In this document: one piece after another, positions 1 through 64,000 of the stretch | Numbering within the stretch: the first letter of the stretch is position 1 | Layout of the letters: each line of letters starts with the position of its first letter | Assembly (NCBI RefSeq): GCF_009806575.1 | Contig: NZ_CP047095.1 | Location: 1,678,001-1,742,000, forward strand | Length of the DNA stretch: 64,000 bases | Direction of reading: 5' to 3' | Source of the DNA: Rossellomorea marisflavi | GTDB taxonomy: Bacteria > Bacillota > Bacilli > Bacillales > Bacillaceae_B | Position numbers and translations under genes: made by a program | Notes under the pieces: model-generated | Database searches by the model: none | What the model saw: the letters and a program-made list of their open reading frames with translations, nothing else | What the model was told of the DNA's origin: nothing

Positions 1-41
1 TCATCGATGCCCGGGTCGGCAAAGATCAATACATTCTTCAC
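1..41 (-). CDS. Start of a nucleoside hydrolase-like protein (partial)
   Basis: Only the first 13 codons lie in the window. They start at a GTG preceded by a strong GGAGGTG ribosome binding site and read VKNVLIFADPGID, running off the left edge. Asp-Pro-Gly-Ile-Asp just after a short hydrophobic beta strand is the N-terminal Ca2+-binding signature of inosine-uridine preferring nucleoside hydrolases, which cleave ribonucleosides to ribose and base. It begins 57 bases after the RpiR-type regulator on the same strand, so the two may be co-transcribed. Identification rests on this short motif only. Confidence 0.5.
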   Translation of the reverse strand, partial: MKNVLIFADPGID

Positions 42-98
42 ACTTCTTCACCTCCTTCCCTCACTATATGAGATAGAAAATGAAGGTTATGCCATTCC

Positions 99-959
99 TC
101 AGATCTTCTTCACTGAGATGGCGTCCCTCATTTTTTGGAGTGACCTTGAGGACTGATCTTTCCGCTTCATCATAATGGTCACATAAAGGGCGTCTACGAT
201 GCTCAGCTGACCGATACGGGAAGCGAGTGCTTCTGATCGGTAATCGGTTTCTTGGGATGATGTGAACAGAGGGACGTCGACACCGAGACTCATAGGGGAC
301 TTGGCAAAGTGGGTGATGGCAATCGTCGGGACACCGTTGCCCTTGGCTACCTCCAATACCTCGAGTAGATCCTTATTCGCCCCTGAATGGGAGATGAAAA
401 AGATGAGGTCTTCACTGGTAAGCTGGGATGCTGATATCAGCTGCATGTGGGAGTCATTGTATGCAGTGGTCGTCATGCCTGTACGCAGGAACTTATGATG
501 AGCATCCATCGCAACGAATCCTGATCCTCCGGTTCCATAAAATTCGATCCTGCGTGCTTTCAGCATCATCGCAACCGCCGATGTAAATGATTCCTCATCC
601 ATGATGGCGATGGAGTCTTCCAGCGTGCGGATATTGGAGCGGAACACCTTTTGTGCAATGATTTTTTCGCTATCCCCCTCTTCAATTGTCTCATGTATGT
701 CATCAAGAGGGGTCACGATTTCGGCCGCCAGGGAAATCTTCATGGCCTGATAGCCTTTGAAACCGATGCGTTTGCAGAACCTGAAGACGGTGGCATCAGC
801 TACGGACAGATCTTCTGCGAGCTGACTGATCGTAGAATGGATAATTTTTTCCGGGTCAGCAATAATAGTATTGGCGATTTTCTTTTCTTTTTCGCTAAAT
901 TGAGAATAGTGGGACCGGATGCGTGGTAAACAATGTTGAGGTGTGTCGGTTTGTCGCAA
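99..959 (-). CDS. MurR/RpiR family transcriptional regulator
   Basis: A 286-residue protein with the RpiR layout: an N-terminal helix-turn-helix of about 75 residues (recognition region ATVFRFCKRIGFKGYQAMK) and a C-terminal SIS sugar-phosphate-binding domain from about residue 125, with the GTGGSGF and SHSGANKD loops. Members are cytoplasmic repressors or activators that sense sugar phosphates. The start is TTG, chosen because GGAGG lies seven bases upstream. The gene is divergent from gndA and upstream of a nucleoside hydrolase, so a link to pentose-phosphate or ribose metabolism is likely (inference). A perfect 14-bp palindrome in the divergent region is a candidate operator. Confidence 0.9.
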   Translation of the reverse strand: MRQTDTPQHCLPRIRSHYSQFSEKEKKIANTIIADPEKIIHSTISQLAEDLSVADATVFRFCKRIGFKGYQAMKISLAAEIVTPLDDIHETIEEGDSEKIIAQKVFRSNIRTLEDSIAIMDEESFTSAVAMMLKARRIEFYGTGGSGFVAMDAHHKFLRTGMTTTAYNDSHMQLISASQLTSEDLIFFISHSGANKDLLEVLEVAKGNGVPTIAITHFAKSPMSLGVDVPLFTSSQETDYRSEALASRIGQLSIVDALYVTIMMKRKDQSSRSLQKMRDAISVKKI

Positions 960-1004
960 TGTGGGGCCTCCTTGTAAGAGATGGTGGATGAAAATTATTT
1001 TAAC

Positions 1005-1018
1005 CTATTGTACAATAG
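1005..1018. promoter_or_regulatory. Perfect palindrome between rpiR-like gene and gndA (candidate operator)
   Basis: CTATTGTACAATAG is identical to its reverse complement. It lies between two divergent start codons, 46 bases upstream of the RpiR-type regulator and 99 bases before gndA. A repressor dimer site is the simplest reading, with the adjacent RpiR protein as the obvious candidate. No binding evidence is available from sequence alone. Confidence 0.4.
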
Positions 1019-1116
1019 AAAAAAATATTATTTCAAATTTAGTATCGAGAAAATTTATTTCGTATTATACTATGGATGATGAAATGATGTTTATACAATC
1101 GAAAGGATGATGAAAG

Positions 1117-2529
1117 ATGGGACAACAACAAATTGGTGTAGTCGGCGTCGGCGTCATGGGGAAAAGCCTTGCGCTGAATTTTGAAAGCCGTGGATATAAG
1201 GTTGCAATCTACGATGTATCGGAAGAGAAAGTGGCGGGTGCCCTTCAGGAGCACCAGGACAAAAATCTGACAGGCTTCCACCAGGTGGAAAAATTCATCG
1301 ACTCCCTTGAAGTGCCAAGGAAGATCATGATGATGGTACCTGCAGGGAAGATCACGGATCTTGCCATTGAATCCATTCTTCCACACCTGGATAAAGGGGA
1401 TATCCTCATCGACGGAGGAAATACATACTTCGAGGACACGGTGAGGCGCAATAAGGAGCTCGCTGAGCGAGGAATCAACTTCATCGGTGCCGGAGTATCC
1501 GGTGGCGAAGAAGGGGCCTTATACGGACCGGCAATCATGCCTAGCGGTCAGAAGGAAGCCTATGATCTCGTTGAACCATTCCTTACGAGCATTGCAGCCA
1601 AGGTCAAAGGGGACGCATGCAGCACCTATATCGGTCCTGATGGTTCCGGTCACTATGTGAAGATGGTGCATAACGGAATCGAATACAGCGATATGCAGTT
1701 GATCTGTGAAGCCTACTATTTGATGAAGAATGTCCTTGGACTGAGCGCGCAGGAGCTTCATGAAACATTCAAGGAGTGGAATGAAGGTGAACTTGACAGC
1801 TACCTCATCGAGATCACAGCCGATATTTTCACAAAGATCGATGAAGAGACGGGAGAACCTCTCGTTGAAAAGATCCTTGATACAGCAGGACAAAAGGGGA
1901 CCGGTAAATGGACAAGCGTAAGTGCCCTGGATCTCGGCGTACCCCTTTCCATTATCACGGAATCCGTTTTTGCCCGTTTCATCTCGGCCATGAAGGAAGA
2001 GCGCGTGAAAGCGAGCAAGATCCTGAAGGGACCTAAAAACCAAACCTTCTCCGGTAACAAGGAGGAATTCATCGAGAGCATCCGTAAAGCTCTATATCTG
2101 AGCAAAATCTGCTCTTATGCACAAGGTTTCGCACAGCTTCAAGTTGCTTCTAAGGAATATGACTGGAACCTGAAGCTCGGTGAATTGGCGAAAATCTTCA
2201 GGGGTGGATGCATCATACGCGCAGGTTTCCTAGAAGAAATCATGAATGCATATGACCGTGATGGCGAGCTTTCAAATCTTCTCCTGGATGATTACTTCAA
2301 GGGAATCGTCGAAGGCTATCAGGAAGATGCCCGTGAAGTCGTGGCGACAGCGATCAAGCTAGGGGTGCCTGTACCTGGACTTGCGAGTGCCCTTGCCTAT
2401 TACGACAGCTACCGTTCCGAATCGCTCCCTGCAAACCTCCTGCAGGCACAAAGGGACTACTTTGGAGCCCATACGTACCAACGGAAAGACAAAGAAGGTA
2501 TATTCCATACCGACTGGTTAAGAAAATAA
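1117..2529 (+). CDS. gndA: 6-phosphogluconate dehydrogenase, decarboxylating (GndA type)
   Basis: A 470-residue full-length enzyme that oxidises and decarboxylates 6-phosphogluconate to ribulose 5-phosphate, giving NADPH in the oxidative pentose phosphate pathway. The N-terminal Rossmann loop is [13 protein letters not shown]. The substrate-site segment [13 protein letters not shown] and the catalytic KMVHNGIEY follow. The all-helical C-terminal domain ends with the family signature [13 protein letters not shown]. It resembles B. subtilis GndA closely along its length (from memory). It stands alone, divergent from an RpiR-type regulator, and ends at a strong hairpin terminator. Confidence 0.97.
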
Positions 2530-2536
2530 TGCACAA

Positions 2537-2570
2537 AAACAAGCCTGGCATCGATGCCAGGCTTGTTTTA
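2537..2570 (+). terminator. Terminator after gndA, shared with the convergent small gene
   Basis: A 14-bp perfect stem (AAACAAGCCTGGCA with its complement) with a four-base loop and short A/T flanks on both sides. It lies between the gndA stop and the convergent small gene ending at 2571, so it probably works in both directions. Confidence 0.85.
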
Positions 2571-2741
2571 TTATTCTTCGCTGGAAGAAGAGTCTTTGCT
2601 TTTATGCTTCTTCTTTTCATCCTTAAGGTCTTTGTGTAATTCATCCAAAGGGATGGAGTCGACTGTCTGTTCCTTTTCAGGGTCTGGAATGTCCCGGTCG
2701 TCACTCTCTCGTTTAGGCTGAACGTTCTCATCTTTCGACAC
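2571..2741 (-). CDS. Small highly charged protein, unknown function (56 aa)
   Basis: A 56-residue reading frame starting at GTG seven bases after a perfect AGGAGG and ending at the shared gndA terminator. The product is very hydrophilic, rich in Asp, Glu, Lys and Ser, with a Lys/Ser/Glu tail and no cysteine or membrane segment. I do not recognise the family. The strong ribosome binding site and placement between two terminators support a real gene. Confidence 0.6.
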   Translation of the reverse strand: MSKDENVQPKRESDDRDIPDPEKEQTVDSIPLDELHKDLKDEKKKHKSKDSSSSEE

Positions 2742-2799
2742 CGCAGTTCCTCCTTTCTGTTGTAATAGTGAAATACCCTCATATTCCGCTCGGAAACAT

Positions 2800-2831
2800 A
2801 AAAAAGGACATCCTGGTGGATGTCCTTTTTT
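2800..2831 (-). terminator. Terminator after the SurA-N lipoprotein gene
   Basis: Stem AAGGACATCC / GGATGTCCTT with a TGGT loop, flanked by A and T runs, ending two bases before the lipoprotein stop codon. It can act in both directions. Confidence 0.85.
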
Positions 2832-2832
2832 A

Positions 2833-3603
2833 TTAGATTTTTACGTCGACTTTTGCATCTTTCTTCAGATCTTCCACGTGCTTCACAAGCTGTTCTTGTT
2901 TCTTTTGCTGCTCAAGCTGTGATTTGATCTGCGGCTCTACATCCTCAAGTTTCGGTGCATCTTTAGAATCCTGGCCGCTTTGGCTAGTGTACTGTTCGTA
3001 CATTTTTTTCACTTCGTCGTCTGTCACTTTTTCGGTCTTGATTTCTTTATCGACATATTTGGTATACTTGATGTTTTCGGCAATCTGATTTTTCAGTTCA
3101 TCCATGGTGAATCCGGCATCTTTCATGGCTGCATTGAACTTTTTATCATCTTCATATTGCTTTTTGACTTCTTCGAGCTGCTTGTCCACTTCATCATCTG
3201 AAGCTTTATACCCTTTTTTATCGGCTTGTTGAAGTAGAAGTGTCTGACCTACAAGGCTATCGATGGTTTGTTCTTTAATCTGTTTGGCAGCATCCTTGGA
3301 GGTTGGGTCCTGACCCATTTGCTGATATTGCATTTGAGAAGAAGAGAGTACGTTGTTGTAGTCTTCCCCTTTGATTTTTTCATCATTTACGATGGCGACG
3401 ACTTTATCGTTGTCGACTTTCTGCTTGTCCATCTTTTTTTGCATTTCTTTCATTTGTTTTGCTTGTTCTTCCTCGCTTTTTGCCTGTTCGGAGGATTTTT
3501 TACTATCATCGGATTTTTTTGCACTATCATCATTAGCTCCGCAAGCTGCGAGCAGCAGTACGGTCATAGCCGCTAAAAGGATCGTGAGTAAACGTTTATT
3601 CAT
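2833..3603 (-). CDS. SurA N-terminal domain lipoprotein (putative extracytoplasmic chaperone)
   Basis: A 256-residue lipoprotein. The signal peptide has Lys3-Arg4, a hydrophobic core and the lipobox LAAC with Cys21 as the lipidated residue. Residues about 24-70 are a Lys/Glu/Ser/Gln-rich linker, and about 65-205 match the SurA_N/trigger-factor-like chaperone fold (VAIVNDEKIKGEDYNNVL, then the long helices). Unlike PrsA there is no parvulin peptidyl-prolyl isomerase domain before the charged C-terminus, so a holdase-like role at the outer face of the membrane is inferred rather than isomerisation. Single gene. Confidence 0.85.
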   Translation of the reverse strand: MNKRLLTILLAAMTVLLLAACGANDDSAKKSDDSKKSSEQAKSEEEQAKQMKEMQKKMDKQKVDNDKVVAIVNDEKIKGEDYNNVLSSSQMQYQQMGQDPTSKDAAKQIKEQTIDSLVGQTLLLQQADKKGYKASDDEVDKQLEEVKKQYEDDKKFNAAMKDAGFTMDELKNQIAENIKYTKYVDKEIKTEKVTDDEVKKMYEQYTSQSGQDSKDAPKLEDVEPQIKSQLEQQKKQEQLVKHVEDLKKDAKVDVKI

Positions 3604-3802
3604 AGTGATCTCCTTTCGAAACTGGGTTTCAAGCTTCTAAAGGGCATTTTAAAGGATTCCCGGAGAAAAAGAAAGTATTTGGGAGGATTAATTTCCTTGT
3701 AATTCCCTTGAAATAGAAGAGAAGCCATATAAAATGCGGGTTTATCGAAGACAAAACGTGTGACAGCCTGGTGAATGAAACATAACTGTAAGGAATTCGT
3801 GG

Positions 3803-3846
3803 TAAAAAAGGAGCCGCTGTCGATGGGGGTACCATCTCAGCGGCTC
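3803..3846 (-). terminator. Orphan leftward terminator in the gene-free region 3604-4463
   Basis: Stem GAGCCGCTG / CAGCGGCTC extended by GATGG/CCATC, with the U-tract on the minus strand only. No leftward gene lies immediately upstream, since 3847-4463 holds the nrdAB promoter and riboswitch on the plus strand. It may end an unannotated minus-strand RNA or block transcription into the region. The rest of 3604-4050 shows no convincing gene. Confidence 0.6.
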
Positions 3847-4059
3847 AAAATAATAGGGGACCTAAGAATACGGTCAAAACAACCTTCTATTGCATCATAA
3901 ATGGATAACAGGATTTCCTCAAGGGAAGTCTGGCGCCATCTGGCCCGATATGGAAGGATTACATACTGTCTTGTTCTGCTCTTCTATGGAATTTAACGAA
4001 AAAAATAATTGTAGGCATAAATTCATCCTGCTTTCATTCTTTTCATTTGAGCTTCTCTG

Positions 4060-4088
4060 TTGTAAAATGTAGAAAGTTGGTTTAATAT
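4060..4088 (+). promoter_or_regulatory. SigA-type promoter of nrdAB
   Basis: TTGTAA and TAATAT separated by 17 bases. Initiation would fall near 4095, inside the first NrdR-like box, with the riboswitch starting about 55 bases further on. Promoter inferred from spacing and location. Confidence 0.55.
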
Positions 4089-4093
4089 AAAAG

Positions 4094-4140
4094 ACGCAAC
4101 ATATTGTGTTTTTCTTAAATTTCATAACAATATATTGTTT
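4094..4140 (+). promoter_or_regulatory. Tandem NrdR boxes in the nrdAB promoter
   Basis: Two 16-bp sites, ACGCAACATATTGTGT (4094-4109) and TAACAATATATTGTTT (4125-4140), match the NrdR-box consensus as I recall it (ACACWATATMTTGTGT) at 14 and 13 of 16 positions. They are 15 bp apart, or 31 bp start to start. That is the phasing known for NrdR, the ATP/dATP-sensing repressor of ribonucleotide reductase genes. They overlap the predicted transcription start, a position suited to repression. Confidence 0.7.
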
Positions 4141-4150
4141 ATAACCTATG

Positions 4151-4345
4151 ATTGTGGTGTCGGATATCGACTTAAAAGGGAACCCGGTGAAATTCCGGGA
4201 CTGTCCCCGCAACTGTAAGTGCAAACGAAAGAAGGAATGCCACTGTCCATCGGACGGGAAGGCCTTCGAGTAGGCAAAAAGCACAAGTCAGGAGACCTGC
4301 CAGGATCAGTACGTGTTATCTTCTTCGGGAATTGGGAGGATAGGC
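4151..4345 (+). ncRNA. Adenosylcobalamin (B12) riboswitch upstream of nrdAB
   Basis: The leader carries hallmark segments of the cobalamin aptamer in order: AAAAGGGAACCCGGTGAAA, then GGGACTGTCCCCGCAACTGT, an intervening variable arm, and the conserved B12 box GTCAGGAGACCTGCC at about 4287-4301. A factor-independent terminator follows at 4395-4426, before the nrdA start at 4464. This suggests premature termination when coenzyme B12 is abundant. Riboswitches of this class usually repress B12 synthesis or transport, or B12-independent isozymes, and the last applies here. Confidence 0.93.
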
Positions 4346-4394
4346 GAGGATTACCCTTGGCGTAGTATGCCTTGTGAATCTATCGTTTATGACT

Positions 4395-4426
4395 GCCCAT
4401 CCTATGTGAATAGGATGGGCTTTTTT
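4395..4426 (+). terminator. Riboswitch terminator in the nrdA leader
   Basis: A perfect 10-bp stem (GCCCATCCTA / TAGGATGGGC), a six-base loop and six Ts, placed between the B12 aptamer and the nrdA ribosome binding site. It is the likely expression platform of the riboswitch. Confidence 0.88.
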
Positions 4427-4463
4427 CATCCTCTCCCGACTAATAAAAGGGAGGAATACTAGT

Positions 4464-6701
4464 ATGACATCAACCATTAACGGAACTACGGCATCCCATA
4501 GAGCGGAACGTCTATTAAGCGGGCTTCGGGAAAGCCATGAAGCATTGAATTGGGAGGAATACACTCAAAAGGTAGCCCTTTATACGGAAAATCAGCCAGG
4601 AGTGGAGGAAAAACAGCTTCTGCAGTTCTTGATCCTGTCTGCTGTTGAGCGTATTTCATCAAATGAACCTGATTGGACGTACGTGGCGGCCTCGCTATAT
4701 TTGAAGAATCTCTACGCCATCAGTGCAAACGCAAGAGGTATGGAGCCTTACAAAGGCTTATATGAGCTTATCGGGACACTGACCGAGAAGAATCTGTATT
4801 CTACGAAATTACTGGATACATACAGCAAAGAGGAGATGGATCATCTCGAAAGTCTCATCCGTCCTGAACGGGATGAATTGTTCACTTACATAGGAATCGT
4901 CACCCTGTCAGAGCGTTATCTCACCAAGGATCATTCAGGGGTTTTATTCGAACTGCCGCAAGAGAGATTCATGATCATCGCCATGACGCTCTTGATGAAT
5001 GAGCCGAAGGAGCACAGGCTTATGCTTGTAGAGGAAGCCTATTGGGCCCTGTCCAACTTGTATATGACTGTGGCAACCCCTACCTTCGCCAATGCCGGCA
5101 AGAGCTATGGACAGCTCTCAAGCTGCTTCATCGATACGGTGGAAGACGATTTGCGCAGCATCTACGACAGTAATACGGACGTTTCCACATTGAGCAAGAA
5201 CGGAGGCGGGCTCGGTATCTATATGGGGAAAGTAAGAAGTCGCGGAAGTGATATCAAAGGATTCAAGGGGGTCAGCTCCGGTGTAATCCCATGGATGAAG
5301 CAGCTGAACAATACGGCTGTCTCCGTGGATCAGCTCGGCCAGCGCCAAGGGGCCATCGCCGTCTATCTGGATGTGTGGCACAAAGATATCTTCTCCTTCC
5401 TCGATACGCGATTGAACAACGGAGATGAGCGCCTTCGTACCCATGACCTGTTCACGGGCGTCTGTCTCCCTGATCTCTTCATGGAGCAGGTCGAGAATCG
5501 CGGGGACTGGTATCTGTTCGATCCTCATGAAGTGAAGACCATCATGGGCTATGCCCTTGAAGACCACTTTGATGAGGAAAAAGGATCCGGTACGTTCCGC
5601 GATAAGTACTGGGAATGTGTAAATGAGCCGGCTTTGTCCAAAGAAATCATCCCGGCGATCGATATCTTTAAGCGGATCATGATTTCCCAGCTTGAAACGG
5701 GCACGCCTTACATGTTCTATCGCGACAGTGTGAATCGTCAAAATGCAAATAGTCATAAGGGCATGATCTACTGCAGTAACCTTTGCACGGAAATCGCCCA
5801 AAACATGAGCCCGACTGTGATGGAAGAAGAAGTGGTCAAGGACGGGAAGATCATCACCTACAAAAATCCGGGAGACTATGTGGTGTGCAATCTTGCGTCC
5901 GTTTCCCTTGCAAGGACGGTACGGGATGGTCAGATGGAACGTGTCGTCACGATCGGGGTGCGGCTCCTGGACAATGTCATTGATCTCAATGATATCCCGG
6001 TCCTGCAGGCCCAGTTGACGAATGCACGGTACAGGGGTATCGGACTCGGTACATTCGGATGGCATCATCTCCTTGCCCTTGAAGGAATCAAATGGGAGAG
6101 CGATGAGGCGGTATCGTACTGTGACCATTTATATGAAGACATCGCCTTTTACACAATCAAGGCGAGTCAGGAATTGGCAGAAGAAAAAGGGGCATACCCT
6201 TACTTCCCGGGATCCGCTTGGGAGACTGGCGCCTACTTCACGAATAAGGGGTACGAAGGCGAGAGATGGTTGGAGCTTAAAGAAAAAGTGGAAAGCGCCG
6301 GTATCCGCAATGGATACCTGATGGCTGTCGCCCCGAACTCTTCGACATCCATCATTGCCGGATCGACGGCAAGTATCGATCCACTGTTCAGACTCGAATA
6401 TTCCGAAGAAAAGAAAGACTATAAGATCCCGGTCACGGCACCTGACCTTTCACCGAAAACGACCTGGTACTATAAAACCGCTTATCATGTGGATCAGCAT
6501 TGGAGCATCCGCCAAAACAAGGCAAGGCAGCATCATATCGATCAGGGGATTTCCTTCAACCTGTATGTGAGGAATGACATCAAGGCGATTGATCTGCTCA
6601 ATCTCCACATGGACGCATGGAAATCAGATTTGAAAACGACCTATTATGTGCGGTCGACCTCTGTTGCAAACTTCGAAGAGTGCGAGAGTTGCCACAGCTA
6701 A
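4464..6701 (+). CDS. nrdA: Ribonucleoside-diphosphate reductase, class Ia alpha subunit
   Basis: A 745-residue catalytic subunit reducing ribonucleoside diphosphates to deoxy forms. Active-site residues are visible: Cys221 (SSCFIDT), the NLCTE motif with Cys441 as thiyl residue and Glu443, Cys475 (VVCNLAS), the radical-transfer pair Tyr727-Tyr728, and the C-terminal thiol-exchange pair CESC (740/743). The N-terminus goes almost directly into the RNR N domain (LNWEEYTQKVALYTENQP). The roughly 90-residue ATP-cone that carries the overall activity site in E. coli NrdA is therefore missing. Start ATG follows AAAAGGGAGGA. It forms an operon with nrdB under NrdR boxes and a B12 riboswitch. Confidence 0.95.
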   Translation: MTSTINGTTASHRAERLLSGLRESHEALNWEEYTQKVALYTENQPGVEEKQLLQFLILSAVERISSNEPDWTYVAASLYLKNLYAISANARGMEPYKGLYELIGTLTEKNLYSTKLLDTYSKEEMDHLESLIRPERDELFTYIGIVTLSERYLTKDHSGVLFELPQERFMIIAMTLLMNEPKEHRLMLVEEAYWALSNLYMTVATPTFANAGKSYGQLSSCFIDTVEDDLRSIYDSNTDVSTLSKNGGGLGIYMGKVRSRGSDIKGFKGVSSGVIPWMKQLNNTAVSVDQLGQRQGAIAVYLDVWHKDIFSFLDTRLNNGDERLRTHDLFTGVCLPDLFMEQVENRGDWYLFDPHEVKTIMGYALEDHFDEEKGSGTFRDKYWECVNEPALSKEIIPAIDIFKRIMISQLETGTPYMFYRDSVNRQNANSHKGMIYCSNLCTEIAQNMSPTVMEEEVVKDGKIITYKNPGDYVVCNLASVSLARTVRDGQMERVVTIGVRLLDNVIDLNDIPVLQAQLTNARYRGIGLGTFGWHHLLALEGIKWESDEAVSYCDHLYEDIAFYTIKASQELAEEKGAYPYFPGSAWETGAYFTNKGYEGERWLELKEKVESAGIRNGYLMAVAPNSSTSIIAGSTASIDPLFRLEYSEEKKDYKIPVTAPDLSPKTTWYYKTAYHVDQHWSIRQNKARQHHIDQGISFNLYVRNDIKAIDLLNLHMDAWKSDLKTTYYVRSTSVANFEECESCHS

Positions 6702-6719
6702 TAAGAAAGGATGGTAGAA

Positions 6720-7757
6720 ATGGAAGGATTGAAAAAACGGGTGCTCGTTGACGAAACGGCACCGAATAAATCAACGGGGATCGTCAACGGAGAAAGCTCG
6801 AACATCCTGAACTGGGATGACGTGCGGTATACGTGGGCGTACCCCAAGTATAAGCGCATGCTCGGGAACTTCTGGACGCCATTCGAGATCAATATGGCAA
6901 AAGACATCAAGCAGTTCCCTCAGCTGACAGAAAAAGAACAGGAGACGTTCCTGAAGATCATCGGACTTCTTGCCCTCCTTGACAGTATCCAGACGGACTA
7001 TGCGGGGAAAGTGGCAGATTACCTGACGGATTCGAGCGTGAATGCTCTCATGATCATCCTTGCCCAGCAGGAAGTGGTGCATAATCATTCCTATAGCTAT
7101 GTGCTTTCAAGCATTGTACCGAAGAGCGTGCAGGATGAGGTGTTTGATTACTGGAAGAATGAGCCGATCCTGATGAAGCGGAATGAATTCATCACCAATG
7201 GATACAAAGAATTCGTCGAGGCCCCGACGGTGGATAAACTGCTCAGGTCCATCATTTACGATGTAATCCTCGAAGGATTGTTCTTTTATTCCGGATTCGC
7301 CTTCTTCTATAATCTGGCAAGGAACCAGAAGATGGTTGCGACCAGCACGATGATCAATTACATCAACCGTGACGAACAGCTCCATGTCGGACTGTTTGAG
7401 AAGATCTTCAAGGAAGTGCTGGCAGAGAATCCTGAATACGATACGGATGAGCTCAAACGATACGGCACAGAAGCTTTCAAAGAAGCGGCGATCCTTGAGA
7501 TTGAATGGGGGAAAGAAATCATCGGAACCCATATGGATGGTCTCATGTTCAGTGACCTGGAGGCCTACATTAAGTTCATGGCAAATAAAAGGGCCAAACA
7601 GCTCGGGTTTGAAGAGCCATTTGAAGGGTTCAGATCCAACCCACTCAAATGGATCATCGCCTATCAGGAAGTCGATATGGGTAAAACCGATTTCTTTGAG
7701 CAAAAATCAAGACAATATACAAAAACATCCGACGCGAATGGGTTCGATGAACTCTGA
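6720..7757 (+). CDS. nrdB: Ribonucleoside-diphosphate reductase, class Ia beta subunit
   Basis: A 345-residue radical-generating subunit. Metal ligands are present in the usual order: Asp in LLDSIQ, Glu and His in QEVVHNH, Glu in ILEGLFF, and Glu and His in RDEQLH. The residue aligned with the E. coli Tyr122 radical is also Tyr (EVVHNHSY, four after the His). The ATG at 6720 is preferred to 6711 because the ribosome binding site lies just before 6711. It sits 18 bases after nrdA. No ATP-cone is fused to it either, so neither subunit carries an obvious activity-site domain. Confidence 0.95.
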   Translation: MEGLKKRVLVDETAPNKSTGIVNGESSNILNWDDVRYTWAYPKYKRMLGNFWTPFEINMAKDIKQFPQLTEKEQETFLKIIGLLALLDSIQTDYAGKVADYLTDSSVNALMIILAQQEVVHNHSYSYVLSSIVPKSVQDEVFDYWKNEPILMKRNEFITNGYKEFVEAPTVDKLLRSIIYDVILEGLFFYSGFAFFYNLARNQKMVATSTMINYINRDEQLHVGLFEKIFKEVLAENPEYDTDELKRYGTEAFKEAAILEIEWGKEIIGTHMDGLMFSDLEAYIKFMANKRAKQLGFEEPFEGFRSNPLKWIIAYQEVDMGKTDFFEQKSRQYTKTSDANGFDEL

Positions 7758-7762
7758 ACGCG

Positions 7763-7794
7763 AAAAAGGCAGTCCTGTATGGGGCTGCCTTTTT
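7763..7794 (+). terminator. Terminator after nrdAB
   Basis: Stem AAAAAGGCAG / CTGCCTTTTT with a small extension and loop, ending in a T-run six bases after the nrdB stop. Confidence 0.85.
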
Positions 7795-7883
7795 GATGTA
7801 CTTTCAACGATCTGCACATCTCCATGTTTAGAAAGGGAGTTCAGGGGAAAACACCCAACAAATAGTAAAAGGAGATGATCAAG

Positions 7884-8201
7884 GTGGCAGAAACGAATGT
7901 CGATCAGAAGGTGGAAGACAAACTCAGCAATATGTCCCAGGATAAAAAGGAGGACATCCTTGAAAATTTTGACCATTTCAAACAATACTTAGGCAAGAAG
8001 GTATCGCTCGCAGAGAAACTTGGCCTTGGTGAAGAGCAGCAGGCAAAGGCAGCACAAAAGGTAGGGGATTATCTGGCGGCTCATGAAGAACCGAAAAACC
8101 GTGAAGAGAAATTACTCTATGAACTCTGGAAAGCAGGGGATGAGAAGGAGCAGCATATGCTATCCCACATGCTCGTGAAACTCGTACATCAAGAAGGCTG
8201 A
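7884..8201 (+). CDS. DUF3243 family protein (YmfJ-like)
   Basis: A 105-residue acidic, soluble protein. The central and C-terminal part (NFDHFKQYLGKKVSLAEKLG, then GDYLAAHEEPKNREEKLLYE and a MLVKLV tail) matches the DUF3243 family of Bacillus as I recall it, preceded here by about 30 extra residues. GTG at 7884 is chosen because AAAGGAG ends nine bases before it; the in-frame ATG at 7875 touches that site. Its molecular function is unknown. Confidence 0.8.
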   Translation: MAETNVDQKVEDKLSNMSQDKKEDILENFDHFKQYLGKKVSLAEKLGLGEEQQAKAAQKVGDYLAAHEEPKNREEKLLYELWKAGDEKEQHMLSHMLVKLVHQEG

Positions 8202-8253
8202 ATTAAAATAGGGATGCGGGAGAGGCATCCCCTTTTTCCGTAAAATGTCCCAG

Positions 8254-8303
8254 AACAAACAAGAAACGCGCGGTGCCTTAGCACCGTGCGTTTCTTGTTT
8301 GTT
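8254..8303. terminator. Long bidirectional terminator between DUF3243 gene and osmC-like gene
   Basis: A stem of more than 20 bp (AACAAGAAACGC...GCGTTTCTTGTT, with CGGTGC/GCACCG near a CTTA loop), with A/T flanks. It lies between convergent genes and overlaps the last base of the OsmC stop codon. Confidence 0.85.
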
Positions 8304-8746
8304 CATCCGTTTTGGATCGTGGGGGATACTTCCACTTCGACATTTCCTTTTAAGGCCCTTGTGATCATACAGGATTGTTCGGCCTTGTACATCAATTTTT
8401 CGGCCAGGGCATATTCCTTATCCGTAGGCCGGTCGAGTGTGAGTACAGGACGGTGTAGAATGCGTTTATAGGTGATGACGCCCTTTTCCACTTCCACTTG
8501 ACCCTCTGAGGTCATCCTCAGGTTCAACTTGTTGATCTTGCTTCGCTCGAGCATGGCGGCCAGGGTGATGATATAGCAGGTTGCCGCGGCACCGAGAAGC
8601 ATCTCATCTGGATTGGTGCCTGCACCGGGTCCATCCATTTCAGGCGGGATCGAGATGTCGGTGGTCAATGTCTTGCCGGACATCGTACCCACATCGTTCC
8701 TGAGGCCGGGCCAGTCAGTATCGATAAAGAATGAATGTATAGCCAT
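8303..8746 (-). CDS. OsmC family peroxiredoxin-like protein
   Basis: A 147-residue OsmC/Ohr-fold protein. Its two family cysteines are Cys57 in AAATCYIITL and Cys126 in EQSCMITRAL. The segment NPDEMLLGAAATC is the usual OsmC helix preceding the first Cys. The family reduces organic hydroperoxides with these thiols as an exposed Cys pair, or acts in general stress protection. It is monocistronic, convergent with the DUF3243 gene. Substrate not determinable. Confidence 0.9.
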   Translation of the reverse strand: MAIHSFFIDTDWPGLRNDVGTMSGKTLTTDISIPPEMDGPGAGTNPDEMLLGAAATCYIITLAAMLERSKINKLNLRMTSEGQVEVEKGVITYKRILHRPVLTLDRPTDKEYALAEKLMYKAEQSCMITRALKGNVEVEVSPTIQNG

Positions 8747-8896
8747 GATATCTCTCCGTTCTGATAGTAGTTCCTCTCTATACTATAGGGTGATGGGGTC
8801 CTCTTGCAATGAAATGGCTCCTCCACATCCAAAGTGGTACGAATCGAGCGAATTGGGTAAAATACAGTATCAACTCGTATGAGGGGAATGAACATC

Positions 8897-9712
8897 ATGA
8901 ATGATTATATCAAACAGGTTTTCAGTCGATTTTTTCAGGAGCGCTTTTACGATCAAGCGGCACAGCTTGCCTACTATCTGCTATTGTCTTTATTTCCTTT
9001 TTTGCTATTTGTGTTTTCGTTGATCAGCTATCTGCCGATTTCCGAAACGAATGTGCTGTTGCTGATCAAGCCGTTTGCCCCTGAAAATTCCTATGACATC
9101 ATAGAGAAGAATGTTGAGAGGGTCCTCTACAATCAAAGAGGGGATGTATTATCTCTCTCCCTCATTTTCACTTTCTGGCTTTCCTCCATGGCGGTACAAT
9201 CCATGGTGAGGTCGATGAATCAGGCCTACGGCATCCAGCGAAAGCAGCCGTTCCTGGTCGCCCTCTTTTATGATTTTCTCTTGACGGTGGGATTCATGGT
9301 CCTGATCTCCTTCTCCCTCATCGTTCCGATTGTGGAGGAATTCATCCGCCATACCCGGATCGCAGAGGGACACATCACAGGAGGGTGGGAGCCCCTTTGG
9401 GTCATCGGAAAGTGGGGGCTGAGCTCGGTCTTCATGTTCTTTTTATTTCTTTTCCTCTATTATGTCGTGCCGAGTAAAAGGATGCTGCTCCGCTATGTTG
9501 TGCCGGGTGCCATTGTCGCTACATTCGGCTGGCAGTGTGTATCCTGGCTGTACGGTTCCTATGTGAAATTGACGGATTACTCCCAATTCTACGGACAGAT
9601 GGGGAGCGTGATCACCCTGATGGTCTGGTTCTACCTTTCATCGACCATCCTTCTCATCGGTGGCCTGCTGAACGGGACCATCTCCATCAAGCATAATCGT
9701 ACCTCCGGTTGA
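8897..9712 (+). CDS. YihY/BrkB family inner membrane protein
   Basis: A 271-residue integral membrane protein with about six transmembrane segments and the family features: AQLAYYLLLSLFPFLLF near the N-terminus, the central SSMAVQSMVRSMNQAY segment and a C-terminal GGLLNG membrane helix. Family function is unsettled; several members were called ribonuclease BN in error. ATG at 8897 is preferred because AGGGGA ends nine bases upstream; ATGs at 8879 and 8888 lie too near or before it. Its stop codon sits in the loop of the following terminator. Confidence 0.85.
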   Translation: MNDYIKQVFSRFFQERFYDQAAQLAYYLLLSLFPFLLFVFSLISYLPISETNVLLLIKPFAPENSYDIIEKNVERVLYNQRGDVLSLSLIFTFWLSSMAVQSMVRSMNQAYGIQRKQPFLVALFYDFLLTVGFMVLISFSLIVPIVEEFIRHTRIAEGHITGGWEPLWVIGKWGLSSVFMFFLFLFLYYVVPSKRMLLRYVVPGAIVATFGWQCVSWLYGSYVKLTDYSQFYGQMGSVITLMVWFYLSSTILLIGGLLNGTISIKHNRTSG

Positions 9713-9735
9713 TTTACGCCGGAGGTTATTTTTTC
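9701..9735 (+). terminator. Terminator after the yihY-like gene
   Basis: Stem ACCTCCGG / CCGGAGGT with the stop codon in the loop, followed by a T-run. Confidence 0.8.
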
Positions 9736-9784
9736 TGTCGTAAATGGGGAAATCGTTCTATAATGGAATAAAGGAGGGAGTCAG

Positions 9785-10840
9785 TTGAATACATATCCCA
9801 ATGCAAAGAATACGATGGAACTGATCAAACAGCTTGTAGAAATCCCCAGTCCTTCAGGGAATACGAGGGAAATCATCCGATTCGTTGAAGAAGAGCTCGG
9901 TGGCCTTGGGCTTGAGATGAAGCGGAATCATAAAGGGGCACTCCTCATCACAATCCCGGGAGAGGATCAAAGTCGTCACCGGATGCTGACGGCTCATGTG
10001 GATGCCCTTGGTGCCATGGTCAAAGAAGTGAAGGGGAATGGCCGTCTTCGCCTCTCCATGATCGGCGGTTTCAGATGGAACGCCGTTGAAGGGGAGAACT
10101 GTAAGATCGAGACTTCCTCCGGTAAAGTATACACGGGGACGATCCTTATGCACCAAACCTCTGTCCATGTTTACAAAGATGCGGGTGAAGCGAAGAGGGA
10201 TGAAGTGAATATTGAGGTGCGCATCGATGAAAAGGTGCGAAACGAAGAAGAAGTCAAGGGTCTTGGCATTGAAGTTGGGGACTTTGTATCGTTCGATCCA
10301 CGTGCCGAAATCACCGACAGTGGATTCATCAAGTCAAGGCATCTTGACGATAAGGCGAGTGTGGGCATGCTCATGAAACTGATCCGGCAAATCCAATCTG
10401 AGGGGATCACACTACCCTATACGACTCACTTCCTCATCTCGAACAATGAGGAGATCGGATATGGGGGTAATTCGAATATCCCGGCCGAGACGGTTGAATA
10501 CCTCGCTGTCGACATGGGGGCAATCGGGGACGGGCAATCGACGGATGAATATACGGTTTCCATCTGCGCAAAGGATTCCAGCGGACCCTATCATTACGGA
10601 TTGAGGAAACATCTGGTAAGACTGGCAGAAGAAAATGGCGTAGACTACAAAGTCGATATCTACCCGTACTATGGATCCGATGCTTCAGCCGCGATCAGGG
10701 CAGGTTTCGATATCGTCCACGGACTGATCGGTGCAGGAATCGACTCATCACATGCATATGAACGTACGCATGAATCATCGATCCTCCATACGGAAACCCT
10801 GCTTTGGCACTATGTCCGTTCTGTCATGGCCGATGCGTAA
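9785..10840 (+). CDS. M42 family metallopeptidase (glutamyl/deblocking aminopeptidase type)
   Basis: A 351-residue cytoplasmic aminopeptidase with two catalytic metal ions. Visible ligands are His71 and Asp73 (TAHVDALG), the bridging Asp in RHLDDKAS, Glu-Glu in NNEEIGYGG, Asp in AVDMGA and the C-terminal His in DSSHAYERTH. These are the residues conserved in the tetrahedral aminopeptidase family. Start is TTG, set by a strong AAAGGAGGG seven bases upstream. Single gene followed by a terminator. Peptide preference cannot be told from sequence. Confidence 0.92.
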   Translation: MNTYPNAKNTMELIKQLVEIPSPSGNTREIIRFVEEELGGLGLEMKRNHKGALLITIPGEDQSRHRMLTAHVDALGAMVKEVKGNGRLRLSMIGGFRWNAVEGENCKIETSSGKVYTGTILMHQTSVHVYKDAGEAKRDEVNIEVRIDEKVRNEEEVKGLGIEVGDFVSFDPRAEITDSGFIKSRHLDDKASVGMLMKLIRQIQSEGITLPYTTHFLISNNEEIGYGGNSNIPAETVEYLAVDMGAIGDGQSTDEYTVSICAKDSSGPYHYGLRKHLVRLAEENGVDYKVDIYPYYGSDASAAIRAGFDIVHGLIGAGIDSSHAYERTHESSILHTETLLWHYVRSVMADA

Positions 10841-10846
10841 AGATCT

Positions 10847-10872
10847 CCTTCCACTTTATGTGGAAGGTTTTT
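10847..10872 (+). terminator. Terminator after the M42 peptidase gene
   Basis: Stem CCTTCCAC / GTGGAAGG with a five-base loop and five Ts. Confidence 0.8.
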
Positions 10873-10967
10873 ATATAGGATAGGGGATGCAGGATGTATT
10901 TCTCTTATCAAATGAACGATGGTAAGGTAAAATAGAAACAACTTTAAAAGTAAACGAGGTACGAATA

Positions 10968-12443
10968 ATGAATACATACACATTACTTGAAAGCATGAAG
11001 TTGAAAACCATATATGGAGAACTGCCGGAAGAAGTGAACGGGATCTTCGTGGACTCCAGGAAAGTGACGGAGGGCAGCGTATTCGTCTGTACGAAAGGAT
11101 ACACAGTCGACGGCCATGATTTTGCCCAAGGGGCAGTCGAGAAAGGTGCGCGCCTCATCATTGCGGAAAAGCGCCTTGATATCGATGAGTCCAAAGCAGC
11201 CCTTGTCGTTGTAAAGGATTCCTTCAAGGCATTGGCGCTCCTTTCCAACAAGTACTATGATTATCCATCACAAAAGATGAATATGTTCGGCATTACGGGA
11301 ACGAACGGCAAAACGACAGTAACGAATCTCATCCATTCGATCCTGAAGCGTGATGGACAGCGTTCTGCGCTGTCCGGTACAATCGGGTTCAATCTGGACG
11401 GTGAGCTCTTCCCAAGTGAAAATACGACCTGTGATAACCTGACGAATCAGCAGATGATCCGGGAAGCACTCGATAAGGGAATCGACAACTTCACCCTGGA
11501 GGTATCCTCTCATGGACTCACCCTAGGCCGTCTATGGGGAGTGGACTTTGACGTAGTGGCATTCACGAATCTCAGTCACGACCATCTCGATTACCATGGA
11601 ACGATGGAACACTACGGTTATGCCAAAGGACTTTTATTCTCTCAGCTGGGGCAGTCACTGGATAAGCCTAAATATGTCGTCTTGAATGCAGATGAAGAAT
11701 GGTACGATCGTTACAGCAATATGACCGCCCATGAAGTCATAAGCTATGGACTTGATGCCCATGCCGACTTCAAGGCAGATAACGTCGAGTACTACAATGA
11801 TAAGACGACGTTCACCCTCCAATCCCCAGAAGGAGAGTACGAGGTCGAGATGAAGCTTCTCGGCAGGTTCAATGTATATAATGCACTGACGGCCATGGCT
11901 TCCCTGTTTGCAAAAGGCATGGAGGTACAACGGATCGTCGAGATCTTCCGTGATCTCCCGCCGGTGGACGGACGTATGCAGAAAGTCGAGATGGAGGCAC
12001 CTTTATCGGTCTACATCGACTACGCCCATACACCTGATGCGATTGAAAAAGCAATCGAATCGGTCATGCCCTTCAAGGAAAACAAAATCATCTTCCTTGT
12101 CGGTACGGGTGGAAACCGCGATAAGTCGAAACGCCCGACGATGGCAGAGAAGGCATCGATTGCAGACTATGTGATCCTGACGACGGATGATCCAAGATAT
12201 GAGGAATATGACAGCATCCTTAAAGACCTGGAGAAAGGCATGCAGCATGATCAGTATGCATTGATCGGGGATAGAGGCGAAGCCGTCAAGCATGCCATTG
12301 AGGTCTCTGAACCAGGGGATATCATCATCTTCGCAGGAAAAGGCCATGAAGATTATCAAATCATTGAAAACACCAAGTACCCACACAGCGATAAACAGAT
12401 CGCCATTGAGGAAAGCCGTACAAAATACGTGCATCATTCATGA
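10968..12443 (+). CDS. murE: MurE-like UDP-MurNAc-tripeptide ligase, stand-alone copy
   Basis: A 491-residue Mur ligase. It has the N-terminal UDP-binding domain (IFVDSRKV, VFVCTKGYTVDGHD), the central ATP-binding domain with P-loop GTNGKTT (about 111-117), and the C-terminal domain with DYAHTPD, GTGGNRDKSKR and GKGHEDYQ. MurE adds the third stem residue to UDP-MurNAc-Ala-Glu. The residues matching the meso-diaminopimelate signature DNPR read DDPR here (407-410). The gene is flanked by a peptidase and a nucleoside transporter, not by mraY or murF, so it may be a second copy with a different role or amino-acid preference. Confidence 0.88.
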   Translation: MNTYTLLESMKLKTIYGELPEEVNGIFVDSRKVTEGSVFVCTKGYTVDGHDFAQGAVEKGARLIIAEKRLDIDESKAALVVVKDSFKALALLSNKYYDYPSQKMNMFGITGTNGKTTVTNLIHSILKRDGQRSALSGTIGFNLDGELFPSENTTCDNLTNQQMIREALDKGIDNFTLEVSSHGLTLGRLWGVDFDVVAFTNLSHDHLDYHGTMEHYGYAKGLLFSQLGQSLDKPKYVVLNADEEWYDRYSNMTAHEVISYGLDAHADFKADNVEYYNDKTTFTLQSPEGEYEVEMKLLGRFNVYNALTAMASLFAKGMEVQRIVEIFRDLPPVDGRMQKVEMEAPLSVYIDYAHTPDAIEKAIESVMPFKENKIIFLVGTGGNRDKSKRPTMAEKASIADYVILTTDDPRYEEYDSILKDLEKGMQHDQYALIGDRGEAVKHAIEVSEPGDIIIFAGKGHEDYQIIENTKYPHSDKQIAIEESRTKYVHHS

Positions 12444-12446
12444 TAC

Positions 12447-12482
12447 AAAACCGGCCGGGAATCACTTCCCGGCCGGTTTTTT
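12447..12482 (+). terminator. Terminator after the murE-like gene
   Basis: GC-rich stem AACCGGCCGGGA / TCCCGGCCGGTT followed by six Ts. Confidence 0.88.
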
Positions 12483-12487
12483 GCATG

Positions 12488-12515
12488 GAAAAAGGGTCCC
12501 CTACTGGGAACCCTT
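12488..12515 (-). terminator. Terminator after nupC (leftward)
   Basis: Hairpin of AAGGGTCCC with GGGAACCCTT (one bulge). On the minus strand it is followed by five Ts. Located 18 bases after the nupC stop. Confidence 0.65.
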
Positions 12516-12532
12516 AAACGATACGAAAGAGA

Positions 12533-13750
12533 TTAGACAAACATTCCGGCGATGGCCGCACTGAGAAGTGACGCAAGTGCACCGGCTAGCACTGCCCGTA
12601 ACCCCATTTTTGCGATTTCAGGTCGACGGTTCGGTGCGAGATTTCCAAGTCCGCCTAGGAGGATCCCAAGTGAAGAGACGTTGGCGAAACCGCAAAGGGC
12701 GAAGGAAATGATCGCAACCGCTTTGTCAGACAGGTCACCGATAACAGGAGCAAAATTGGAATATGCAACGAATTCGTTGATCACGAGCTTTTGCCCGATG
12801 AAATTCCCTGCCGTGACCGCTTCGCTCCAAGGGACACCGATCGCCCATGCAAGTGGAGAGAAGACGTAGCCAAGGATCAGTTCAAGGGTAAGGTCAGAAT
12901 AACCGAATACTCCCCCGATCAAACCAAGTATCCCGTTAATTAGGGCGACGAGTGCAATGAATGCAAGAAGCATGGCCCCGATATTCAAGGCGAGCTGCAA
13001 CCCGACGCTTGCCCCTTTGGCAGCGGCATCGATGACGTTGGCAGAATCAGAATCAGCTTCCATTTTAAAGCTGTCGGGTTCAGGTGTCTCATCGGTTTCA
13101 GGCACGAATAGCTTGGCCATAACGAGTCCAGCGGGAGCAGCCATGAAGCTTGCGGCAAGCAGATACTCGAGAGGCACGCCAAGAAGGGAATAGCCCACGA
13201 GGACAGATCCTGCAACGGAAGCCAGTCCACCCGTCATGACGGCGAATAGTTCCGATTTGGTCATGGTAGACAAGTAAGGTCTGATCACGAGCGGCGCTTC
13301 CGTTTGCCCTACGAAGATGTTGGCCGCTGCTGAAAGGGATTCAGCTTTTCGGGTACCCAGAAGCTTCGATAGCGCTCCTCCGATGATTTTGATGAAGAAT
13401 TGCATGATATTCAGGTAGTACAATACCGATATGAGAGCTGAGAAGAAAATAACGACTGGAAGCACATTAAAAGCGAATACATATCCAATCCCGGATTTTT
13501 CAGTGAATAATCCACCGAATAAGAAATCAATCCCTTCATTGGAATAGTTGATGATTTCATTAATTCCAAGGGTTAGCCCTTTAAGTGCGCTTTGTCCCCA
13601 TGATGTTTCCAAAACAAGGAAGGCGAAAATGATCTGTATGATGAGCCCGCCGATCACACTCCGATAGTTGATGCGTTTCTTATCGGATGAGAAAAGAAAG
13701 CCGATTCCCAACACAACTAAAATTCCAAAAATCCCCCATAAATACTGCAT
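12533..13750 (-). CDS. nupC: NupC family concentrative nucleoside transporter
   Basis: A 405-residue integral membrane protein with about ten hydrophobic segments and the CNT-family features: an N-terminal [19 protein letters not shown] helix, the nucleoside-recognition core region [17 protein letters not shown] and the C-terminal [18 protein letters not shown]. It imports nucleosides by H+ or Na+ symport. It is monocistronic with its own promoter and terminator. The nucleoside hydrolase start at 1-41 and this carrier would both serve nucleoside use, though they are far apart. Confidence 0.93.
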
Positions 13751-13795
13751 TCTGTCACCTCTTAGTAGTATGTTTTTCTGGTTGTTCGGTTTTTT

Positions 13796-13824
13796 ATTTT
13801 ACAGTTCTTTCAGAAGTCTGACAA
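13796..13824 (-). promoter_or_regulatory. SigA-type promoter of nupC
   Basis: On the minus strand TTGTCA and TAAAAT are 17 bases apart, 46 bases upstream of the nupC start. A weak catabolite-site-like sequence lies further upstream at 13874-13887 and is not relied on. The remaining 13825-13985 shows nothing else I can support. Confidence 0.5.
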
Positions 13825-13991
13825 CCACCAATTTTAAAGAAGTACGGACATCTATGCAGTATAGTGTGCACAAATATAGCGTTTTCATGAAAAGGCATAC
13901 ATTTTGTGTGATATAAAAACTTTTTGGCGATATTGGATGAAAAAGGATCTACTATATATCTGGAGAAATGGTACAGAACATCAGAGATTTA

Positions 13992-14020
13992 TTGCAAAGT
14001 CAGTATAGAAAGAATATGAT
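13992..14020 (+). promoter_or_regulatory. SigA-type promoter of prfC
   Basis: TTGCAA and TATGAT separated by 17 bases, 34 bases before the prfC start, with the AAAGGAAAG ribosome binding site between. Confidence 0.55.
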
Positions 14021-14054
14021 GGGAAAGTGAGTACGACAAGAAAGGAAAGAACTA

Positions 14055-15623
14055 ATGAAAATAGACTTTATCGAAGAAGTAAAATCAAGACGTACATTTG
14101 CGATCATATCCCATCCGGATGCCGGTAAAACCACTCTGACAGAGCAACTGCTGCTGTTCGGCGGAGCCATCCGCGCAGCCGGGACGGTCAAAGGGAAAAA
14201 GACCGGGAAGTATGCCACTTCCGACTGGATGGAAATTGAAAAGCAGCGGGGGATTTCTGTCACAAGTTCCGTGATGGCCTTCGACTATAACGATTTCCGT
14301 GTCAATATCCTCGATACCCCTGGTCACCAGGATTTCTCCGAAGATACGTACAGAACCCTCATGGCCGTAGATAGCGCCGTGATGATCATCGACTCTGCTA
14401 AAGGGATCGAGGCCCAAACGCTGAAGCTGTTCAAAGTATGCCGCATGAGAGGTATCCCGATCTTCACCTTCATCAATAAACTTGACCGCCAGGGACGAGA
14501 ACCATTGGAACTCTTGGAAGAGCTCGAAGAAGTACTGGGGATCCAATCATATCCGATGAACTGGCCGATCGGCATGGGGAAAGAATTCCTCGGTATCTAT
14601 GATCGCTTCCATAATCGCATCGAACAATTCCGAGTGGAAGAGGAGGACCGCTTTATTTCCCTGAACGATGAAGGAGAAATTGCCGGTGACCATCCATTGA
14701 CTGATAGCGGTTTATACCAGCAGGCCCTTGAAGACATCCTTCTGTTGAATGAAGCAGGGAATGAATTCTCGAAAGACCGCATCGCCTCAGGCGAACTCTC
14801 TCCTGTATTTTTCGGCAGTGCCCTGACGAACTTCGGGGTGCAGACCTTCCTTGAGACGTACCTGCAGTTCGCGCCGTCTCCTCAACCGAGAAATTCGGAT
14901 GCAGGGGAAATCGAGCCGACAGCAGAAGAATTCTCCGGATTCGTATTCAAGATCCAGGCGAATATGAATCCTGCCCACCGTGACAGGATTGCCTTCGTAC
15001 GGATTTGTTCTGGACAATTCGAGCGTGGAATGACCGTTAATCTCCCGCGCACAGGCAAGCCGATCAAGCTCAGTCAATCGACCCAGTTCCTGGCAGATGA
15101 TCGAAGCACCGTCAATGAAGCGGTCAGCGGGGACATCATCGGCGTATATGATACCGGGACCTATCAGATTGGTGATACCCTTGTTCAAGGGAAGAAGAAC
15201 TTCCAGTACGAGAAACTGCCCCAGTTCACTCCTGAATTATTCGTACGGGTGACGGCGAAGAACGTCATGAAGCAGAAACATTTCCAAAAAGGGATCCTCC
15301 AGCTTGTCCAAGAAGGAGCCATCCAGTACTACAAAACGCGTACGGAGGATGTCATCCTCGGGGCTGTCGGGCAGCTCCAGTTCGAAGTATTCGAGCACCG
15401 CATGAAGAATGAGTACAATGTAGATGTGAAAATGGAATCCGTCGGTTCCAAAATCGCACGCTGGATCGAGAACGAGGAAGATGTCAAGGACACGATGTCC
15501 AGCCAGCGAAGCATGTTGGTGAAGGATCGTCATGGACAGATGGTCTTCTTATTTGAAAATGACTTCGCTATGAGATGGTTCCAGGATAAACATCCTGAAA
15601 TTAAACTGTATAGCCTGCTATAA
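14055..15623 (+). CDS. prfC: Peptide chain release factor 3
   Basis: A 522-residue translational GTPase that removes RF1/RF2 from the ribosome after termination. GTPase motifs are clear: G1 [10 protein letters not shown]2 region RGISVTSS, G3 [11 protein letters not shown] and G4 NKLDR. The C-terminal part [19 protein letters not shown] is typical of RF3. Full length for the family. It has its own promoter and terminator and is convergent with none of its neighbours. Confidence 0.96.
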
Positions 15624-15626
15624 GGG

Positions 15627-15657
15627 AAAAGCCGCAGCGTGTTGCTGCGGCTTTTTT
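15627..15657 (+). terminator. Terminator after prfC
   Basis: Stem AAAAGCCGCAGC / GCTGCGGCTTTT, five-base loop, T-run. Confidence 0.88.
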
Positions 15658-15850
15658 GCAAGCTTAAATAAGGCAGGTGAGGGGGAGAAGTTGAAAGAGA
15701 GAGGATGAAAAGTGTGGGTGAATAGGCCGATTTTAAGAGTCGGGCCCACAGGTGCACTAAGATTTTTCATCATATAAAGTGAAAATACTGGCTTTATATA
15801 GGTAAAAAGATTTAGTATTGAAGGAAAGACATGTGAAATGAGGGAGACAT

Positions 15851-16798
15851 ATGAAAACCACGTGCATCCATTGCGGTGTGACCATGCAGTATGAATCCGA
15901 GGGTCAATTGACTGTGCCATCGATCGGACAATCGTTTATCTATCGGTCCAGGGAGGAGTTGGAAGGGGCTGCGAAGTCACTTGCTGATCATTCGGCTGAG
16001 ATTCAAGTTCATTTAAATGGCAAATACCAGATGACCGCCTCTGAACTCCACTATCGTCTCAAATATGAAGAGCTCGTCACATTGATTCAGTCTGAGCGAT
16101 TCATCAGTCATCTCCAGCCTATAATCAATGTGGCTTCAGGGGAAATATACGGCTATGAATCATTATTGAGGAGTGATTCAAGGGCATTGAATCCGGGGCT
16201 TTTATTCAAAGCGGCATCCCTTACAGGATTTCACTCCATGCTTGACCAGAAGGCGAGACGCGCAGCCATTGAGGCGAAGAGCAAATACGTTCCACACGGA
16301 GTGAAGAGCTTTATCAATTTCCTTCCATCCACTATTTACAATCCGGAATTTTGTTTGCGTCATACATTCCAGATCGTGGAAGATTACGGAGTCGATCCGA
16401 AAGATCTTGTGTTCGAAGTGGTAGAAACCGAGAAAATCGATAACATTGATCATTTGAAAAAGGTATTGAACGTGTATAAAAGGGAAGGGATGAAAGTGGC
16501 ACTCGATGATGTGGGCTCTGGTTTTGCCAATCCCGAACTTCTTACCCTACTTAAACCCGACTACGTGAAAATCGACCGGTCCTACATCGATCATTGTGAT
16601 GAGAATCCGGACAACCAGGCCTTTCTGCGTAAAATCATCCATTTGGCGCGAGAACTGGGCATCACCGTGCTCGGCGAAGGGATCGAGAGAAAAGAAGAAC
16701 TCGATTATTGCCGCAGCATTGGCATCGATCTTGCGCAGGGCTATTTTATTGGAAAGCCGATGGAGCGTCCGTTGATCCCTTCATTAACTTTTGATTGA
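15851..16798 (+). CDS. EAL domain protein, putative cyclic-di-GMP phosphodiesterase
   Basis: A 315-residue soluble protein. It opens with a CxxC pair (Cys5, Cys8) as in a small zinc ribbon, then about 60 residues of unknown type, and an EAL domain from about residue 75. Catalytic positions appear kept: Glu in YESLLR (ESL replaces EAL), Asn in FINFLPS, Glu in FEVVETE, Asp-Asp in LDDVGSG, Lys in VKIDRS, Glu in GEGIE and Gln in QGYFIG. Hydrolysis of c-di-GMP is therefore plausible. No GGDEF domain and no membrane segment. The stop codon overlaps the -35 of the T-box promoter downstream. Confidence 0.88.
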   Translation: MKTTCIHCGVTMQYESEGQLTVPSIGQSFIYRSREELEGAAKSLADHSAEIQVHLNGKYQMTASELHYRLKYEELVTLIQSERFISHLQPIINVASGEIYGYESLLRSDSRALNPGLLFKAASLTGFHSMLDQKARRAAIEAKSKYVPHGVKSFINFLPSTIYNPEFCLRHTFQIVEDYGVDPKDLVFEVVETEKIDNIDHLKKVLNVYKREGMKVALDDVGSGFANPELLTLLKPDYVKIDRSYIDHCDENPDNQAFLRKIIHLARELGITVLGEGIERKEELDYCRSIGIDLAQGYFIGKPMERPLIPSLTFD

Positions 16799-16822
16799 CA
16801 AAAACAAAAGCCGTGATAAAAT
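16795..16822 (+). promoter_or_regulatory. SigA promoter of the tyrosine T-box transcript
   Basis: A consensus -35 TTGACA, 16 bases, then TAAAAT. The -35 overlaps the stop codon of the EAL gene. An inverted repeat AACGCTT-AA-AAGCGTT follows at 16839-16854, just inside the predicted transcript; it could be a small hairpin or an operator. Confidence 0.7.
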
Positions 16823-16860
16823 ACTCATATATTACTTTAACGCTTAAAAGCGTTTAAGGA

Positions 16861-17117
16861 AAATAGTGAGAGTAAACGATCCTGAAACAGCACAGTAGGT
16901 TGAAGGGAACAGCAATCAGAGATCAGGCGGTTTGGTGAAAGCCTTGAGTTCCTTTTAAGTGAATTACACTGCTTCTGGAGGGAAACCTCTAAAAAGGGAT
17001 CGGAAAGATAAAGTGGGGATGGCCCCTCAGGCGTTACACGCTGAAGGCCGTTTCAATTAGGGTGGTACCGCGGAGAGCTCTTCGTCCCTATTTCAGGGAA
17101 AGGGCTCTTTTTTTCGT
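16861..17117 (+). ncRNA. T-box leader, tyrosine specifier
   Basis: The antiterminator T-box AGGGTGGTACCGCGG is at 17059-17073. The specifier strand reads GAA-T-TAC-A (16961-16968). From memory, this matches the GAA-N-codon-A layout of T-boxes such as glyQS, giving UAC for tyrosine at 16965-16967. TGGT in the T-box loop would pair with a tRNA ending A-CCA, as tRNA-Tyr does. A terminator hairpin with a T-run (17074-17117) follows. Uncharged tRNA-Tyr should allow read-through into the transporter gene. Confidence 0.92.
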
Positions 17118-17157
17118 CCTTTCCCGCCCACCAGCTTAGATAAGGAAGTGATATACG

Positions 17158-18552
17158 ATGAACAAACATATTTCAAACACACCGAAAGTCTGGGAAGCTG
17201 CCTTCATCCTCATCATTGTTCTATCCATGATCGGTACGTTTCTCATCAAACTGGAGACGGTTCCTCATATTCCGATAGCCGTTGCCCTCATCCTTCTAAT
17301 CGTTTACGGATTGGTCAAGAAGGTCTCCTTTAAGTCAATAGAAGAAGGAATGCTCTCAGGTATTCAGGGAGGGCTTGGTGCCATTCTCCTGTTTGTATTC
17401 ATCGGGATGCTCGTAGGAAGCTGGCTAACAAGCGGTACGATCCAGACCATCATGTATGGTGGATTTTCATTCCTCACCCCCGCTTATTTTTATGCTATTG
17501 CCTTTTTGGTCACCGCCCTTTGTGGAGTGATTGTTGGAAGCTCTTTGACCACAGCAGCAACGATCGGTGTCGCCATCATCGGGATTTCCGAAACCATGGG
17601 GTTATCCATGGGAATCACAGCTGGAGCCATTGTGTCAGGAGCGTTTTTCGGGGATAAAATGTCACCATTATCCGATACCACAAATCTTGCATCTTCCGTC
17701 GTAAAGGTGGACCTTTTTGAACACATCAGGAATATGGCTTGGACTACGATCCCTGCTTTCATCATTTCGGTGATCCTGTTTGCAGTACTGTCACCGAAAG
17801 GGACAAGCGCCGGTCTGGGAGACTTGAATGCCCTTAAGCAGGCATTGGGTGAAACGGGGGTTGTTCATTGGTACAGTCTGATTCCGCTGATCCTCCTTAT
17901 CGTCATGGTGATGATGAAGGTCCCAGCTTTGCTGACACTCGCCATCAACATTGTCGTTTCCACCGGATTGGCGTTCATTCATGGCATGATAGGCGGAAAA
18001 GCAATCTTGAATGCACTGTTCTCGGGATATGTTTCAAAATCCGGAAATGAAGCCCTCGATTCCCTGTTAACCAGGGGAGGAATCGACAGCATGATGTTTA
18101 CCATCGGCCTTGTCATCCTGTCTCTCAGTCTGGGCGGCCTTTTATTCAAGCTCGGGATCATACCGGTCCTTTTGACAAAAGTCAGCTCCATTCTTCAATC
18201 TGCAAGCAGGACAATTTTAACTACTGCCTTGACGGCAATCGGGCTAAACTTTGCCATCGGTGAGCAATACCTTTCCATCCTGTTGACGGGGGAAGCATTC
18301 AAGGATCAGTACAAAAAAATCGGGCTTCATCCCAAGAACCTCTCCAGGACGCTTGAAGACGCCGGAACGGTCATCAACGCCCTTGTTCCATGGGGAGTGA
18401 GCGGTATCTTTATTGCGGAGGTACTCGGTGTACCGACACTCACCTATCTTCCGTTTGCCTTCTTCTGCCTTTTGTCACCGATCCTGACCATCCTGTTCGG
18501 CTTCACGGGGTGGACGATCACGAAACTAGATGGAAAAACCGCTGAGCGCTAA
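17158..18552 (+). CDS. NhaC family transporter, probable tyrosine uptake carrier
   Basis: A 464-residue membrane protein with about 11-12 hydrophobic segments and the NhaC-type core (SGAFFGDKMSPLSDTTNLAS and, near the end, the LVPWGVSGIFIAEVLGV repeat). Automatic annotation would call it a Na+/H+ antiporter. The tyrosine T-box in its leader points instead to amino-acid transport, as proposed for the T-box-controlled YheL group of this family. Function is therefore inferred from regulation. Start ATG follows AAGGAAG. Its stop codon overlaps that of the convergent gene inside a terminator loop. Confidence 0.85.
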   Translation: MNKHISNTPKVWEAAFILIIVLSMIGTFLIKLETVPHIPIAVALILLIVYGLVKKVSFKSIEEGMLSGIQGGLGAILLFVFIGMLVGSWLTSGTIQTIMYGGFSFLTPAYFYAIAFLVTALCGVIVGSSLTTAATIGVAIIGISETMGLSMGITAGAIVSGAFFGDKMSPLSDTTNLASSVVKVDLFEHIRNMAWTTIPAFIISVILFAVLSPKGTSAGLGDLNALKQALGETGVVHWYSLIPLILLIVMVMMKVPALLTLAINIVVSTGLAFIHGMIGGKAILNALFSGYVSKSGNEALDSLLTRGGIDSMMFTIGLVILSLSLGGLLFKLGIIPVLLTKVSSILQSASRTILTTALTAIGLNFAIGEQYLSILLTGEAFKDQYKKIGLHPKNLSRTLEDAGTVINALVPWGVSGIFIAEVLGVPTLTYLPFAFFCLLSPILTILFGFTGWTITKLDGKTAER

Positions 18553-18568
18553 TGCTCAGCGGTTTTTT
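18534..18568. terminator. Bidirectional terminator holding both stop codons in its loop
   Basis: Stem AAAAACCGCTGAGC / GCTCAGCGGTTTTT with six-base loop GCTAAT. The loop holds most of the TAA of the rightward gene and the TAG of the leftward gene. Compact convergent arrangement. Confidence 0.88.
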
Positions 18569-19409
18569 TTAGCGGATGGACATACCAGGCGAAAAGCTTA
18601 TTGCCCAAGATGAGCATGGTGATATGGAAAAGGGGCAACGTGAAGGCCCCACTGATTCCACGAACATCAAGGAAAGTGAAGTGAATCAGTCCGTAATCAA
18701 GGATGATCAGAATCAACACGGTGACCCAGAAAGCCCCTTTACTGTTCGGACGATAAAAGATGTTCACGGTGTAGAGGTAATTGCATACCCACGAATAAAT
18801 GCTGTTCCCCGTTATCGTATTCCTCATCCCGTCTGAAAAGAGAGGCATGGGGATATTGTAAAGGTCAAGCAATGGAGAAAGAATCCAAGAGATGGAAAGA
18901 GTCAGGACGGACAATGAAAAATAGAGCGTGATAAAATGGACTTTTCCCAGCGCCGGTTCTGACATCCGCGTCCACCAGCTCTTTGAAAGGTAAGCCCCGA
19001 GAAGGAGGAATATGCTTGTATAGATGCTTTTCCACCAGTAATGTTCGTATATGCCGACTGATACGAACCAACTTTCGACCAGGTAAAAGAAAGCGATGAT
19101 GAGCAAGATCCATCCCAACTTCAATCGCTTGACGGCGATGACAGTAAGAGACACAGGAACTGAAAACGCCTGGGAGCTGATTGAACCGAGAACACTGTCG
19201 TTATAATGATTGGAAAGGATGGCAGGATCGTATTCATAACTTCCACCGAGTATGAAAATAAGGAATTCGAACACATAAGCCAATCCAGAGATGAAAAGCC
19301 AGAAGACGACGATCTTGCCGGCTTGATCCCGATTTGTCATCATGAGGAACCCGAGGATCAACAATGAAAGTATCACGAGAATCAAAAACGGGAGGGAATT
19401 GGTCATCAT
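18549..19409 (-). CDS. Polytopic membrane protein, unknown function
   Basis: A 286-residue protein with about eight hydrophobic helices spread over its whole length and short loops. Tryptophan and tyrosine residues are common near helix ends (ESWFVSVGIYEHYWWKSIY). I do not recognise a named family or a catalytic motif. The start ATG-ATG follows GGAGAG. It is convergent with the T-box-regulated transporter and divergent from the RND pump gene, with no evident functional link. Confidence 0.75.
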   Translation of the reverse strand: MMTNSLPFLILVILSLLILGFLMMTNRDQAGKIVVFWLFISGLAYVFEFLIFILGGSYEYDPAILSNHYNDSVLGSISSQAFSVPVSLTVIAVKRLKLGWILLIIAFFYLVESWFVSVGIYEHYWWKSIYTSIFLLLGAYLSKSWWTRMSEPALGKVHFITLYFSLSVLTLSISWILSPLLDLYNIPMPLFSDGMRNTITGNSIYSWVCNYLYTVNIFYRPNSKGAFWVTVLILIILDYGLIHFTFLDVRGISGAFTLPLFHITMLILGNKLFAWYVHPLKKTAEH

Positions 19410-19577
19410 TCGCTCTCCTTACGTGTGAGGTTATGATGTATTGTTTGCAGAAAGATAGGAATTATGACGATAGGCGCACAATATGATACTGGGGCATCTT
19501 ATAGATTGAAGGATTTTCCTTTAGCCTTTATAGTTGATACTATCAACAAGATAATAGAGAAAGGGGAAAGACACCGT

Positions 19578-22500
19578 TTGAAAATAAGTGATTTTTCCAT
19601 ACGTAGACCGGTATTCACAATCGTCACCATGATCCTGATCCTGATTCTTGGAGGGGTTTCCCTGTCCAGGATCCCCCTGAAGCTGATCCCGGATCTGAAT
19701 CCACCTGTCGGGGTGGTCGTGACTTCCTATCCAGGAGCAGGGCCGCAAGAAGTGGTGGAAAAAGTAACGAAGCCTCTTGAAGAAAGCCTTTCCACACTTC
19801 CGGGATTGAAAAACGTCCAATCGACTGCACAAGAAGGATCGAATTTCATCCTCATGGAATTCTCATGGTCCACATCCATTGAAGAAATCGAGAATGATGT
19901 CCTGCAGCGGATCGATCAGGCACCGCTTCCCGACGAAGCGGAAAAACCAAGATTCCTGAAGTTCGACCCTGCACAATTCCCGATCATCCAGTTCTCCCTG
20001 AAAGCGGAGGGGGACAATGCTTCCCTTCGGACGTTGGCGGAGCGGATGAAGCTTGAACTCAACCGAGTTGAAGGAGTCGCCAACGTAAATGTTACAGGTT
20101 CGTTCGAAGATGAAATCACCGTCAATCTGGACCAGGATGCCCTCGAGAAAAAAGGGCTGAGCCAGAACGATGTCGTAAATACCCTCCGGAGCAACAACAT
20201 CACATCACCGGGGGATACGATCGATACCGAAGGGAAGACGCTCACGACACGTGTCATGAGCGAGTTGAAGTCGGTGAAGGAAATCGAGGAGCTAACTGTA
20301 ACCGTCGATCCTAAAACGGGTAAGAAAGTTCCCCTATCCGATGTGGCAGATGTGGAGATGAAGCCGGTGGATGATAATACATACACCCGTGCCGATAAAG
20401 AGCCTGCCGTGCTTTTCAGTGTGCTTCAGCAATCGGATGCCAATACCGCTACGGTGTCAAAGGCATTCCAGACCGCATTGGATGACCTCCTTGAACAGGA
20501 ACAATATAAAGACGTGGATGCGGAAGTACTGTTCGATCAAGGAGATTACATCACTGACGCCATCGGAAGCATCACGAACTCCCTCCTTCTTGGCGGGGTG
20601 TTTGCAATGATCGTCCTATTCCTATTCTTGAGGAACGTCAGAAGTCCTTTGATCGTCGGGGTTTCCATTCCGTATTCAGTGGTCGTGACCTTTGTACTGA
20701 TGTTCTTTGCAGGCTTCAGCCTGAATATTATGACCCTTGGTGCACTCGCACTCGGTATCGGGATGCTGGTCGATAACTCGATTGTCGTCATTGAAAACAT
20801 CTACAGACATCTTGCCATGGGGAAACCACGTAAACAGGCAGCCAGTGAAGGGGCAAAGGAAGTGGGAGGAGCCATCACTGCTTCCACACTGACAACCGTA
20901 GCCGTCTTTCTTCCCGTCGTGTTCATTTCCGGACTCATAGGGGAGATCTTCACTGAATTTGCCCTGACGATATCCTTCAGCCTCTTCGCCTCACTTGTAG
21001 TGGCCCTGACCGTTGTGCCGATGATGGCAAGCCGCATGCTCAAGGAGCCGAAAGGGAATCTTGAGGCAAGAAGAAGAAGGTCGAAGTCCCGCAGCAGGTT
21101 CAAGCGCTCGGTGGAGTGGGCCTTGTCCCATCGTACCATTGTCCTGCTGGCGACCCTTATCCTGCTCGGTGTGAGCAGTTGGGGAGTCACAAAGGTAGGA
21201 ACGGAATTCCTGCCGGCAACGGATGAAGGATTCTTCACCATGAGGGTGGAACTTGAAAACGGTTCTTCCGTCAATGAAACGAACGCTGTCGTTAAAGCGA
21301 TCGAAGGAGAGCTTGAAAACGAAAAGAACGTGCAAACAGCTGTCAGCCTCGTGGGGACTGACCAAGAGCAGTCATTCAGGGGAGGAAAGTCGGGGAATAT
21401 TGCAGAAATCTATGTGAAGATGAAGCCATTTGATGACCGTGAGCAGTCCATCTTCTCATTTGCCGATGAAGTAAAGCCGAAACTGGAGAAAGCGGCTAAA
21501 GAACAAAATGATTCGGCAAACATCGTATTCAATCTCCAATCAACTTCCGGTTCCAGCCCCCAGACCCTCACGTTCAATTTGAGAGATACGAATGAAAAAC
21601 GTCTGGATGATGGAGTTGAAAAGCTTCAAAAGGAATTAGAAGGGATGGATGACGTAAACGAAGTCACGACGGACCGCATGGAAACGATCAAGGAAGTTCA
21701 GATGAAGGTTGATCGCGCGAAGGCGCTCGATCAGGGCCTCGCTCCTTCCCAGATCGGTTCATTGGTTCAGGATGTGACCAGAGGGGTTACGGCTACACAG
21801 ATCGTCACGGAGGACTCAGAAGTTGTGAGCGTGTTCGTCAAATATGACCGTGACATTACCGAAAATCTGGACTCGTTGAAAAAACTCCTGATTCCCAATG
21901 GTCAGGGAGCATTCATCCGGCTGGACTCTGTCGTTGATTTCTCCATAGAAGACGGACCGGTGAGTATCAAACGGATCGATCAACAGTCTGCTGTTCAATT
22001 CACGGTGAATTATGCGTCGAGTACGAACCTTGGAACAATTTCCAATAATGTAGAAAAGAAAATAGACAAGCTCGATCTTCCTGATGAAACCCAAGTATCT
22101 TTCTCAGGGGAAAAAGAGCTTCTGGACGATTCGATCAATGATATGATCCTTGCACTTGTTCTGGCACTTGTCCTGGTATACATGGTCATGGCTGCCCAGT
22201 TCGAATCATTCAAGTATCCATTTGTCATCATGTTCACGGTTCCACTCATGGTCATAGGAGTCGCACTGGCCCTCTTCCTGACCGATACCCCGATCAGCGT
22301 CCCGGCCGTGATTGGTGTCATCATACTGGCAGGTATCGTTGTGAACAATGCCATCGTCATCGTAGATTATATCAAGCAGCGTAAGGAAGACGGGATGGGG
22401 AGTTTTGAAGCCATTGTCACTTCCTCACAGGACCGGATCCGTCCGATCCTCATGACGGCGCTGACGACGATCCTTGGACTCGTGCCCCTTGCCCTCGGTT

Positions 22501-22655
22501 TAGGTGAAGGGACGGAAATCAACCAGCCTATGGCCATTGCCGTAATTGGAGGATTACTCACCAGCACGCTGCTGACTGTGTATATCATTCCCGTCATGTA
22601 CAGCCTTTTTGATAAAGAGACACGAAGAAAAGCAACAAGGAAAAGAATGGATTAA
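19578..22655 (+). CDS. RND family efflux transporter (AcrB/SwrC type)
   Basis: A protein of about 1025 residues with the RND layout: a first helix, a large outside loop with two porter subdomains, six helices, a second large loop and six more helices. Visible signatures are VVTSYPGAGPQEVVEKV, LALGIGMLVDNSIVVIENIYRHL in TM4 and the matching GIVVNNAIVIVDYIKQ in TM10. A TTG at 19578, after AAGGGGAAAG, is chosen because LKISDFSIRRPVFT is the usual RND N-terminus; an in-frame ATG at 19464 would add 38 atypical residues. No adaptor gene lies next to it, as with SwrC-like Bacillus pumps. Substrate unknown. Confidence 0.9.
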   Translation: MKISDFSIRRPVFTIVTMILILILGGVSLSRIPLKLIPDLNPPVGVVVTSYPGAGPQEVVEKVTKPLEESLSTLPGLKNVQSTAQEGSNFILMEFSWSTSIEEIENDVLQRIDQAPLPDEAEKPRFLKFDPAQFPIIQFSLKAEGDNASLRTLAERMKLELNRVEGVANVNVTGSFEDEITVNLDQDALEKKGLSQNDVVNTLRSNNITSPGDTIDTEGKTLTTRVMSELKSVKEIEELTVTVDPKTGKKVPLSDVADVEMKPVDDNTYTRADKEPAVLFSVLQQSDANTATVSKAFQTALDDLLEQEQYKDVDAEVLFDQGDYITDAIGSITNSLLLGGVFAMIVLFLFLRNVRSPLIVGVSIPYSVVVTFVLMFFAGFSLNIMTLGALALGIGMLVDNSIVVIENIYRHLAMGKPRKQAASEGAKEVGGAITASTLTTVAVFLPVVFISGLIGEIFTEFALTISFSLFASLVVALTVVPMMASRMLKEPKGNLEARRRRSKSRSRFKRSVEWALSHRTIVLLATLILLGVSSWGVTKVGTEFLPATDEGFFTMRVELENGSSVNETNAVVKAIEGELENEKNVQTAVSLVGTDQEQSFRGGKSGNIAEIYVKMKPFDDREQSIFSFADEVKPKLEKAAKEQNDSANIVFNLQSTSGSSPQTLTFNLRDTNEKRLDDGVEKLQKELEGMDDVNEVTTDRMETIKEVQMKVDRAKALDQGLAPSQIGSLVQDVTRGVTATQIVTEDSEVVSVFVKYDRDITENLDSLKKLLIPNGQGAFIRLDSVVDFSIEDGPVSIKRIDQQSAVQFTVNYASSTNLGTISNNVEKKIDKLDLPDETQVSFSGEKELLDDSINDMILALVLALVLVYMVMAAQFESFKYPFVIMFTVPLMVIGVALALFLTDTPISVPAVIGVIILAGIVVNNAIVIVDYIKQRKEDGMGSFEAIVTSSQDRIRPILMTALTTILGLVPLALGLGEGTEINQPMAIAVIGGLLTSTLLTVYIIPVMYSLFDKETRRKATRKRMD

Positions 22656-22662
22656 GCCATGG

Positions 22663-22692
22663 AGCCGGCCCCTCAAGGGGTTCGGCTTTTTT
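22663..22692 (+). terminator. Terminator after the RND gene
   Basis: Stem AGCCG-GCCCC paired with GGGG-TTCGGCT, followed by a T-run. Confidence 0.75.
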
Positions 22693-22868
22693 GAATGAGA
22701 AAGGAAATTAACGGTCGGATCGGTGATCGTCATGATTAAACAGAATTGAGGTCTCCTGACATATTTAGGGGGAGATTGGTCACAATAGGGGGAGAAGAAG
22801 CTAGGAGGAGTCCAGAATGCCATTTTCCACCCATCACCCATTACCAGTGAACGTGAGGCAGATGCCGC

Positions 22869-23333
22869 GTGAAATCATCCATTACAAAACTTGAAGCCAT
22901 TCTTTGGAGCATTGCACTGCCTGGCTTTCCTCAGCTTCTAGTCGGATTGTGGTTCAAAGGGGCGCTTCTGGTCCTTTTAGAAATTTTCATCAATGTCATG
23001 AGCGACTTCAACCTGGCCATCATGTACAGTTTTTTGGGTGAGACGGAAAAAGCCGCTGGAGTCATCGATTATCAATGGTTGATGTTCTATCCGTGTCTAT
23101 ACATGTTTGCGATGTGGGATGCGTATAAAATCGCTTCAAATCAAAAGGAAAAACTCAGCTATCTTCCGTTTGTTTTTTCGGCTTACTTTGTAACGGTCGG
23201 CCTGATGGTCTCCCCGAAAGTCCATCTGTTCGGAGCATTTATCGGACCCATTTTCCTTCCGATGCTGTTCGTCATTCCTGGAGTGGCGGTCGGCCTTTTG
23301 GTCAGAGCAATCGTGATCCGCTTCAGCAGATGA
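22869..23333 (+). CDS. Small membrane protein, unknown function
   Basis: A 154-residue protein with about four hydrophobic segments (LLVGLWFKGALLVLLEIFI, the WLMFYPCLYMFAMWDAYKIA segment, PFVFSAYFVTVGLMV, and a C-terminal valine/glycine-rich helix). I do not recognise the family. The start is GTG with only a weak GTGAGG upstream, so initiation is uncertain. It precedes the Mn2+ riboswitch and ykoY; no terminator is evident between, but the riboswitch gives ykoY separate control. Confidence 0.7.
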   Translation: MKSSITKLEAILWSIALPGFPQLLVGLWFKGALLVLLEIFINVMSDFNLAIMYSFLGETEKAAGVIDYQWLMFYPCLYMFAMWDAYKIASNQKEKLSYLPFVFSAYFVTVGLMVSPKVHLFGAFIGPIFLPMLFVIPGVAVGLLVRAIVIRFSR

Positions 23334-23399
23334 ATTTATTTCTTTACTTCCTGTGGGAAATAAGGTACGATTTAGGTATAAATTTAATCGTTTTCTACC

Positions 23400-23531
23400 T
23401 GTCAAAGGGGAGTAGCTATAGGTTAACACCTAAACAAAGTCGTCAGTTCATGGGTTATGCCCATCGGCTTTGTTGGCATATCGACTATGCTAAGCAAGAC
23501 CTTTGCCTTATTTAGGCAAGGGTCTTTTTCT
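23400..23531 (+). ncRNA. Mn2+-sensing yybP-ykoY riboswitch with terminator
   Basis: The conserved aptamer elements are present: AAAGGGGAGTAGC at 23404-23416, the central stem AAACAAAGTCGTCAG paired with CGGCTTTGTT, and GGCATATCGACTATGCTAAGC followed by AAGACCTTT. A terminator stem AGACCTTTGCC / GGCAAGGGTCT with T-run (23497-23531) overlaps the aptamer 3-prime end. The switch is expected to allow transcription of ykoY when manganese is high. Confidence 0.92.
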
Positions 23532-23589
23532 TTTGATAAAATCCTTGCCTAATGGAAAACTAATCTTATCATTGGGAGGGACTAATACT

Positions 23590-24354
23590 ATGGATGCATC
23601 AATGTTATTAGAGTATGGATGGGTACTTCTCATCCTCATCGGTCTGGAAGGAATCCTTGCAGCCGATAATGCAGTTGTCATGGCCGTCATGGTCAAACAT
23701 CTACCTGAAGAGCAGCGGAAGAAAGCGTTGTTCTATGGGCTGATGGGTGCTTTTATCTTCCGTTTCGCCGCCCTTTTCCTCATCTCATTCCTTGTGAATG
23801 TATGGCAGGTGCAGGCAATCGGAGCCATTTACCTGTTCTACGTCGCCATCCATCACTTCATCAAGAAGCGTAAGGGTGAAGGGGCAATCGATAACGCCGA
23901 GAACAAAGGGTCAGGTTTCTGGATGACTGTCTTGAAAGTCGAGCTTGCGGATATCGCCTTTGCAGTAGACTCCATGTTGGCCGCTGTGGCCTTGGCCGTA
24001 ACACTTAGACCGACAGGATGGTTTGAAGTAGGGGGAATCGATGGTGGACAGTTCACCATCATGTTCCTAGGCGGTGTCATCGGTCTTGTGATCATGCGAT
24101 TCGCTGCTACATGGTTCGTCAAGCTTCTGGAAAAATATCCGACACTCGAATCTGCAGCATTCCTCATCGTAGGCTGGGTCGGTGTGAAGCTCGCCGTGTT
24201 CACCCTTGCCCACCCGGATGTCGCGATACTGGATCATCATTTCCCTGAGTCCAAAGTGTGGAAACTCATCTTCTGGACCGTCTTGATCATACTATCCATC
24301 GGTGGCTATCTCTTGTCAAAGAAAAGGGCAAATGCAGCCCAAACAGGTTCGTAA
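23590..24354 (+). CDS. ykoY: TerC family membrane protein, Mn2+ export/handling
   Basis: A 254-residue TerC-family membrane protein with about seven helices. The N-terminal LEGILAADNAVVMAVMVKHLP and central VELADIAFAVDSMLAAVALAV contain the acidic membrane residues typical of the family. B. subtilis YkoY (MeeY) exports manganese and helps metallate exported enzymes. The Mn2+ riboswitch directly upstream supports that role. ATG at 23590 follows TGGGAGGG; a longer frame from 23503 would start inside the riboswitch terminator. Confidence 0.93.
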   Translation: MDASMLLEYGWVLLILIGLEGILAADNAVVMAVMVKHLPEEQRKKALFYGLMGAFIFRFAALFLISFLVNVWQVQAIGAIYLFYVAIHHFIKKRKGEGAIDNAENKGSGFWMTVLKVELADIAFAVDSMLAAVALAVTLRPTGWFEVGGIDGGQFTIMFLGGVIGLVIMRFAATWFVKLLEKYPTLESAAFLIVGWVGVKLAVFTLAHPDVAILDHHFPESKVWKLIFWTVLIILSIGGYLLSKKRANAAQTGS

Positions 24355-24358
24355 CAAC

Positions 24359-24659
24359 TAAAAGAGGCTGGGACCAAAGTGTCTTAGTCATAGTAAAACC
24401 CGAACGATCTTGCCTAAGATTGTTCGGGTTTTTAATTTGTTTCATGAACAGTTTCACTGTTTTAGCGGTTGATTGGAGTGCAAGATGAAGACTCCTGCGT
24501 GAATAGTAGCTGATGTGAGACGCCGCTGGCATGGCGAGGAGGCTTACGGGCTACCTGCGAAATGCGAAGTCTTGCACGGATATCATGAGCGGTATAAAGA
24601 GCCTATTGCCTTCGTTATTAAATTAAATGGTACTTTTAGGTTTGTCTCAACCTCTTTTA
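24359..24659. repeat. 301-bp element with terminal inverted repeats (MITE-like)
   Basis: The two ends are imperfect inverted repeats: TAAAAGAGGCTGGGACCAAA at the left, against TAAAAGAGGTTGAGACAAA as the reverse complement of the right end. Inside are a terminator-like hairpin (24396-24434) and a second fold closed by GTGCAAGA (24478-24485) and TCTTGCAC (24570-24577). I recall similar GGCTGGGAC-type elements scattered through Bacillaceae genomes, including CTCCTGCG and GAGACGCCGC-like inner segments. No transposase and no clear target duplication. Short ORFs inside look spurious. It fills the space between ykoY and sigI. Confidence 0.7.
24396..24434 (+). terminator. Terminator-like hairpin inside the repeat element
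   Basis: Stem AAACCCGAACGATCTT paired with AAGATTGTTCGGGTTT and followed by Ts. It probably serves as the end of the ykoY transcript. Confidence 0.75.
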
Positions 24660-24677
24660 TGTGTGAATCTGAATATG

Positions 24678-24706
24678 ACCCCCTCAAAAACACCGGATTG
24701 TACGAA
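24678..24706 (+). promoter_or_regulatory. Candidate SigI-type promoter upstream of sigI
   Basis: ACCCCC at 24678 and CGAA at 24703 resemble the -35 and -10 elements reported for SigI promoters, as I remember them; the 19-base spacer is somewhat long. It lies just after the repeat element. Autoregulation of sigI is known in B. subtilis. Confidence 0.4.
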
Positions 24707-24777
24707 AATCCTTTATAGAATCAATCGATTGTTTTCACCAGAGTATGAATGTCAACCCTTTCCTGCGGGTATATCCT

Positions 24778-24805
24778 TTGAAACTAGGGTGCTTCTTAGT
24801 ATAAT
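24778..24805 (+). promoter_or_regulatory. SigA-type promoter of sigI-rsgI
   Basis: TTGAAA, 16 bases, TATAAT, ending 24 bases before the sigI start. Confidence 0.65.
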
Positions 24806-24829
24806 AGGGTGCAGGATGGAGGGGAACCG

Positions 24830-25576
24830 ATGCTCAATCTATTATTACTCTCGTTGGTCAAAAGAAAAACGACCATCGAGGAAAAAGCGGTCCGGATCCA
24901 AAAAGGAGAAGAAGAGTTACTTTCAAGTCTGTTGGACGAATATAAGCCTTTCATAAAAAAGACGGTATCCTCCGTCTGCAAACGATATATTACGGAGAGT
25001 GATGATGAATTCAGCATCGGATTGATCGCCTTTCATGATGCGATCATCAAATACAACGCTGAAAAGGGATCATCATTCATCAGCTTTGCAGAAGTGATCA
25101 TCAAGAGGAAAGTCATTGATTATATCCGAAAAAATGGGAAATATCAGGATATAAGTGTGGACATGAACAATACGGACGACGAGGATCTCCCTTCACTCCA
25201 TATCGAGCAGCTTGCTGCAGTCGATGAGTATCAGAGAGAAGAGGATGCGAGACGCAGGCGGGAAGAAATCATGCAGTTCACCAAACAGCTGGAAGAATAC
25301 AATCTTACCTTTGAAGATCTGATCGATGCTTCACCAAAACATGAAGATGCACGGGTGAATGCCATCAATATCTCCAGGATCGTCGTGGAAGAAATGGAAT
25401 TTAAGGACTACCTGCTGGCAAAAAGACGTTTACCAATCAAAAAACTAGAAAAGACGGTAAGTGTGAGCAGGAAGACCATCGAACGGAATCGGAAGTATAT
25501 CATCGCCATGTGCGTCATTCTCATGGGCGATTATGTATATTTAAGGGATTACTTAAAAGGCAGGTTAGGCCGATGA
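24830..25576 (+). CDS. sigI: RNA polymerase sigma factor SigI
   Basis: A 248-residue sigma-70 family factor of the SigI group (B. subtilis SigI is about 250). The region-2-like part runs through YKPFIKKTVSSVCKRYI, FSIGLIAFHDAIIKYNAEKG and SFISFAEVIIKRKVIDYIRK. The C-terminal part has the SigI-specific helix-turn-helix KKLEKTVSVSRKTIERNRKYI. SigI responds to heat or envelope stress in Bacillus. ATG at 24830 follows GGAGGGGAACC. Its stop overlaps the rsgI start (ATGA), as expected for a sigma/anti-sigma pair. Confidence 0.95.
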   Translation: MLNLLLLSLVKRKTTIEEKAVRIQKGEEELLSSLLDEYKPFIKKTVSSVCKRYITESDDEFSIGLIAFHDAIIKYNAEKGSSFISFAEVIIKRKVIDYIRKNGKYQDISVDMNNTDDEDLPSLHIEQLAAVDEYQREEDARRRREEIMQFTKQLEEYNLTFEDLIDASPKHEDARVNAINISRIVVEEMEFKDYLLAKRRLPIKKLEKTVSVSRKTIERNRKYIIAMCVILMGDYVYLRDYLKGRLGR

Positions 25577-26748
25577 AAAAAGGGATCATCATGGATATCA
25601 AGTCGGATGCCCTCGTAATGATGACCGCTGAAGGGGAGTTCATCAAAGGGAAGAAGCATCCTCATCAGCATTATTCAATCGGAGAAGAGATCCCCTTTTT
25701 TCCAGTGACAGGGGAACGTTTCAGTAAAGGGCGACGGACAGGAAGGATACGGTGGAAGGTGCTTCTCGCTTCATGCGCAGTCTTTGCTCTACTGCTAATA
25801 TTGCTTCCAGGGACACTGACCGAGGACAGGAAAGCATATGCCTACGTGTCCCTCGACATCAATCCGAGTCTCGAATTGACCCTGGATGAGGAGAAAAAGG
25901 TGCTTGATATTGTATCGTACAATGAAGAAGGAGACGAAATTCTCTCTTCCCTTCATCAGTGGAGGAACTCAAAAGCAGATGAGGTCACTTCGAAAATCTT
26001 TGATTTATGCGAAGAGTTGGGGTACTTCAGTGAAACAGATCACATCTATATGACTTCTTCATTTCCCGATGAAAAAGACGGAAAAGCCAAAGAGAGCTTC
26101 ATTAAAAGCATTTATACGATGATCGAAGATGAGAATCAATCAAGACCTGTAACCATCACTTATAAAGAAGCCAGCCGGGAAGAACGGAAAGAGGCTCATG
26201 AAAAAGGGGTGACGGCAGGTCACTTAATGAAAGAAGAAGAGAAAGAGATAGAAGCAGATCCGGGGAAAGAGGATGAGAAGATGGAGCTGAAGAATGAGGA
26301 TAAACCATCCGATCAGCCACCGGCCAAAGACGAAACGAAAAAAAAGAACGCAGGCCAAAAAGATACTGTAGATAAAGAAGAGAAACGGGAAGAAAAAGCT
26401 ACTCCCAGGCCAAAAGCAGATTCTCCAGAAAAGCAAAAGCAAGAAAAAGAACAAAAGCAAAAGGAAGATATCCGGTCGAAAAAAGGTCCACAGCAGCCTG
26501 ACAAGCCCCAGGAGCCTAAAGAACGGGGAAACGATAGACAAGATAAGACAGGAAGACAAGGGGAATGGACACCTCCAGGCCAGCAGGAAAAAAAGAATGA
26601 TCAGGGCGGTAAACAGAAGGACATAGAAAAACATGACCGCCGCATGAAGGAAAAGGAGGCTCCACAAGGGGATAAACCCCCAGGCAACAGGGGAGAGGAC
26701 CGTGGAAGGAAAGAAGGCTGGAATAAGAATCACAAACAGAATGACTGA
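25573..26748 (+). CDS. rsgI: Anti-sigma-I factor RsgI
   Basis: A 391-residue single-pass membrane anti-sigma factor. Residues 1-50 form the cytoplasmic RsgI domain that binds SigI (MDIKSDALVMMTAEGEFI). A transmembrane helix spans about 62-80. The outside juxtamembrane domain carries AYVSLDINPSLEL (DINPS at 95-99), the conserved RsgI core near the self-cleavage site. From about residue 200 to the end the protein is an extreme Lys/Glu/Pro/Gln-rich low-complexity tail that probably extends into the wall. Translationally coupled to sigI. The tail has no recognised sensor domain. Confidence 0.93.
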   Translation: MKKGIIMDIKSDALVMMTAEGEFIKGKKHPHQHYSIGEEIPFFPVTGERFSKGRRTGRIRWKVLLASCAVFALLLILLPGTLTEDRKAYAYVSLDINPSLELTLDEEKKVLDIVSYNEEGDEILSSLHQWRNSKADEVTSKIFDLCEELGYFSETDHIYMTSSFPDEKDGKAKESFIKSIYTMIEDENQSRPVTITYKEASREERKEAHEKGVTAGHLMKEEEKEIEADPGKEDEKMELKNEDKPSDQPPAKDETKKKNAGQKDTVDKEEKREEKATPRPKADSPEKQKQEKEQKQKEDIRSKKGPQQPDKPQEPKERGNDRQDKTGRQGEWTPPGQQEKKNDQGGKQKDIEKHDRRMKEKEAPQGDKPPGNRGEDRGRKEGWNKNHKQND

Positions 26749-26750
26749 AG

Positions 26751-26780
26751 AAAAGCCGGCAGAAACTGCCGGCTTTTGTT
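26751..26780 (+). terminator. Terminator after rsgI
   Basis: Stem AAAAGCCGGCAG / CTGCCGGCTTTT with a three-base loop, placed between convergent genes. Confidence 0.85.
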
Positions 26781-26787
26781 ATCCATA

Positions 26788-26988
26788 TTATTTAGTTGAT
26801 TGTCCAGATAAATGTGATTGAGCTTGTTGTACCAGACGCTTGGTGATTTCTCCGCCTACTGATCCGTTTGAACGGGCTACAGTGTCTGATCCGAGGTTTA
26901 CGCCGAATTCTTGGGCGATTTCATATTTCACTTGATCAAGGTATTGCTCCACACCAGGAACCAATAATTTATTGCTGCTTCTTGCCAT
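26788..26988 (-). CDS. sspD: Small acid-soluble spore protein, alpha/beta type
   Basis: A 66-residue DNA-coating spore protein. The two family signatures are present: [20 protein letters not shown], with the Glu-Phe GPR protease site, and [15 protein letters not shown] near the C-terminus. Such proteins saturate spore DNA and protect it from UV. ATG at 26988 follows GGAGGAGAC. The position between rsgI and ktrD matches sspD of B. subtilis. A SigG promoter is expected upstream; only a partial -10 (CATATTG) was seen. Confidence 0.95.
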
Positions 26989-27217
26989 GTTTGTCTCCTC
27001 CAGTCTGTTTGTACTAGAAACAATATGCTTCTGTACGGATATTATTTGATAATCGGAGGTGTTCATGTGTGGTAAAATTTCGAGGAAGTTGCAGAGTTTG
27101 GACAGCGTATCACAGGATCAAGTTTCAGGAACACTAATTTTAAGGTTTTCCTTTCAATCTCTGCAAGAATTCATTAAGATAAGGTAGGAATCACCATACT
27201 AGAAAGGAAACGACGCT

Positions 27218-28570
27218 ATGTGGCTCAAACTTAAATTACATATAAGCAAACTAACACCAACGCGTGTGATCGTCACCTACTACCTACTGGCGATCACCCT
27301 TTCAACCCTATTACTCAGCCTGCCTGTGGCTCATAAAAGAGGGGCGGATTGGAGTTTCATCGATGCACTGTTCACATCCGTCAGTGCCGTAAGCGTGACG
27401 GGGCTGGCCGTTGTCAGTACACCCGATACATTCAATACACTCGGGATTTTCATTCTGATCTTTGTCCTCCAGTTCGGTGGTATTGGAATCATGACCCTCG
27501 GGACCTTTTTCTGGCTGCTATTGGGGAAGAGGATCGGACTTAAAGAAAGGCAGCTGATCATGACCGATCAAAATCAGATGAATCTTTCCGGACTGGTCAA
27601 TTTGCTCAAGCAGATCCTTCTTTTGGTCATCCTTATCGAAATCGTGGGAGCCGTAGTATTGGGAACCTATTTCCTAAGCTATTATCCATCCTGGCAGGAA
27701 GCGTATATGCACGGATTATTCGCATCCGTCAGTGCCACCACCAATGCCGGTTTCGACATAACCGGACAATCATTCATACCGTTCAAACATGATTATTTTG
27801 TACAGGTGATCACCGTCATCCTGATCACCCTGGGGGCCATCGGCTTCCCTGTGTTGATCGAGGTCAAAAATTTCATCATGAATAAAGAAAAGAAACGTCA
27901 TCATTTTTCCTTGTTTACCAAGATCACCACTACCACATTCGGGCTTTTGCTCATTGTGGGCACTCTGTTGATCGTAGTAATGGAATTCAATCACTTTTTC
28001 CAGGGTATGAGCTGGCATGAAGCGTTCTTCTATGCATTCTTCCAGTCGGCATCGACAAGGAGCGGAGGGCTTGCCACCATGAATCTTGCTGAATTTTCAC
28101 TTCCGACACTCATGATGCTGAGCGGGATGATGTTCATCGGTGCCTCTCCAAGTTCCGTGGGAGGGGGGATCAGGACAACGACCTTCGCCTTGAACCTTTT
28201 ATTCCTTTATCATTTTGCTAAAGGGAATCAGACCATCAAGATCTTCCGGAGGGAAATCCATCAGCAGGATGTTCTGAAGTCCCTCGTCGTCACCATGGTG
28301 GCAGTGCTGCTATGCTTCACCTCTGTGATCATTTTGACCATCACGGAGGATCATACCCTCATTGAAATCATCTTTGAAGTCTGTTCCGCTTTCGGAACAA
28401 CGGGATTATCCCTTGGGATCACACCCGATTTAAGCGTCATAGGCAAATGCGTCATCATGATCCTCATGTTCATCGGACGGGTCGGGATCCTTTCTTTCCT
28501 GTTTATGATCGGAGGGAAGGAGAAAAAAGCCAATTATCACTATCCGAAGGAGCGTCTGATCATCGGTTGA
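27218..28570 (+). CDS. ktrD: Ktr potassium uptake channel subunit (KtrB/KtrD)
   Basis: A 450-residue membrane protein of the TrkH/KtrB superfamily with four pore repeats. Filter-like segments include SVSAVSVTGLAVV, SVSATTNAGFDIT, SASTRSGGLATM and CSAFGTTGLSLG. It conducts K+ with Na+ dependence when bound to a cytoplasmic KtrC/KtrA ring. No such regulator gene is adjacent, so KtrD, which pairs with an unlinked KtrC in B. subtilis, fits best. Gene order agrees. No c-di-AMP riboswitch was seen upstream. Confidence 0.93.
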   Translation: MWLKLKLHISKLTPTRVIVTYYLLAITLSTLLLSLPVAHKRGADWSFIDALFTSVSAVSVTGLAVVSTPDTFNTLGIFILIFVLQFGGIGIMTLGTFFWLLLGKRIGLKERQLIMTDQNQMNLSGLVNLLKQILLLVILIEIVGAVVLGTYFLSYYPSWQEAYMHGLFASVSATTNAGFDITGQSFIPFKHDYFVQVITVILITLGAIGFPVLIEVKNFIMNKEKKRHHFSLFTKITTTTFGLLLIVGTLLIVVMEFNHFFQGMSWHEAFFYAFFQSASTRSGGLATMNLAEFSLPTLMMLSGMMFIGASPSSVGGGIRTTTFALNLLFLYHFAKGNQTIKIFRREIHQQDVLKSLVVTMVAVLLCFTSVIILTITEDHTLIEIIFEVCSAFGTTGLSLGITPDLSVIGKCVIMILMFIGRVGILSFLFMIGGKEKKANYHYPKERLIIG

Positions 28571-28646
28571 TGAGTATGTCCCTGTTACCAATCGTTTTCA
28601 GTATGGGTCCATGCACCTCCGGGGAAGATATCCTTAAAGGAGCTGA

Positions 28647-28814
28647 ATGAACATGAAACGAAAAGCCCAATGGGATGCAGCAGAAAAGAACAACAAAACC
28701 CCTATGAAGAATAAGCAGGAAACAGAAGTATCTTCCGAGTTCATGAATGGAGAAGACCCAGGGAAGGCGGGAAACCGCAACTCCAAACACGGCAAACAGG
28801 GGAATGGACAATGA
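28647..28814 (+). CDS. Small hydrophilic protein, unknown function (55 aa)
   Basis: A 55-residue frame rich in Asn, Lys, Glu and Gly, with no hydrophobic stretch. AAAGGAG lies four bases before the ATG at 28647 and ten before the ATG at 28653, so either may be used. It overlaps the next small gene by ATGA. I do not recognise the family. Composition resembles small spore or stress proteins, but no signature was found. Confidence 0.55.
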   Translation: MNMKRKAQWDAAEKNNKTPMKNKQETEVSSEFMNGEDPGKAGNRNSKHGKQGNGQ

Positions 28815-28948
28815 AGAAAAATGAGAAGAATCATCAACCGAACGTACGTGAAGAGTTCGGGCTTGAATTCGGGGATATGAATGCAGCTAAATTGATGGAA
28901 GCATCCCGTAAGGAACTGAAGAAAAAAGAATCAAATAAAAAATGTTAA
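28811..28948 (+). CDS. Small charged protein, unknown function (45 aa)
   Basis: A 45-residue protein starting in the ATGA overlap with the previous gene and ending inside the left arm of a terminator. The middle reads REEFGLEFGDMNAAKLMEAS and the end is Lys/Glu-rich with a terminal Cys. The coupled start and terminator support a real two-gene transcript. Function unknown. Confidence 0.55.
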   Translation: MKKNEKNHQPNVREEFGLEFGDMNAAKLMEASRKELKKKESNKKC

Positions 28949-28970
28949 GCGATATCGCTTAACATTTTTT
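28937..28970 (+). terminator. Terminator after the two small genes
   Basis: Stem AAAAAATGTTAAGCGA / TCGCTTAACATTTTTT; it includes the stop codon of the 45-residue gene and probably acts in both directions. Confidence 0.85.
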
Positions 28971-28984
28971 ATGTTGAAGAAAGA

Positions 28985-30703
28985 TCAGGATACTCCGACA
29001 GGGAATAGGGTGGAACGTCCTGTGGAAGGCTCGAAATAAGCGAGAACATATCCGTCCTTCCCGTCGGCCAAGGTAATGTGTTCGAGCATCGTATGCTTAT
29101 ACAGATCTTTCTCCGAGAGGTTCATTTCCGTGAATGCTGCTCCTGCAATTACAGGGGAAGCGAGGATTTCCTGATAGAGCGATGACCGCTGTTCTTTGGT
29201 CATCGTGTTGTTCCACCATGGTTTTCTCGGTTTGTATTTTTGGTTTTGGAGATAATCCAGCTTCATAAGGCCTTCGACAACCGGTAGGGATACCCCTTCT
29301 TTGGTCGAGAGGAATTCACGAAGCCTCTTGAAAAGGTCTTCAAGCTGGTGACCGATCCGGGACCAGCCCTTGCCTTCCCAGTAGGATCCGAACTCCTGGA
29401 AGAAATCGAATGGAGTCTCGAACACGTTTGAGACAAGGTATTCAATGGTCTGATCCATCCGATGGTCATTCCAGTATTTTTCCAATACGTCTTCCACTTG
29501 CTTGATGCGTACGATATCGTCGAACGTGAGGACATTGTTCCCGAGAATTTCATACGGTGAGTGGTCCATATAGGTGTATTGATGATCGTTTGCACGTATC
29601 CTGAGGCCAGTACCGCGCAGCATCTTGAGGAAGCCCAGCTGAAGCTCTTCCGGCCTTAATTCGAATACGTCATTGAAGGTCTTTTTGAACGAATGGTAAT
29701 CTTCTTCCGGCAGTCCCGCGATCAGATCCAAGTGCTGGTCGATCTTCCCGCCGTCTTTGACCATGGTGACGGTTCTTGTCAATTTCTCATAGTTCTGTCT
29801 TCTCATGACCAGATCATTGGTCTCGTCATTGGTGGACTGCACGCCGATTTCGAAGCGGAACAAGCCGGCAGGGGCGTTCTGATTCAAGAACTCAATCACT
29901 TCAGGCCGCATGATGTCCGCTGTGATTTCAAACTGGAAGACGGTACCCGGCAAATGTTCATCAATAAGGAATTGGAACATCTCCATGGCATAGCTTCGAC
30001 TGATATTGAATGTTCGATCGACAAACTTGATGGTCTTCGCGCCGTTCTGCATCAGGAACCTGATGTCTTCTTTTACTTTCTCCCTGTCAAAGTAGCGTAC
30101 ACCCACTTCAATAGAAGATAAACAGAACTGGCATCTGAACGGGCAGCCTCTGCTCGTTTCAATATAGGTCACCCGTTTCGAAAGCTGTTCGAGGTCTTCT
30201 TCGAATCGGAACGGGGATGGAACCTCACGAAGGTCGATTTTATTCGACTGCGGACGGATGACGGGCTTGCCGTCTTTCATATACGCAATCCCTGCGACCT
30301 TATCCCAGTCTTCATCTCCATTGGCTTCAGTGAGGAACTGTTTGAAAGATTCTTCCCCTTCCCCCAAAATGATGAAATCTACATCGGTCAGGCGCTCAAG
30401 CCAGTAAGGGACGTCATAGGTTACTTCGGGTCCGCCGAGGATGATCTTGACGTCGGGCATGATCTTTCTTAGGATCCCGATGACGTTGATCGTTTCTTCG
30501 ATGTTCCATATATAACAGCTGAACCCGATGACGTCGGGCTGCTTTGAGAATAAGTCGGTTGCGATATTCAAGACGGGATCTTTAATCGTATACTCGGCAA
30601 GTTCAACATCAAAGTCTGGCTCGGCATATGCTTTCAGGCATCGTATCGCCAGGTTCGTATGGATATATTTAGCGTTCAATGTACTTAAAACCACTTTCTT
30701 CAT
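28985..30703 (-). CDS. B12-binding domain radical SAM protein (DUF4080 type)
   Basis: A 572-residue protein. Residues about 1-140 form a cobalamin-binding-like Rossmann domain (IGFSCYIWNIEETINVIG, IILGGPEVTYD, IILGEGEESF). A radical SAM core follows with the iron-sulfur motif Cys187-x3-Cys191-x2-Cys194 (CPFRCQFC). The C-terminal third (about 370-570) matches the DUF4080 extension. Members probably use B12 for methyl transfer or other radical chemistry, but no substrate is known for this group. Single gene with no pathway neighbours. Dependence on B12 would match the B12 riboswitch elsewhere in the window. Confidence 0.85.
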   Translation of the reverse strand: MKKVVLSTLNAKYIHTNLAIRCLKAYAEPDFDVELAEYTIKDPVLNIATDLFSKQPDVIGFSCYIWNIEETINVIGILRKIMPDVKIILGGPEVTYDVPYWLERLTDVDFIILGEGEESFKQFLTEANGDEDWDKVAGIAYMKDGKPVIRPQSNKIDLREVPSPFRFEEDLEQLSKRVTYIETSRGCPFRCQFCLSSIEVGVRYFDREKVKEDIRFLMQNGAKTIKFVDRTFNISRSYAMEMFQFLIDEHLPGTVFQFEITADIMRPEVIEFLNQNAPAGLFRFEIGVQSTNDETNDLVMRRQNYEKLTRTVTMVKDGGKIDQHLDLIAGLPEEDYHSFKKTFNDVFELRPEELQLGFLKMLRGTGLRIRANDHQYTYMDHSPYEILGNNVLTFDDIVRIKQVEDVLEKYWNDHRMDQTIEYLVSNVFETPFDFFQEFGSYWEGKGWSRIGHQLEDLFKRLREFLSTKEGVSLPVVEGLMKLDYLQNQKYKPRKPWWNNTMTKEQRSSLYQEILASPVIAGAAFTEMNLSEKDLYKHTMLEHITLADGKDGYVLAYFEPSTGRSTLFPVGVS

Positions 30704-30927
30704 ACCTGTACTCCTTTATTTCCTCATCAATCGAGGTCACTGCATCACACTGTACCCATTGTAGCGGAGAAGGCGAAAAAGCTCAATCTTTGTCTAAAAT
30801 CAATTCAAATTTATTGTATTCCAAGGGAGGATTTCAATGAAAGATTTCGAATAGTATTATAAAACCATATGAAATGACATATAGTGGGGAAATGGGAGTT
30901 ATTTTAGCGTCGTTCCATTCCATCCAT

Positions 30928-30962
30928 CAAAAAGGGACTGACTCAATGAGCCAGCCCTTTCT
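30928..30962 (-). terminator. Terminator after the acyltransferase gene
   Basis: Hairpin AAAGGGACTGACTCA paired imperfectly with TGAGCCAGCCCTTT; the minus strand has a T-run. The rest of 30704-30927 shows no gene. Confidence 0.7.
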
Positions 30963-30970
30963 ATTGGGTT

Positions 30971-31996
30971 TTATCTTGTGTTGATTTCCTTCTTTGAAAA
31001 TAACTTTTGAAATCGGGAGGTCCTGAACTCGATGAGAGGCTGAGTCAGGCTCGTAAAGAACTTGGTCGAGAACAGCATCGTCAATACAAGGGACACGCCG
31101 AGCATGACAAGGATGCTTGTGGTAGGGTTGATTTCATCTTTCAGTGCGCTGACCCTGAATAATCTGACCAGGAACCCATGCAGCAGGTACACATAGAGGG
31201 TGTTCTTACCCCATTTTGTGAAAAACTGCTGCTTAGTCGGTACGAAGGAGAAAAAGCTGAAGATCATGATGATATTCAGTGCGTATACAGCAGCGCGTAT
31301 CCCCATTCCGTACAGATTATTCCAGTCAAAATCACCATAAGGCTTGGATCCGAGGAGCCACTTGTCGGAAAATTCCGGTACGAGGAACATTCCCAGGAAG
31401 ACCAGAATGAATGTGAGACCGGCTGCCAGACGCATCTGTGACGTCTTGAAGTAATCGAAGTGCTCTTTCTTTAGATAGTAGCCGAGGAGGAACATCGGGA
31501 AGAACACGAATGTCCTCGACAGGCTGAGCGTACTCGATATGCTGTCTGCAAACCCGACGATCAGGCCAAGAGAGAAAGCCACTGTCAGTCCTGCTGCGGT
31601 ACCGAATTTAAACCATTTGATGAACGCATAGAGCATGGCGTTCCAGCAGAAGAGACTGATGAGGAACCAGAGAGACCAGTGCGGCGTCAGTGGATCGACT
31701 TCAAGGGTCGAACTGTCATATAGGAAATAATAGTACACGGTATAGATCAGCTGGAACACGATATAAGGCAAAATGAGTTTCTTTGCCAGCTTCTGGATGT
31801 ACCCTTTCTTATAAAAGCCTTTGGCAAAGAATCCTGCAAGAAGGATGAAAGCCGGCATATGGAAAGTGTAGATCGTTTTATAAAGGGAAAGGATGACCGG
31901 ATCCTTTTCGATATACGACCTGATGATGTGACCGAATACGACAAGGAAGATCAGGATGAATTTAGCATTATCAAAATATGAATCACGCTGTTTCAT
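30971..31996 (-). CDS. Acyltransferase family 3 membrane protein (YkrP-like)
   Basis: A 341-residue polytopic membrane protein with about ten helices, of the acyltransferase 3/OatA-like family. It opens with the usual YFDNAKFILIFLVVFGHIIRS, in which the membrane-embedded His belongs to the catalytic region, followed by FHMPAFILLAGFFAKGFY. These enzymes move acyl groups onto surface glycans. There is no SGNH domain as in OatA. The position before kinE matches B. subtilis ykrP. Target glycan unknown. Confidence 0.85.
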   Translation of the reverse strand: MKQRDSYFDNAKFILIFLVVFGHIIRSYIEKDPVILSLYKTIYTFHMPAFILLAGFFAKGFYKKGYIQKLAKKLILPYIVFQLIYTVYYYFLYDSSTLEVDPLTPHWSLWFLISLFCWNAMLYAFIKWFKFGTAAGLTVAFSLGLIVGFADSISSTLSLSRTFVFFPMFLLGYYLKKEHFDYFKTSQMRLAAGLTFILVFLGMFLVPEFSDKWLLGSKPYGDFDWNNLYGMGIRAAVYALNIIMIFSFFSFVPTKQQFFTKWGKNTLYVYLLHGFLVRLFRVSALKDEINPTTSILVMLGVSLVLTMLFSTKFFTSLTQPLIEFRTSRFQKLFSKKEINTR

Positions 31997-32154
31997 AGGC
32001 TCACCAACTTTAACGATTTCATTGTTTCATTCATTCTTTCCCTAGGATACTATGGGTAAAACCTTCATTTCATTGTTAATTATCGCCAAGGGGTTGTGAA
32101 CATATGCAGACTGTATTACTAAAGTCGTCTTTAATGAAGCAGGGGGATGTAGAA

Positions 32155-34305
32155 ATGACTAACGGCAGTAAACTTGATTTGGAAGTATTGAAGGAAGAAT
32201 GTCATCCGATCGATAAGGAAATCTGCTCAGCATCACCACTTCCCATGCTGGTGATCAATGAGGAGCTGAAGATCAATTATGCGAATCGGCAAGCATGTGC
32301 CACCCTCGCATCCACGATGGAAGACCTTATCGGGAAGCTGTTCAGCACGTATTTCTCGTCTGTTCCCGCTCCCATCGTATCTCATTATAAGGAAGTGATG
32401 GAGACGGGGAAATCCCTTGAAGATGATACGCTCATGAATACGACGGGTAATAAGATCCTCCATGTGGAGCTGATCCTCAAAAAATCGACCATTTCTCCTA
32501 ATGCCTACCTTTACTTCAAAGATGTCACGAAGCTGAAGGAAAAGGAACGGAAGGATCATATGAATGTCCATCTGCTGTCGAATATCTTCCAGAATGCTTC
32601 AGAAGGGATCGTGCTGTTCGATATCGATGGGAATATCAGCGATGTGAATCAGGCCTTCTGCATCCAGGTGGGCATGGATAAGAACGATATAACAAAACGG
32701 AACATCAGCTGGTTTGTTCCTGAAAATGCACATTACAAGATCGATAAGATCAAGGAGCTCATCGTTGAACATAAGAAGGCAAGGGGAGAGATCCCGATCC
32801 GCAAATCGCACAGCATCTCCATTGTGGAATTCACCACGAGTCCGTATGTTCATCACAAGCTCCATATGGCGATCCTGAGGGATGTGACAGAAAAGAGGCA
32901 AATGGAGATCCAGTTGAAGCGGAATGAGGAGCTTTTCAAAGGGTTGTTCGAAGAGGCGATCGATGCCATCGTCCTGTGGGATCAGGATGGACGGGTACTG
33001 AAAGCCAATACATCCGCCCTGAAAATTTTTGAATGCTCCCTGTCGGAACTCCTGTCCAAAAGGATCAAGGATTTCGTCTATCCCCTTGAAGTGCAAAAGT
33101 TCGATCTCCTCATGGAGCAACTCACGATTTCAGGTGCTGTAAGGGATGAAGTGTTATTTCTCATGCCCAATAATCAGCTCAAACATCTTGAATTCACATC
33201 CAAGCTCCATTCGGTCGACGGGTACAATATGACCATCTTCCGGAATGTGAGTGAACGATATCAGATGGAAAAAGAGCTCCGGGAAAGTGAAGAACGCTTC
33301 CGGAAGATTTTTGAGGGGTCACTGGATGGAATGCTACTGACCAACCACAATTATGTTGTCGTTGACTCGAATCCCGAAGTGAGCGAAATTTTGGATGCAC
33401 CGAAGGAACACCTGATCGGTAAAGATGTACGTGAAATATTAAATATTGACCCCGAGGAAGACAAATATGCAGGATATCTCCGTCAATTGAAGGAAGAAGG
33501 ACAGGCTACCTACCAGAAGTCCCTGTATCAGAAAGGGAGACTGCAGCATGTAGAACTGTCATCGAAGTACAACCTCCTCTCAAACTTGAATCTGACCATT
33601 ATCAGGGATATTACCGAACAAGTCGAGATGCAGGAACAGCTGCGGAAAAGTGATACCTTGAGCGTGGTGGGGGAGCTTGCCGCAGGGATCGCCCATGAAA
33701 TCCGCAACCCGATGACGGCATTGAAAGGGTTCATTCAGCTTCTCGAAAACAGCATCGGTCATGAACATGAAATGTACTTCAACGTGATCACATCGGAATT
33801 TCAGCGCATCGAATCCATCATCACCGATTTCCTTGTGCTGGCGAAACCACAGGCCATCCAGTATCAGGAAACAAATCTCATCAAGATCATGAAAGACACG
33901 GTGGATCTGCTCAACGCACAGGCGGTGATGCACAATGTACAGTACCGTGAGCAGTATCAGGAGGGACTTCCGTGCATCATTGCCGAACCGAACCAACTGA
34001 AGCAGGTGTTCATCAATATCATCAAGAATGCCATTGAGGTCATGACGCAGGGTGGCTTCATCTCGATTGCCATCAATGAAACCGACAGTGACATGATCCA
34101 TATCGAGATCAAGGATGAAGGAAGCGGGATCTCCAAGGATAAAATCAAAAAGCTAGGTGAACCGTTTTATACGACAAAGGAACGAGGCACTGGACTAGGC
34201 CTTATGGTAAGCTTTAATATTATCAAGGAGCACAAAGGGACGGTAGAGGTTGAAAGTCAGGTTGGCAGGGGCACGACCTTCCATATCTATCTCCCGAAAA
34301 TCTGA
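32155..34305 (+). CDS. kinE: PAS-domain sporulation-type histidine kinase (KinE-like)
   Basis: A soluble kinase of about 716 residues with several PAS domains (starting near ASPLPMLVINEELKINYANR, IFQNASEGIVLFDIDGNISD, LFEEAIDAIVLWDQDGRVL and IFEGSLDGMLLTNHNYVVVD), then HisKA and HATPase. The phospho-acceptor His is in AAGIAHEIRNPMTALKGF. The N box (NQLKQVFINIIKNAIEVM), G1 (DEGSGIS) and G2 (GTGLGLMVSF) are intact. No membrane segment and no adjacent response regulator, as for orphan kinases feeding the Spo0F phosphorelay. ATG at 32155 has AGGGGG eight bases upstream; ATG at 32104 would add 17 residues and is also possible. Followed closely by ogt. Confidence 0.9.
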   Translation: MTNGSKLDLEVLKEECHPIDKEICSASPLPMLVINEELKINYANRQACATLASTMEDLIGKLFSTYFSSVPAPIVSHYKEVMETGKSLEDDTLMNTTGNKILHVELILKKSTISPNAYLYFKDVTKLKEKERKDHMNVHLLSNIFQNASEGIVLFDIDGNISDVNQAFCIQVGMDKNDITKRNISWFVPENAHYKIDKIKELIVEHKKARGEIPIRKSHSISIVEFTTSPYVHHKLHMAILRDVTEKRQMEIQLKRNEELFKGLFEEAIDAIVLWDQDGRVLKANTSALKIFECSLSELLSKRIKDFVYPLEVQKFDLLMEQLTISGAVRDEVLFLMPNNQLKHLEFTSKLHSVDGYNMTIFRNVSERYQMEKELRESEERFRKIFEGSLDGMLLTNHNYVVVDSNPEVSEILDAPKEHLIGKDVREILNIDPEEDKYAGYLRQLKEEGQATYQKSLYQKGRLQHVELSSKYNLLSNLNLTIIRDITEQVEMQEQLRKSDTLSVVGELAAGIAHEIRNPMTALKGFIQLLENSIGHEHEMYFNVITSEFQRIESIITDFLVLAKPQAIQYQETNLIKIMKDTVDLLNAQAVMHNVQYREQYQEGLPCIIAEPNQLKQVFINIIKNAIEVMTQGGFISIAINETDSDMIHIEIKDEGSGISKDKIKKLGEPFYTTKERGTGLGLMVSFNIIKEHKGTVEVESQVGRGTTFHIYLPKI

Positions 34306-34320
34306 GGGAGGGATCGGGCA

Positions 34321-34788
34321 ATGAAACCCATCCATAACACGATCGATTCACCGGTCGGTCCGTTGAAGATCACAGCAGATGATAAATGCCTCATCTCCAT
34401 TGAATTTACTGAAGGAAAACCAGATGAAGGTTTGCACCACCATATAATAGAGGAAACAAGTTCGCAGCTCTTGGAATACTTCAAAGGGGAGCGAAAATCA
34501 TTCAATCTCCCCCTGAGGTTGGAAGGGACCCCGTTTCAAAAGGAGGTATGGGCCTCCCTACAGGAAATCCCCTATGGAAAGACCGCTTCTTATCAAGAGG
34601 TGGCAGAAAAAATTCAGCGTCCCAAGGCGGTCAGGGCGCTTGGACAGGCAAATAAAGCGAATCGGTTTCCCATTGTCATTCCATGTCACAGAGTCATCGG
34701 GAAGAACAAGCAGCTGACAGGTTATGCGGGGAAACAAGTGGATAAAAAATCAGTCCTTTTGGAGTTGGAAAAAGAATTCAGCCATTGA
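34321..34788 (+). CDS. ogt: Methylated-DNA-protein-cysteine methyltransferase
   Basis: A 155-residue suicide repair protein that removes alkyl groups from O6-alkylguanine. The active-site motif PCHRVIG is present, preceded by the recognition helix SYQEVAEKIQRPKAVRALGQANKAN region and the Asn hinge. It starts 15 bases after kinE behind GGAGGG, so the two are probably co-transcribed, as in B. subtilis. Confidence 0.95.
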   Translation: MKPIHNTIDSPVGPLKITADDKCLISIEFTEGKPDEGLHHHIIEETSSQLLEYFKGERKSFNLPLRLEGTPFQKEVWASLQEIPYGKTASYQEVAEKIQRPKAVRALGQANKANRFPIVIPCHRVIGKNKQLTGYAGKQVDKKSVLLELEKEFSH

Positions 34789-34817
34789 GGGCATCCAAAC
34801 GCCCCACCCATAAACAG

Positions 34818-34856
34818 CGCACTGTATTTCACATTGAAATCGTCAGTGCGTTTTTT
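34818..34856 (+). terminator. Terminator after ogt
   Basis: Stem CGCACTG / CAGTGCG with an inner ATTTCA/TGAAAT stem, followed by six Ts. Confidence 0.8.
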
Positions 34857-35021
34857 GGTGCGCATGAATGGAGGAACTAGTGGAGGTTGCCAGTAGGGAA
34901 TATAACATTTTATTTGACTGGAAAATGGGCAAAAGAATAGATGTAAATCATTGAACATTTAATGTTTTTAGATTATTATCTAAATAGATGGATGTCTAAT
35001 TAGTGAAGGGAGTGAATCTAC

Positions 35022-35609
35022 TTGCAACTGAATAAGCAGGTCGAGTTTCATAAGACGCTGGGCGATCCCACGAGACTCAAAATCATCTATCTCTTATCAG
35101 AGGGGCCGCTTCATGTTGGGGCGGTGGCCGGAAAACTCGGTTTGACGGCGCCGACCATTTCACATCATTTATCACGACTGAAGGATTGTAACCTCGTGTA
35201 TTCGAGAAGGGAAAAGAATACGGTCTATTACCATCTTAATATCAAGGTCCTGTTGCATCACGGGAAGGTGTTACAGCAGTTTGCAGAGGGAACAAAGGGG
35301 GAGGAACGGAATATGGATCAACGGGTAAAGGAGAAACAAAAGGTATTGAACGCCTTCATCGGGAAGGATGGGAAGGTCAGCCAGCTTCCGGCACAGCAAA
35401 AGAAACGATTGTATCTTCTGGAGCATTTTGTGGAAGCCCTGGAGGTTGGCAGGAAATACGAAGAAAAGGAAATCAATGAATACATCAAACGTTTCCATGA
35501 TGACTATGCGACAGTGAGAAGGGAGTTCATCATCCATCAGTTCATGTTCAGGGAAAACAGCATATATGAACGGAACCCAAAGGAAATGTGGGCAAGTGTC
35601 AAACAGTAG
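35022..35609 (+). CDS. ArsR family regulator with DUF2087 domain
   Basis: A 195-residue protein. Residues 1-85 are an ArsR-type winged helix (LGDPTRLKIIYLLSEGPLHV, with recognition helix TAPTISHHLSRLKDCNLV and beta-wing SRREKNTVYYHL). Residues about 100-190 match DUF2087 (KVLNAFIGKDGKVSQLPAQQKKRLYLLEH and EKEINEYIKRFHDDYATVRREFI). No classical metal-binding Cys motif appears in the recognition helix, so the effector is unknown. Start TTG, set by GAAGGGAG upstream. Monocistronic; targets unknown. Confidence 0.88.
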   Translation: MQLNKQVEFHKTLGDPTRLKIIYLLSEGPLHVGAVAGKLGLTAPTISHHLSRLKDCNLVYSRREKNTVYYHLNIKVLLHHGKVLQQFAEGTKGEERNMDQRVKEKQKVLNAFIGKDGKVSQLPAQQKKRLYLLEHFVEALEVGRKYEEKEINEYIKRFHDDYATVRREFIIHQFMFRENSIYERNPKEMWASVKQ

Positions 35610-35619
35610 GAAAACAGCA

Positions 35620-35652
35620 CAAAAGCCAAGAACGTAGGTTCTTGGCTTTTGT
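35620..35652. terminator. Bidirectional terminator between the arsR-type gene and mtnA
   Basis: Stem CAAAAGCCAAGAAC / GTTCTTGGCTTTTG between convergent genes. Confidence 0.85.
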
Positions 35653-35662
35653 CATGCCTTTA

Positions 35663-36706
35663 CTACAGTGTGTCGGCAATGCTCTGTTTGAAGTCGGGAT
35701 AAAGGATTCCATTTTCGGTGATGATGGCTGAAATCAGTTCATGGGGCGTCACATCGAAAGCAGGATTGAAGACGGGAACGCCTTCAGGAGCGATGACGCT
35801 CTCGCCTAATGTAGTCACTTCAATTGATGACCGCTCCTCGATCTCGACGTCATCTCCAGTGTCGATCGTCAGGTCAAACGTCGAAGAAGGGGCCGCAACA
35901 TAGAAAGGGATCCCAAAATGTTTGCACAGGATGGCTAACGATGAGGTACCGATTTTATTGGCCGTGTCCCCGTTTGCAGCAACGCGGTCTGCTCCGACGA
36001 TGACCGCTTCGATGCCTTTTGTCTTCATCGTATGGGCAGCCATATTATCCGTAATGAGCGTGACATCGACGCCTGATTGCTGGAGCTCCCACGCCGTGAG
36101 CCTGGCTCCTTGGAGGACTGGTCTGGTTTCGCAGGCGAATACCTGGAAATTCCGGTCTTTTTCACGTCCGAGATGGAACGGCGCCAGGGCGGTTCCATAT
36201 TTGCTTGTAGCAATGGATCCCGCATTGCAGATGGTCATTACTTTCGTGGTGCCCTGAAGGAGTTCAAGTCCATTCTCTCCGATCCTCCGGCACATATCCT
36301 CATCCTCCGCGTGAATCTGTATGGCCGTATGAAGAAGGTCGGTCTTGGCTTCATTGACCGTGGCAGCCTGATGCAGTTCCCGTTCGAGGCGCTCGAGAGC
36401 CCATGAAAGGTTCACCGCTGTTGGGCGGGAGGAAAGAAGATAGGCCTTATCCTTCCTGAACAATGCCTTGAACTCATCAAGTGAATCCGTTTCATAACCG
36501 CCTGCAGCCTGGGCGAGCCCGTATGCCGCCGTGATCCCTATGGCAGGCGCTCCCCTCACTTTCAAGGTAATGATGGCATCGTAGTAATCCTTTATGGTTG
36601 AGAGATGGACATACTCCACTGCTCCAGGGAGTTTTTGCTGGTCCAGAATGATCAGGTGGTCTTCATGCCACTCCAATGAAGTAGGTATGGTAAGTTGTGG
36701 TGTCAT
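35663..36706 (-). CDS. mtnA: S-methyl-5-thioribose-1-phosphate isomerase
   Basis: A 347-residue enzyme of the eIF2B-like isomerase family. It converts 5-methylthioribose-1-phosphate to methylthioribulose-1-phosphate in methionine salvage. Characteristic segments are [17 protein letters not shown], the catalytic Cys region [20 protein letters not shown], catalytic Asp in [18 protein letters not shown] and [18 protein letters not shown] at the C-terminus. It lies 18 bases after mtnK in one transcript controlled by a SAM-I riboswitch. Confidence 0.96.
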
Positions 36707-36724
36707 GGCTATCAGAAAGCTCCT

Positions 36725-37903
36725 TTAAATGAGTTTATCGAGTAGATCCTGTATGGTACGGATGCGTTGGCGCTCCAAAATGCATTCCCTTCCGAGGGCA
36801 AGGCATCTCTTTTTATACAAGACCCGTTTTCCTTCGTCCTGGACCGAGTCAAGATCCTCCACGTGAGCGAGGCCGATCGTTCTCCGGATCAGCTCGCAAC
36901 CGAGGAAACCGATCGCATCTGTAAAGCTTTTTTCAAGCACGTACTCAAGGTATCCGTCAATTTTGGTGTAAGCATCTTCACTTTGATCCCAAAAATGTGA
37001 AAAGGTTGATTCGAATACCTTCCAAGTGGTTTCAATATGAAGTAAGATTTCATTCTTCTTCGACGTTTCTTCCCTGACGATCGCCTGGAAGATGAGATTT
37101 GCCAGGAACTGTCCGATATCGAAACCGATGGGACCGTAAAAGGCAAATTCCGGGTCGATGACCTTGGTTTCCTGTGCGCTTGCAAAAATACTCCCGGTAT
37201 GAAGGTCACCGTGGAGAAGGGCTTCCCCTTCGGTCAAAAAGGATCTTTTCAGTTTTGCGACTTCCAGTTTCAGGGCCAGGTCATCCCAAAGATTCCGGAC
37301 CTCTTCTTCAAGGGCCTCTTCAAATTCGTTCGTTTCACTATTGAAGAACGGATCGGTGAAGACAAGGTCCTCTGTGATCTTGCACAATTCAGGATTTGAG
37401 AACTCCTTTACATATCCTTTCTTCTTGAAAGGATGGAGTGCGTAGTCAGATGTGAAGAAAAGCGTCGCTCCTAGAAATTTCCCGATGTCCTTCGAAAGGG
37501 CAGGATAGATTTCCCCTTTGTTGAGTCCTTTCCTGGCGATTTCGAGATGGCTCAAGTCTTCCATGACCGTGATCGCAAGCTCTTCATCGGAATGATAGAC
37601 TTCAGGGACAAGGCGCTCTGCCAGTGAACGCTGGAGTTTCAGTGCCTGGGCTTCGATCCTCGCCCGGTCAAGTGTCAACGGCCAGCTTTCGCCTACGACT
37701 TTTGCGTAAGGAAGGGCCTGTTTGATGATGATGCTCTTACCTGTTTCGCTGCTAACGATGCGGAAGACGTAATTGAGATTACCGTCTCCGATCTCTTCAC
37801 AGGTCAATAGTTCAGATGGGTCAAACAGGGAAAGATCTTTGGCCAGTCCTATAGCCGATTCGATTGTCAGGGAACGATAGTTTTTCAATTGGGTGATTGC
37901 CAT
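36725..37903 (-). CDS. mtnK: 5-methylthioribose kinase
   Basis: A 392-residue kinase of the aminoglycoside-phosphotransferase fold that phosphorylates 5-methylthioribose, feeding MtnA. Visible features are ELLTCEEIGDGNLNYVFRIV (glycine-rich loop), the ATP-binding Lys in IIIKQALPY, the catalytic LLHGDLHTGSIFAS with HGD, and VIDPEFAFYGPIGFD with the metal-binding Asp-Pro-Glu. First gene of mtnKA. ATG follows AAGGAGG. The leader carries a SAM-I riboswitch. Confidence 0.96.
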   Translation of the reverse strand: MAITQLKNYRSLTIESAIGLAKDLSLFDPSELLTCEEIGDGNLNYVFRIVSSETGKSIIIKQALPYAKVVGESWPLTLDRARIEAQALKLQRSLAERLVPEVYHSDEELAITVMEDLSHLEIARKGLNKGEIYPALSKDIGKFLGATLFFTSDYALHPFKKKGYVKEFSNPELCKITEDLVFTDPFFNSETNEFEEALEEEVRNLWDDLALKLEVAKLKRSFLTEGEALLHGDLHTGSIFASAQETKVIDPEFAFYGPIGFDIGQFLANLIFQAIVREETSKKNEILLHIETTWKVFESTFSHFWDQSEDAYTKIDGYLEYVLEKSFTDAIGFLGCELIRRTIGLAHVEDLDSVQDEGKRVLYKKRCLALGRECILERQRIRTIQDLLDKLI

Positions 37904-37954
37904 GGGGGATGTCCTCCTTGAAATGGTTTAACAGGAGGCTTTTCAGGTGGAATG

Positions 37955-38150
37955 AGAAAAGCCTCTTCCTGTGTGAAAGAGGCTTGAAGAATACTTCGTC
38001 GCCTCTTATCTCTCAGAATGGAATCATTCTGTTGGAATTAGCACCGTGCCCTGGTCAGGCGCATCGATCTGCGCCCCGTCTTTCAACGGTATTACGGTCG
38101 GTTGCTGGGCTTCATAGGGCCAAATCCCTCAGCCAGCTCTTGATAAGAGT
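37955..38150 (-). ncRNA. SAM-I riboswitch (S-box) of mtnKA
   Basis: Read leftward, the leader has the S-box core elements: CTTATCAAGAGCTGGCTGAG, GGCCCTATGAAGCCC, AGCAACC and ACGGTGCTAATTCC, closed by GAGATAAGAG. The aptamer spans about 38002-38150. A terminator stem AAGCCTCTT / AAGAGGCTT (37955-37986) precedes mtnK. High S-adenosylmethionine is expected to stop transcription. The 356-base gap between mtnK and mtnU holds only this element. Confidence 0.95.
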
Positions 38151-38259
38151 TGCATATTTAATTTGTTCTGAAAATTACCATTTGATTGACATCATACCAC
38201 CTAGCGTTTTTTAGTGTCAATCCTTTTTTGAAAAGATATCCTGATCGATTTTCGCCTCA

Positions 38260-39041
38260 TCAACGGTAAAAGTCCGGGAGACGGTCGTCGAATATCGGGA
38301 TTTGCTTCCTTACTTCATCGACCGTATCAAGGTTGACGACGGCTGTCACGAGTTCTTCTTGGAGTGACCCTTCTGCGAGGATTTCCCCCACGGGTCGATG
38401 ATCAATGAGGATCCCCCGAACGTATTGTCCGGATCAGAGCCTACGCGGTTGCATGCGGCAACATAGCATTGATTCTCAATGGCACGCGCACGGAGGAGGA
38501 CCTTCCAATGGTCGATCCTCTGTACCGGCCATTCTGCACTCACGAACAAGATCTTTGCCCCTGAGAGAACATGCTTACGCACCCATTCCGGGAAGCGGAT
38601 ATCATAACAGATGAGGCCTGCCATCTGCTCACCGGATAGGGTGAATAGGCCGTTATCTTTTCCCGGCAGGAGGTAGTGATGTTCATCCATCAATTTGAAC
38701 AGATGGAGCTTTGAATAGCCTTTGATGAAGGTCCCTTCGGAATCGATCACGATCAATCGATTATCGATTCCCGAATCCGTTTTATTTGCAACTGATCCTC
38801 CGATTACGTTTATCCGATACTGTTTTGCAAGACGTGAGAGGAAGGCGATCGTCTTCTCACTGTTCTCATCAGCTATTTCCTCTATCCTCTTAAGGTCATA
38901 GCCCGTTGTCCAAAGTTCGGGGAAGACAAGGATGTCGCATTGTTCCCTATCTGCTTTCACGAACCATTTCTCTGCTTCTGTGTAGTTGGTTTCAGGGTCT
39001 CCATACCGGATGTCCATTTGTGCGAGTCCGATCTTAGTCAT
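38260..39041 (-). pseudogene. mtnU: Carbon-nitrogen hydrolase (MtnU), single frameshift
   Basis: A nitrilase-superfamily enzyme linked to methionine salvage, about 260 residues when repaired. Catalytic residues are intact: Glu in VFPELWTTG, Lys in YSKLHLF and Cys in GLICYDIRFP. The open frame ends early after DPWGKSSQKG. Adding one G to the five-G run (plus-strand Cs at 38385-38389) restores DPWGEILAEGS and a normal end, DDRLPDFYR, stopping at 38260. Proposed role is omega-amidase on the 2-oxoacid transamination by-product. Divergent from mtnE. Either a sequencing undercall or a recent mutation. Confidence 0.85.
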
Positions 39042-39161
39042 ATGATCAGCACCTTTCGGAGGTAATTGTAAGATTTTACTTTACATTCGTTATTTTCCGT
39101 TATATCATTTGTAGCTAGAATTTGAAAGTGAAGAATATTTGAACATTCAGAAGGTGAAGAG

Positions 39162-40345
39162 ATGAAAACATTCCCATTTGCGGATCGCCTCGATTCGCTC
39201 CCAAAGCAATTTTTCGCTGAATTGACCTCCAACGTGCAACGGGTCATGAACGAAGGCCATGATGTCATAAACCTAGGGCAGGGTAACCCTGACAGGCCCA
39301 CGCCTGAACATATCGTGGAGAGTTTGAAGGCTGCGGCCGAAAACCCATTGAATCATCGCTATTCTCCTTTCAGGGGGATGGCCTCTTTCAAAGAGGCGGT
39401 AGCGCTTTTCTATAAAAGGGAATACGGGGTGGAACTGGATCCTGACAAAGAAGTAGCCATTCTCTTCGGGGGAAGGCGGGTCTCGTGGAGATCCCGCAGT
39501 GCCTGGTGAATCCGGGTGAATCCGTGCTGGTTCCGGACCCGGGGTATCCTGATTATCTATCCGGGGTGGCACTTGCAGAAGCGGAGATGAAGCTGATGCC
39601 GCTGCTTGAGGAAAATGATTTTCTCCCCGATTACAGCCGGTTGAGTGAAGCAGAACTCGACGGATCCAAGCTTATGTTCCTGAATTATCCGAATAACCCC
39701 ACGGGAGCAGTAGCCACGCCAGCCTTTTTTGAGGAAACGGTAAAATTGGCAAGTAGCCATGATATCTGTGTGGTACACGATTTTGCCTATGGGGCGATCG
39801 GCTTTGAAGGCAAGCGTCCCAATAGCTTCCTTGAAACAGATGGAGCTAAGGATGTCGGCATTGAAATCTATACTCTTTCCAAAACGTACAATATGGCGGG
39901 ATGGCGTGTAGGATTTGCCGTCGGGAACGAGAGTGTGATTGAAGCCATCAATCTCATGCAGGATCATATGTATGTAAGCCTCTTTGGTGCCATTCAGGAA
40001 GCAGCGGTGACGGCGCTCCTCGGACCGCAGGAATGCGTCCAGGAGCAGCTTGAAACCTATGAAAGCAGAAGGAATGCCCTCATCGGTGGATTGAGATCCA
40101 TCGGTTGGGATGTGGATGCACCGGCAGGCTCATTTTTCGCCTGGCTCAAAGTGCCGGCAGGCTTCACGTCGATGGAATTCTCGAACCTACTCCTTGAAAA
40201 GGCCCATGTAGCCGTGGCGCCTGGCATCGGCTTCGGGGATCACGGGGAAGGGTATGTCCGGGTAGGTCTCCTTACCAGTGAGGAAAGGCTTCAGGAAGCT
40301 GTGAAAAGGATTGAAAATTTACATTTGTTCGACAAAAGGGATTGA
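39162..40345 (+). pseudogene. mtnE: Methionine-salvage aminotransferase (MtnE), single frameshift
   Basis: A PLP fold-type I aminotransferase of about 394 residues when joined. It makes methionine from 2-keto-4-methylthiobutyrate, the last step of salvage. The first frame covers residues 1-104 and runs out of frame at LFGG; the second resumes at VEIPQCLVNPGESVLVPDPG. One extra G in the GGGGGAA run at 39468-39474 restores LFGGKAGLVEIPQC. The PLP lysine is in YTLSKTYNMAGWR and the C-terminal Arg in EGYVRVGLL. All other signatures are intact, so decay is not apparent. Confidence 0.88.
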
Positions 40346-40393
40346 CAGGAATCCCGATCGATGCAATAATCCTACTGGAAACCAAATGAATAG

Positions 40394-40543
40394 ATTCTTA
40401 TCAAGAGCAGGCGGAGGGACTGGCCCGATGAAGCCCGGCAACCGACTCATTACGAGCACGGTGCTAATTCTTGCAGCAGAAGCTGGGAGATAAGATAGAG
40501 TGATGGAATAAAAGCCTCTTCTTATCAGAAGGGGCTTTTTTTA
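40394..40543 (+). ncRNA. SAM-I riboswitch (S-box) of mtnWXBD
   Basis: S-box elements in order: TTCTTATCAAGAGCAGGCGG, AGGGACTGGCCCGATGAAGCC, GGCAACC, ACGGTGCTAATTC and GGGAGATAAGA (aptamer about 40394-40497). A terminator stem AAAAGCCTCTT / AAGGGGCTTTT with T-run (40510-40543) follows before mtnW. It lies between mtnE and mtnW, so the last four genes respond to SAM separately from mtnE. Confidence 0.95.
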
Positions 40544-40566
40544 TTGATGAAGGAGGTATGAAGAAC

Positions 40567-41769
40567 ATGAGCGAAGTGATTGCAACATATAGATTGCCTG
40601 GGCCGAAAGGGTCTTTCGAAAAAAAGGCGGAAGGCATAGCCCTTGGACTGACGGTGGGATCGTGGACCGATCTTCCTCAGCTTGAACAAGAACAGCTTTT
40701 GAAATACAAGGGAAGGGTCGTTTCCATCAACGAAGAAGCGGGTGAGGGGCTGGGAGAGATCTCGATAGCCTATCCAGGAAGGAATTATTCCAACGACATC
40801 CCTGCGATCTTGACCACGGTCTTCGGGAAACTGTCTCTGGATGGTCAAGTAAAGCTTATAAATCTCGAATTCAGTGACGATCTGAACCGTCACTACCCCG
40901 GACCACGGTACGGGATCGATGGGATCAGGGAGCTGACCGGCGTGAAGGATCGCCCGCTTCTCATGAGCATCTTCAAGGGAGTGATCGGGAGGGATCTTGC
41001 TTATCTGGAAGATCAGCTTCGTGCCCAAGCACTCGGAGGCGTGGACTTGGTGAAGGATGATGAAATCCTTTTTGATAACCCCCTGACACCGTTTGAAGAG
41101 CGTGTGAAAAACGGAAGGCGGATCCTCGATGAGGTACGGGACGAAACAGGTAAACGGACGCTCTATGCGGTAAATCTGACCGGACGGACGTCGGAGCTAC
41201 GGGATAAGGCAAGAAAAGCACGGGAACTAGGAGCGGATGCCCTGCTATTCAACGTATTTTCCTATTCTCTCGATGTCCTCCAGGAACTCAGGGAAGATGA
41301 TAACATCGGACTCCCCCTCATGGCACACCCTGCCTTTTCAGGTGCCGTTGCCCAGGCTCCCCATCACGGAGTCGCCTATTCCTTGTGGCTGGGGAAATTT
41401 TTGCGGATGACGGGGGCGGATTTTTCTCTGTTTCCTTCACCGTATGGAAGTGTGGCACTGGAGAAAGATCAAGTACTGGCCATCAGTAGAGAGCTTACGG
41501 ATGAGCCTTCCCCGTTCAAAAAGACATTCCCTGTCCCATCGGCAGGCATCCACCCAGGACTAGTACCACACCTTGTGGAAGATTTTGGTGAAGAGTGTGT
41601 GATCAATGCCGGCGGCGGGGTCCACGGACATCCCGGAGGCGCTGAAAGCGGAGGGCTCGCCTTCCGACAGGCAATTGACGCGGTGAAAGCGGGAATTCCC
41701 CTTGAAGAAGCCCATGGTGACGAACTGAGAGTCGCTCTAAGCTTGTGGAGCAAGGGAGGGAAGGGCTGA
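40567..41769 (+). CDS. mtnW: 2,3-diketo-5-methylthiopentyl-1-phosphate enolase (RuBisCO-like)
   Basis: A 400-residue RuBisCO-like protein catalysing enolisation in methionine salvage. Family features are [44 protein letters not shown] in place of the RuBisCO GGxDFxKDDE carbamylation motif, LMAHPAFSG, and the phosphate-binding [15 protein letters not shown] at 40567 is preferred because AGGAGG ends ten bases before it; the ATG at 40558 nearly touches that site. It overlaps mtnX by one base (TGATG). Confidence 0.96.
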
Positions 41770-42431
41770 TGACGGAGCGGATCATCCTGTGTGATTTTGA
41801 TGGAACGATCACGAAAACCGATAATATCATCTCCCTCATGAAGCAATTTGCACCTCCGGAATGGGAGGGGCTCAAAGATGCCATACTTGACCGGACGATG
41901 TCGATCGAGAGAGGGGTGGGGGAGATGTTCTCCCTCCTGCCTTCCCGACAAAAAGATGAGCTCGTGGACTACCTCTTGCATACGGCAACCATCAGAGAGG
42001 GATTCGGGGACTTTGTTCAATTTGCGAAAGAGGAAGGAATCCCCTTATATATCGTGAGTGGAGGGATCGATTTCTTTGTCCGCCCCCTCCTGGACGGATA
42101 TGGACCGTTTTCAGGAATCTACTGTAACGAAGCGGATTTCAGTGGTCCCTCCATTTCGATCAATTGGCCTTATCCTTGTGATGGGCAATGCGGAAACGGA
42201 GGATGTGGATGTTGCAAACCGTCCGTTCTCCGCTCCCTTTCCATACCGGAGGGGGCAGAAGTGATCGCCATAGGGGACTCTGTGACAGACCTTGAAATGG
42301 CGAAAGTGGCAGACAAGGTGCTTGCAAGGGACTATCTTGCCGACACGTGCAGTGAATTGGGAATTCCCCATACTCCATTCGACACATTCCATGAGTGCAT
42401 TAAAGTACTGAAGGAAGGGGTGAAGGCATGA
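41769..42431 (+). CDS. mtnX: 2-hydroxy-3-keto-5-methylthiopentenyl-1-phosphate phosphatase
   Basis: A 220-residue HAD-superfamily phosphatase acting after MtnW. Motif I is [12 protein letters not shown], the motif II region [10 protein letters not shown] and the motif III/IV region [14 protein letters not shown] cysteine cluster [18 protein letters not shown] sits in the cap region, as in family members. Starts in the TGATG overlap with mtnW and overlaps mtnB by ATGA. Confidence 0.95.
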
Positions 42432-43057
42432 GCTATCAAAGAGAATGGGAAGAGCTGTCTGCTATCAAGGGGGAACTGGGGGAGCGTGACTGGTTCATGG
42501 GCACTTCAGGGAACCTGGCCATCAAGGTTGGATCGGTCCTCGGTGCTTTCCTCGTGACCGCCAGCGGAAAAGATAAGAGGAAAAGGACGGCGGAGGATTT
42601 CCTTCTCGTTGACCTGGATGGGAATCCACTGGAGGAAACGGTTCTCAAGCCCTCGGCAGAAACCCTCCTCCACACGCATATTTTCAAAAGGTCACATGCA
42701 GTCTGTTCCCTTCATGTGCATACCGTAGCCAATAATGTGATCAGTGAGCTCTACGGGGATCAGGGGGAGATCACCTTCATAAATCAGGAATTGATCAAAG
42801 CGTTTGGGAAATGGGGGCAAGAGGATGAACTTATCCTTCCTATCATCCCGAATCATGCTGATATTCCAACCCTTGCGAGCGCCTTCTCCCATCATGTGAC
42901 AGAAGATGCAGGTGCCGTCCTGATCCGGAATCACGGAATCACGGTTTGGGGACGGAGCGGTTTCGAAGCGAAAAAGCTTCTCGAAGCATGTGAGTTCCTA
43001 TTTCAATATCAGCTGTCTCTCTTATCATTAAAATCCATTGTTCCACTTCAACTATAA
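42428..43057 (+). CDS. mtnB: Methylthioribulose-1-phosphate dehydratase
   Basis: A 209-residue class II aldolase-fold dehydratase using Zn2+. It acts between MtnA and MtnW. Zinc ligands are visible in [13 protein letters not shown] and at the His in [22 protein letters not shown] is the phosphate-binding part. The start overlaps the mtnX stop by ATGA, so translation is probably coupled. Confidence 0.95.
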
Positions 43058-43071
43058 AAGGAGGAAAAATC

Positions 43072-43584
43072 ATGACGACGATCAAGGTACAAGGAAGCGG
43101 TAAAGTTATCGACAATCAAGAAGAGGTGATTCAGTATCTGAATGACCAGGGTGTCATTTATGAACACTGGGACATCGGGAAACTGAGTGGCGATCTCCAA
43201 GAAAAATTCGACCTTTCTGATGAAGAAAAAGATAGGATCCTCACGACGTTCAAGGGTGAAATTGAAGATATTTCAGCCAGACGCGGATATGAAGCGTGGG
43301 ATATCATTTCCTTATCAGACAGCACCCCGAACCTTGATGAGCTTTTGAAGAATTTCCAACAGGAACATCACCATACCGATGATGAGGTCCGATTCATCGT
43401 CAGTGGGCATGGAGTGTTCATCATCCAGGGAAGTGATAGTGATTTCTTTGAAGTCCACCTGAATCCAGGCGATCTGATTTCCGTTCCGGAAAACATCCGC
43501 CATTATTTCACACTGGCAGATGACAGGAAGGTAGTGGCCGTGAGAATCTTCGTTACGAAAGAAGGATGGGTTCCGATCTACTGA
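43072..43584 (+). CDS. mtnD: Acireductone dioxygenase
   Basis: A 170-residue cupin enzyme converting acireductone to 2-keto-4-methylthiobutyrate and formate when loaded with Fe2+. Metal ligands lie in EHHHTDDEVRFIVSG and the later His in NIRHYFTL. Last gene of mtnWXBD, with GGAGGAAAA upstream and a terminator after it. Its product is the MtnE substrate. Confidence 0.96.
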   Translation: MTTIKVQGSGKVIDNQEEVIQYLNDQGVIYEHWDIGKLSGDLQEKFDLSDEEKDRILTTFKGEIEDISARRGYEAWDIISLSDSTPNLDELLKNFQQEHHHTDDEVRFIVSGHGVFIIQGSDSDFFEVHLNPGDLISVPENIRHYFTLADDRKVVAVRIFVTKEGWVPIY

Positions 43585-43597
43585 TTGAAACCACCCG

Positions 43598-43634
43598 AAA
43601 AACCTGTTCCCTATCAAAAGGGGAACGGGTTTTT
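43598..43634 (+). terminator. Terminator after mtnD
   Basis: Stem AAACCTGTTCCC / GGGAACGGGTTT with a T-run. Confidence 0.8.
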
Positions 43635-43647
43635 ATATGGCAGCCGA

Positions 43648-43654
43648 TGTCGAA
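43648..43654 (+). promoter_or_regulatory. Possible Spo0A box upstream of spo0E
   Basis: TGTCGAA matches the Spo0A-box consensus at all seven positions and lies 110 bases before the spo0E start. A seven-base match is weak evidence alone, but the adjacent gene encodes a Spo0A phosphatase, so feedback is plausible. Confidence 0.3.
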
Positions 43655-43763
43655 ATTTCGTCTATAACTGATTGTTTTGTCTTGTTTTGCGGTTCTATTT
43701 ACTTTTCTAGTAAACCCTGAGATAATGCTCAAATAAAGCAAGCAATCAAAAGGGGTTAGATGG

Positions 43764-43988
43764 ATGAACCAAATGCTGAAACGAAAGTGGTTATTGTTGA
43801 AGATCAATCAAAAGCGTTCGGAAATGATCTCTCTTGGAGAAACGCACGGGCTTGGTGCCAAAGAGACCCTGGCCTGCAGTCAGGAACTCGACCGCCTCTT
43901 GAACGAGTATGATAAAGCTTCCCTGGACCGAAGCGAGGCCGAAATGGAATATTACAGTAGACATTTGCTCAAAAGACCCGCATCGTAA
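43764..43988 (+). CDS. spo0E: Spo0E-like aspartyl-phosphate phosphatase
   Basis: A 74-residue two-helix protein of the Spo0E family, which dephosphorylates Spo0A-P and holds back sporulation. The signature SQELDRLLNEYDK is in the second helix, preceded by the LLLKINQKRSEMISLGETHG helix and loop. The position downstream of the mtn genes agrees with B. subtilis spo0E. Together with kinE, the window encodes both an activating and a damping arm of the sporulation relay. Confidence 0.92.
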   Translation: MNQMLKRKWLLLKINQKRSEMISLGETHGLGAKETLACSQELDRLLNEYDKASLDRSEAEMEYYSRHLLKRPAS

Positions 43989-44057
43989 TCGACATCTGAG
44001 AAATCCTCTAGAAAAATTACTCCGTGAAATGATGCATCGCATCAACTACTACCTTGA

Positions 44058-44087
44058 AGGGACGCCCATAAACGGTGCGTCCTTTTT
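44058..44087 (+). terminator. Terminator after spo0E
   Basis: Stem GGACGC-CC paired with GG-TGCGTCC (one bulge), followed by five Ts. Confidence 0.7.
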
Positions 44088-44129
44088 CCGTTGGAATCCT
44101 AAGTTTTGGAAAAATCCACGTCAGTTCCT

Positions 44130-44158
44130 TTGACAAAAACCCCGTACATTTGTATAAT
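44130..44158 (+). promoter_or_regulatory. Consensus SigA promoter of mhqR-like gene
   Basis: TTGACA, 17 bases, TATAAT: a perfect match. A half-site CGAGATA follows at 44169-44175, reminiscent of one arm of the MhqR operator; the other arm is not convincing. Confidence 0.75.
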
Positions 44159-44193
44159 AGTTTGAAACCGAGATATTTAAAGGAATGAAAACT

Positions 44194-44634
44194 ATGAGTG
44201 AAACCAAGCAATCCCTGAAGCTATTCATCGTTCTATCAAGGGCCTTCAAAGCCATCAATGAGGAAATAAATAAACACATCCAGGAAAATGGACTGAATCC
44301 TACGGAATTTGCCGTCCTGGAACTCCTCTATCATAAAGGAGATCAGCCGCTTCAACAAATTGGCGGAAAGATCCTTCTTGCGTCCGGAAGCATCACATAT
44401 GTTGTGGACAAGCTTGAAAAAAAAGGTCTTCTCAACCGCGTAGCCTGCCCCAATGACCGCAGGGTCACATATGCCCAGATTTCGGAGGATGGCAGGGTGC
44501 TGATCGACCGGATCTTCCCTGATCATGAGAACAGGATTCATGAACTGATGTCCACGCTTACTCCCGATGAAAAAGAGGAAGCAATCGGACTCCTCAAGAA
44601 ATTGGGTCTGTCGATTAAAGATCTTTCCTACTGA
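44194..44634 (+). CDS. mhqR: MarR family regulator (MhqR-like)
   Basis: A 146-residue winged-helix MarR protein. The recognition region is ILLASGSITYVVDKLEKKGL and the wing RVACPNDRRVTYAQIS, framed by the dimerisation helices at both ends. B. subtilis MhqR (YkvE), at the same chromosomal place, represses quinone and catechol detoxification genes. Identity as MhqR rests on length and location. ATG at 44194 follows AAAGGA by nine bases; the ATG at 44185 touches it. Confidence 0.82.
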   Translation: MSETKQSLKLFIVLSRAFKAINEEINKHIQENGLNPTEFAVLELLYHKGDQPLQQIGGKILLASGSITYVVDKLEKKGLLNRVACPNDRRVTYAQISEDGRVLIDRIFPDHENRIHELMSTLTPDEKEEAIGLLKKLGLSIKDLSY

Positions 44635-44658
44635 AAGCCTGCAAAAGCAGGCTTTTTT
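44634..44658 (+). terminator. Terminator after mhqR-like gene
   Basis: Stem AAAGCCTGC / GCAGGCTTT, four-base loop, T-run. Confidence 0.85.
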
Positions 44659-44750
44659 GCATGGTAAAAGTCGAGGGAGAGAAGGAAATGGACATTCCTT
44701 GGCGAAATACTAGAGAGCCGTGAAAGATTCTATCAAAACTGGAGGTACCA

Positions 44751-46446
44751 ATGAAAAAATTTGAAGAGTATACATACGAAAGACCGGATCTTGATGAAGT
44801 AAAGGTACGTTTCCATGATGCCTTGAATCTGCTGAAAAAAGCTGAAGGCATGTCACAGCAGGTCGAAGCTATAGAGAAGATCAATCAGATCCGCATGGAA
44901 GTCGATACGATGGAGAATTTAGTGTATATCCGTCATTCCATCGATACGAACGATGATTTTTATAAAGCGGAACAAGACTATATGGATGAACTGTCACCTG
45001 AAATACATGGTCTGGTTACGGAGTTTTATCATGTCCTGCTCGAGTCCCCGTATCGCAAAGAATTGGAAAAGAAATGGGGGGGCAGCTGTTTTCACTGGCA
45101 GAAAGCGAGATCAGGACGTTCTCACCCGAGATCATCCCACTTCTCCAAAAGGAGAATAAGCTTTCCTCAGAATATACAAAGCTGATGGCTTCGGCCAAGA
45201 TTCCTTTTGAAGGAGAGGAAAGGACGCTTGCCCAGATGGGGCCATTCAGCCAATCCCCTGACCGGGGGACCAGGAGGCAGGCGGCAACAGCCACTACCAC
45301 ATTCTTTGAAGAAAACACGGATGAACTGGACCGGATCTTTGATGATCTGGTGAAGGTGCGGCATGAAATCGCCGTGACGCTCGGCTTTGATAACTTCGTC
45401 GAACTTGGCTATCACCGGATGACAAGGACGGATTATACGCCGGAAATGGTGGAGGTCTTCAGACGTCAGGTAGAAGAATTCATCGTGCCCCTTTGTGTCG
45501 AGCTGAAGGATAGGCAGGCTGATCGGATCGGTCTGCAACATCTTACATTTTATGATGAAGGGTTTAAATTCCCGTCCGGTAATGCTGATCCGAAAGGAGA
45601 TCCCCAGTGGATCATCGAAAACGGGAAACGGATGTATGAGGAACTTTCCCCGGAGACGGCAGAATTCATTTCGTTCATGCTGGAACGAAACCTGATGGAC
45701 CTTGAAGCGAAGAAGGGAAAAGCAGGAGGGGATACTGCACGTATATCGCGCAATACGAGTCGCCTTTTATTTTCTCCAATTTCAACGGGACGTCTGCTGA
45801 TATCGATGTTTTGACCCATGAGGCGGGGCATGCTTTCCAGGTCTATAAGAGCAGGGGATACGATATCCCTGAATACCACTGGGCCACCTATGAGGCGAGT
45901 GAGATCCACTCCATGAGCATGGAGTTCTTCACATGGCCTTGGATGAAATACTTCTTCAAAGAAGATACAGAAAAATATAAGTTCACCCATTTAAGTGAAG
46001 CGTTGATGTTCCTTCCTTATGGAGTGGCCGTGGATGAATTCCAGCATTTCGTCTATGAGAAACCGGATGCTACACCTGATGAACGGAAGCAGATGTGGAG
46101 GAGCCTGGAACGGAAGTATCTCCCTCACCGTGATTATGACGGCTTCGGATATCTGGAGGAGGGGGGCTTCTGGCAGAGGCAGTCGCATATTTACAACTCT
46201 CCGTTCTACTATATCGATTATACCCTCGCCCAGATCTGTGCCTTCCAATTCTTCAAAAAGATGAATGAAGACCGTGAGAGCGCTTGGGCATCCTATCTGG
46301 ACCTTTGTAAGCTTGGTGGAAGTAAATCCTTCCTGGAGCTGCTTGAGGCGGTCCATCTGGATTCCCCGTTTGTGGAAGGGACCGTGGAGAAGGTGATCGA
46401 CCCGATCCGGAAATGGCTTAATGAACTGGATGATCAATCATTATAA
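44751..46446 (+). pseudogene. pepF: M3 family oligoendopeptidase, two frameshifts
   Basis: A zinc oligoendopeptidase of about 565 residues when repaired, now split into three frames. Frame 1 (from 44751) leaves the family at KKWGG; frame 2 resumes with GGQLFSLAESEIRTFSPE, and frame 3 at about 45730 with CTYIAQYESPF. One G added to the seven-G run at 45076-45082 and one to the four-G run at 45728-45731 restores a single frame. It then contains the zinc motif HEAGH (LTHEAGHAFQVY) and the M3 segment PFYYIDYTLAQICAFQFF. No other damage. The enzyme cleaves short cytoplasmic peptides. Confidence 0.87.
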
Positions 46447-46457
46447 TGGACAAAAGG

Positions 46458-46490
46458 AAAAGAGGCAGGCGCATGGGCGCCTGCCTCTTT
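46458..46490. terminator. Bidirectional terminator between pepF and the RND pump
   Basis: Stem AAAGAGGCAGGCGC / GCGCCTGCCTCTTT between convergent genes, with a four-base loop. Confidence 0.88.
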
Positions 46491-46491
46491 A

Positions 46492-49400
46492 TCATGCTTG
46501 TTTTTTCATTTCTTTCTTTACCGTTTTATAGAAGAAAACTTCGTACAGGACAGGTAGAAGAATGAGCGTCAGTAAAGTCGAAGACGTCAATCCACCTATT
46601 ACGGTGATAGCAAGCCCTTTGGAGATGAGCGTTCCGGATGATGTTGTGAACGCCAGGGGTAGAAGGGCTGTAATCGTCGCAAACGCCGTCATGAGGATCG
46701 GACGCAGCCTCGTTTTGCCCCCTTCGATCAGGGATGCCCTGATGGTCATTCCTTTTTGATCCCTGTTTTGCCCGATACGATCGACGAGGACGATGGCATT
46801 GGTCGTCACGATCCCGATCAGCATGAGTAGGCCGATCATGACCGATACGCTGAGTGGTTCATTGGCGACCGACAGTCCGAGGAGGGAGCCGATCGGCACA
46901 AAGATCAGTGATGACAGGATGATGAACGGAATCCTTGCTTTCCCGAATGTGATCAGCATGGTGATGTAGACAAGGCCTATGGCGATCAGCATGGCCAGGC
47001 CAAGATCTTGGAACGTCTGTACCGTTTCATCACTTCCGCCTCCACCTTCAAATGACACATCATCAGGAAGGTCGAGCTTCTTCACACCGTCCACTGTTTC
47101 CTGTGACACGGCACGAATATCATCGCTTGAGATCTGGGCGCTGACACGCGCATAGATCTTCCCTTCTAGCTTCTGGATGGACGTGTAGCCTTCGACTTCA
47201 TCGATTTTCGCGATATCAGTCAGTGGGACAGGCCCCTTAGCGGTGAATATGGTGATATCTTCAAGTTCTTCTTTGGAGGATGTTTGATCCTCATAGCTCA
47301 ACTGTACCTTTCGATCCTTTCCATCCAGTGGCAGAGTGCCGACGGATACAGGTTCGGTCTGGTCCGTCACGGTCCCAAGCACCTGGAATCCGGATACCCC
47401 TGCTTTCGCGGCCTTCTCAGGATCGATATCGATGATGATCTGCTTTTGTTTTTCAGAGAAGTTATTGTTCACATACTTCAACTGATCTTGATCCTTCATG
47501 TACGCTTCTACTTCCTTCGCAGCAGTTTGAAGGGAATCAAGATTATTGGAGAAGAGGTCGATGTCCACGTTGTTGTTGCTTGGCGGACCACCAGTCTGCT
47601 GCTCCTGAACGCCGAGTTTTGCGTCGGGTTCATCTTTGTATACAATGTCTTCCATGTTCTTTTGCAAGTCTTCAAGATATGCATTTACATTGGTCTCTTC
47701 ATCGAGGGTGAGGAAGTAGTTGGCCTGGTTTTTCCGTTTCAACCCAGTTTGGAAATCACGGCTTCCTATACCTGCTGTAACTTCTTTGATTTCTTTCTCC
47801 CCGTCGAAGAATTCTTCCAGCTTCATGGACACGTCATTGGTCCGTTCAAGGGACGTGGAAGAAGGGAGCTGTACGCTTGCGACGAGCTGCTTTTGCTCTT
47901 CATTGGGAATGAAGGTGAAGCCGAGCCTGCCTGCCAGTGCAAAAGAACCGAGCAGGGTGACCAGGGATAGGGCGATGATGACGATTTTATGGTTAAGCGA
48001 CCACTCAATCGCCTGTGCATACCATCGCTGAAGTCTTCCTTCCTTCTCCTCCGGCGGGACTTTTTTGAATGAGAACTTGGACAGGATCGGAACGATGGTA
48101 ATGGCAACGAGCAGGGACGTCAGCAGTGAGAATACGATGGTCAAAGCGAACGGTAGGAAGAATTCTCCCGTCACCCCGCCGACGAATCCGAGTGGAAGGA
48201 ATACCACTACGGTCGTCAATGTAGAAGACGTGATGGCTTTCAGGATTTCTTTTGTGGAGTCTTCAATGATTTCATCATTGATTTCCCTGCCGGACTTCCG
48301 GACACGTCTGAAAATGTTCTCAATGACGACGATACTGTCATCCACAACGCGTCCCACTGCTACAGCCATGCCCCCAGGGTCATGATGTTGAGTGAGATAT
48401 CGAGCTGTGCCAAGAAAATCGAAGACACGAGCAGCGACAGGGGAATCGAGATGATGGCGATGATCGTCGCTCGGATATTCCGTAAGAACAGAAGAACGGC
48501 CAGAGAGGCGAATACAGCTCCCAGAAGGCCTTCTTTCACCAGGGTCTCAACAGATTTTTTGATCCCGTCTGCCGAATCGAATCCGATGGCATAGCTGAAA
48601 TCATCTTTGTACTCTTTCATCACTTCAAGAACCTGATCTGCTACCTCCACCGTGTTGGCGTCCTGTTTTTTGGTGATGGCCATGGAGAAGGAATCTTCCA
48701 TATTGTAACGGGTGATTTCAGGACGGTCCGTCACTTCTTCGATTTTGGCAATATCACCCAGGGACGTTGGAGGTGCCTGAGGATTGACCTTCGATGTAAG
48801 GACAATCTCTTTTAACTGTTTAATGGTATCGACTTTCTCCTGCAGCCTAACAGGAACCTGGATGTTATCCCCATCGAGATTTCCAGCGGGGAATGAGAGG
48901 TCCTTTTCATTAATCTGATCCTTGATATCCGTCAAGCTGAGTCCGTTTTCGGCTGCTTTATCTTTATCGATGGTAATTTGCAGGAGTTCTTCTTTCAGCC
49001 CACCGACAGATACGGAATTGATTCCTTCGATTTTCTTCAATTCAGGGATGACGTCATCTTCCAACAGGGACTGTAAATCAGCATTGTCCTTCGCAAACAG
49101 GGAGATATTGAAGATCGGAAGTGCTCCGAATGACGTTCTGCTGATATCGGTGGTCACTTCATCCGGAAGGTCGCTGTCAGAGATGAGGGAGTCCACCTTG
49201 CTTTCCACTTCGTCCATGTCTGTATTGAAGGGGAACTCCAGGTTGATCACAGAGATTGTTTCGTAGGTGGAGCTTGATACTTGTTTCACTCCTTCAACAC
49301 CTTTGAATTTCTCCTCGAGATCTGATGTCACTTTATCGTCTAGATCATTGGGGGAAGCCCCCGGGTAAACGATTTCAACTGTAAGCTGAGGAAACTCGAT

Positions 49401-49520
49401 ATTCGGGAGCAAATCCAGTTTGAGTTTCTGGAACGAATACAGCCCCCCGAGGATGAGAAGGAATGAAATGATAAAGACCGCTACTGCATTCCTCAGGCTA
49501 AAACGGGTAAAAAAGTTCAC
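46492..49520 (-). pseudogene. swrC: SwrC-like RND efflux transporter, single frameshift
   Basis: About 1009 residues when joined. The N-terminal frame (from 49520) ends at SLNIMTLGAWL and the C-terminal frame starts at MAVAVGRVVDDSIVVIENIF; these are contiguous in RND proteins. Adding one G to the five-G run (plus-strand Cs at 48371-48375) gives NIMTLGGMAVAVGRVVDDS. Both porter loops, TM4 (VGRVVDDSIVVIEN) and TM10 (GIVTTNAIVLVD) are otherwise intact. It resembles Bacillus SwrC/YerP, which exports surfactin-like lipopeptides. No adaptor gene is adjacent. Confidence 0.88.
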
Positions 49521-49742
49521 ATGGATTCCTCTTTTCTATTTGTTTTTACTTGTGTTATCCCCTATCTGTTAAGAAGGGATACACGACTTAAGTTCATTAT
49601 AATGACAAAGGCGTGAAAAAGCCCGTGTGAATATGTTCGTTTTACACTATTTCTAAATAGACATAACAAACAGCTGAAATCCGTACTTCTGATTCGGGGG
49701 CCTGTACATACAGTAATAAGAGTAGAAGTACGAGGTGATGGA

Positions 49743-50786
49743 ATGAAACGACTATCGGGCGCTTTTCAAATCGCCGCGGTATACGTGGGGACGGTCATCG
49801 GTGCCGGGTTTGCAACGGGAAGGGAAATTGTCGAGTTTTTCACTAGATTCGGGATCTATGGATTAGTGGGTATCGTGGTAAGCGGGTGGCTGTTTATCAT
49901 GCTTGGAACGAAGATCCTCGTGATCAGCCATGATATCAAAGCGAGATCCTATGAACAGTTCAATGAATATGTTTTCGGCAAGTGGTTTTCCAAAGGGATG
50001 AACCTATTGATGATGCTCATGTTGATCGGGGTTTCGGCGGTAATGGTGGCAGGAGCAGGAGCAGTCTTCGAAGAACAACTGGGTCAATCGAGGCAATTTG
50101 GGATTGTTCTTACACTTGCTCTCGGATTTTTAACCATGCTTATTGGTACAAGGGGATTATTTGCTGTCAATACCATCGTCGTTCCACTGATGATCTTCTT
50201 CAATCTTTATCTGCTCTATGTCTCCTTCACCCACCAGCCCGATCTCAATATGATCCTCTCAAGAGGAGATGATGGTTTAGGATGGAGGACGGTGCTTTCG
50301 CCTTTCGCCTATGTGGCTTTCAATCTTGCCATGGCCCAGGCGGTCCTCGTTCCAATCGCCGGTGAAGTAAAGGACAGGAAGATGATCAAATATGGAGGGT
50401 ACCTTGGAGGTGTCTTACTCACCATCATCCTGATTTCCAGTCATCTGACGCTGAGCCTGATCCCCGATGTCACACAATATGAGATTCCCATGGCGGTCAT
50501 GATGAAGACGTTTGCTTCCGGTATGTATCTTCTCTATATCATCATTATATACGGAGAAATCTTTACGTCGGTCATCGGTGGGATCTTCGGTCTGGAAAAA
50601 CAGCTGTCGGGATATCTGTCCATCCCGGTAGTCTACACATTCACTGTGATCATTATCGTGATCTACTGTTTGAGCTTCTTTGAATACAGCCGACTGCTAT
50701 CTTATCTGTATCCGCTATTCGGTTACATGAGCATCCTGTTCATGCTCCTGGTTGCCTGGAAGAAGGAACACAAGGCAGTACCTTGA
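49743..50786 (+). CDS. ykvI: YkvI family transporter-like membrane protein
   Basis: A 347-residue protein with about ten hydrophobic helices. It opens with AAVYVGTVIGAGFATGREIVEFF, a broken-helix glycine motif like that of LeuT-fold transporters, and has the conserved APYVAFN-like segment SPFAYVAFNLAMAQAVLVP. It matches YkvI of B. subtilis in type and position. Substrate unknown. Convergent with ykvS. Confidence 0.88.
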   Translation: MKRLSGAFQIAAVYVGTVIGAGFATGREIVEFFTRFGIYGLVGIVVSGWLFIMLGTKILVISHDIKARSYEQFNEYVFGKWFSKGMNLLMMLMLIGVSAVMVAGAGAVFEEQLGQSRQFGIVLTLALGFLTMLIGTRGLFAVNTIVVPLMIFFNLYLLYVSFTHQPDLNMILSRGDDGLGWRTVLSPFAYVAFNLAMAQAVLVPIAGEVKDRKMIKYGGYLGGVLLTIILISSHLTLSLIPDVTQYEIPMAVMMKTFASGMYLLYIIIIYGEIFTSVIGGIFGLEKQLSGYLSIPVVYTFTVIIIVIYCLSFFEYSRLLSYLYPLFGYMSILFMLLVAWKKEHKAVP

Positions 50787-50796
50787 TCATACGGAA

Positions 50797-50832
50797 AAAA
50801 ACAGGCCATCAGTTCACTGACGGCCTGTTTTG
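50797..50832. terminator. Bidirectional terminator between ykvI and ykvS
   Basis: Stem AAAACAGGCC-TCAGT paired with ACTGA-GGCCTGTTTT, small mismatch, between convergent genes. Confidence 0.8.
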
Positions 50833-50838
50833 TGAGGT

Positions 50839-51018
50839 TCACGCTTCCACAACGGTATAATTTTTATGGTTCACAACTGTTTTTTCCTCTAACTCAAGAT
50901 CCCGGTAGTTCTTCATATACGTTAAATCTACGATCACTGAGTTTTCGTTCACCTTCTCGACGACTCCTTTTAACCCATTCCTGAATTCAATGACATTCCC
51001 AATCTCCGCTTTTTTCAT
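50839..51018 (-). CDS. ykvS: YkvS family protein (DUF2187)
   Basis: A 59-residue KOW-like beta-barrel protein: KKAEIGNVIEFRNGLKGVVE then SVIVDLTYMKNYRDLEL and TVVNHKNYTVVE. It matches DUF2187/YkvS. ATG at 51018 is preferred because AAGGAG ends nine bases upstream; the ATG at 51027 abuts it. Function unknown. Confidence 0.88.
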   Translation of the reverse strand: MKKAEIGNVIEFRNGLKGVVEKVNENSVIVDLTYMKNYRDLELEEKTVVNHKNYTVVEA

Positions 51019-51182
51019 TAGAGGCATCTCCTTTTTACCAGAAATCTACAAACGATTATTAATATTTTGACGTAAAGTAAGGAAAGAGTAAAGAGTTTTT
51101 GGAAAATTTCATCAAGAAAAAATTCTTGAGGTTTTAAAACGACCCGATAAAATAGGAAAGAGAATCAGAAGGAGGGTCTACC

Positions 51183-51377
51183 ATGGATATAAAAGAGATT
51201 GAAGGATTAGTGGAAGGGTTACGAACTGGTGAGCTAAATGAAGTGTATGTGAAAAAGGAAGACTTTTTGTCCTTTCGGTCGGTGCTTGTGAAGCAGAACG
51301 ATTTCAAACATTTCCGCGGCATAGCTGCACAGGGCGGACATACGCTTTATCGCTATCTGGAAACAGCCAGAAGCTAA
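51183..51377 (+). CDS. Small conserved-looking protein, unknown function (64 aa)
   Basis: A 64-residue soluble protein starting at ATG after GAAGGAGGG. It has an acidic N-terminal helix (IKEIEGLVEGLRTGE), a Lys/Asp segment, and a basic C-terminal half ending RGIAAQGGHTLYRYLETARS. No known domain recognised. It lies 86 bases before the SDR gene on the same strand and may be co-transcribed. Confidence 0.65.
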   Translation: MDIKEIEGLVEGLRTGELNEVYVKKEDFLSFRSVLVKQNDFKHFRGIAAQGGHTLYRYLETARS

Positions 51378-51463
51378 AGGCGAGCACGAACGGTGGCGAC
51401 GTTTCTTTCGCAGAATATCGGGTAAGCTTTTAGAGAATGTACTGTCAGAAGGGAGCAAGGGAA

Positions 51464-52195
51464 ATGGAACGAATCATCTGCATCACAGGAGGTACAAACG
51501 GGATCGGCCGTGGTCTCGTGAAGGCATTCGCGGAAAAAGGCTGGATCGTGGAATTCATGGATATAGACGAAAGTGGGCTTGGGTTTGCCGAGGAACTTAA
51601 TGGACAAGGTCATAAGACACGCTTTCATAAAGTCGATGTAGCAGATCACACTGCCGTTGCCGGGGCATTTTCGAAGATCGGTGCCGATCACGGGAGAGTG
51701 GACGTCATGATCAATAATGCGGGTGTTTCAAAATTCAAGTCGTTCTGGGAGCTCGAACCGGGTGAGTGGGACCGCATCCTCTCCGTAAACCTTGGAAGTG
51801 TCTTCCATTGCAGCAGGGAGGCGGCCAAACTGATGAAGGATGGCGGGGGTAGCATCATCAACCTGTCCTCGACGCGCGCCTTCATGTCCGAACGGGATAC
51901 CGAAGCCTACTCAGCCACCAAAGGAGGGATTTACAGTCTGTCCCATTCCTTGGCCATCACGCTGAGCGAGTACGGGATCCGCGTCAACTCCATCAGCCCT
52001 GGGTGGATCGCGACAGAGGACTATGACTCCCTGAGGGAAATCGATCATGCCCAGCATCCTTCCGGAAGGGTAGGAAAGCCGGAGGATATCGCCAGGGCAT
52101 GCCTTTTCCTCGCAGACCCTGAAAACGACTTTATAACGGGTGAAAATCTCATCATCGACGGCGGGATGTCGCGAAAGATGATCTATGAGCATTGA
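51464..52195 (+). CDS. Short-chain dehydrogenase/reductase
   Basis: A 243-residue NAD(P)-dependent oxidoreductase. The cofactor motif is TGGTNGIGRG, the structural motif NNAGVS, the catalytic Ser in INLSSTRAF and the Tyr-x3-Lys in EAYSATKGG. An acidic residue after beta-2 (FMDIDESG) suggests preference for NAD. ATG at 51464 follows GGGAGCAAGGG; the frame can be extended to 51437 without a good site. Substrate unknown. Confidence 0.9.
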   Translation: MERIICITGGTNGIGRGLVKAFAEKGWIVEFMDIDESGLGFAEELNGQGHKTRFHKVDVADHTAVAGAFSKIGADHGRVDVMINNAGVSKFKSFWELEPGEWDRILSVNLGSVFHCSREAAKLMKDGGGSIINLSSTRAFMSERDTEAYSATKGGIYSLSHSLAITLSEYGIRVNSISPGWIATEDYDSLREIDHAQHPSGRVGKPEDIARACLFLADPENDFITGENLIIDGGMSRKMIYEH

Positions 52196-52202
52196 ACAAG
52201 GG

Positions 52203-52231
52203 GGCCGCTTCCATTGGAGGCGGGCTTTTTT
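52203..52231 (+). terminator. Terminator after the SDR gene
   Basis: Stem CCGCTTCC / GGAGGCGG (one wobble) with a short loop and T-run. Confidence 0.7.
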
Positions 52232-52349
52232 AGTTGACTGCTCGTTGAATTATTTGATTATTGCTAATATTTGTATACTGTTTTACACTTAAGAGGATAT
52301 CGCCGTTAGGCTAAAGACATTCTCATTATAGAGAAAAGGGGGAAGACGG

Positions 52350-53282
52350 ATGTCTTCATTGCAGGAATTAAAAAAAGAGATGGAAAAGGTTCTGGTCGGG
52401 AGGGAAAAGGAAATTGATCTTTTGATGATCGCCCTTTTGCAGGATGGACATGTGCTCTTGGAGAGTGTTCCTGGGACAGGGAAGACCCTCATGGCCAAAA
52501 CCTTTGCACAATCGATCAGTGGTTCTTTCAAACGGATCCAGTTCACACCGGATGTACTGCCGAGTGATGTGACGGGAATCCAATTTTTCAACCCGAAATC
52601 TCAGGAGTTCGAGCTCAGGACAGGGCCGGTGCTGACCAATGTCCTCCTTGCTGATGAGGTGAATCGTGCCACTCCAAGGACACAGGCTAGCCTGCTTGAG
52701 GTCATGGAAGAAAAGCAGTTTACCATCGATGGGGAAACCATTGCACTGGAACCTCCGTTCATTGTCATTGCCACCCAAAATCCGATTGAGTCCCAGCAGG
52801 GAACATTTCCGCTCCCGGCAGCTCAGCTCGATCGATTTTTACTGAAGATTCCTTTCGGTTATCCGGATTTTGAGGAAGAAAGGAGCATCCTAGGGCGATT
52901 CAAGCGTCCACTTGCAAAAGACGCCACCACGGCGGTCCTGGACCTGCCGACGATCCGGCGTTTGTCTGAAGAAGTGAAAGAAACCCATGTGTCTGCTGAT
53001 ATTGAAACCTACATACTCAAAATCACAAGGGCGACCCGTGAGCATGAGTCGATTGAAGTAGGGGCGAGTCCGAGGGCGAGCCTCGCCTTGTTGAAGGCCT
53101 CTCAAGGGTATGCTTTCATTAATGGGCGTGATTATGTGACCCCTCATGATGTCGAAGTGGCGGCACCATATGTTCTCGAACACAGGATTTCCCTCACCTT
53201 GGAAGCCTCCATGACAAAGACGACCGGGGAAGTGATGCGGCAGGTTCTTGAGCGTGTCATGGTACCGGTAGAAGCGAGGTAG
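52350..53282 (+). CDS. MoxR family AAA+ ATPase
   Basis: A 310-residue AAA+ ATPase of the MoxR group. Walker A is VPGTGKTLMAKTFA, Walker B VLLADEVNRATPRTQ, sensor 1 IATQNPIE, and the C-terminal lid has GASPRASLALLKAS. MoxR proteins act as chaperones that mature or assemble partner complexes, often with DUF58 proteins. Here the DUF58 gene follows by five bases and a membrane protein overlaps that, forming a three-gene operon. Confidence 0.94.
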   Translation: MSSLQELKKEMEKVLVGREKEIDLLMIALLQDGHVLLESVPGTGKTLMAKTFAQSISGSFKRIQFTPDVLPSDVTGIQFFNPKSQEFELRTGPVLTNVLLADEVNRATPRTQASLLEVMEEKQFTIDGETIALEPPFIVIATQNPIESQQGTFPLPAAQLDRFLLKIPFGYPDFEEERSILGRFKRPLAKDATTAVLDLPTIRRLSEEVKETHVSADIETYILKITRATREHESIEVGASPRASLALLKASQGYAFINGRDYVTPHDVEVAAPYVLEHRISLTLEASMTKTTGEVMRQVLERVMVPVEAR

Positions 53283-53287
53283 GTGTC

Positions 53288-54502
53288 ATGAAGTGGAAAC
53301 GGGACATCGGGGAAGATCCGTATTTGAATATGAGTACGATGCTTCTTGTCATCATGCTGGCCGGAAGCTTATTTGTACAATCCTACATCGCTTCCGGGGT
53401 GTTACTCTTATGCATCGTCTACGTGCGCGTCCACCGCTGGTTCCTTCTGAAAGCGGGTGAGGGTGTGAAACTTGATTCGACACCTAAAAAGGTGCGGATG
53501 CATGAAGGGGAGGAAGCGGAGTGGATGCTCGGCTTCCGTAATGACGGCCTGCCGGTCTGGGGGGCCACATTGAAGCTGAAATTCAAGGACATCGTGGAAC
53601 CCGCATCCAAGCAGATGCGATTTGACGTAACGTCAGGGGTAGTGGAAGCTTCGGTCCCGTTCTCTGCGGGGAAAGGGGAGCGAGTGGAGATTTCCATCCC
53701 CGTAATAGGTAAAAGGCGTGGACTCTGCCGCATCACCTCCATGGAGCTCTACATTCCCCATCTATTCGGGAGCGGGAGGACGGTGCTCCAGCTGATGGAT
53801 CCGATTCCATCGACCTTGATGGTATTTCCACGTTCGACACCCGTCGTGGTGGAGGAGCATCCTATATCCATGCGTTTTGGAGACGTGTTCACTCCCCATT
53901 CCCTATATAGTGACCCTTTTCAAATCGTCGGGACGAGGGGGTATGTGGCAGGGGACAGGTTTCAGGATATTCACTGGAAAGCTTCAGCAAGGACCGGGGA
54001 TCTGCAGACGAAACAGTTTGCACCGTCCACTCAAAAAGAGTGGCTTATCGCCATCAACTTGTCCGACCGCTATGCAATCACGGGCCGATTGGAATCCATC
54101 GTCAGTCAGGCTGCCTACATGATGCAGCTGGCAGTCAAAGGAGATATCCCCTTCTCCATGGTGATCAATACGAGGGGACCTGGTGCCACTCCGTACTTCC
54201 ACCTGCCATCCGGAGCTGGTAAACCCCATATGCAAAGGGGACTGGAACTGCTGTCAGCCCTGTCAACGGATGACTTTACCATGCCTTTCGAGCTTGTCCT
54301 ACAGCATATGAGGAGCAGGCAGTGGCTCCCCCCCGTCATCTTTCTTGCAGGAGAGCTGAATCAGGAGATCGAACGCGTACTGACACAAATTGCTTCAGGG
54401 GGGACCCAAATCCTCAAACTTACCACATTGAATGAACAGGGGGTGGCGTCGCGGTGGAATATGAAATCCGATCCTCGTCAACCGATTTCCAAAAGCTCCT
54501 GA
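53288..54502 (+). CDS. DUF58 domain protein
   Basis: A 404-residue protein with two N-terminal transmembrane segments (about 15-50), a beta-rich middle region and a C-terminal DUF58 domain with the signature QIVGTRGYVAGDRFQDIHW, then KASARTGDLQTKQF. DUF58 proteins are usual partners of MoxR ATPases and carry a VWA-like fold without a clear MIDAS here. Middle gene of the MoxR-DUF58-membrane protein operon. Role not established. Confidence 0.92.
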   Translation: MKWKRDIGEDPYLNMSTMLLVIMLAGSLFVQSYIASGVLLLCIVYVRVHRWFLLKAGEGVKLDSTPKKVRMHEGEEAEWMLGFRNDGLPVWGATLKLKFKDIVEPASKQMRFDVTSGVVEASVPFSAGKGERVEISIPVIGKRRGLCRITSMELYIPHLFGSGRTVLQLMDPIPSTLMVFPRSTPVVVEEHPISMRFGDVFTPHSLYSDPFQIVGTRGYVAGDRFQDIHWKASARTGDLQTKQFAPSTQKEWLIAINLSDRYAITGRLESIVSQAAYMMQLAVKGDIPFSMVINTRGPGATPYFHLPSGAGKPHMQRGLELLSALSTDDFTMPFELVLQHMRSRQWLPPVIFLAGELNQEIERVLTQIASGGTQILKLTTLNEQGVASRWNMKSDPRQPISKSS

Positions 54503-55713
54503 CCATGAAGCTTTGCTTCCTTGCGGGAGTGGAATCTCTTTTTGCATTTCTGCTCATGACCTTCCTTGCACCAAGAAATCAGCTGCTCAGTGACTATCTG
54601 CCCCTGATCATGCTTTCTTTTCTTGCTCTATCCGTGTGGGCGGTCATCATCGGACGTTCAGGCAAGGTCATCCCGCTGCCCCTATACGGAATGTTTGCAC
54701 TGATCCTCTTGGTGGGAGTATTCTTTTTTTTAGTCAACCTTGTGTTCTTGGCAGGAGTCTTAGTATACCTTTATTGGAGGATGAATTCTCATCTAGAAGA
54801 AATGGAATATAGCATTGAAATCAGCAGCGGTGCATGGGTAATCTTCCTAGCCATTGCCGCAGCGTCAATGATGACGAGTCCCATGAGGGGGATGGAGAAC
54901 GGTACACCGGTCATTGTCACGATCTTCCTGTACCTTTTGTTGACTGTCAGTGTGACACCCATCCAGCGGATGATGTCCCACGAGTCGGGGAAGGGCCCCT
55001 ATTATGTGCCCCTGATGCTGATGGGAGCCATTGCAGGGGTGGCAATGGTCCTTGGATTGGTCAGTTTCGTCCTCATGCAAGTGGTATACTGGATACTTTC
55101 GAAAATTTTCTGGGTGTTCTCCTTTGCCGTCGATCCCATCTATAATGCGATCGAGCATTTAAGGGATCTGGTAACGTCCCTTTTCAATGAAATGTATGGA
55201 GGTGGCGGGGAGGGATCACTCGAGAAAGGGCAGGTAGAGGCTGAAGAACCGCCCCTTCCCCTTTCTCAGGGGATGTCGCTCGATTGGCTGGTGATGGTTC
55301 TCAGCATCATCGCCGTCCTTCTCATCATCGTGTACTTCTATGTGAGAAGGAAAGGGTCCGACGCTGCCAAGAGAGAAGGGAAGGGATTTTCAGTTCATGC
55401 TTATCCAGACAATCCGGTGGAAGGCACTCAAAGTTCAGATTACGACTACAGTCATGCCGATGATCGGATTCGTGAAGCAGTGACGGAATTTGAGCGCTTT
55501 TCCCACTCAAGGAATGCAGGGAGAAACGTCAATGAGGATTTGCGAGCGTGGTTTGTCAGACTTGGGCTGGAAGACGAAGAACGATTCTTCATCATCTATG
55601 AACAGGTACGGTACGGCCGGGGCGGAGTATCTCCTGAAGACGGAGATTTCTTTGTCCGCAGAATGGAGGTCCATACATCCGCCATGAGCCCCGTAAGCGA
55701 AAAAGAAGCGTAG
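54454..55713 (+). CDS. Membrane protein of the MoxR-DUF58 operon (DUF4129-like C-terminus)
   Basis: A 419-residue protein that starts at GTG within the last 49 bases of the DUF58 gene. It has about seven transmembrane helices in the first 240 residues, a Gly/Glu-rich loop, an eighth helix near 270-295 and a cytoplasmic tail. The tail (IREAVTEFERFSHSRNAGRNVNEDLRAWFVRLG and ERFFIIYEQVRYG) resembles the DUF4129 domain often found at the end of transglutaminase-core proteins, but no transglutaminase domain is present in it. Likely the membrane anchor of the module (inference). Confidence 0.8.
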   Translation: MEYEIRSSSTDFQKLLTMKLCFLAGVESLFAFLLMTFLAPRNQLLSDYLPLIMLSFLALSVWAVIIGRSGKVIPLPLYGMFALILLVGVFFFLVNLVFLAGVLVYLYWRMNSHLEEMEYSIEISSGAWVIFLAIAAASMMTSPMRGMENGTPVIVTIFLYLLLTVSVTPIQRMMSHESGKGPYYVPLMLMGAIAGVAMVLGLVSFVLMQVVYWILSKIFWVFSFAVDPIYNAIEHLRDLVTSLFNEMYGGGGEGSLEKGQVEAEEPPLPLSQGMSLDWLVMVLSIIAVLLIIVYFYVRRKGSDAAKREGKGFSVHAYPDNPVEGTQSSDYDYSHADDRIREAVTEFERFSHSRNAGRNVNEDLRAWFVRLGLEDEERFFIIYEQVRYGRGGVSPEDGDFFVRRMEVHTSAMSPVSEKEA

Positions 55714-55793
55714 GAACACGGGATCCCGTATGAAGATGCAGGGTCCCGAATAAGCTGAATCAGGTTCAAAATTCTTAAAAGGGGATGTTGAGC

Positions 55794-56054
55794 ATGAAAA
55801 GGGAAGCAGAACTTGCGTTGAGGGTGAAGAGCCTGGTGCTTGAAGGCATGGAAGAGCTTGTGAAGGATAATGGGACTGCAGATGATAAAGAGTGGAAGAA
55901 AGTCGCAGAAGTCTATTCAAGATGCATCTGTGACCTGGTGGCTGTCATTGCGGATGAACACAGCGACCCTGAACGGATCTTAAAAGGGACGGTTGCCAAA
56001 GCGAAGATTGGATACAATATGATAGGTAGGAAACAAACGGAATACACAAAGTAA
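55794..56054 (+). CDS. Small helical protein, unknown function (86 aa)
   Basis: An 86-residue, mostly helical soluble protein (REAELALRVKSLVLEGMEEL, EWKKVAEVYSRCICDLVAVI, ILKGTVAKAKIGYNMIGRK). ATG at 55794 has AAAAGGGG nine bases upstream. Not recognised. It lies between the MoxR operon and ptsHI, 80 bases after the former. The 231 bases that follow form the ptsH leader. Confidence 0.65.
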   Translation: MKREAELALRVKSLVLEGMEELVKDNGTADDKEWKKVAEVYSRCICDLVAVIADEHSDPERILKGTVAKAKIGYNMIGRKQTEYTK

Positions 56055-56285
56055 AATTATTGAAGTTTCTAACATATTAAGGAACATAATGAGCCTGAAT
56101 GTAAGAAATACTAAAAAAACAGGATTTTATAATTGTGTATCTCCTCATTGCATGCTATTATTTTTTTTTGAACAGGTTTATAGGAAGAAAGGATTAATGG
56201 AGAAAATGCTAACCGTTTTCATCATGATTCCGGTTCTTTTTATAAATCAAACCTAAAACAAGATATGATTAAGGAGTCGATTCAC

Positions 56286-56552
56286 ATGGCACAAAAAACA
56301 TTCACAGTAACAGCTGAGACAGGGATTCACGCTCGCCCGGCAACTCTATTGGTTCAAACGGCAAGCAAATTCGATAGCGATGTACATCTTGAATACAAAG
56401 ATAAGAAAGTAAACTTGAAATCAATCATGGGTGTTATGTCTCTAGGTGTCGGTAAAGATGCAGAAATCACAATCATCACTGAAGGTAGCGATGAAGCAGA
56501 AGCGTTGAACAGCCTTGAAGAAACACTGACTAAAGAAGGTCTTGCTGAGTAA
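56286..56552 (+). CDS. ptsH: Phosphocarrier protein HPr
   Basis: An 88-residue phosphocarrier of the sugar phosphotransferase system. The phosphoryl acceptor His15 is in TGIHARPAT, and the regulatory Ser46 is in LKSIMGVMS, the site of HPr kinase used for CcpA-mediated catabolite repression. ATG at 56286 follows AAGGAG. The last base overlaps the ptsI start (TAATG). No ptsG lies upstream, unlike B. subtilis. The leader 56055-56285 has no antiterminator-type structure that I can support. Confidence 0.97.
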
Positions 56553-58273
56553 TGTCCAGCCTTCTTAACGGAATTGCAGCATCCAACGGGATTGCCATTG
56601 CAAAAGCATACCGCCTGGTCGAACCTGATCTCAGCTTCGAAAAGAAAGCGGTTGATAATGTTGAGGCAGAGGTATCCCGTTTTCAGGATGCTATTTCCAC
56701 ATCAAAAACCGAACTAGAAGCTATCCGTGACAAAGCACGGGAAGATCTTGGAGAAGACAAAGCCCAGATCTTTGAAGCGCACCTGCTTGTTCTTAGTGAC
56801 CCAGAGCTACTGACACCGATTGAAGACAAAGTGAAATCTGAAAATGTAAACGCTGAATTCGCCCTTAAGGAAACAGCGGATATGTTCGTGACCATGTTTG
56901 AATCCATGGACAACGAATATATGAAAGAGCGTGCGGCCGATATCCGTGACGTGACGAAACGTGTCCTGTCACATCTCCTTGGCGTACAAATCTCGAACCC
57001 TAGCATGGTGACCGAGGAAGTGATCATCATCGCAGAAGACTTGACCCCTTCTGATACTGCTCAGTTGAACCGTCAATACGTCAAAGGGTTCACCACTGAT
57101 ATCGGTGGCCGTACTTCCCACTCGGCGATCATGGCTCGTTCCATGGAAATTCCTGCAGTGGTTGGTACGAAAACGGTTACCTCATCAGTTGAAAACGGTG
57201 ATCTCATCATCGTGGATGGATTGAATGGAGAAGTACATATCAATCCGACTCCTGAAGTTGTGGCACAGTATAAAGAAGAGCACGCCCGCTATGAAGAGCA
57301 AAAAGCCGAATGGGCTAAACTCGTCAATGAACCGACCGTTTCAAAAGACGGGGAACATGTCGAGCTGGCGGCAAATATCGGGACCCCGAATGATCTTGAA
57401 GGTGTGAAAAATAACGGTGGTGAAGGTGTGGGTCTATACAGGACCGAATTCCTTTACATGGGCCGCGATGAGCTCCCAACAGAGGAAGAGCAATTCAAAG
57501 CTTATAAAGCCGTCCTTGAAGGCATGGATGGGAAACCTGTTGTCGTACGTACATTGGACATCGGCGGAGATAAAGAGCTACCATACTTGAATCTACCTAA
57601 GGAAATGAATCCATTCCTTGGCTATCGGGCTATTCGCCTGTGCCTCGATGAACAAGACATCTTCCGTACACAGCTGCGTGCACTGCTTAAAGCAAGCACC
57701 TTCGGTAATCTGAAGATCATGTTCCCTATGATTTCAAACCTTGATGAGTTCCGTGCTGCCAAAGCCGTTTTGGAAGAGGAGAAAAAGGCTCTTCTTGAAA
57801 ACGGAGTAGAAGTATCGGATCATATCGAAGTAGGAATCATGGTCGAAATCCCTTCTACAGCGGTCATGGCTGATGTGTTCGCAAAAGAAGTGGACTTCTT
57901 CTCGATCGGAACAAATGATCTGATCCAATACACAATGGCGGCCGACCGCATGAACGAACGCGTTTCCTATCTGTACCAGCCGTATAATCCGGCGATCCTT
58001 CGCCTTGTGAAGATGGTCATCGACGCGGCTCATAAAGAAGGGAAATGGGCTGGAATGTGTGGAGAAATGGCTGGAGACGAAATTGCCGTGCCGATCCTTC
58101 TAGGACTGGGACTGGATGAGTTCTCCATGAGTGCCTCGTCAATCCTTCGTGCCCGTTCTCAGATCTCGAACCTGAGCAAAGCGGAAATGAAGGAAATGGC
58201 TGAACACGTATTGACACTTGATACGAATGATGCTGTTCAAGAAGTCGTTAAAAAAGCAACATCAATGGAATAA
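56552..58273 (+). CDS. ptsI: Phosphoenolpyruvate-protein phosphotransferase (Enzyme I)
   Basis: A 573-residue Enzyme I that takes phosphate from PEP and passes it to HPr. The phospho-His lies in [16 protein letters not shown]-binding segments include [36 protein letters not shown] and the catalytic Cys in [11 protein letters not shown]. The start overlaps the ptsH stop, giving tight coupling. Full length. Confidence 0.97.
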
Positions 58274-58358
58274 AGTTTTAAATCATGAGGAAAGGGTAAA
58301 GAGAAGTATCGAACAGGTTCCCCAAGAGCCTTTTCATTCTCATTTCCCCCTTTTAATT

Positions 58359-58392
58359 GGATTGAAGGACTCGACTCCTTCAATCCTTTTTT
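58359..58392. terminator. Terminator after ptsI, overlapping the GNAT gene end
   Basis: Stem GGATTGAAGGA / TCCTTCAATCC followed by T6; the convergent GNAT stop codon lies in its right arm. Confidence 0.85.
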
Positions 58393-59057
58393 ATGTTGGT
58401 GAATGGATTTTTCCATTCCATCAGAATGCCATAATGGCAGGATTCCTCGTCCTCAAGATAATCTTTGATCACCCTCACAGGCATCCGTCCGCACTGGAGG
58501 AGAAAGGTGATGACCGGGTCTTTGTATTCTCCCCTTGTTAGCTTCTCCACATATTCTTCCACCGTGTAACGGTCGCGATATGAATGAAAGGTCGGAATGC
58601 GTCCACCACCAAGGAGGCGTTCAAGGCGCAGGTGTACGACGATTTCATAGAGGGCCTCCATCATCCATTTTCCGAGTTTGAAGCCCCTATAGGCAGGATC
58701 AATGCACAAATCCACGACGTACAATGTATTCCCATCATCGGAATGATGGGTGATATAGCCTTCATCTGTAATGCCATCCCATGTATGATCCGGATCTTCC
58801 GGGGAGTAGGAGGTGATAAAGCTTGTCATGCTGCCAACCACGATGCCATCCATCTCCACACAGATGGCCCCCAAGGGGAAACGGTTAACATGCTGATGAA
58901 GTTGATCCTTATTCCACCATAATTCCGGGGGGAATGGAGGAGGAAACGCCCGGTGTTGGATCGAGATCAAAGAGTCAAAGTCTTCTTCCCGGTAGTTTCG
59001 GATCGTCACAAGTACCGGGGTGCCGTTGCGGAAGACATATTGCTTCTTTTCATACAT
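58380..59057 (-). CDS. GNAT family N-acetyltransferase (YkwB-like)
   Basis: A 225-residue acetyltransferase. The acetyl-CoA-binding motif A is VVDLCIDPAYRGFKLGKWMM, preceded by beta-4 VGSMTSFITSY. ATG at 59057 is preferred, since AGGTGG lies eight bases upstream and the alternative GTG at 59069 overlaps it. The position after ptsI matches ykwB of B. subtilis. Substrate unknown. Confidence 0.85.
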   Translation of the reverse strand: MYEKKQYVFRNGTPVLVTIRNYREEDFDSLISIQHRAFPPPFPPELWWNKDQLHQHVNRFPLGAICVEMDGIVVGSMTSFITSYSPEDPDHTWDGITDEGYITHHSDDGNTLYVVDLCIDPAYRGFKLGKWMMEALYEIVVHLRLERLLGGGRIPTFHSYRDRYTVEEYVEKLTRGEYKDPVITFLLQCGRMPVRVIKDYLEDEESCHYGILMEWKNPFTNIKKD

Positions 59058-59287
59058 CTGACAGTCCACCTCGCTTCGTTATTCATTATAGTATTATACT
59101 TTATGAAAGCGCTTTTTCATAGACCTTTTAAACGATTTTCCCTAGGCACCTCTCCAACTTGGAAGAGGACCTGAAAAAAATTATTTTTTTTGAAATGCGG
59201 GTTTATACAGATGATATCTGGGTAGAATTAGAGTAAGCATGAAATTGGAGATTAATTTCTCACTAACACCCCCTTTTCCTTTTTTTT

Positions 59288-59318
59288 GAACCAGTGTAAA
59301 ACTGGTTCTTTTTTTTTG
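59288..59318 (+). terminator. Orphan rightward terminator between the GNAT gene and patA
   Basis: Stem GAACCAGT / ACTGGTTC, five-base loop, nine Ts. Both flanking genes run leftward, and the nearest rightward gene upstream (ptsI) already has its own terminator. It may end a small RNA from 59190-59287; no convincing promoter or ORF was found there. Confidence 0.75.
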
Positions 59319-59322
59319 CATA

Positions 59323-59357
59323 AAAAAGGCCTCCGCTTCTCATAGCGGGGGCCTTTC
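59323..59357 (-). terminator. Terminator after patA
   Basis: Stem AAAGGCCTCCGCT / AGCGGGGGCCTTT (one wobble), followed on the minus strand by six Ts. Confidence 0.85.
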
Positions 59358-59364
59358 CCTTTTG

Positions 59365-60516
59365 TCAGAAGGATGCAAGAAAGTTTTCCAAACGGTTCAA
59401 ACCTTCTTCGAGTTCTTCCATTGAGCAGGCATAAGACAGTCTGAAATAGCCTTCTCCCATAACGGAGAATGCCTCTCCGGGCACGACAGCGACTTTTTCC
59501 TTTTGAACAAGTTCCAAACAGAATGCAAAGGAATCGCCGTTAAACCTTTCAGGGATCTCCACAAAATAATAGAAAGCTCCGTCAGGCTTGATTACATTCC
59601 GGATGCCCATTCCCACGAGGCGCTCAAAGACATATTCACGCCTTTTGCGGTAGGCATCCTTCATCGGGATTGCATCATCTTTCCCTTTGGTCAGGGCGGC
59701 GAGGGCCGCTTTCTGGGACACAGAGGTGGCGCAGGAGACGTTATATTGATGCACCTTCAATAGATGCTGACTGATCGCTTTCGGTGCCATGACCATGCCG
59801 ATCCTCCAGCCTGTCATGCTATGGGACTTCGAGAGACCGTTGATGACAATGGTCTGATCCCGGAGGAATTCGGCAATGGAACGATGGCTGCGATCGAAGG
59901 TGAGCTCACTGTAGATCTCATCTGCTACCACGAAAATCCCCCGCCCCAGGACCAATTCGGCAATATCTTGCAGTTCCTCCGCTGTCAGGCTGACACCGGT
60001 GGGATTGGAAGGGTACGGGAGGATGATGCATTTCGTTCTTGATGTGATGGCGGTCTTCAAAAGGGAAGCATCCAGCTTGAAGCCATTTGACGTTGTATCG
60101 ATATGGACCGGTTTGGCCCCTGACAGTTTAATAATGGGCTCATACCCGGGGTAAACGGGCCCAGGCAGGATACATTCATCCCCTTCGACGAGGATCGACC
60201 TGAGCGTGACATCGATCCCTTGAGAAGCCCCTGAAGTGATGATGATCTCATCTTCATCGTAGTCCAGATGATACTTTTCTTTCATGAAGTCGGAGGCAGC
60301 CTTTCTCAGCTCGAGCATCCCTGCATTATGGGTGTATGAAGTGAAGTTTTCATCGATTGCCCGCTTCCCGGCGTCTTTCACGTGGAGTGGTGTGGGGAAA
60401 TCGGGCTGCCCGATCGTCAGGGATATCATGCCTTCGGTGCCCGCCACCATGTTGAAGAAACGGCGGATGCCTGATAGTTGCAATTCCAATACTCTAGGAT
60501 TCATTTTCTCTTCCAA
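59365..60516 (-). CDS. patA: Aminotransferase A (PatA-type, PLP-dependent)
   Basis: A 383-residue fold-type I aminotransferase. Key parts are ISLTIGQPDFPTP, ITSGASQGIDVTLRSIL, LPYPSNPTGVSL, the PLP lysine in GLSKSHSMTGWRIGM and the carboxylate-binding Arg in EGYFRLSYACS. It follows B. subtilis PatA closely from memory, and its N-terminus LEEKMNPRVLELQLSGI supports a TTG start at 60516 after GCAGGTG; the frame runs to a GTG at 60525. Role in amino-acid transamination is general; exact donor unknown. Confidence 0.92.
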   Translation of the reverse strand: MEEKMNPRVLELQLSGIRRFFNMVAGTEGMISLTIGQPDFPTPLHVKDAGKRAIDENFTSYTHNAGMLELRKAASDFMKEKYHLDYDEDEIIITSGASQGIDVTLRSILVEGDECILPGPVYPGYEPIIKLSGAKPVHIDTTSNGFKLDASLLKTAITSRTKCIILPYPSNPTGVSLTAEELQDIAELVLGRGIFVVADEIYSELTFDRSHRSIAEFLRDQTIVINGLSKSHSMTGWRIGMVMAPKAISQHLLKVHQYNVSCATSVSQKAALAALTKGKDDAIPMKDAYRKRREYVFERLVGMGIRNVIKPDGAFYYFVEIPERFNGDSFAFCLELVQKEKVAVVPGEAFSVMGEGYFRLSYACSMEELEEGLNRLENFLASF

Positions 60517-60717
60517 ACTGCACACCTGCTTTGTTCATTTTATTTACTAGTGTATCACTAAGGATCCCCCTATTTAAAGATGAGAATGGTTTTGGTACAG
60601 TATATCAGTAACGCCCTCAAGTTTCGGATGCACGTTCCGAGGGAAAGATGAATCTATAAAGAAGGCTCAGCATGGTTTCGGTTGACGGCCGATCCTGTGG
60701 AGGGTAAGGAGAACGAG

Positions 60718-61713
60718 ATGATTCGAACCAGTGTGATATTGAAAAACGGGGAAATCGTAAAAGATGCTTCCCTGGCCATGATAAAAGATCCGTATGTGAA
60801 ATGGTATTGGGTGGACTTTTCGGCTCCCACTGAAAAGGAAATCCGTATACTCAAGCTTTATTTCCGATTCCATCCGCTCGCAATCGAAGACTGCCTCGAC
60901 GATTTCAGTCAGCGGCCGAAGCTGGATTTCTATGAACGGTACATATTCGTATTACTACATACCATCGATCATGAAACCCATGCAGCAAGTGAAGTGAATA
61001 TGTTTGTCAATTCAAGCTTTATCGTCACATTTCATAAAGGCCGGACAAAAGAACTGGACCGCATCTGGAGCCAGGTGGAGGAAGAAAGGGATGATTGGAG
61101 TCCCTTCAAGGTGATGCATGGAATTGCAGACCAGCTTGTGGATGATTATTTTCCGCTTGTCTATGCCATCGAGGATCGCTTGAATATCATTGAAGACAAT
61201 ACCAATCAGGACTCAGACAGCGACCTGATGGACCAGCTGTTTGACATCCGCCATGAGATGTCCAAACTGAGGAGGACGCTTATTCCGATGAGGGACCTTT
61301 TATACCGGATCATCAATTCCGGACGGCTGAACGCCCTGAAAGAGGAAAAGCTCTACTTCAATGATGTATATGATCATTTGATGAAGCTCGTGGAAATGCT
61401 TGAATCGTACCGTGAATTTTCATCGGATATCCGTGATAATTACCTTTCCATCAATTCCGATAAGATGAATAACATCATGATGACCCTGACCGTGATCACC
61501 ACGATTTTTATGCCGCTCACGTTCATTGCCGGCTTATATGGGATGAATTTTGTCAATATGCCGGAACTTCAAAGTCCCTACGGATATTTCATCGTCCTCG
61601 GTGTGATGGGTATGATCGCTATCATCATGTTCGGTCTGTTCCTTAAAGTGGGATGGCTGCGCTTCTCTTCAAAAAAGCGCAACAGAAAACGGCGGTTTCT
61701 CCGATTAAAGTGA
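60718..61713 (+). CDS. corA: CorA family magnesium transporter
   Basis: A 331-residue CorA/2-TM-GxN channel. The long cytoplasmic N-terminal region includes FHPLAIEDCL and the stalk helix. The first TM helix follows MMTLTVITTIFMPLTFIAGL and ends with the pore signature YGMNF; the second TM is IVLGVMGMIAIIMFGLFL, followed by a basic tail. ATG at 60718 follows AAGGAG. Divalent cation uptake (Mg2+, possibly Co2+) is expected. Single gene. Confidence 0.93.
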   Translation: MIRTSVILKNGEIVKDASLAMIKDPYVKWYWVDFSAPTEKEIRILKLYFRFHPLAIEDCLDDFSQRPKLDFYERYIFVLLHTIDHETHAASEVNMFVNSSFIVTFHKGRTKELDRIWSQVEEERDDWSPFKVMHGIADQLVDDYFPLVYAIEDRLNIIEDNTNQDSDSDLMDQLFDIRHEMSKLRRTLIPMRDLLYRIINSGRLNALKEEKLYFNDVYDHLMKLVEMLESYREFSSDIRDNYLSINSDKMNNIMMTLTVITTIFMPLTFIAGLYGMNFVNMPELQSPYGYFIVLGVMGMIAIIMFGLFLKVGWLRFSSKKRNRKRRFLRLK

Positions 61714-61795
61714 AAATCGGGGAAATCACTGGATTTTTTACTCGAAAAGCGTTATATTGTTTTAGGATAAAAGAAGAAAAATTGGGGCGTACCCG

Positions 61796-61864
61796 AGAGG
61801 TTCTAGCACAACCCTCTATAAAAAACTAAGGAAAACGGCATCCTTAGGTGTCGTTGTTTTTTTG
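61796..61864 (+). ncRNA. PreQ1-I riboswitch of the queCDE operon
   Basis: The compact class I preQ1 aptamer is clear: AGAGGTTCTAGCACAACCCTC, then an A-rich tail TATAAAAAACTAAGG that forms the pseudoknot (61796-61832). A hairpin of AACGGCATCC with GGTGTCGTT and a T-run (61833-61864) acts as terminator. High preQ1 should reduce expression of queuosine-precursor synthesis genes. Confidence 0.94.
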
Positions 61865-61959
61865 TTTAGGCGAAGGAAGCCGGAATTATAGAGCATGAAC
61901 AGGAATCTTTTTTCTTCTTTTCGGGGCATCTGCCGTTAGAAAAGAGAGGAGAATCTAGT

Positions 61960-62658
61960 ATGAAAAATGATAAAGCAGTCGTCGTGTTCAGCGGCGGTCA
62001 AGATAGCACAACCTGCCTGTTCTGGGCGAAAAAGAATTTTAAAGAGGTGGAGGCCGTTACATTCAACTACGGCCAGCGCCATGTGGCTGAACTTGATTGT
62101 GCAAGGGAGATTGCGGAGGAGCTTGATATCCCTCACCATGTTCTCGACATGAGCCTCTTGAATCAACTGGCACCGAGTGCCCTGACGCGGGATGAGGACA
62201 TCGTGCAGAAGGATGGCGAGCTGCCGTCCACATTTGTACCGGGACGTAATCTGATGTTTCTGTCATTTGCAGGGGTCCTTGCCAAGCAAATCGGTGCAAA
62301 GCATATCGTGACGGGCGTATGTGAAACAGACTTCAGTGGATACCCGGATTGCCGCGATGTTTTCGTGAAATCCCTTAACGTGACGTTGAACCTGTCCATG
62401 GATGACGAATTTGTCATCCACACGCCGCTCATGTGGATCGACAAGGCCGAGACATGGGAGCTTGCAGATCAGCTCGGCGCCTTCGAGTATGTACAAGAGA
62501 AGACCTTGACATGCTATAACGGCATCAAGGGGGCAGGCTGCGGGGAGTGCCCGGCTTGCGAACTCCGACAAAGAGGTCTTGATCAATATCTTGAGACAAA
62601 AGCCGGGGGTATTCCAAATGATCCAGCAGATTTATCCTGTCCCGAGTCATCCGTATGA
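61960..62658 (+). CDS. queC: 7-cyano-7-deazaguanine synthase
   Basis: A 232-residue ATP-dependent enzyme converting 7-carboxy-7-deazaguanine to preQ0. The PP-loop is [16 protein letters not shown]. The zinc site near the C-terminus is formed by Cys in KTLTCYNG and [16 protein letters not shown] follows GAGGAGAA. The last 41 bases overlap queD. Confidence 0.96.
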
Positions 62659-63064
62659 ATATGAGCTGAACAAAGATATGCACTTTGCTGCCGCTCACTA
62701 TATTCCCGCCGAGTCGGCAGGAAGCTGCAGTGAAATGCACGGCCACACGTATTTCGCAAATATTACGATTGCCGGTGACGCCCTTGATGAAACAGGTTTC
62801 CTTGTCAATTTCCAGCAGATCAAAAAGCTGATCCATAAGCGTTTTGATCACACGGTCATCAACGATGACGAGAAGTTTCAGGGAGATCTGAAATTCCCGA
62901 CGACAGAAGTGATGGCAAAGGTGATCTACGATATCATCCAGGAGCATCTCGACACGCTCACCCACGCGCCGCGATGCCTTCAGGTATTTCTCCGTGAAAC
63001 GCCGACGAGCTACTGCATTTATCGGCCAAAGGGGAACGGTCATGAGGAAGATCCCTGTTCTTGA
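62618..63064 (+). CDS. queD: 6-carboxy-5,6,7,8-tetrahydropterin synthase
   Basis: A 148-residue pterin-synthase-fold enzyme making 6-carboxytetrahydropterin from dihydroneopterin triphosphate. Zinc ligands lie in MHFAAAHYI and [10 protein letters not shown]; the catalytic Cys precedes them in [12 protein letters not shown] at 62618 is preferred: it follows GGGGG, while the longer frame to 62579 has no site. It overlaps the end of queC by 41 bases and queE by 23 bases. Confidence 0.94.
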
Positions 63065-63764
63065 AGTATTCGGCCCAACCATCCAGGGTGAAGGAATGGT
63101 GATCGGCCAAAAGACCATGTTCGTCCGAACAGCCGGCTGTGATTACAGCTGTGCATGGTGTGATTCCGCCTTTACATGGGACGGTTCAGCCAAAGATGAT
63201 ATCAGATTGATGACAGCAGATGAAGTGTGGGACAAGCTGAAGGAAATCGGTGGGGACCGCTTCTCCCATGTAACCATTTCCGGGGGGAATCCAGCCCTAT
63301 TGCCTCAGATCGGTGATCTTCTGGCAATCCTGAAAGCCAATGGGATCGGCTCTGCCCTGGAAACCCAGGGAAGCCGATGGCAGGACTGGTTTTATGATAT
63401 CGATGATCTGACCATCTCACCAAAACCGCCGAGCTCCACGATGGAAACGGATTATGATCGATTGGATCTCATTGTCTCCCGCTTGGTAGAAAATGGGTCC
63501 AACTTCAGCCTGAAGGTCGTAGTATTCGATGAGCTGGACCTTGAGTATGCGAAGGGGATCCATCTAAGGTATAAAGGTGTCCCGTTCTATATCCAGACCG
63601 GTAACCCCGATGTGTCGATGGAAGACACCCCAAGACTCGTTTCCAGCCTCCTTCTCGATTACGAAAGATTGATCGATGTAGTTTGTGAGCAAAAGGAATT
63701 GAATGATGTACGGGTACTACCCCAACTCCATACGCTTGTATGGGGGAACAAAAGGGGAGTTTAA
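63042..63764 (+). CDS. queE: 7-carboxy-7-deazaguanine synthase
   Basis: A 240-residue radical SAM enzyme of the queuosine pathway. The cluster motif is CDYSCAWC (C-x3-C-x2-C) with Mg2+/SAM contacts in GPTIQGEGM and ISGGNPAL. ATG at 63042 follows AAGGGGAACGG. Third gene of queCDE. No queF follows immediately: a terminator and a leftward small gene come next, so QueF must be encoded elsewhere or beyond the window. Confidence 0.95.
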   Translation: MRKIPVLEVFGPTIQGEGMVIGQKTMFVRTAGCDYSCAWCDSAFTWDGSAKDDIRLMTADEVWDKLKEIGGDRFSHVTISGGNPALLPQIGDLLAILKANGIGSALETQGSRWQDWFYDIDDLTISPKPPSSTMETDYDRLDLIVSRLVENGSNFSLKVVVFDELDLEYAKGIHLRYKGVPFYIQTGNPDVSMEDTPRLVSSLLLDYERLIDVVCEQKELNDVRVLPQLHTLVWGNKRGV

Positions 63765-63768
63765 TACG

Positions 63769-63805
63769 AAAAGGCTGTCTGCTTCAATGCAGACGGCCTT
63801 TTTAT
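63769..63805. terminator. Terminator after queCDE
   Basis: Stem AAAAGGCTGTCTGC / GCAGACGGCCTTTT (one wobble). It overlaps the stop codon of the convergent small gene and probably serves both. Confidence 0.85.
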
Positions 63806-63966
63806 TTGGTAGCATCTCTGTCTTCTGTTTTTCCGGTTTCAACAAAGGAAAAGTGATCCGGATCATCCACCCCTTCTGCATTCTTCCCTAAGGATACAAG
63901 TGGGGCTGGACCCTGGAAAGGCTCGATATGTGCGGTAATGTCACTGTGCTTACCCTCATGATTCAT
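63802..63966 (-). CDS. Small hydrophilic protein, unknown function (54 aa)
   Basis: A 54-residue frame starting at ATG seven bases after a perfect AAGGAGGTGATC ribosome binding site. The protein is hydrophilic (MNHEGKHSDITAHIEPF, then a Gly/Asp/Thr-rich tail) without a recognised domain. The exceptional ribosome binding site argues that it is translated. Its promoter lies at or beyond the right edge. Confidence 0.6.
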   Translation of the reverse strand: MNHEGKHSDITAHIEPFQGPAPLVSLGKNAEGVDDPDHFSFVETGKTEDRDATK

Positions 63967-64000
63967 TCGATCACCTCCTTGATACATAGTGTGCGCAGTG

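Follow-up and report, generated by a model that had tools for sequence, protein, structure and literature searches.

The nrdAB genes (4464-7757) of Rossellomorea marisflavi, which encode a B12-independent ribonucleotide reductase, are very probably governed by a two-level switch, with NrdR acting at initiation and a cobalamin riboswitch at attenuation. Within the window (the whole stretch of DNA analysed, 64,000 nucleotides) a candidate SigA promoter, two NrdR-like boxes, a cobalamin aptamer and an intrinsic terminator lie 5' of nrdAB (Table 1). This arrangement is real and well conserved. The leader parts, the nrdJ and nrdR genes, the conservation and the co-variation described below are all read directly from the sequences.

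Table 1. Features of the nrdAB leader and genes (positions in the window)
Feature	Position	Strand	Details
Possible SigA promoter TTGTAA-17-TAATAT	4060..4088	+	8/12 to consensus; some relatives carry similar promoters at the corresponding position
NrdR-like box 1	4094..4109		14/16 to the NrdR box consensus
NrdR-like box 2	4125..4140		13/16 to the NrdR box consensus; 15-bp gap after box 1
Cobalamin (AdoCbl) riboswitch aptamer	4138..4318	+	RF00174, 124.4 bits, E 8.7e-31
P13-like hairpin of the expression platform (predicted)	4317..4342	+	Loop CGGGAATT 4326-4333; minimum-energy fold of 4305-4431; similar hairpin in relatives
Antiterminator (predicted)	4327..4403	+	Outer helix 4327-4338 with 4396-4403; minimum-energy fold of 4305-4408 (terminator 3' arm left out)
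Intrinsic terminator and U tract	4395..4426	+	11-bp stem 4395-4420, 4-base loop, TTTTTT
nrdA, class I ribonucleotide reductase alpha	4464..6701	+	NCBIfam NF006665, 1275.6 bits (cut-off 1057)
nrdB, class I reductase beta	6711..7757	+	NCBIfam NF007184, 411.4 bits (cut-off 310); ExxHxxxY motif

A conserved cobalamin aptamer precedes nrdA

An earlier note on this DNA had described a full adenosylcobalamin aptamer in the leader, to be checked against Rfam. The RF00174 match bears this out, being above the gathering score of 31.5 and full length (model positions 1-189 of 189), with AdoCbl as the predicted ligand. The covariance model was run on all 80 related loci and placed RF00174 5' of nrdA in 79, the sole miss (L079) having 349 bases upstream. 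The nine-base aptamer word alone occurred in 77 of the 80, and in the family set RF00174 lay upstream of nrdA in 35/35 genomes, a count that took in the 35 riboswitch matches closest to nrdA. The arrangement is present at 79 of the 80 loci and is therefore old within this lineage; the convergence with Streptomyces suggested in the earlier note is a weaker part of its reading. At 13 loci another open reading frame, thioesterase-like, sits between the leader and nrdA.

The riboswitch might instead be an inactive relic with its aptamer intact, leaving NrdR alone to govern nrdAB. In favour of this, just 38 of 86 cobalamin riboswitches worked in one study using B. subtilis reporters (PMC9600662). 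Against this, the aptamer matches over its full length, is kept at 79 of the 80 loci, and is followed by expression-platform partners that change together from locus to locus, which makes a relic unlikely.

The riboswitch accompanies a second reductase

The nrdA and nrdB reading frames are open. Both genes exceed the cut-offs of the models in Table 1 and fall below those of the class Ib models TIGR04170 and TIGR04171 (nrdA 417.9 bits against 750, nrdB 146 against 355). The earlier placing of nrdAB in class Ia agrees with these scores, with the qualification that the class 1a-named models NF006578 and NF006576 also leave nrdAB below their cut-offs. The nrdB open reading frame runs from 6711, but 6720 fits the ribosome site better and is perhaps the start. 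No Pfam match to an ATP-cone was found on NrdA up to an E value of 0.5, yet NrdA from residue 42 on can be aligned with E. coli R1 from residue 48 on, and a degenerate ATP-cone at the N-terminus is possible.

Two barrel-family matches were found in the genome, nrdA and nrdJ. The latter, predicted in the earlier note as a class II enzyme elsewhere in the genome, scores 1701.4 bits (cut-off 854) with NF005991, a model for vitamin B12-dependent reductases; RF00174, run at its locus (L013), gave no riboswitch there. metE is present (MetE 1058 bits) with its own cobalamin riboswitch, as is metH, and judging by this layout the metE/metH pair obeys the same logic as nrdAB/nrdJ. CbiC was not found in a genome search for de novo B12 synthesis, and CbiZ-like and BtuF-like proteins and an adenosyltransferase-like open reading frame were; a single missing gene does not prove B12 auxotrophy.

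Every genome of the 80 loci (31/31 and 49/49) contains a second, lower-scoring reductase chain. The family-model assignment of this chain to NrdJ covers the present genome only; elsewhere the chain was read from score and extent, many of the matches being split. In an even, order-wide sample and under strict filters the riboswitch adjoins a reductase in at least 39 of the 84 genomes with a further reductase match, a count that used 47 of the listed riboswitch matches, those on the same contig as a reductase; two more riboswitches, at about 3.5 kb, fall outside it. Among the matches listed, it lies beside the gene in none of the ten genomes with a single reductase, class I by score. Fisher's test of riboswitch against further reductase gives p = 0.005, which is indicative only, the count being a lower bound and class I being assigned by score. 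One genome (G079) has three reductase matches and, among the matches listed and under strict filters, no riboswitch. With nrdJ present, the riboswitch going with a second reductase and missing beside the gene in the ten single-reductase genomes, and the metE/metH pair arranged alike, the isozyme switching suggested in the earlier note is well supported at the sequence level.

NrdR-like boxes and a candidate promoter

Two NrdR-like boxes 15 bp apart had been noticed on first reading of the leader, and both stand, 31 bp apart from start to start. Their score as a pair was equalled by none of 2000 dinucleotide shuffles of 3951-4200, and on the scanned strand of the window no other pair scored at least 25 at spacing 30-32. 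With spacings of 28-35 allowed, the best pair fell at 30-32 in all 78 leaders scored. The 15-bp spacer lies within the 14-17 bp range published for NrdR binding (PMC12051234). Furthermore, the genome search for nrdR that had been proposed found it (TIGR00244, 229.1 bits), with a zinc ribbon and an ATP-cone, and a box pair before nrdJ scores 27/32 at spacing 33 and 25 at spacing 31, the maximum of 1000 shuffles being 23. The boxes could be chance AT-rich palindromes and not NrdR sites, given that the consensus comes from outside this analysis and that box 2 matches at 13 of 16 positions; the shuffles, the lack of another such pair on the scanned strand, the constant spacing and the similar pair ahead of nrdJ make this very unlikely.

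The promoter is the weakest part of the leader. Of the SigA promoter put forward earlier, the position is kept in some relatives; the consensus match is weak, and the candidate is absent from the list of the promoter scan, which itself performed at about chance (3 found, 1.5 expected). Since the scan is near chance, we judged the promoter by its position in relatives and not by consensus: TTGTAA-17-TATGAT is found in six and TTGTAA-17-TATCAT in two, ending 7-8 bases before box 1. Transcription would then start near 4095. The scan's own candidate at 4040-4068 (9/12 to consensus) may be an alternative promoter.

A predicted attenuator with a co-varying antiterminator

A terminator and an alternative antiterminator are both predicted 3' of the aptamer, the layout of a transcriptional-type riboswitch. 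The intrinsic terminator claimed for the leader is found as a stem followed by a run of T, and a scan of both strands of 3950-4700 gave 4 terminator-like sites against 0.7 expected. A terminator was called by script in 64 of 78 leaders, and the remaining 14 were left out. Over 30 dissimilar loci the antiterminator partners paired at -9.8 kcal/mol with their own and -8.6 kcal/mol when swapped, with 1 of 20000 permutations as good, in a test that ignores relatedness. The P13 segment of the window pairs more strongly with three of the other terminator arms than with its own (rank 3 of 29). Several close relatives fall at middle or lower ranks, and the lowest rank goes to L074, where the terminator call is doubtful; it is therefore the more distant loci that carry the co-variation. 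The likely type of switch is transcription attenuation, with the P13 hairpin set against a co-varying antiterminator. The CGGG of the P13 loop could form a kissing loop with UCCCCG at 4204-4209, a pairing proposed on the strength of the L5-L13 contact published for cobalamin riboswitches (PMC9600662).

The least likely alternative is that the riboswitch masks the ribosome site and acts on translation and not on termination: cobalamin riboswitches of the translational kind exist (P. megaterium review, PMC8390425), but the U tract of the terminator stops at 4426, about 23 bases short of the GGGAGG ribosome site (4449-4454), the predicted switch pairings fall on the terminator, and all 13 loci with the extra reading frame have a called terminator in their leader.

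Relation to known systems

Switches of this kind are already known from other bacteria, two of them relatives, Bacillus methanolicus and Priestia megaterium. AdoCbl-nrdAB of the former (PMC4342826) and nrdEF of the latter (PMC8390425) are published, and the B12-controlled reductase described in the earlier note is thus not the first in the Bacillaceae. In B. methanolicus MGA3, RNA-seq data gave putative cobalamin riboswitches 5' of nrdAB and metE, as here; the NrdR boxes, switching structures and nrdJ that we note are absent from the available part of that account (PMC4342826). P. megaterium has nrdEF and metE under cobalamin riboswitches and is said to have NrdJ and MetH, and so resembles the present genome in controlling its B12-independent isozymes by riboswitch alongside NrdJ and MetH; its operon is named nrdEF and it makes B12, whereas CbiC was not found here (PMC8390425).

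The Actinobacterium Propionibacterium acnes likewise has an NrdR box over the nrdAB promoter together with a cobalamin riboswitch, and nrdRJ without one in the account available, whose authors propose that NrdJ then provides much of the activity. Its nrdAB has one box where we find two, and its nrdDG also bears a riboswitch (PMC3848588). The class Ia reductase of Streptomyces coelicolor, nrdABS, is under coenzyme B12 via a riboswitch, a likeness known from the title cited in PMC4342826 alone. In Desulfovibrio and Desulfuromonas, nrdDG lies under B12-elements in genomes with nrdJ, with the same proposed logic for a B12-independent reductase, credited there to earlier work; in these delta-proteobacteria the enzyme is of class III, and NrdR stacking is absent from the available account (PMC545781).

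Proposed model and implications

We infer ligand binding, NrdR binding and the sign and size of their effects as follows. NrdR, presumably dATP-loaded, would repress the start of transcription from the nrdAB promoter, and probably that of nrdJ as well, and those nrdAB transcripts that are initiated would next come under the cobalamin riboswitch. Once AdoCbl is bound, the aptamer would grip the P13 hairpin by its loop and block the antiterminator, and the terminator would then halt transcription ahead of nrdA; with B12 present, the B12-dependent NrdJ would take over. When AdoCbl is absent, the P13 loop and 3' arm would pair with CCCAUCCU of the terminator, which would be broken, and nrdAB would be made.

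More tentatively, and with doubt outweighing confidence, the NrdR and cobalamin-riboswitch leader may be a module of long standing in Bacillaceae class I reductases, with co-evolving parts and shared by most of the genera sampled, which took in the thioesterase-like gene ahead of nrdA at 13 loci. If so, a non-nucleotide enzyme would answer there to both B12 and dNTPs.

The leader would offer a clean example of isozyme choice driven by a cofactor, with dNTPs sensed at initiation and the cofactor at attenuation, both on a single leader. Through its conservation and coupled platform changes it would lend itself well to studying how dNTP supply is divided in a cell between two reductases, and it also suits the question of whether loss of nrdJ in a lineage brings loss of the riboswitch.

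Organization of the nrdAB leader

The earlier note had placed a promoter, two NrdR-like boxes, a cobalamin aptamer and an intrinsic terminator ahead of nrdA. The aptamer, the terminator and both boxes were found within 4060-4463, and the Rfam cobalamin model RF00174 matches there from end to end of the model with 124.4 bits. The promoter is the weakest part of the leader, agreeing with the consensus at only 8/12 positions and being absent from the promoter scan list; TTGTAA-17-TATGAT occupies the equivalent place in six relatives when their leaders are compared.

Scored against what we take to be the NrdR box consensus, the box pair reaches jointly 27/32, a value attained by 0/2000 dinucleotide shuffles of the region, and it is the sole pair in the window with at least 25 at spacing 30-32. 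The 15-bp spacer falls within the 14-17 bp at which NrdR proteins from four bacteria of three phyla bind (PMC12051234).

Features of the nrdAB leader and associated loci (window coordinates unless a locus is named)
Feature	Position	Strand	Remarks
Candidate promoter			TTGTAA-17-TAATAT
NrdR-like boxes	4094-4109 and 4125-4140		31 bp start to start
Cobalamin riboswitch aptamer	4138-4318	+	RF00174
P13 hairpin (predicted)	4317-4325 with 4334-4342		Loop CGGGAAUU
Antiterminator pairing (predicted)	4327-4338 with 4396-4403		P13 loop and 3' arm with terminator 5' arm
Intrinsic terminator	4395-4426	+	11-bp hairpin, then six T
NrdA N-terminal stretch	4464-4880		Length leaves space for an ATP-cone; none recognisable by Pfam
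yybP-ykoY (manganese), two SAM and one PreQ1 riboswitch	23395-23491, 38003-38149, 40395-40496, 61791-61835		Also in the window
Cobalamin riboswitch			By position, before metE
Cobalamin riboswitch			By position, before BtuF-like binding protein, permease-like ORF and CbiZ-fused ATPase
Cobalamin riboswitch	L012 3243-4791 (riboswitch and genes together)	-	By position, before cobalamin adenosyltransferase-like ORF (PF01923), then second BtuF-like protein
Cobalamin riboswitch	L009 949-4885 (riboswitch and genes together)	-	By position, before cell-wall-anchored protein (weak prenyltransferase-toroid matches), DUF4430 protein and CbiQ-like protein
Inserted ORF of a relative	L028 2518-2985		Thioesterase superfamily (PF03061)

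Predicted switching structures and co-variation

The predicted fold of the expression platform contains the P13 hairpin together with the terminator, and omission of the terminator 3' arm yields the antiterminator pairing as the best fold. As modelled, the P13/terminator and antiterminator states are mutually exclusive. A terminator was called in 64 of 78 leaders. Among 30 dissimilar loci chosen from these, the P13 segment pairs on average more strongly with its own terminator (-9.8 kcal/mol) than with those of others (-8.6 kcal/mol); in 20000 permutations this was equalled once, in a test that treats the loci as independent and ignores kinship. Both sides of the pairing are altered in L048, L049 and L051, which are clear examples of co-variation. 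Against the co-variation, the window is 3 of 29 by rank of own pairing and L074 last; several close relatives have middling or lower ranks, owing to segments that scarcely differ from each other.

Conservation among relatives

In the best 80 of 393 related nrdA loci, RF00174 lies upstream of nrdA in 79 (10/11, 18/18, 17/17, 17/17 and 17/17 by batch), the sole exception, L079, having just 349 upstream bases in its sequence. In a family set of 35 genomes, all of one genus and overlapping the 80 loci, every nrdA match is preceded by a riboswitch no more than 3 kb upstream. The best box pair falls at spacing 30-32 in 78/78 leaders (window included; 28-35 allowed) and scores at least 24/32 in 69 of them, with a minimum of 22; shuffles of the window region gave a mean of 19 and a maximum of 23. 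An extra ORF stands between riboswitch/terminator and nrdA in 13 loci (L028, L029-L034, L036, L038, L039, L041-L043), the last 12 starting with sequences similar to that of L028.

All 80 genomes of these loci (31/31 and 49/49) carry a second, lower-scoring reductase chain, which from its score and extent we read as NrdJ. In many genomes, for example G006, G009, G044, G194 and G195, this NrdJ-like match is in pieces or contains stops, as though inteins or introns broke it up.

Two reductases and one NrdR

With their best NCBIfam models, both nrdA and nrdB exceed the class I cut-offs, whereas they stay below those for class Ib; NrdB retains the ExxHxxxY motif, presumably the carrier of the radical tyrosine. 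The reductase barrel family is matched twice in the genome (4.55 Mb, two contigs), by NrdA and by a protein of 853 residues to which a vitamin B12-dependent reductase model gives 1701 bits; a class II enzyme had been predicted from the leader, and it is present. NrdR, also looked for, is encoded once. The Pfam ATP-cone matches NrdR and gave no match in NrdA or NrdJ up to E 0.5; NrdA may keep a degenerate one.

The region upstream of nrdJ has its own NrdR-like box pair (27/32 at spacing 33, against at most 23 in 1000 shuffles), and RF00174 found no cobalamin riboswitch at this locus, L013. Because nrdJ has the boxes and no riboswitch, NrdR probably limits both NrdAB and NrdJ, while B12 would decide which enzyme is made.

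Riboswitch and second reductase across the order

An even sample of the order comprised 110 genomes, with a class I chain, assigned by score, listed in 94. Ten of these have a single reductase match, and in none does a cobalamin riboswitch adjoin it (four without any, six with one elsewhere). The 84 with further reductase matches have a riboswitch beside the class I chain in at least 39, among the matches listed; G079, with three reductase matches, has no cobalamin riboswitch among the matches listed. At the level of sequence this distribution is what isozyme switching would predict, on the modest number of ten negatives. Cobalamin riboswitches also lie 0.7-3.6 kb upstream of lower-scoring class I chains, perhaps NrdE, at G132:C25, G153:C62, G130:C1 and G088:C2.

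The B12 regulon

The genome has five cobalamin riboswitches, including that of nrdAB. With riboswitches on metE and nrdAB, and with MetH and NrdJ present, both B12-independent isozymes have a riboswitch and both B12-dependent partners exist. The L009 genes presumably serve corrinoid uptake, as a candidate surface corrinoid-capture system, and at L012 the ligand-making step may itself be under feedback. A search of the genome for CbiC of corrin synthesis found none, which suggests that B12 is obtained by scavenging.

Relation to known systems

Related arrangements are described in several papers: AdoCbl riboswitches on nrdAB and metE in Bacillus methanolicus (PMC4342826); riboswitches on metE and nrdEF in Priestia megaterium, a species with NrdJ and MetH (PMC8390425), with the same metE/metH logic shown there by reporters (PMC9600662); an NrdR box with a riboswitch on Propionibacterium acnes nrdAB, read in the same way by its authors (PMC3848588); and delta-proteobacterial nrdDG under a B12 element, an idea credited to earlier work (PMC545781). 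A riboswitch survey places isozymes of B12-dependent enzymes in a category of their own. Neither a co-varying antiterminator nor a two-box and riboswitch stack in Bacillaceae was found in the passages of open papers that the search covered. The arrangement of the nrdAB leader is real, functionally coherent and well conserved, and its switch is a further case of an already known regulatory kind.
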